From the NCBI GenBank assembly GCA_021158465.1, contig JAGGUN010000039.1, forward strand, positions 1 to 12,066: a stretch of DNA of 12,066 nucleotides. The letters are read 5' to 3'. A program made the translations under genes and the position numbers. The notes under the pieces are model-generated. The model was not told the DNA's origin. It worked only from the letters and a program-made list of their open reading frames with translations, and did not search any database. This DNA comes from a bacterium. GTDB taxonomy: Bacteria; UBP14; UBA6098; 4484-93. Shown one piece after another: positions 1-12,066 of the stretch (position 1 is the stretch's first letter; each line of letters opens with the position of its first letter).

Positions 1-22
1 ATAACAAAATAGGAGATGCAAT

Positions 23-748
23 ATGCCGATAAAAGAGCCTGTTGTCATTGCCCGTGAGGTATTGAAGGACCTTCAAGCAATATTTGGTGAGAACCTTCTG
101 TCTGTTGCACTTTTTGGCTCCGCCGCTCGTGGCACCTACGACCCGAAGCGGTCGGATATCAATCTGGTCATCGTCTTGAAAGGAGATGTTAGACCATCTC
201 TTTCATCATTCTGGAAGTATGTTTCTAAGTGGCGTAAGCTCGACCTCGCTGTGCCTGTCGTGATGAACGAGCAGTTCCTCTCCTCATCACTCGATACATT
301 TGCCGTGGAGTTTTCCGATATAAAGGAGTCGCATATCATTATTTTCGGTGAGGATATCTTCTCGTCGCTCGATATAAAGAAGGAGCATATTCGCCTTCAG
401 GTGGAGAAGGAGCTTAAACAGAAGATAATGGCGTTATCCTCTCTTTTCATAAATTCGCTTGGCAAGAAGGATGCACTGTATAGCATAATAAAGAGGAGTA
501 TTTCCTCGCTTGCCACCCTGTTCCGTGCCAGCATGATTATTCTGGATGAGAAACCGCCCAAGGATGATTCCGAGCTTTCCCGGTTGATTTGCCACAGGTT
601 CGGGCTCGACTTGTCTATCTTTGAGAAGCTGCTCGCTGTGAGGGCTGACAAATCCCTCGCAAGGAAGGAAAACTTAGCGGACCTGATCTCGAGATACATA
701 GACGAGATAACAAAATTCTCGTTTGAAATTGATAAACTAACGGTATGA
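23..748 (+). CDS. Nucleotidyltransferase-fold protein (minimal nucleotidyltransferase type), possibly inactive
   Basis: The N-terminal part (residues about 12-55) shows the polymerase beta-like nucleotidyltransferase fold: GSAARG at residues 32-37, then SDINL at 44-48. In active members the second motif is normally SD-x-D, with two metal-binding aspartates. Here D45 is kept but the second position is N47, so catalysis may be weak or lost. Residues about 110-240 look mainly helical with many charged residues, and I recognise no further domain there. No signal peptide or membrane segment is visible. The start at 23 is supported by AGGAG at 11-15, seven bases upstream. The stop overlaps the start of rsmI by four bases (ATGA), so the two are probably co-translated. 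The substrate is unknown: related folds adenylylate antibiotics, proteins or tRNA, or act as the toxin/antitoxin MNT partner. No HEPN partner gene is visible next to it, although only 22 bases precede it in the window. Confidence 0.8.
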   Translation: MPIKEPVVIAREVLKDLQAIFGENLLSVALFGSAARGTYDPKRSDINLVIVLKGDVRPSLSSFWKYVSKWRKLDLAVPVVMNEQFLSSSLDTFAVEFSDIKESHIIIFGEDIFSSLDIKKEHIRLQVEKELKQKIMALSSLFINSLGKKDALYSIIKRSISSLATLFRASMIILDEKPPKDDSELSRLICHRFGLDLSIFEKLLAVRADKSLARKENLADLISRYIDEITKFSFEIDKLTV

Positions 749-1437
749 GGAAGGGACCAGGGACATTATATATAGTTTCCCTCCCGATTGGTAACCTTTC
801 GGATATGAGTTTCCGGGCGGTCCAGACACTCAAGGCGGTTTCTGCTATCTTCTGCGAGGATACGCGGAGTATTAAGAAGATATTTTCCCGTTTCGGTTTC
901 ACAAATAAGGCTGTGTCGCTTCATTCCTACAACGAGGAGAAAAGAGCTGATGATGTGTTTGAAATTTTAAGCGATGGTGGCTCTGTTGCGCTTGTTTCTG
1001 AGGCTGGAACGCCTGCTATCTCTGACCCTGGAGCCTTGATAGTGAGAGAAGCTATCAAGCAAGGGTTCAACATCGAGTATATCCCGGGTCCCTCGGCGGT
1101 TATCGCGGGTATTGTGTTGTCTGGGTTTCTTCAGAAGGATTTTTATTTTGCTGGTTATGCTCCATCTACCGGCAAGATGAGGCGAAGGTTCTTGCGCTCG
1201 CTTGACAGTTTCCGCTGTCCTGTTGTTGTGTATGAGTCCCCGCATAGGCTGCTCAAGCTGTTTCAGGATGTGATGGACATCCTCGGCGATGTTCCTATGT
1301 TTGTCGGTCGTGAGCTGACCAAAAAATTCGAGGAGAGGTTTTACGGAACGGTATCCGAGGCGGTCGAGCATTTTTCAGCTGATAAGCTTCTCGGTGAGTT
1401 TGTGATAGTTTTTGACCTGACGAGGAGGAAGGATTGA
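745..1437 (+). CDS. rsmI: 16S rRNA (cytidine(1402)-2'-O)-methyltransferase RsmI
   Basis: This is a tetrapyrrole-methylase-fold enzyme that uses S-adenosylmethionine to methylate the 2'-hydroxyl of C1402 in the decoding centre of 16S rRNA. Family motifs appear in the expected order: GTLYIVSLPIGNL (6-18), CEDTR (37-41), SEAGTPAISDPG (85-96), the SAM-site segment GPSA (115-118) and YESPHRL (163-169). At 230 residues it is shorter than the usual 270-290. It ends soon after the catalytic domain (GEFVIVFDL), so the small C-terminal helical domain found in many RsmI proteins is absent. The start at 745 lies inside the upstream stop codon (ATGA), and its own stop at 1435-1437 overlaps the TTG start of the next gene, so all three genes look transcriptionally and translationally linked. 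The protein should be cytoplasmic. The family assignment is firm; the missing C-terminal domain may be normal in this lineage. Confidence 0.95.
   Translation: MRKGPGTLYIVSLPIGNLSDMSFRAVQTLKAVSAIFCEDTRSIKKIFSRFGFTNKAVSLHSYNEEKRADDVFEILSDGGSVALVSEAGTPAISDPGALIVREAIKQGFNIEYIPGPSAVIAGIVLSGFLQKDFYFAGYAPSTGKMRRRFLRSLDSFRCPVVVYESPHRLLKLFQDVMDILGDVPMFVGRELTKKFEERFYGTVSEAVEHFSADKLLGEFVIVFDLTRRKD
1423..1428 (+). promoter_or_regulatory. Shine-Dalgarno AGGAGG deciding a TTG start
   Basis: A perfect AGGAGG lies five bases before the TTG at 1434, inside the 3' end of rsmI. It supports TTG as the true start: the protein from that codon begins with a positively charged, hydrophobic signal peptide (MKKIFCFLFVVFLV), which a later start would destroy. 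Confidence 0.8.
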
Positions 1438-4070
1438 AAAAGATTTTCTGTTTCCTTTTTGTGGTTTTCCTCGTTTCGCCTGTCTATTCGCAGAGTTTCT
1501 GGTCTTCCGATGAATTGGAGTATTTTTCGAGGAGGTATTCGCTCAATCCGCCTACATCCTCTGTGCCGAAGGAGCGTTTGAGGATATCATATCCCGTGTG
1601 CTTTTCGAGAATTGCGGAATTTCACAGGTCCTGGCAGGTTCTCGACACCGATTCTGTCGACTTTGGGGGTATAATCGAGGCAGAGACGGGTGAACTTCGC
1701 CCTGTCATCCAGACGGATAATACTCAGGAAGTCATCTGGTCCTGGATCCGCTACGAAGGCTTTGCTGGGACGGATGATTATGAGGAGAACATCGATTATG
1801 CGTTAGATTATGTGAGCCGTTTCCCCTCATATAACGAGGAGACATCTTCGGAGAGCAACTACTATCCTGTATGGAACTGCGGGCTTGCGTTGCTCCTGGC
1901 AAGGATGTATGAGGAGTTTTACGCTGACACATCCCTGCGTGGTTATGCCGACTCATCTGCTCGCTTCATCATCGGAACACCGCTTTCGCTCGATACTGGT
2001 GACCCTGCGTATAATATTCTTCACTGTTTTGTGAACCTGTTCGTTGCTGGTTGCCTCTATCGCTGGGGTGAGTTTATTGAGAGTTCGTATTATCGTGAGC
2101 AGGCTTTGGAGATTGCCATTCCAGCGAAGGAGTATATTGAATTTCACCCATCGGGTAGGTTGTCCTCTGCTGTCTGGGCGATGTCGTCCGGCACAGCTGT
2201 TTGGGGACTTGCAAACTCGTACTTCGCAGAATATCCTGACTCTCTTTCCCCCTGGCTCGAGAGGTTCTCTCATTATCTTCCAGAGATGTTTTCACCGTCT
2301 GGTGAATTCGATGTCTACTACTGGGATAACTCCTGGAATATCTGGCTTGCAAACGGTTACAGATGGCTCTTTTACGCGACTGGAGATCCGCTTTACAACG
2401 AGAGATACCGCTCGATTGTCGATTACATTCTGCTCCAGGACACGGATTCGGACGGTGGTGTTCCTGCCTCCTTCGACCATCCGGATACGATGGATATGAC
2501 CTGGATAACCGCTTATGTCGTTCTTATGGGGCTGGACGGCATAATCGATTCGCTGCCATCGCCCGACATCGGCATAGAGGAGTTCGATCTCCAGACACCG
2601 CGGGAGTATATTCTCAAAACGGATACGCTTGTATCTTCTTTCAGCGTCTCAAACTTCGGGCGTGAGGCAGTTTCTGACATTCATCTTATGCTCTACTTCG
2701 ACTGGGAGATTCTTCTTGATACGACATTCTCGCTTGGCATTGGCGAAGGTTTGCTGGATACGGTTCAATTCACCCCCGGGGTTGATGGTATGCATAGGCT
2801 AAGTATCCAGCTTTATCTATCCGATTCCGACCCGACAAACGATACAATCTCGTTCGCATTTGAGACAACGCCTGTGAGAACTGTTTGTGGCAGTGTCTTT
2901 GACAGGGAGACATTCGAGCCTGTGAGCGGTTTTGTGAAGGTTATGTATAGGGATACACTGTTTTGCACGGCAAGAGCAGATACATCTGGTATCTTTTTTC
3001 TCTCTCTGCCAGAGCTTACTTACGAATTCCTTGTCTATCCTGAATACCCATATTCAAACAACAGTTATGAGGTTTATCTCACCGATGAAGATACGAATTA
3101 TATTGATTTTCCTGTCGACAGGGCTGAGCTTCTGCTTCTGGACGGTTCTTCCGGTGAGTATGACAGCTTTTATACATCTGCCCTCGATTCTCTTGGAGTG
3201 AGGTATTACCTCTGGAACAAGGATTCTCTCGGCGAGTTCCTCTGGTCCCGGTTGGACGAGGTTATAAATCCGCTTGTTTTCTGGTTCTTCGGGGATGATT
3301 CTGTTTCCTGTATATCGGAAGATGAGCAGGATGGGCTTTACTCTCTTCTGGATGAGGGCGTTCTTTCTCTTCTGATAACCGGTCAGAATGTTGCGCAGGG
3401 TCTTGCGGGAAGCGATTTCTTATCCGATTTCTTCCATATCGATTGGGGGGGAAACTGTCGTGGTGTTCTTATGTTCGGCATCGAGGGAGACAGTCTGACT
3501 GGCGGGTTTGATATGGTTGCAGCGACTGGCGATGGCTCGGCAGGGAACCAGAATTCGAGGGATATTCTCCTTCCTCTTGGCTCGGTTCCAATCCTTTCCT
3601 ATGATAGAGGAGGAGATACAATTGCCGCTGTTCGCTATTCCTCGCCGGGTGGCAATTTCAAGCTGGTATTCTGTGGCTTTGGTCTCGAAGGCATCGGTCA
3701 GCCAGGAGGTCTCCCAACATTCACCAGCCGAAGGGAGCTTTTGTCGGCGTTTTTATCCTGGCTCGTCCCGACGATCGGTGTTGAGGATGAAAATTTTGCT
3801 TCGCTGCCAGAGATTTGCAATGTTTCTACTTTTCCAAACCCGTTCAACGGGGAGACTAAGATAGGGTTTTGTTTGGGAAAAGCGTCCTCTGTTAGAATTA
3901 CCGTTTATAATTTTACGGGTGAACGGGTATTTGAACGGAGATTTAGTGGGCTACCAGAGGGTAGGTGTGTGGTATCTGTTTCCCCTTCTAATCTGCCCTC
4001 AGGCATCTACATAGGCAGGATAGAGGTGATGGATGCTTCTTGTTCATTTAAGCTTGTCTTGATTAAATAA
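1434..4070 (+). CDS. Large secreted multidomain protein with C-terminal sorting domain (type IX-like)
   Basis: This is an exported 878-residue protein of unknown function. A signal peptide covers residues 1-19 (cleavage near VYS-QSF). Residues about 100-380 are rich in W, Y and A and look helical, resembling an alpha/alpha-toroid with no recognised active site. Residues about 400-482 look like a CARDB-type beta domain (SFSVSNFG, then SDPTNDT). Residues about 483-550 look like a carboxypeptidase-regulatory-like beta sandwich (VCGSVFDRETFEPVSG). Residues about 562-753 resemble the glutamine-amidotransferase-like module of secreted FCB-group proteins, including LLITGQNVAQGLAGSDFLSD. The last 80 residues form the sorting domain (FPNPFNGETKI, GIYIGRIEV, final KLVLIK). 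Known type IX cargo is cleaved at this domain and attached to the cell surface or released. Start is TTG, overlapping the rsmI stop. The domain calls were made by eye; the first and last are the firmest. The role may be structural or carbohydrate-related, but I cannot assign it. Confidence 0.85.
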   Translation: MKKIFCFLFVVFLVSPVYSQSFWSSDELEYFSRRYSLNPPTSSVPKERLRISYPVCFSRIAEFHRSWQVLDTDSVDFGGIIEAETGELRPVIQTDNTQEVIWSWIRYEGFAGTDDYEENIDYALDYVSRFPSYNEETSSESNYYPVWNCGLALLLARMYEEFYADTSLRGYADSSARFIIGTPLSLDTGDPAYNILHCFVNLFVAGCLYRWGEFIESSYYREQALEIAIPAKEYIEFHPSGRLSSAVWAMSSGTAVWGLANSYFAEYPDSLSPWLERFSHYLPEMFSPSGEFDVYYWDNSWNIWLANGYRWLFYATGDPLYNERYRSIVDYILLQDTDSDGGVPASFDHPDTMDMTWITAYVVLMGLDGIIDSLPSPDIGIEEFDLQTPREYILKTDTLVSSFSVSNFGREAVSDIHLMLYFDWEILLDTTFSLGIGEGLLDTVQFTPGVDGMHRLSIQLYLSDSDPTNDTISFAFETTPVRTVCGSVFDRETFEPVSGFVKVMYRDTLFCTARADTSGIFFLSLPELTYEFLVYPEYPYSNNSYEVYLTDEDTNYIDFPVDRAELLLLDGSSGEYDSFYTSALDSLGVRYYLWNKDSLGEFLWSRLDEVINPLVFWFFGDDSVSCISEDEQDGLYSLLDEGVLSLLITGQNVAQGLAGSDFLSDFFHIDWGGNCRGVLMFGIEGDSLTGGFDMVAATGDGSAGNQNSRDILLPLGSVPILSYDRGGDTIAAVRYSSPGGNFKLVFCGFGLEGIGQPGGLPTFTSRRELLSAFLSWLVPTIGVEDENFASLPEICNVSTFPNPFNGETKIGFCLGKASSVRITVYNFTGERVFERRFSGLPEGRCVVSVSPSNLPSGIYIGRIEVMDASCSFKLVLIK

Positions 4071-4086
4071 CCACTTCTTTTTTTCC

Positions 4087-4114
4087 TTGTCAAGAGGCAG
4101 AATTTTGTTATCTT
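4087..4114 (+). promoter_or_regulatory. Candidate sigma-70-type promoter for the GGDEF-like gene
   Basis: In the 78-base gap after the secreted-protein gene, TTGTCA (4087-4092) is followed after 16 bases by TATCTT (4109-4114), which carries an extended -10 TG at 4106-4107. The match is five of six for the -35 and four of six for the -10. A start of transcription near 4121 would leave a leader of about 28 bases containing AGGAGGT at 4137-4143. This is a consensus match only; the promoter consensus of this organism is unknown. Confidence 0.35.
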
Positions 4115-4148
4115 GAAACTTTCATTCAGAATGAAGAGGAGGTAGCTA

Positions 4149-4604
4149 ATGTACAGGGTTCTGGTAGATGAGGAAACTGGACTTTACAACTTCCAGTATC
4201 TTATGGAGCGGCTCCAGCAGGAGATAAACTATGTTTCTCGGTTTCGTCAGGAGCTGGTATTCTGCCTTGTTGAGGTTGCAGGTCTCGATAAGCTCTCCCA
4301 GAAAGAGGCGAAGGATAGAAGGTGCAAGGTGGCAGAATTTCTGACAGACTTTTTCCGCGACTATGATGTGGTCGCCAGGGTTGATGATACAAAGTTCGGG
4401 GTTATTGTCCGCTCGATAAGCTACAAGAATGCTACTAAGAGGGCAGAAGTTCTTATGGAGGAGTTCAAGAAGCGTTTTCCAGAGTTCTCCGATATGGTAT
4501 ATATCGCCCTTGTTAAGGCGAGCGAGGAGGTGCTTGCTAATAATGTCTTTGATAGAGCGATCAAAGCGTTGCGGGCTAAGCTTCATAGAATCGGATGGGG
4601 ATGA
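4149..4604 (+). CDS. Stand-alone degenerate GGDEF-domain protein
   Basis: The 151 residues form a single domain of the diguanylate cyclase (GGDEF) fold. The N-terminal signature DEETGLYNFQYL (7-18) matches the D-x-LTGLYNRRY hallmark of that family, and the spacing to the active-site hairpin is normal. The hairpin itself is lost: where active enzymes have R-[YF]-GGDEF, this protein has R77-V-D-D-T-K-F83. The usual metal-binding aspartate of the first strand also appears to be glutamate (E42, in CLVEV). The upstream RxxD inhibitory site is not obvious. By family knowledge it should therefore not make cyclic di-GMP and may instead bind nucleotides or a protein partner. No sensor, receiver or membrane domain is attached. 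A strong AGGAGGT at 4137-4143 supports the start at 4149. A gap and a candidate promoter set it apart from the gene before it. Fold assignment is fairly sure; function is open. Confidence 0.75.
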   Translation: MYRVLVDEETGLYNFQYLMERLQQEINYVSRFRQELVFCLVEVAGLDKLSQKEAKDRRCKVAEFLTDFFRDYDVVARVDDTKFGVIVRSISYKNATKRAEVLMEEFKKRFPEFSDMVYIALVKASEEVLANNVFDRAIKALRAKLHRIGWG

Positions 4605-4745
4605 TTATTCTCCGTTACCTTTTCTCTGTGCTTCTGCCCCTGTTAAATTTTTGTTGGATTTTGAAAAACTTTTAGTTAATGTCAATAAAAGATGTGACAA
4701 AGAAATAATATAAAGCCATCATTCATTAAAGAGGAGGTATAATAT
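4605..4745 (+). promoter_or_regulatory. AT-rich leader of the redox gene cluster, promoter probably inside
   Basis: This 141-base gap separates the GGDEF-like gene from the iron-sulfur subunit gene. It becomes AT-rich from about 4645 on. TTGTTG (4651-4656) and TTGAAA (4661-4666) could be -35 elements and GTTAAT (4675-4680) or the TAATATAAA stretch (4706-4714) -10 elements, but no pair has a convincing sequence and spacing together. A strong ribosome-binding site, AGGAGGT (4732-4738), sits eight bases before the ATG at 4746. No stem followed by a T-run, and no known riboswitch fold, was recognised. Confidence 0.35.
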
Positions 4746-5450
4746 ATGCCACAGACCGAGGCCCCGAAGCATAAACTTATCCCTGTCTATATTATGGGGC
4801 AAAAACATATGGTTCCCGAGGGCTCGACCATTATGGGAGCGCTTGAATATGTGGGGTATCAGCTTAAGCGAGGTGTTGGTTGTAGGGAGGGGTTCTGTGG
4901 AGCCTGTGCCACTGTTTATCGAGTTGAAGGCGACTACAAACTGCGCGGCGGACTCGCCTGCCAGACGGTGGTTGAACCAGGTATGTATATCGTTCAGATA
5001 CCTTTTGCTCCGGCGGAGAAGGCTGTTTACGACCTCGATGAACTCAAGCCTGATATATCTGTTTTCCAGAGATACTACCCTGAGCTATTCCGCTGTGTTG
5101 CCTGTAACTCCTGCACCAAGATATGTCCTCAGGAGATTGAGGTAATGGATTACATTCAGGCGCTTATCCGAGGGGATATAGCTCTTGCTGCTGACCTGTC
5201 GTTCGATTGCATTATGTGTGGGCTCTGTGCGATGAGATGCCCTGCAGAGATGGCTCAATACAACATTGCAATCCTTGCGAGGAGGCTGTATGGCAAGTAC
5301 CTTGCACCGAAGGCAGAGTTCTTCCGTACGAGGTTGAAAGAGATTAGAGAAGGGAAGTTTGATGAAGAGATAGCTCGACTTATGAAGATGAGTCGTGAGG
5401 AGCTGGACAAGGCGTACTATTCCCGGAAGATAGACTTCAAGATTACATAA
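4746..5450 (+). CDS. Iron-sulfur subunit of a fumarate reductase/succinate dehydrogenase-like enzyme
   Basis: This is the predicted electron-transfer subunit that wires the flavoprotein encoded next to it. Residues 1-90 form a plant-type [2Fe-2S] ferredoxin domain with ligands C46, C51, C54 and C72 (CREGFCGAC, then GGLACQ). Residues 110-170 carry two ferredoxin-type motifs, C117-x2-C120-x2-C123-x3-C127-P and C155-x2-C158-x2-C161-x3-C165-P. Ordinary SdhB/FrdB proteins bind a [2Fe-2S], a [4Fe-4S] and usually a [3Fe-4S] centre, the last from a motif with wider spacing. Here both motifs are classical, so two [4Fe-4S] centres are likely. The C-terminal 60 residues are charged and helical. No cysteine-rich CCG domain is fused on, unlike TfrB of methanogens. 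The protein is cytoplasmic, with no membrane segment. The flavoprotein gene starts ten bases after the stop. I give no symbol because the direction of the reaction and the electron partner are not settled. Confidence 0.9.
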   Translation: MPQTEAPKHKLIPVYIMGQKHMVPEGSTIMGALEYVGYQLKRGVGCREGFCGACATVYRVEGDYKLRGGLACQTVVEPGMYIVQIPFAPAEKAVYDLDELKPDISVFQRYYPELFRCVACNSCTKICPQEIEVMDYIQALIRGDIALAADLSFDCIMCGLCAMRCPAEMAQYNIAILARRLYGKYLAPKAEFFRTRLKEIREGKFDEEIARLMKMSREELDKAYYSRKIDFKIT

Positions 5451-5460
5451 AGGAGGCAAG

Positions 5461-7128
5461 ATGTATCCTGACTATATGAGGGAGTCGATAGAGATGGTAG
5501 CAAGGACGCGACCGAAGCGTCTCGAGCTTGCAAAGCAGGGGCTTAAGGTGTTCGACCCGATGACAGAGCAGGAACGAGAGGATGTGCTGAATAGGTTTCA
5601 CCCGGACTATCAGCCGGATGCGAGGCGCGTTGTGCATGTTGGTCCTAACAAAGGGGAGAGTATAACAGCCAAGGTGGCTGATATACTTGAGGCTCATTCC
5701 CGCATCAACCCGGAGGAGTTTGACCTTAGCAATCCCGATATCGACACAGATGTCCTCGTTATAGGTGGTGGTGGAGGTGGCTGTATGGCTGCGCTTTTTG
5801 CCGCTCGGAACGGTGCCGATGTTCTCATTGCGACGAAGTTGAGGCTGGGTGATTCCAATTCGATGATGTCTCAAGGTGGTATGCAGGCGGCTGTTAACCC
5901 GCACGATTCGCCTGCTATACATTATCTCGATGTTATAGGTGGCGGGCATTTCGACAATAAACCTGAGCTTGTTCGTCGCCTCGTGATGGATGCTCCGTTT
6001 ATAGCCGCTCTCCTTGAGGATATGGGCGTTATGTGGGACAAGGACGAGAACGGGGTTCCGATGACGAAATCCGGTGGAGGCACATCCCGCCGTAGGATGC
6101 TCTCCGCCAGAGACTACACGGGTGCCGAGATTATGCGAACACTCAGAGATGAGGTGAAGAACCATCCAGATAAGATAAAGCTCCTTGAGTTCACACCTGC
6201 TGTCGAGCTGATAAAGGATACAGAGGGTAAGGTTGCTGGGGCTGTTCTCTACAATATCGAGACAGAGATATATTATATTGTTCGTGCCAGGGCAACAATA
6301 CTTGCGACAGGCGGGTTTGGGAGACTGCATATCAAGGATTTCGCTACGACGAACCACTACGGTGCTACATGCGATGGAGTGGTGATGGCTTACAGGGCAG
6401 GGGCAAAGCTTCTCTACATGGATTCTGTCCAGTATCATCCGACGGGAGCGGTTTACCCACCACAGATACTCGGTTTCCTTGTTACGGAGAAGGTTAGGGG
6501 ACTTGGTGGTCAGCCTGTGAATAAATACGGTGAACTGTTTGTCTTTCCGCTCGAGCCGAGGGATGTAGAGGCGTCGGCGTTTATTCGAGAGTGTCAAGAG
6601 CGGAAGAATGGCGTTGTAACACCTGATGGAAGGTGTGGTATCTGGCTCGATTCTCCGATAATTAATCTCATAAACGGTCCTGGGTATCTTGAGCGTAACT
6701 TGCCCGCCATGTTTAGGCAGTACAAACGCTTCGATATCGATATAACAAAGGAACCGATGCTTGTATATCCGACACTGCATTATCAGAACGGTGGTGTTGA
6801 GATAAATGAGAATGCAGAGACGGCTCTCCCAGGGCTTTTTGCAGCTGGTGAGGTATCAGGTGGTGTCCACGGTCGCAACCGTCTTATGGGTAACTCTGTC
6901 CTCGACTATAATGTCTTTGGAAGGATAGCGGGAATGAATGCGGCTGAATATGCTAAGAGGGTAAAGCTCGGCAGGCTGACGCTCGAGCATATCAAAGAGT
7001 ACGAAAAGGAGCTTAAGGATGCCGGTATAGAAACCGACAGGGTTTCACCGATTCTGCTTCCGCTTTATACACCACCTGAGATAATCACCCGGCAGAAGAC
7101 AGCTCATTATGAAGGGAACCTAAGGTAG
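5461..7128 (+). CDS. Flavoprotein subunit of a fumarate reductase/succinate dehydrogenase-like enzyme
   Basis: FAD-dependent dicarboxylate oxidoreductase of the SdhA/FrdA/L-aspartate oxidase superfamily; the expected reaction is fumarate to succinate or the reverse. The Rossmann motif GGGGGG is at 102-107. Substrate-site residues of the family can be placed: HPTG with H326, R367 in PRDVEAS (the likely proton-donor arginine), HYQNGG with H440, and NRLMGNS with R474. The histidine that carries covalent FAD in SdhA/FrdA is replaced by N133 (NSMMSQGG), so FAD should be bound non-covalently, as in L-aspartate oxidase. Two other departures: about 95 residues precede the FAD fold, where SdhA/FrdA have roughly ten, and the C-terminal helical domain is short (555 residues in all). 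There is no Tat or Sec signal, so it should be cytoplasmic. Perfect AGGAGG (5451-5456) precedes the ATG. Co-occurrence with the iron-sulfur subunit makes an aspartate oxidase role unlikely. Confidence 0.9.
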   Translation: MYPDYMRESIEMVARTRPKRLELAKQGLKVFDPMTEQEREDVLNRFHPDYQPDARRVVHVGPNKGESITAKVADILEAHSRINPEEFDLSNPDIDTDVLVIGGGGGGCMAALFAARNGADVLIATKLRLGDSNSMMSQGGMQAAVNPHDSPAIHYLDVIGGGHFDNKPELVRRLVMDAPFIAALLEDMGVMWDKDENGVPMTKSGGGTSRRRMLSARDYTGAEIMRTLRDEVKNHPDKIKLLEFTPAVELIKDTEGKVAGAVLYNIETEIYYIVRARATILATGGFGRLHIKDFATTNHYGATCDGVVMAYRAGAKLLYMDSVQYHPTGAVYPPQILGFLVTEKVRGLGGQPVNKYGELFVFPLEPRDVEASAFIRECQERKNGVVTPDGRCGIWLDSPIINLINGPGYLERNLPAMFRQYKRFDIDITKEPMLVYPTLHYQNGGVEINENAETALPGLFAAGEVSGGVHGRNRLMGNSVLDYNVFGRIAGMNAAEYAKRVKLGRLTLEHIKEYEKELKDAGIETDRVSPILLPLYTPPEIITRQKTAHYEGNLR

Positions 7129-7141
7129 GGGGCTAAAAGTT

Positions 7142-8584
7142 ATGAAGAAATTTTTCATTTTACCGCTCTTCCTTTTTCTTCCTGTTCTTCCTGCCATCTC
7201 CGAGGAGGTGCTTCCTGTTGTACCGGTGAAGCAGGATATGACAATCCTTATTGCCGGTGAAGAGGCAGGATACTGTTCTTATTCCCTCTATCGCGACCCG
7301 AAAGGGTATGAGATGACCTCCGAAAGTTATATGAAGCTCAAGGTCATGGGCAAGCCGGTGGAACTCACATTTAAGGAGATATCCCATTTCCACCTTAATT
7401 ATCTTCCGAGGGACTATTCGGTTGACATTATATCACCGCAGGGGAAACAGCATATCGAGGCGGTATTCGGTAAGGATAAGATAACATCAACCACTGCTTC
7501 AGGTGAAAGGGAATTTCCACTTGGAGGAACAACAGTTCTTATTGACAATAACCTGCTATCGCACTGGGCAGTTCTTGCAAAGAGAATCGATTATACAAAT
7601 GATAAGGAGGTGCGTCTCTCTTCATTTGTCCCACAACTGCAGCGGGTAGTTGACTTCTCATACACCGTTGTTGGTCCTGACAAAGAGAGAGGCGGTTTGA
7701 CCAAGGTTGAGGCAAATGAGGCGGGTGTCCAGATATTCTTCTGGGTGGAGAGAAAGGATACACTCATAAAGAGGCTACTGATACCTTCACAGAACTTTGA
7801 GGCAATAGAGGCGAAGGAAAGACCTAAAAAGGAGGAACTTGAACCCCCTGAGTTTATGAAACCTATGCTTGCTGCGCTTTCTATCCCGAGCAATGTCGAT
7901 ATGGGCGATTTTAACAAGATAAAGTATATGAAAGCAAATATCGACCTCCGCTTCTCAGGTGAGCCGTATCTTACCACAGGATACCAGAGGTTCACAGGCG
8001 AGTATTCCGGTGGGCATATAACCGGTATTGTGGAGGTGAAGAAAAAGAGCCTGAAGGCGACAAGTGCACTCCGCTTCCCCCTGGCAGAACCGTTATCTGT
8101 CGATTCGGTCTATCTCCTCCCTGACCACTCTGTCGGTATCTACTCGGACAACGAGGAGATTGCTGAAAAGGCGAAGAAGATTATCTCTCCCACGGGTAAT
8201 ATGTTCGAGGCGGCAAGGGCGATATGCCTCTGGGTCTATCGGAATGTCGTGTATCAGGTAACCGCCGGAACCGCACTCGATGCCTGGGAGACGAGAAAGG
8301 GCGATTGCGGTCCAAAGTCACTGCTGGCAATATCGATGCTCCGCTCGGTCGGCATTCCTGCTCGGCTCGTCGGAGGTATGCTCTATGCCAACGGTAAATT
8401 CGCTCAGCACAACTGGGTGGAGGCATATCTCGGCAAGAAGGCTGGCTGGATACCGCTTGACCCGACAACAGGTGAGGCAGAGAAACTCAATGCGGGGCAT
8501 ATAACCCTCTGGCTCGGCGAGGGAACGGTCTCACCATCCGGCAAGGAAGGCAGGATCGAGGTGCTCGAATATAAAACAGAATGA
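7142..8584 (+). CDS. Secreted transglutaminase-like (papain-fold) protein
   Basis: The N-terminus is a signal peptide (MKKFFILPLFLFLPVLPAIS, cleaved near residue 20). Residues about 21-240 look like a beta-rich region, with strands such as TVLIDNNLLSHWAVL, as found ahead of many bacterial transglutaminase-like domains. Residues about 355-450 form the transglutaminase-like core. Its catalytic triad is visible: C389 in KGDCGPKSLL, H423 in QHNWVEAYL and D440 in PLDPTTGE. The set-up segments AICLWVYRNVVYQ and SVGIPARLVGG are typical. Such proteins are usually exported amide hydrolases, proteases or cross-linkers acting on peptides or cell-wall material; the substrate here is unknown. No C-terminal sorting domain is present, unlike the other exported proteins of this window. 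The start lies 13 bases after the flavoprotein stop, behind a weak G-rich site (7128-7132). The position inside a redox operon is unexplained. Confidence 0.85.
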   Translation: MKKFFILPLFLFLPVLPAISEEVLPVVPVKQDMTILIAGEEAGYCSYSLYRDPKGYEMTSESYMKLKVMGKPVELTFKEISHFHLNYLPRDYSVDIISPQGKQHIEAVFGKDKITSTTASGEREFPLGGTTVLIDNNLLSHWAVLAKRIDYTNDKEVRLSSFVPQLQRVVDFSYTVVGPDKERGGLTKVEANEAGVQIFFWVERKDTLIKRLLIPSQNFEAIEAKERPKKEELEPPEFMKPMLAALSIPSNVDMGDFNKIKYMKANIDLRFSGEPYLTTGYQRFTGEYSGGHITGIVEVKKKSLKATSALRFPLAEPLSVDSVYLLPDHSVGIYSDNEEIAEKAKKIISPTGNMFEAARAICLWVYRNVVYQVTAGTALDAWETRKGDCGPKSLLAISMLRSVGIPARLVGGMLYANGKFAQHNWVEAYLGKKAGWIPLDPTTGEAEKLNAGHITLWLGEGTVSPSGKEGRIEVLEYKTE

Positions 8585-8636
8585 AAAATGCAAAACTGGT
8601 CTCGAGCCACACGCAATCGGAGAATCGAGAAGAACG

Positions 8637-9146
8637 ATGGGTTTTGATAAGAGAAAGGTGATTGTAGTTGCGTTGGTGGTGCTGCTGTTGGAGGCAGGTG
8701 CCTCCTTCACCGGTGGCTTGGCGCACACATATGATAGAGGCTATGGTATTTGTAGCTACTCCGTTACACGGATAACCGACAATGGGTATATCGTGGCAGC
8801 ACAGACGGAATCCTGTGGCGCGGGTATGGTTGGTATCTGTCTTTGTGATACCAACTCGCTCGGACACACGGCGATAACCGAGCTTGCCTTGCAGGAGGCT
8901 GTTGCCTTCTCCTTTTCTGTCTCCCCGAATCCGTTCAATTCGTCTTGTGTCATCACCGCGCCTGCTGGAGCGGAAATAGAGATATACGATTTACTTGGCA
9001 ACTCTGTATGGAGCAAAACCATCCCCCGGTCAGCTCAAGCAAATCTGGTCTGGCAACCGGAAGAAAACATTGCAAGCGGAATATATCTTGTCAAGGCGTT
9101 CTGTGAAGGGGAATGTGCAACGAGAAAATTGGTATATCTAAAATAG
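8637..9146 (+). CDS. Small secreted protein with one residual repeat and a C-terminal sorting domain
   Basis: The 169 residues comprise three parts. Residues 1-25 are a signal peptide (charged MGFDKRK, then VIVVALVVLLL). Residues about 30-75 resemble a single copy of the repeat RGYSV-x-T-DGGYI-A-TES-GAG common in large beta-propeller-like secreted proteins of FCB-related lineages; here it reads DRGYG, then RITDNGYIVAAQTESCGAG. The last 75-80 residues are a type IX-like sorting domain (SVSPNPFNSS, IEIYDLLGNSVW, SGIYLVKAF, final KLVYLK). Full-length relatives usually hold many repeats, so this looks like an internally deleted remnant, though the reading frame is intact. Seven cysteines are unusual for the repeat type. 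The Shine-Dalgarno is weak (purines near 8626-8633). No function can be assigned beyond export. Confidence 0.7.
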   Translation: MGFDKRKVIVVALVVLLLEAGASFTGGLAHTYDRGYGICSYSVTRITDNGYIVAAQTESCGAGMVGICLCDTNSLGHTAITELALQEAVAFSFSVSPNPFNSSCVITAPAGAEIEIYDLLGNSVWSKTIPRSAQANLVWQPEENIASGIYLVKAFCEGECATRKLVYLK

Positions 9147-9157
9147 AAAGGGTATAA

Positions 9158-12066
9158 ATGGAAAAATGTGATGTTCTCATTGTCGGGTCTGGTCTGGCAG
9201 GGTTAAAGGCTGCTCTCGACCTCTCCGGGGTAGGTGCGAGCGTCTTCATTGTTGAAAGGAGCGATTGCCTCCTATCCCCGTTTGTCTACTCATTTCGGGA
9301 CCGCTTCATGGCTAAAGCCTTCATTGCTGAAAGGAGTAATCACCTCACCGATGCCTGCGGGATATACCGTATGTTTCCCCCTGAGAGGAGCGAGGAGAAT
9401 TTCTACATCCGGAGGGACTTCCTCCTGCCTGGGGTGAGAAGATTCACCTCGTCACGAGTATCGTCCGTTGAGAGGAAGAATGGACGATTTATTGTGAAGA
9501 TACTTTCTTCCCCCCTCCGTGTGGATGAGAAAAAGTGCATCAGCTGTGACAGGTGTGTCAATGTCTGCCCGGTAAATGTTCCCAATGAATTCGACAAGAA
9601 CATCTCTACTCGGAAGGCGATCCGCCGTGCCTATATCCATTCGCTTGCCAACCAGTATGTTATTGATGAGGATGCCTGCACCCGCTGTGGAAAATGTGCT
9701 GATGTCTGCCCGACGGACGCTATCTCCCTTGACGATAAGCCGATTGAGACGATACTCGATGTCGGGTATATCCTGTTGATGCCTGGGTTCGAGGAGTTTG
9801 CTCCCAGAGAGAAGGAGTATAACAAGAGCAATAACCCCGATGTTATAACATCGACGCAAATGGAAAGGTTGTATGCTCCTACTGGTCCGTTTGGTGGAAA
9901 GATTCTCTGCCCATCAAGCAGGAAGCCGCCGAAGCGGATAGCGTTTGTTCAGTGTGTCGGCTCCCGAACAGAGGAACATAACTACTGCTCATCTGCTTGT
10001 TGTATGTATTCGATGGAAAAAGCACGCTTTATAAAGACAAAAGGAGGTCTCCCTGACGCTGAGATTAAGATATTCTTCACCGATATTCGAGCGTTTGGCA
10101 AAGGATATTATCAGTATGCCGAGGGTACAGAAAATATGGGTATAGAATTTGAGTATGTCAGAGTTCCTCGGATACTCGATGATTACAAAGAAGGCGGGGT
10201 GAAGATAAGGTATCAGAATTCAAAAGGTGAGCTTGTAGATGAGCATTTCGATATAGCTGTTCTGGTTGTTGGGCAGGTGCCATCCTCGGAGGTCGGTGAG
10301 CTTGTCAAGCTGTTTGGGGCAAAGACGAACGAGGATGGATTTGTCGAGACACGAAGCCGGTTTACATCCGAGACTACCCAGAACAATGTCTTCGCGGCAG
10401 GTCCGATCGTCGAGCCGAAGGATATACCCGATTCCATTATGGAGGCATCGGGAGCAGCAGGCGAAATTGCGATGAGATTCTCTCTCTCTTCAAAAAAGAT
10501 AAATATTCCGAAGCCGTATAATCCTGATGCGGACAAACTCGGTGTCTTCATCTGCAAGTGCGGGGGTGAGATAACATCCTCGATTGATTTCTCCAGAATT
10601 CGAGAGGCGATTGCCTCCGATGATATCGCCTTCATCGAGGAGATAAACTACCTCTGTCTCCCTGATGGTCTCGAGAGGATAAAGGAGGTTGTGAAGGAGC
10701 ATCAGGATAGGTTGAAAGGGATACTTATTGCCGCCTGCACCGGTTCAGGCTTCGATGTCGCCTATCGGAACGCTATCGAGGAGGCATCGGATTATCACAT
10801 ACCGTTTTATCGTGTGAACCTCCGTGAGGGGGCAGCCCGCGTTCATAAGGATGCGACGGAAAAGGCTGTCTCGCTTGTGAAGGGAGGAATTGCTCTTTTG
10901 AGCAGGCAAGAACCAAAGGAGAAATCTTTAAGACCTGGTGAGAAGAAAGCGATTGTAGTAGGTGGAGGCGCTGCAGGGCTTTCTGCTGCTCTCACCCTCT
11001 CTTCGGCTGGAATCCCTGTTGAGCTTTTTGAAAGATCCGATAGGCTGGCTAAAACATTTACACCATTAAATCCAGTCGAGTTCGGTGAGCAGTTTGCTGA
11101 CAGTGTAAAGAAGCTCATCAAGCAGGTAGAAAGTGATAAAAATATTAAGCTTCATCTCGGCTGTGAGGTCAAAGATATAACTGGATATCTCGGCAACTAC
11201 ACGGTCGAATATGACGGCAAGGAGAAAGGTTATGCCAATTCTACTGTCGTGGTTGTCGCAACAGGAGCGGTTGAGCATACCCCCGCAAGCTTCGGCTACG
11301 GGAAGATGAAGTCCGTTATGACCCAGTTCGAATTTGATAATATGCTTTTCAGGGAGAACAAGACCCCTGATTCTGTCGTTTTTATCCAGTGTGTCGAATC
11401 AAGAGAGATGCCGAGAAACTACTGCAGTAGGGTATGTTGCAATAAAACGATAATGCATGCAAGGGAGATAAAGCGTCGCAACCCGAGTGCTGATGTTGTT
11501 GTCCTGTATCGGGATATTACCGCCTACGGTTTCTACGAGAAGGAATACACAGCGGCGAGGAAGGACGGGGTTATATTCACAAGATACACGGTCGACAGGA
11601 AGCCCGAGGTGAAAGAGTTGGAAGGTAGACTTTCTGTTCGCTTCTTTGACCCGGAGGGTGGAAAGGAGACCGAAGTATTGGCTGATGTGGTTGTTCTTGC
11701 GACGGGTGTTGACCCGGTGACTCTTCCTTCTCTTCCGACAGATGCTTTCGGTTTTGCGGAGGGACTCGATGGTAAGTTATATAAGCTCTCTCCGCTTGAG
11801 GCTCACAGGCAGGGGCTTTTGGTCGCTGGGAGTTGCCGGATGCCCCAGAGCTTACCGGAGGCTATCCGTGAGGGTCGCTCTGCCGGTATCTCCGCACTCG
11901 GCTATCTCCTGATGGACAAATACCCATCCCGTGAGGTTGTTGCCTATGTCAGTCCGAGGAAGTGCGCATACTGTGGTCTGTGCATTCCCGCTTGCCCGTA
12001 TGAGGCACGCTATCTCGATGAGGATAACCGCACCGCCGTTGTTATACCCGATTTGTGCACCGGCTG
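9158..12066 (+). CDS. hdrA: Tandem HdrA-like flavo-iron-sulfur protein, C-terminus beyond the window
   Basis: This open frame of 969 codons has no stop and runs off the right edge. It fuses two HdrA-type modules. Module 1 (1-455) has a FAD Rossmann motif (GSGLAG, near residue 11), an inserted dicluster ferredoxin (C127/C130/C133/C137 and C174/C177/C180/C184), the HdrA cysteine signature (C266 in CVGSR; C277, C281, C282 in YCSSACC), DIRAFGKG, and PKDIPDS. Module 2 starts with the HdrA N-terminal domain (CKCGG, C466 and C468; then AACT and NLREGAARVHKD). It continues with a second Rossmann motif (GGGAAG, 602-607) and a second signature (C745; C756, C760, C761), and ends in a ferredoxin (C936/C939/C942/C946, then C967). 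HdrA is the FAD subunit of heterodisulfide reductase-type complexes and performs flavin-based electron bifurcation in characterised cases. The start follows AAAGGG (9147-9152) and is fixed by the FAD motif directly after it. Partners HdrB/HdrC/MvhD may lie downstream. The family is certain; bifurcation is inference. Confidence 0.93.
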   Translation, partial: MEKCDVLIVGSGLAGLKAALDLSGVGASVFIVERSDCLLSPFVYSFRDRFMAKAFIAERSNHLTDACGIYRMFPPERSEENFYIRRDFLLPGVRRFTSSRVSSVERKNGRFIVKILSSPLRVDEKKCISCDRCVNVCPVNVPNEFDKNISTRKAIRRAYIHSLANQYVIDEDACTRCGKCADVCPTDAISLDDKPIETILDVGYILLMPGFEEFAPREKEYNKSNNPDVITSTQMERLYAPTGPFGGKILCPSSRKPPKRIAFVQCVGSRTEEHNYCSSACCMYSMEKARFIKTKGGLPDAEIKIFFTDIRAFGKGYYQYAEGTENMGIEFEYVRVPRILDDYKEGGVKIRYQNSKGELVDEHFDIAVLVVGQVPSSEVGELVKLFGAKTNEDGFVETRSRFTSETTQNNVFAAGPIVEPKDIPDSIMEASGAAGEIAMRFSLSSKKINIPKPYNPDADKLGVFICKCGGEITSSIDFSRIREAIASDDIAFIEEINYLCLPDGLERIKEVVKEHQDRLKGILIAACTGSGFDVAYRNAIEEASDYHIPFYRVNLREGAARVHKDATEKAVSLVKGGIALLSRQEPKEKSLRPGEKKAIVVGGGAAGLSAALTLSSAGIPVELFERSDRLAKTFTPLNPVEFGEQFADSVKKLIKQVESDKNIKLHLGCEVKDITGYLGNYTVEYDGKEKGYANSTVVVVATGAVEHTPASFGYGKMKSVMTQFEFDNMLFRENKTPDSVVFIQCVESREMPRNYCSRVCCNKTIMHAREIKRRNPSADVVVLYRDITAYGFYEKEYTAARKDGVIFTRYTVDRKPEVKELEGRLSVRFFDPEGGKETEVLADVVVLATGVDPVTLPSLPTDAFGFAEGLDGKLYKLSPLEAHRQGLLVAGSCRMPQSLPEAIREGRSAGISALGYLLMDKYPSREVVAYVSPRKCAYCGLCIPACPYEARYLDEDNRTAVVIPDLCTG
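9244..9336 (+). repeat. Imperfect in-frame direct repeat, 75-base period, within the HdrA-like gene
   Basis: The 18 bases at 9244-9261 recur at 9319-9336 with one mismatch (CTTCATTG-T/C-TGAAAGGAG); similarity continues weakly for another dozen bases. The offset of 75 bases is exactly 25 codons, giving VFIVERSDCL and AFIAERSNHL. A shorter echo, CTGAGAGGAG, follows at 9381-9390 (PERSE). It lies just after the FAD Rossmann motif, where HdrA proteins normally carry a conserved GG and TFP segment that is not recognisable here. A small internal duplication is the simplest reading. Confidence 0.4.

Follow-up and report, generated by a model that had tools for sequence, protein, structure and literature searches.

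Gene content of the locus

The window, by which we mean the whole stretch of DNA that was analysed, comprises the entire contig C8 (12066 bp), so direct extension past its end was impossible. Five genes, all on the (+) strand, were assigned by Pfam and NCBIfam profile searches (Table 1), with the open reading frames at the positions given in an earlier sequence-only reading. The searches agreed with that reading in recognizing a FrdB/FrdA-like pair at 4746-7128 and an HdrA about 2 kb downstream on the same strand, and the two secreted-protein genes that it placed between FrdA and HdrA were found to encode a transglutaminase (TGase)-like protein and a T9SS-tail protein. The intergenic gaps are 10 bp (FrdB to FrdA), 13 bp (FrdA to TGase), 52 bp (TGase to T9SS), and 11 bp (T9SS to HdrA).

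Table 1. Genes, domains, and motifs of the window
Feature	Position	Strand	Basis
FrdB/TfrB-N-like iron-sulfur subunit	4746..5450	+	234 aa; Fer2 + Fer4 dicluster (Pfam)
[2Fe-2S] motif, Cys46/51/54/72 of FrdB	4881..4961	+	Cys invariant in 62/62 sequences
First [4Fe-4S] motif of FrdB, CVACNSCTKIC	5094..5126	+	4 Cys invariant in 62/62
Second [4Fe-4S] motif of FrdB, CIMCGLCAMRC	5208..5240	+	4 Cys invariant in 62/62
FrdA/TfrA-like flavoprotein, catalytic subunit	5461..7128	+	555 aa; FAD_binding_2 3.6e-76
Conserved N-terminal extension of FrdA, ~93 aa ahead of the FAD domain	5461..5739	+	Invariant residues, 47 relatives
Asn133 of FrdA, position of the FAD-linking His	5857..5859	+	Asn in 63/63 aligned relatives
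Dicarboxylate site of FrdA: His326, Thr342, Glu343, Arg346, Arg367, His440, Arg474	6436..6882	+	Aligned to E. coli FrdA counterparts
Secreted transglutaminase-like protein	7142..8584	+	Transglut_core 1.7e-20
Short T9SS-tail protein, between TGase and HdrA	8637..9146	+	TIGR04183, 9.9e-8
Tandem HdrA, open at contig end	9158..12064	+	HdrA2 3.8e-164, in several stretches
HdrA module 1: FAD motif, two inserted [4Fe-4S] motifs (residues 127, 174), QCVGSR...CC	9158..10477	+	Motif scan
HdrA module 2: N-terminal CKCGG domain, FAD motif, QCVESR...CC, C-terminal [4Fe-4S] (residue 936)	10532..12064	+	Motif scan

The FrdB/FrdA-like pair

In 62 of 64 representative loci the gene of the iron-sulfur subunit stands next to FrdA, both in one orientation. 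Judging from the motifs, its 12 invariant cysteines would bind one [2Fe-2S] and two [4Fe-4S] clusters. The second [4Fe-4S] motif occupies the position of the 3Fe-4S cluster in quinone-linked FrdB/SdhB, and a motif scan found a full CxxCxxCxxxC and no 3Fe-4S motif at that site. Among NCBIfam models, TfrB scored best against the window protein; neither Pfam nor NCBIfam matched a CCG domain in its 234 aa, and no TfrB-type CCG fusion was seen in the FrdB set of relatives. The predicted fold (mean pLDDT 80) matches mainly [2Fe-2S] domains, and a match to HdrC (8rwn_C, Z 7.3, rmsd 3.7, 87 aligned) was dropped as too weak.

For FrdA, the best NCBIfam model was TfrA, which matched 47/47 relatives scanned and scored the window protein at 347 bits, under its equivalog cut-off of 718 bits. 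The best fold match was E. coli FrdA (Foldseek E 2e-29), and the seven dicarboxylate-site residues are invariant wherever present (63 to 64 of 64 relatives). The N-terminal extension, largely helical and modelled with confidence, falls outside the stretch matched by the TfrA, SdhA, and NadB models. Homologues with noncovalent FAD reduce fumarate and do not oxidise succinate (PMC9557727). The replacement of the FAD-linking His by Asn thus argues for fumarate reduction over succinate oxidation, a choice of direction that the sequence-only reading had left open. A PF02910 match considered as a possible second SdhA was rejected, the protein being NadB (contig C28), the only other FrdA-like protein found in the genome.

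The tandem HdrA

The readable part of HdrA is 969 aa long, and the contig end cuts off about 35 aa more; a full-length relative (L041) extends about 37 aa further. The tandem architecture was borne out by the doubled QCVxSR...CC motif and by FAD motifs at residues 10 and 602, and the HdrA hallmark motifs, the N-terminal CxCGG and the ferredoxin motifs included, are all present, distributed over the two-FAD protein. It matches the solved HdrA 5odc at 7e-101, with module 2 aligning to residues 4-234 and 524-619 of that structure. The NCBIfam scores of this protein, cut as it is by the contig end, are 548 bits for HdrA2 and 439 for HdrA, under the cut-offs of 1100-1400. Its true split counterpart is found in locus L127, where two proteins of 425 and 563 aa encoded after MvhD correspond to query residues 5-438 and 458-969. 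The 430- and 588-aa HdrA genes flanking a NuoF-like gene in G002, G005, and G011 were rejected as tandem-HdrA halves; in the G005 copies, Pfam finds HdrA pieces fused to NuoE-type and Fer2 domains.

Conservation of the neighbourhood across relatives

Conservation of the pair with hdrA, the check that the sequence-only reading had suggested, was counted in 31 non-redundant relative loci with 5 kb of flank on each side, taking partners within 12 kb. HdrA lies nearby in 25 of these loci, which span several phyla, MvhD in 24, and HdrB in 23; the random expectation for HdrA proximity is about 6%, and related loci are not independent. A pair without hdrA nearby, the finding that the reading took as speaking against the link, occurs in only 6 of the 31, and two of those six still carry MvhD or Flx. 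At least one Hdr, MvhD, or Flx gene is present in 27/31 and none in the other four; L097, L098, L124, and L129 lack Hdr neighbours. Every partner gene counted is co-oriented with FrdA (302/302).

The labels of the loci with such gene sets include Aminicenantes, Cloacimonadota, WOR-3, Hydrothermota, Caldisericia, Omnitrophota, and Gallionella/Sideroxydans, among others; judged by their titles, many of the relatives come from uncultured organisms of sediment or the subsurface. HdrB and HdrC belong to the cluster in many relatives and fumarase in several lineages, and some loci also carry 2-oxoacid:ferredoxin oxidoreductase, Flx (NADH), or Mvh (H2) modules. The order in G005, for example, is FumA-FumB-FrdB-FrdA-HdrC-HdrB-HdrA-NuoF-like-HdrA-MvhD.

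Within the class, FrdA and HdrA are both present in 12 genomes and both absent from 4, with HdrA alone in 1; FrdA, HdrA, and MvhD are jointly absent from genus g4. L123 (G006) and L131 (G008) retain the order FrdB-FrdA-TGase-HdrA, with HdrAs that are only 40-41% identical to that of the window, and in G003 the pair and HdrA sit on separate contigs. The TGase-like gene is a conserved neighbour of FrdA in the class, adjoining it in L120, L121, L122, L123, L124, L131, and L039 as well, and the T9SS-tail protein is absent from the corresponding place in L123 and L148.

Partner genes elsewhere in the genome

The Frd-Hdr genes of the window's own genome are dispersed over five contigs, with MvhD-FlxC at the start of C10, HdrB on C17, a second HdrA on C21, and FumB directly adjoining HdrC on C11. 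HdrB and MvhD are each present as a single copy. No FlxAB adjoins FlxC in this genome, and its sole FlxB match lies within a membrane-hydrogenase-like cluster. The sequence-only reading was right that no membrane-anchor gene stands beside the pair: none is present in the window, nor was a Sdh_cyt (PF01127) anchor found anywhere in the genome (97.6% complete). Its statement that the CCG part is missing and replaced by HdrA did not hold, as HdrB has a gene of its own, which many relatives carry next to the pair and this genome carries on C17.

Joining C8 to C10 by overlap was rejected, as the two contigs share none. The T9SS tail in which C10 begins shares 91% identity across 234 bp with that preceding the window HdrA, and in the sister genome G001 and in G003 MvhD-FlxC is likewise preceded by a protein of T9SS-like or propeller type, which makes an HdrA-T9SS-MvhD order across C8 and C10 plausible but unproven. 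The gene following HdrA in G006 and G008 is not MvhD.

Proposed coupling and alternative explanations

Gene order, co-occurrence, and the lack of Sdh_cyt tie the soluble pair to HdrA, and we consider it likely that the pair is a soluble fumarate reductase supplied by an Hdr-type flavin complex instead of by quinol. Also in favour are the invariant active site and the Asn of FrdA, the lack of a 3Fe-4S motif in FrdB, the fumarase genes in the cluster, and the induction of the P. thermosuccinogenes operon described below. The link made by the sequence-only reading stood, but its suggestion of a possibly new complex did not, since Frd-Hdr coupling had been proposed earlier, in 2019-2020 (PMC7282089, PMC6315080). 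The Hdr complex feeding FrdAB would probably bifurcate electrons, and the two may form one complex that works toward fumarate reduction, with HdrB joining FrdB to Hdr. Electrons from NADH, via Flx or a NuoEF-like module, or from H2 via MvhAG, depending on the lineage, would enter through MvhD/FlxC and reach the HdrA flavin, from which one branch would lead to ferredoxin and the other through HdrC and HdrB to the FrdB clusters and on to a noncovalently bound FAD in FrdA, where fumarate would be reduced to succinate. The HdrB proteins of relatives match the C-terminal half of TfrB and the SdhE anchor of 8-methylmenaquinol:fumarate reductase; TfrB and SdhE are two cases of a CCG protein serving an Frd pair. 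Possible, if rather doubtful, is a more specific version in which the tandem two-flavin HdrA is a variant working without FlxAB and fumarate replaces the disulfide as high-potential bifurcation acceptor, along HdrA, HdrC, HdrB, FrdB, and FrdA with no free thiol.

The best NCBIfam models of both subunits (TfrA and TfrB) and the match of HdrB to the CCG half of TfrB would also fit a thiol:fumarate reductase without bifurcation, in which FrdB and HdrB represent a split TfrB while HdrA and MvhD belong to a separate thiol-regenerating Hdr. However, HdrA and MvhD are as constant beside the pair as HdrB, no fused TfrB occurs in the FrdB set, and FrdA misses the TfrA cut-off, which renders this explanation unlikely. 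Hdr complexes are reversible in principle, and the pair could serve succinate oxidation by electron confurcation, with reduced ferredoxin helping to drive succinate electrons to NAD+ or H+ in syntrophic or fermentative growth. The Mvh-type hydrogenase genes beside the pair in several relatives and the sediment or subsurface titles would suit such a role, but we regard it as quite improbable given the invariant Asn, the failure of noncovalent-FAD homologues to oxidise succinate (PMC9557727), and the Kor genes adjoining the pair, which fit the reductive TCA direction.

Counting against coupling are the scattering of the genes over five contigs, the two intervening secreted genes, the lack of FlxAB next to FlxC, the split in G003, the 4/31 loci without partners, and the deviating expression of tfrAB in the Riftia symbiont (PMC11636981). 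Much of this would be expected if the pair and HdrA were mere neighbours in this lineage and FrdAB were served by another soluble donor; this is very unlikely in view of the FrdB-FrdA-TGase-HdrA order kept in L123 and L131 despite the divergence of their HdrAs, and of the joint absence of FrdA, HdrA, and MvhD from genus g4. FrdA is almost certainly not an L-aspartate oxidase or another dicarboxylate dehydrogenase: the active site is common to NadB, whose model matches FrdA at 264 bits, but this is below the 452.75 cut-off, the genome has a separate NadB, and the dedicated FrdB and the fumarase neighbours are conserved.

Fumarate reduction with NADH or H2 is strongly exergonic, and an uncoupled soluble enzyme would waste energy. 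If the favoured Hdr-linked reading is true, anaerobes that lack a quinone-linked fumarate reductase could conserve that energy through coupling to ferredoxin, which would also supply reduced ferredoxin to the ferredoxin-dependent steps of a reductive TCA cycle. Across the surveyed gene sets, input modules of the NADH and H2 types are interchangeable, and a proposal previously based on a single Clostridium and some symbionts can now be tested on many enzymes.

Comparison with known systems

The putative Frd-Hdr system described here would be a variant of a kind already proposed and biochemically unproven. For Pseudoclostridium thermosuccinogenes, whose genome is not among the surveyed loci, an earlier proposal links fumarate reductase to Flx-Hdr bifurcation (PMC7282089, citing a 2019 preprint by Koendjbiharie and van Kranenburg on the same topic). 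The "succinate operon" of P. thermosuccinogenes, induced about 4-fold under CO2 limitation (PMC7282089), is alike in gene content: it combines fumarase with a bifurcating complex of Hdr type and a fumarate reductase encoded by two genes, and succinate formation is proposed to be coupled to ferredoxin reduction. However, it is one operon with an NADH (Flx) module, whereas the genes here are dispersed, FlxC has no adjoining FlxAB, and the pair in the window is followed by secreted genes and a tandem HdrA. A tfrAB/flx-hdr/kor complex was suggested for tubeworm symbionts and Thioflavicoccus mobilis (PMC6315080), in which the TfrAB-type pair lies among flxABCD-hdrABC and korABCD, encoding a 2-oxoglutarate:ferredoxin oxidoreductase (PMC6315080, PMC11636981). 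In the Riftia symbiont, tfrAB is an exception to the common expression pattern of the cluster (PMC11636981). These organisms are autotrophs with ATP-citrate lyase, whereas the window has a tandem HdrA and no Kor or Flx neighbours.

Methanogen TfrAB is likewise a soluble pair with one [2Fe-2S] and two [4Fe-4S] clusters and CCG domains as partner, but there the CCG domains are fused in TfrB; the window FrdA also differs from TfrA in its N-terminal extension, in ending shortly after the common region, and in scoring below the TfrA cut-off. In 8-methylmenaquinol:fumarate reductase (SdhABE/MFR), too, the Frd pair is served by a CCG protein resembling HdrB, and the SdhE model matches the HdrB of relatives, but that enzyme is membrane-attached, quinol-fed, and without HdrA or MvhD. 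Membrane complex II (SdhABCD/FrdABCD) is set apart by the Asn133 and the missing 3Fe-4S motif of the window pair. The FrdABCDE enzyme of Aquifex/Hydrogenobacter, soluble and NADH-linked, is alike in that it reduces fumarate in the reductive TCA cycle without a membrane part and has additional redox subunits. Its subunits number five (PMC10052474).

A soluble Frd pair in line with a tandem HdrA

The window spans contig C8 in full, and from position 4746 to its end it carries five plus-strand genes, 10 to 52 bp apart. In order, they encode FrdB, FrdA, a secreted protein resembling transglutaminases, a short protein with a T9SS tail, and HdrA. Together with the profile matches, they confirm the observation, made in the sequence-only reading, of a fumarate reductase-like (Frd) pair plus a tandem HdrA on one strand. 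The HdrA, cut by the contig end approximately 35 residues short of its expected C terminus, is identified as a tandem protein by two FAD and two QCVxSR...CC motifs, inserted and C-terminal [4Fe-4S] motifs, and a CKCGG domain that is internal. Its closest solved structures are methanogen HdrAs.

FrdA residues 94 to 521 match the TfrA/SdhA/NadB superfamily and follow a conserved N-terminal extension of about 93 residues; profile search found no Succ_DH_flav_C domain. The best NCBIfam model, TfrA (347 bits, below the cut-off of 718), matched 47/47 relatives scanned, and the best PDB match of the AlphaFold2 model (pLDDT 82) was E. coli FrdA. Seven residues (His326, Thr342, Glu343, Arg346, Arg367, His440, and Arg474) align to the dicarboxylate site of the latter and were invariant wherever present in 64 sequences. 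Asn133, invariant in 63, occupies the position of the FAD-linking His. Covalent attachment gives the flavin a higher potential, and homologues that bind FAD noncovalently carry out fumarate reduction, but not succinate oxidation (PMC9557727). In FrdB, 12 Cys residues invariant in 62 sequences make up a single [2Fe-2S] motif and two of the [4Fe-4S] type. These sequences lack the 3Fe-4S motif typical of quinone-linked enzymes, and Pfam and NCBIfam searches of FrdB found no CCG domain.

Hdr partners elsewhere in the genome

The source genome (2.04 Mb, 54 contigs, completeness rated 97.6%) has one CCG protein, HdrB on contig C17, and one FlpD/MvhD, at the very start of C10 and followed by a FlxC-like gene. 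HdrB and MvhD thus occur once each, and the genome holds the components of an Hdr complex in dispersed form. HdrC lies directly downstream of the fumarase FumB (C11), and C21 encodes a second HdrA of the ordinary type. A genome-wide search found no Sdh_cyt, and NadB was the only other FrdA homologue found. On C15, a FlxB-like protein is encoded inside a membrane-hydrogenase/antiporter-like cluster. With its 565-aa oxidoreductase-type protein and FlxBA-like subunits, this cluster suggests an NAD(P)H-linked membrane complex.

The T9SS-tail DNA is 91% identical between its two copies, located just ahead of HdrA on C8 and of MvhD on C10, and an 86% identical sequence precedes MvhD in the sister genome G001. 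This repeat may reflect duplication of a cassette, which could also account for the break between contigs.

Coordinates of features in the window and at other loci (L numbers)
Feature	Location	Remark
GGDEF-type protein	window 4149-4604	directly upstream of FrdB
GAF-GGDEF protein	L137:9809-10858 (C17)	overlaps end of HdrB
Transglutaminase-like secreted protein	window 7142-8584 (+)	FrdA neighbour
Transglutaminase-like proteins	L120:4639-6093, 15287-16705	G011
T9SS-tail DNA	window 8918-9151 (C8)	before HdrA
T9SS-tail DNA	L136:23-256 (C10)	before MvhD
FlpD/MvhD	C10:285-647	
FlxB-like cluster	L144:1-13002 (C15)	
HdrA in two genes around NuoF-like gene	L127:5457-10454, L126:3297-8294, L120:8658-14433	
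FrdB-FrdA pairs	L098:8811-11266, L129:9566-11874	

Frd-Hdr association among relatives

Relatives (80 loci from one scan, plus genomes of the same class) underwent ORF calling, clustering, and profile annotation and were thinned at 90% identity to 64 representatives, 31 of which have 5 kb on both sides. Within 12 kb, these 31 had FrdB (30), HdrA (25), MvhD (24), HdrB (23), FlxC (19), KorA (17), FlxB (16), HdrC (15), and FumA (3), with at least one Hdr, MvhD, or Flx gene in 27; all 302 partner genes counted were on the FrdA strand. HdrA would be expected there by chance in approximately 2 to 6% of cases, and a binomial figure overstates the case because the loci are related. Cluster types include HdrBC-Kor-HdrA-MvhD-FlxCBA-FrdBA and HdrBC-HdrA-FrdBA-HdrA-MvhD-FlxC, and others with fumarase or Mvh hydrogenase genes. 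The loci L098 and L129 have no Hdr, MvhD, or Flx gene within the stretch covered; either their Hdr genes lie elsewhere or the pair has a different donor.

The window's order, FrdB-FrdA-transglutaminase-HdrA, is found again in G006 and G008, where HdrA shares just 40 to 41% identity with that of the window; the transglutaminase is retained as a neighbour and the T9SS tail is not. The transglutaminase-like protein is a conserved FrdA neighbour in the class for no apparent reason, and its second copy in G011 adjoins HdrB.

Two genomes, G002 and G005, have fumarase, HdrC, HdrB, and an HdrA whose pieces lie on either side of a NuoF-like protein next to the pair, an arrangement predicted from sequence to be an NADH input module. 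The first HdrA piece in G005 (L127) carries a fused NuoE-like domain and the second a [2Fe-2S] domain, an NADH-dependent HdrA architecture; the tandem HdrA has as its counterpart there two genes directly downstream of MvhD.

Co-occurrence, like the genes, motifs, and co-location, was observed directly: FrdA and HdrA were both present in 12 of 17 class genomes, the source genome included, and both absent from 4, with HdrA alone in one that is 85% complete (Fisher p = 0.002, uncorrected for kinship). FrdA, HdrA, and MvhD were jointly absent from the three genomes (92 to 98% complete) of genus g4, and the G001 assembly (80% complete) has MvhD-FlxC without FrdA or HdrA.

A putative Hdr-fed fumarate reductase

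The core of the sequence-only reading stood, whereas its claims of a new coupling and a missing CCG protein did not: HdrB is encoded on C17, and tfrAB, korABCD, and flxABCD-hdrABC had been suggested to form a complex in tubeworm symbionts and Thioflavicoccus (PMC6315080). The Riftia symbiont cluster is co-expressed, except for tfrAB (PMC11636981). A WOR-3 survey mentions Hdr and Mvh, with no link to fumarate reductase in the passages found (PMC12542636). We found no enzymology for these systems. Our analysis contributes evidence of how widely the association occurs, together with the interchangeable input modules, a signature of noncovalent FAD, the scattered gene arrangement in the source genome, and the tandem-HdrA variant.

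The recurrent FrdA, FrdB, HdrB, HdrC, HdrA, and MvhD, with exchangeable NADH- or H2-type modules, fit a soluble Hdr-fed fumarate reductase, for which we infer a single complex, its electron path, bifurcation, and reaction direction. At textbook potentials (fumarate, +33 mV; NADH, -320 mV; H2, -414 mV; ferredoxin, near -450 mV), bifurcation between ferredoxin and fumarate would be energetically possible. HdrB would be the natural bridge between Hdr and the Frd pair, since CCG proteins serve Frd-type pairs both in TfrB, as a fused part, and in the 8-methylmenaquinol:fumarate reductase, as SdhE, and in profile searches both models match the HdrB of these clusters.
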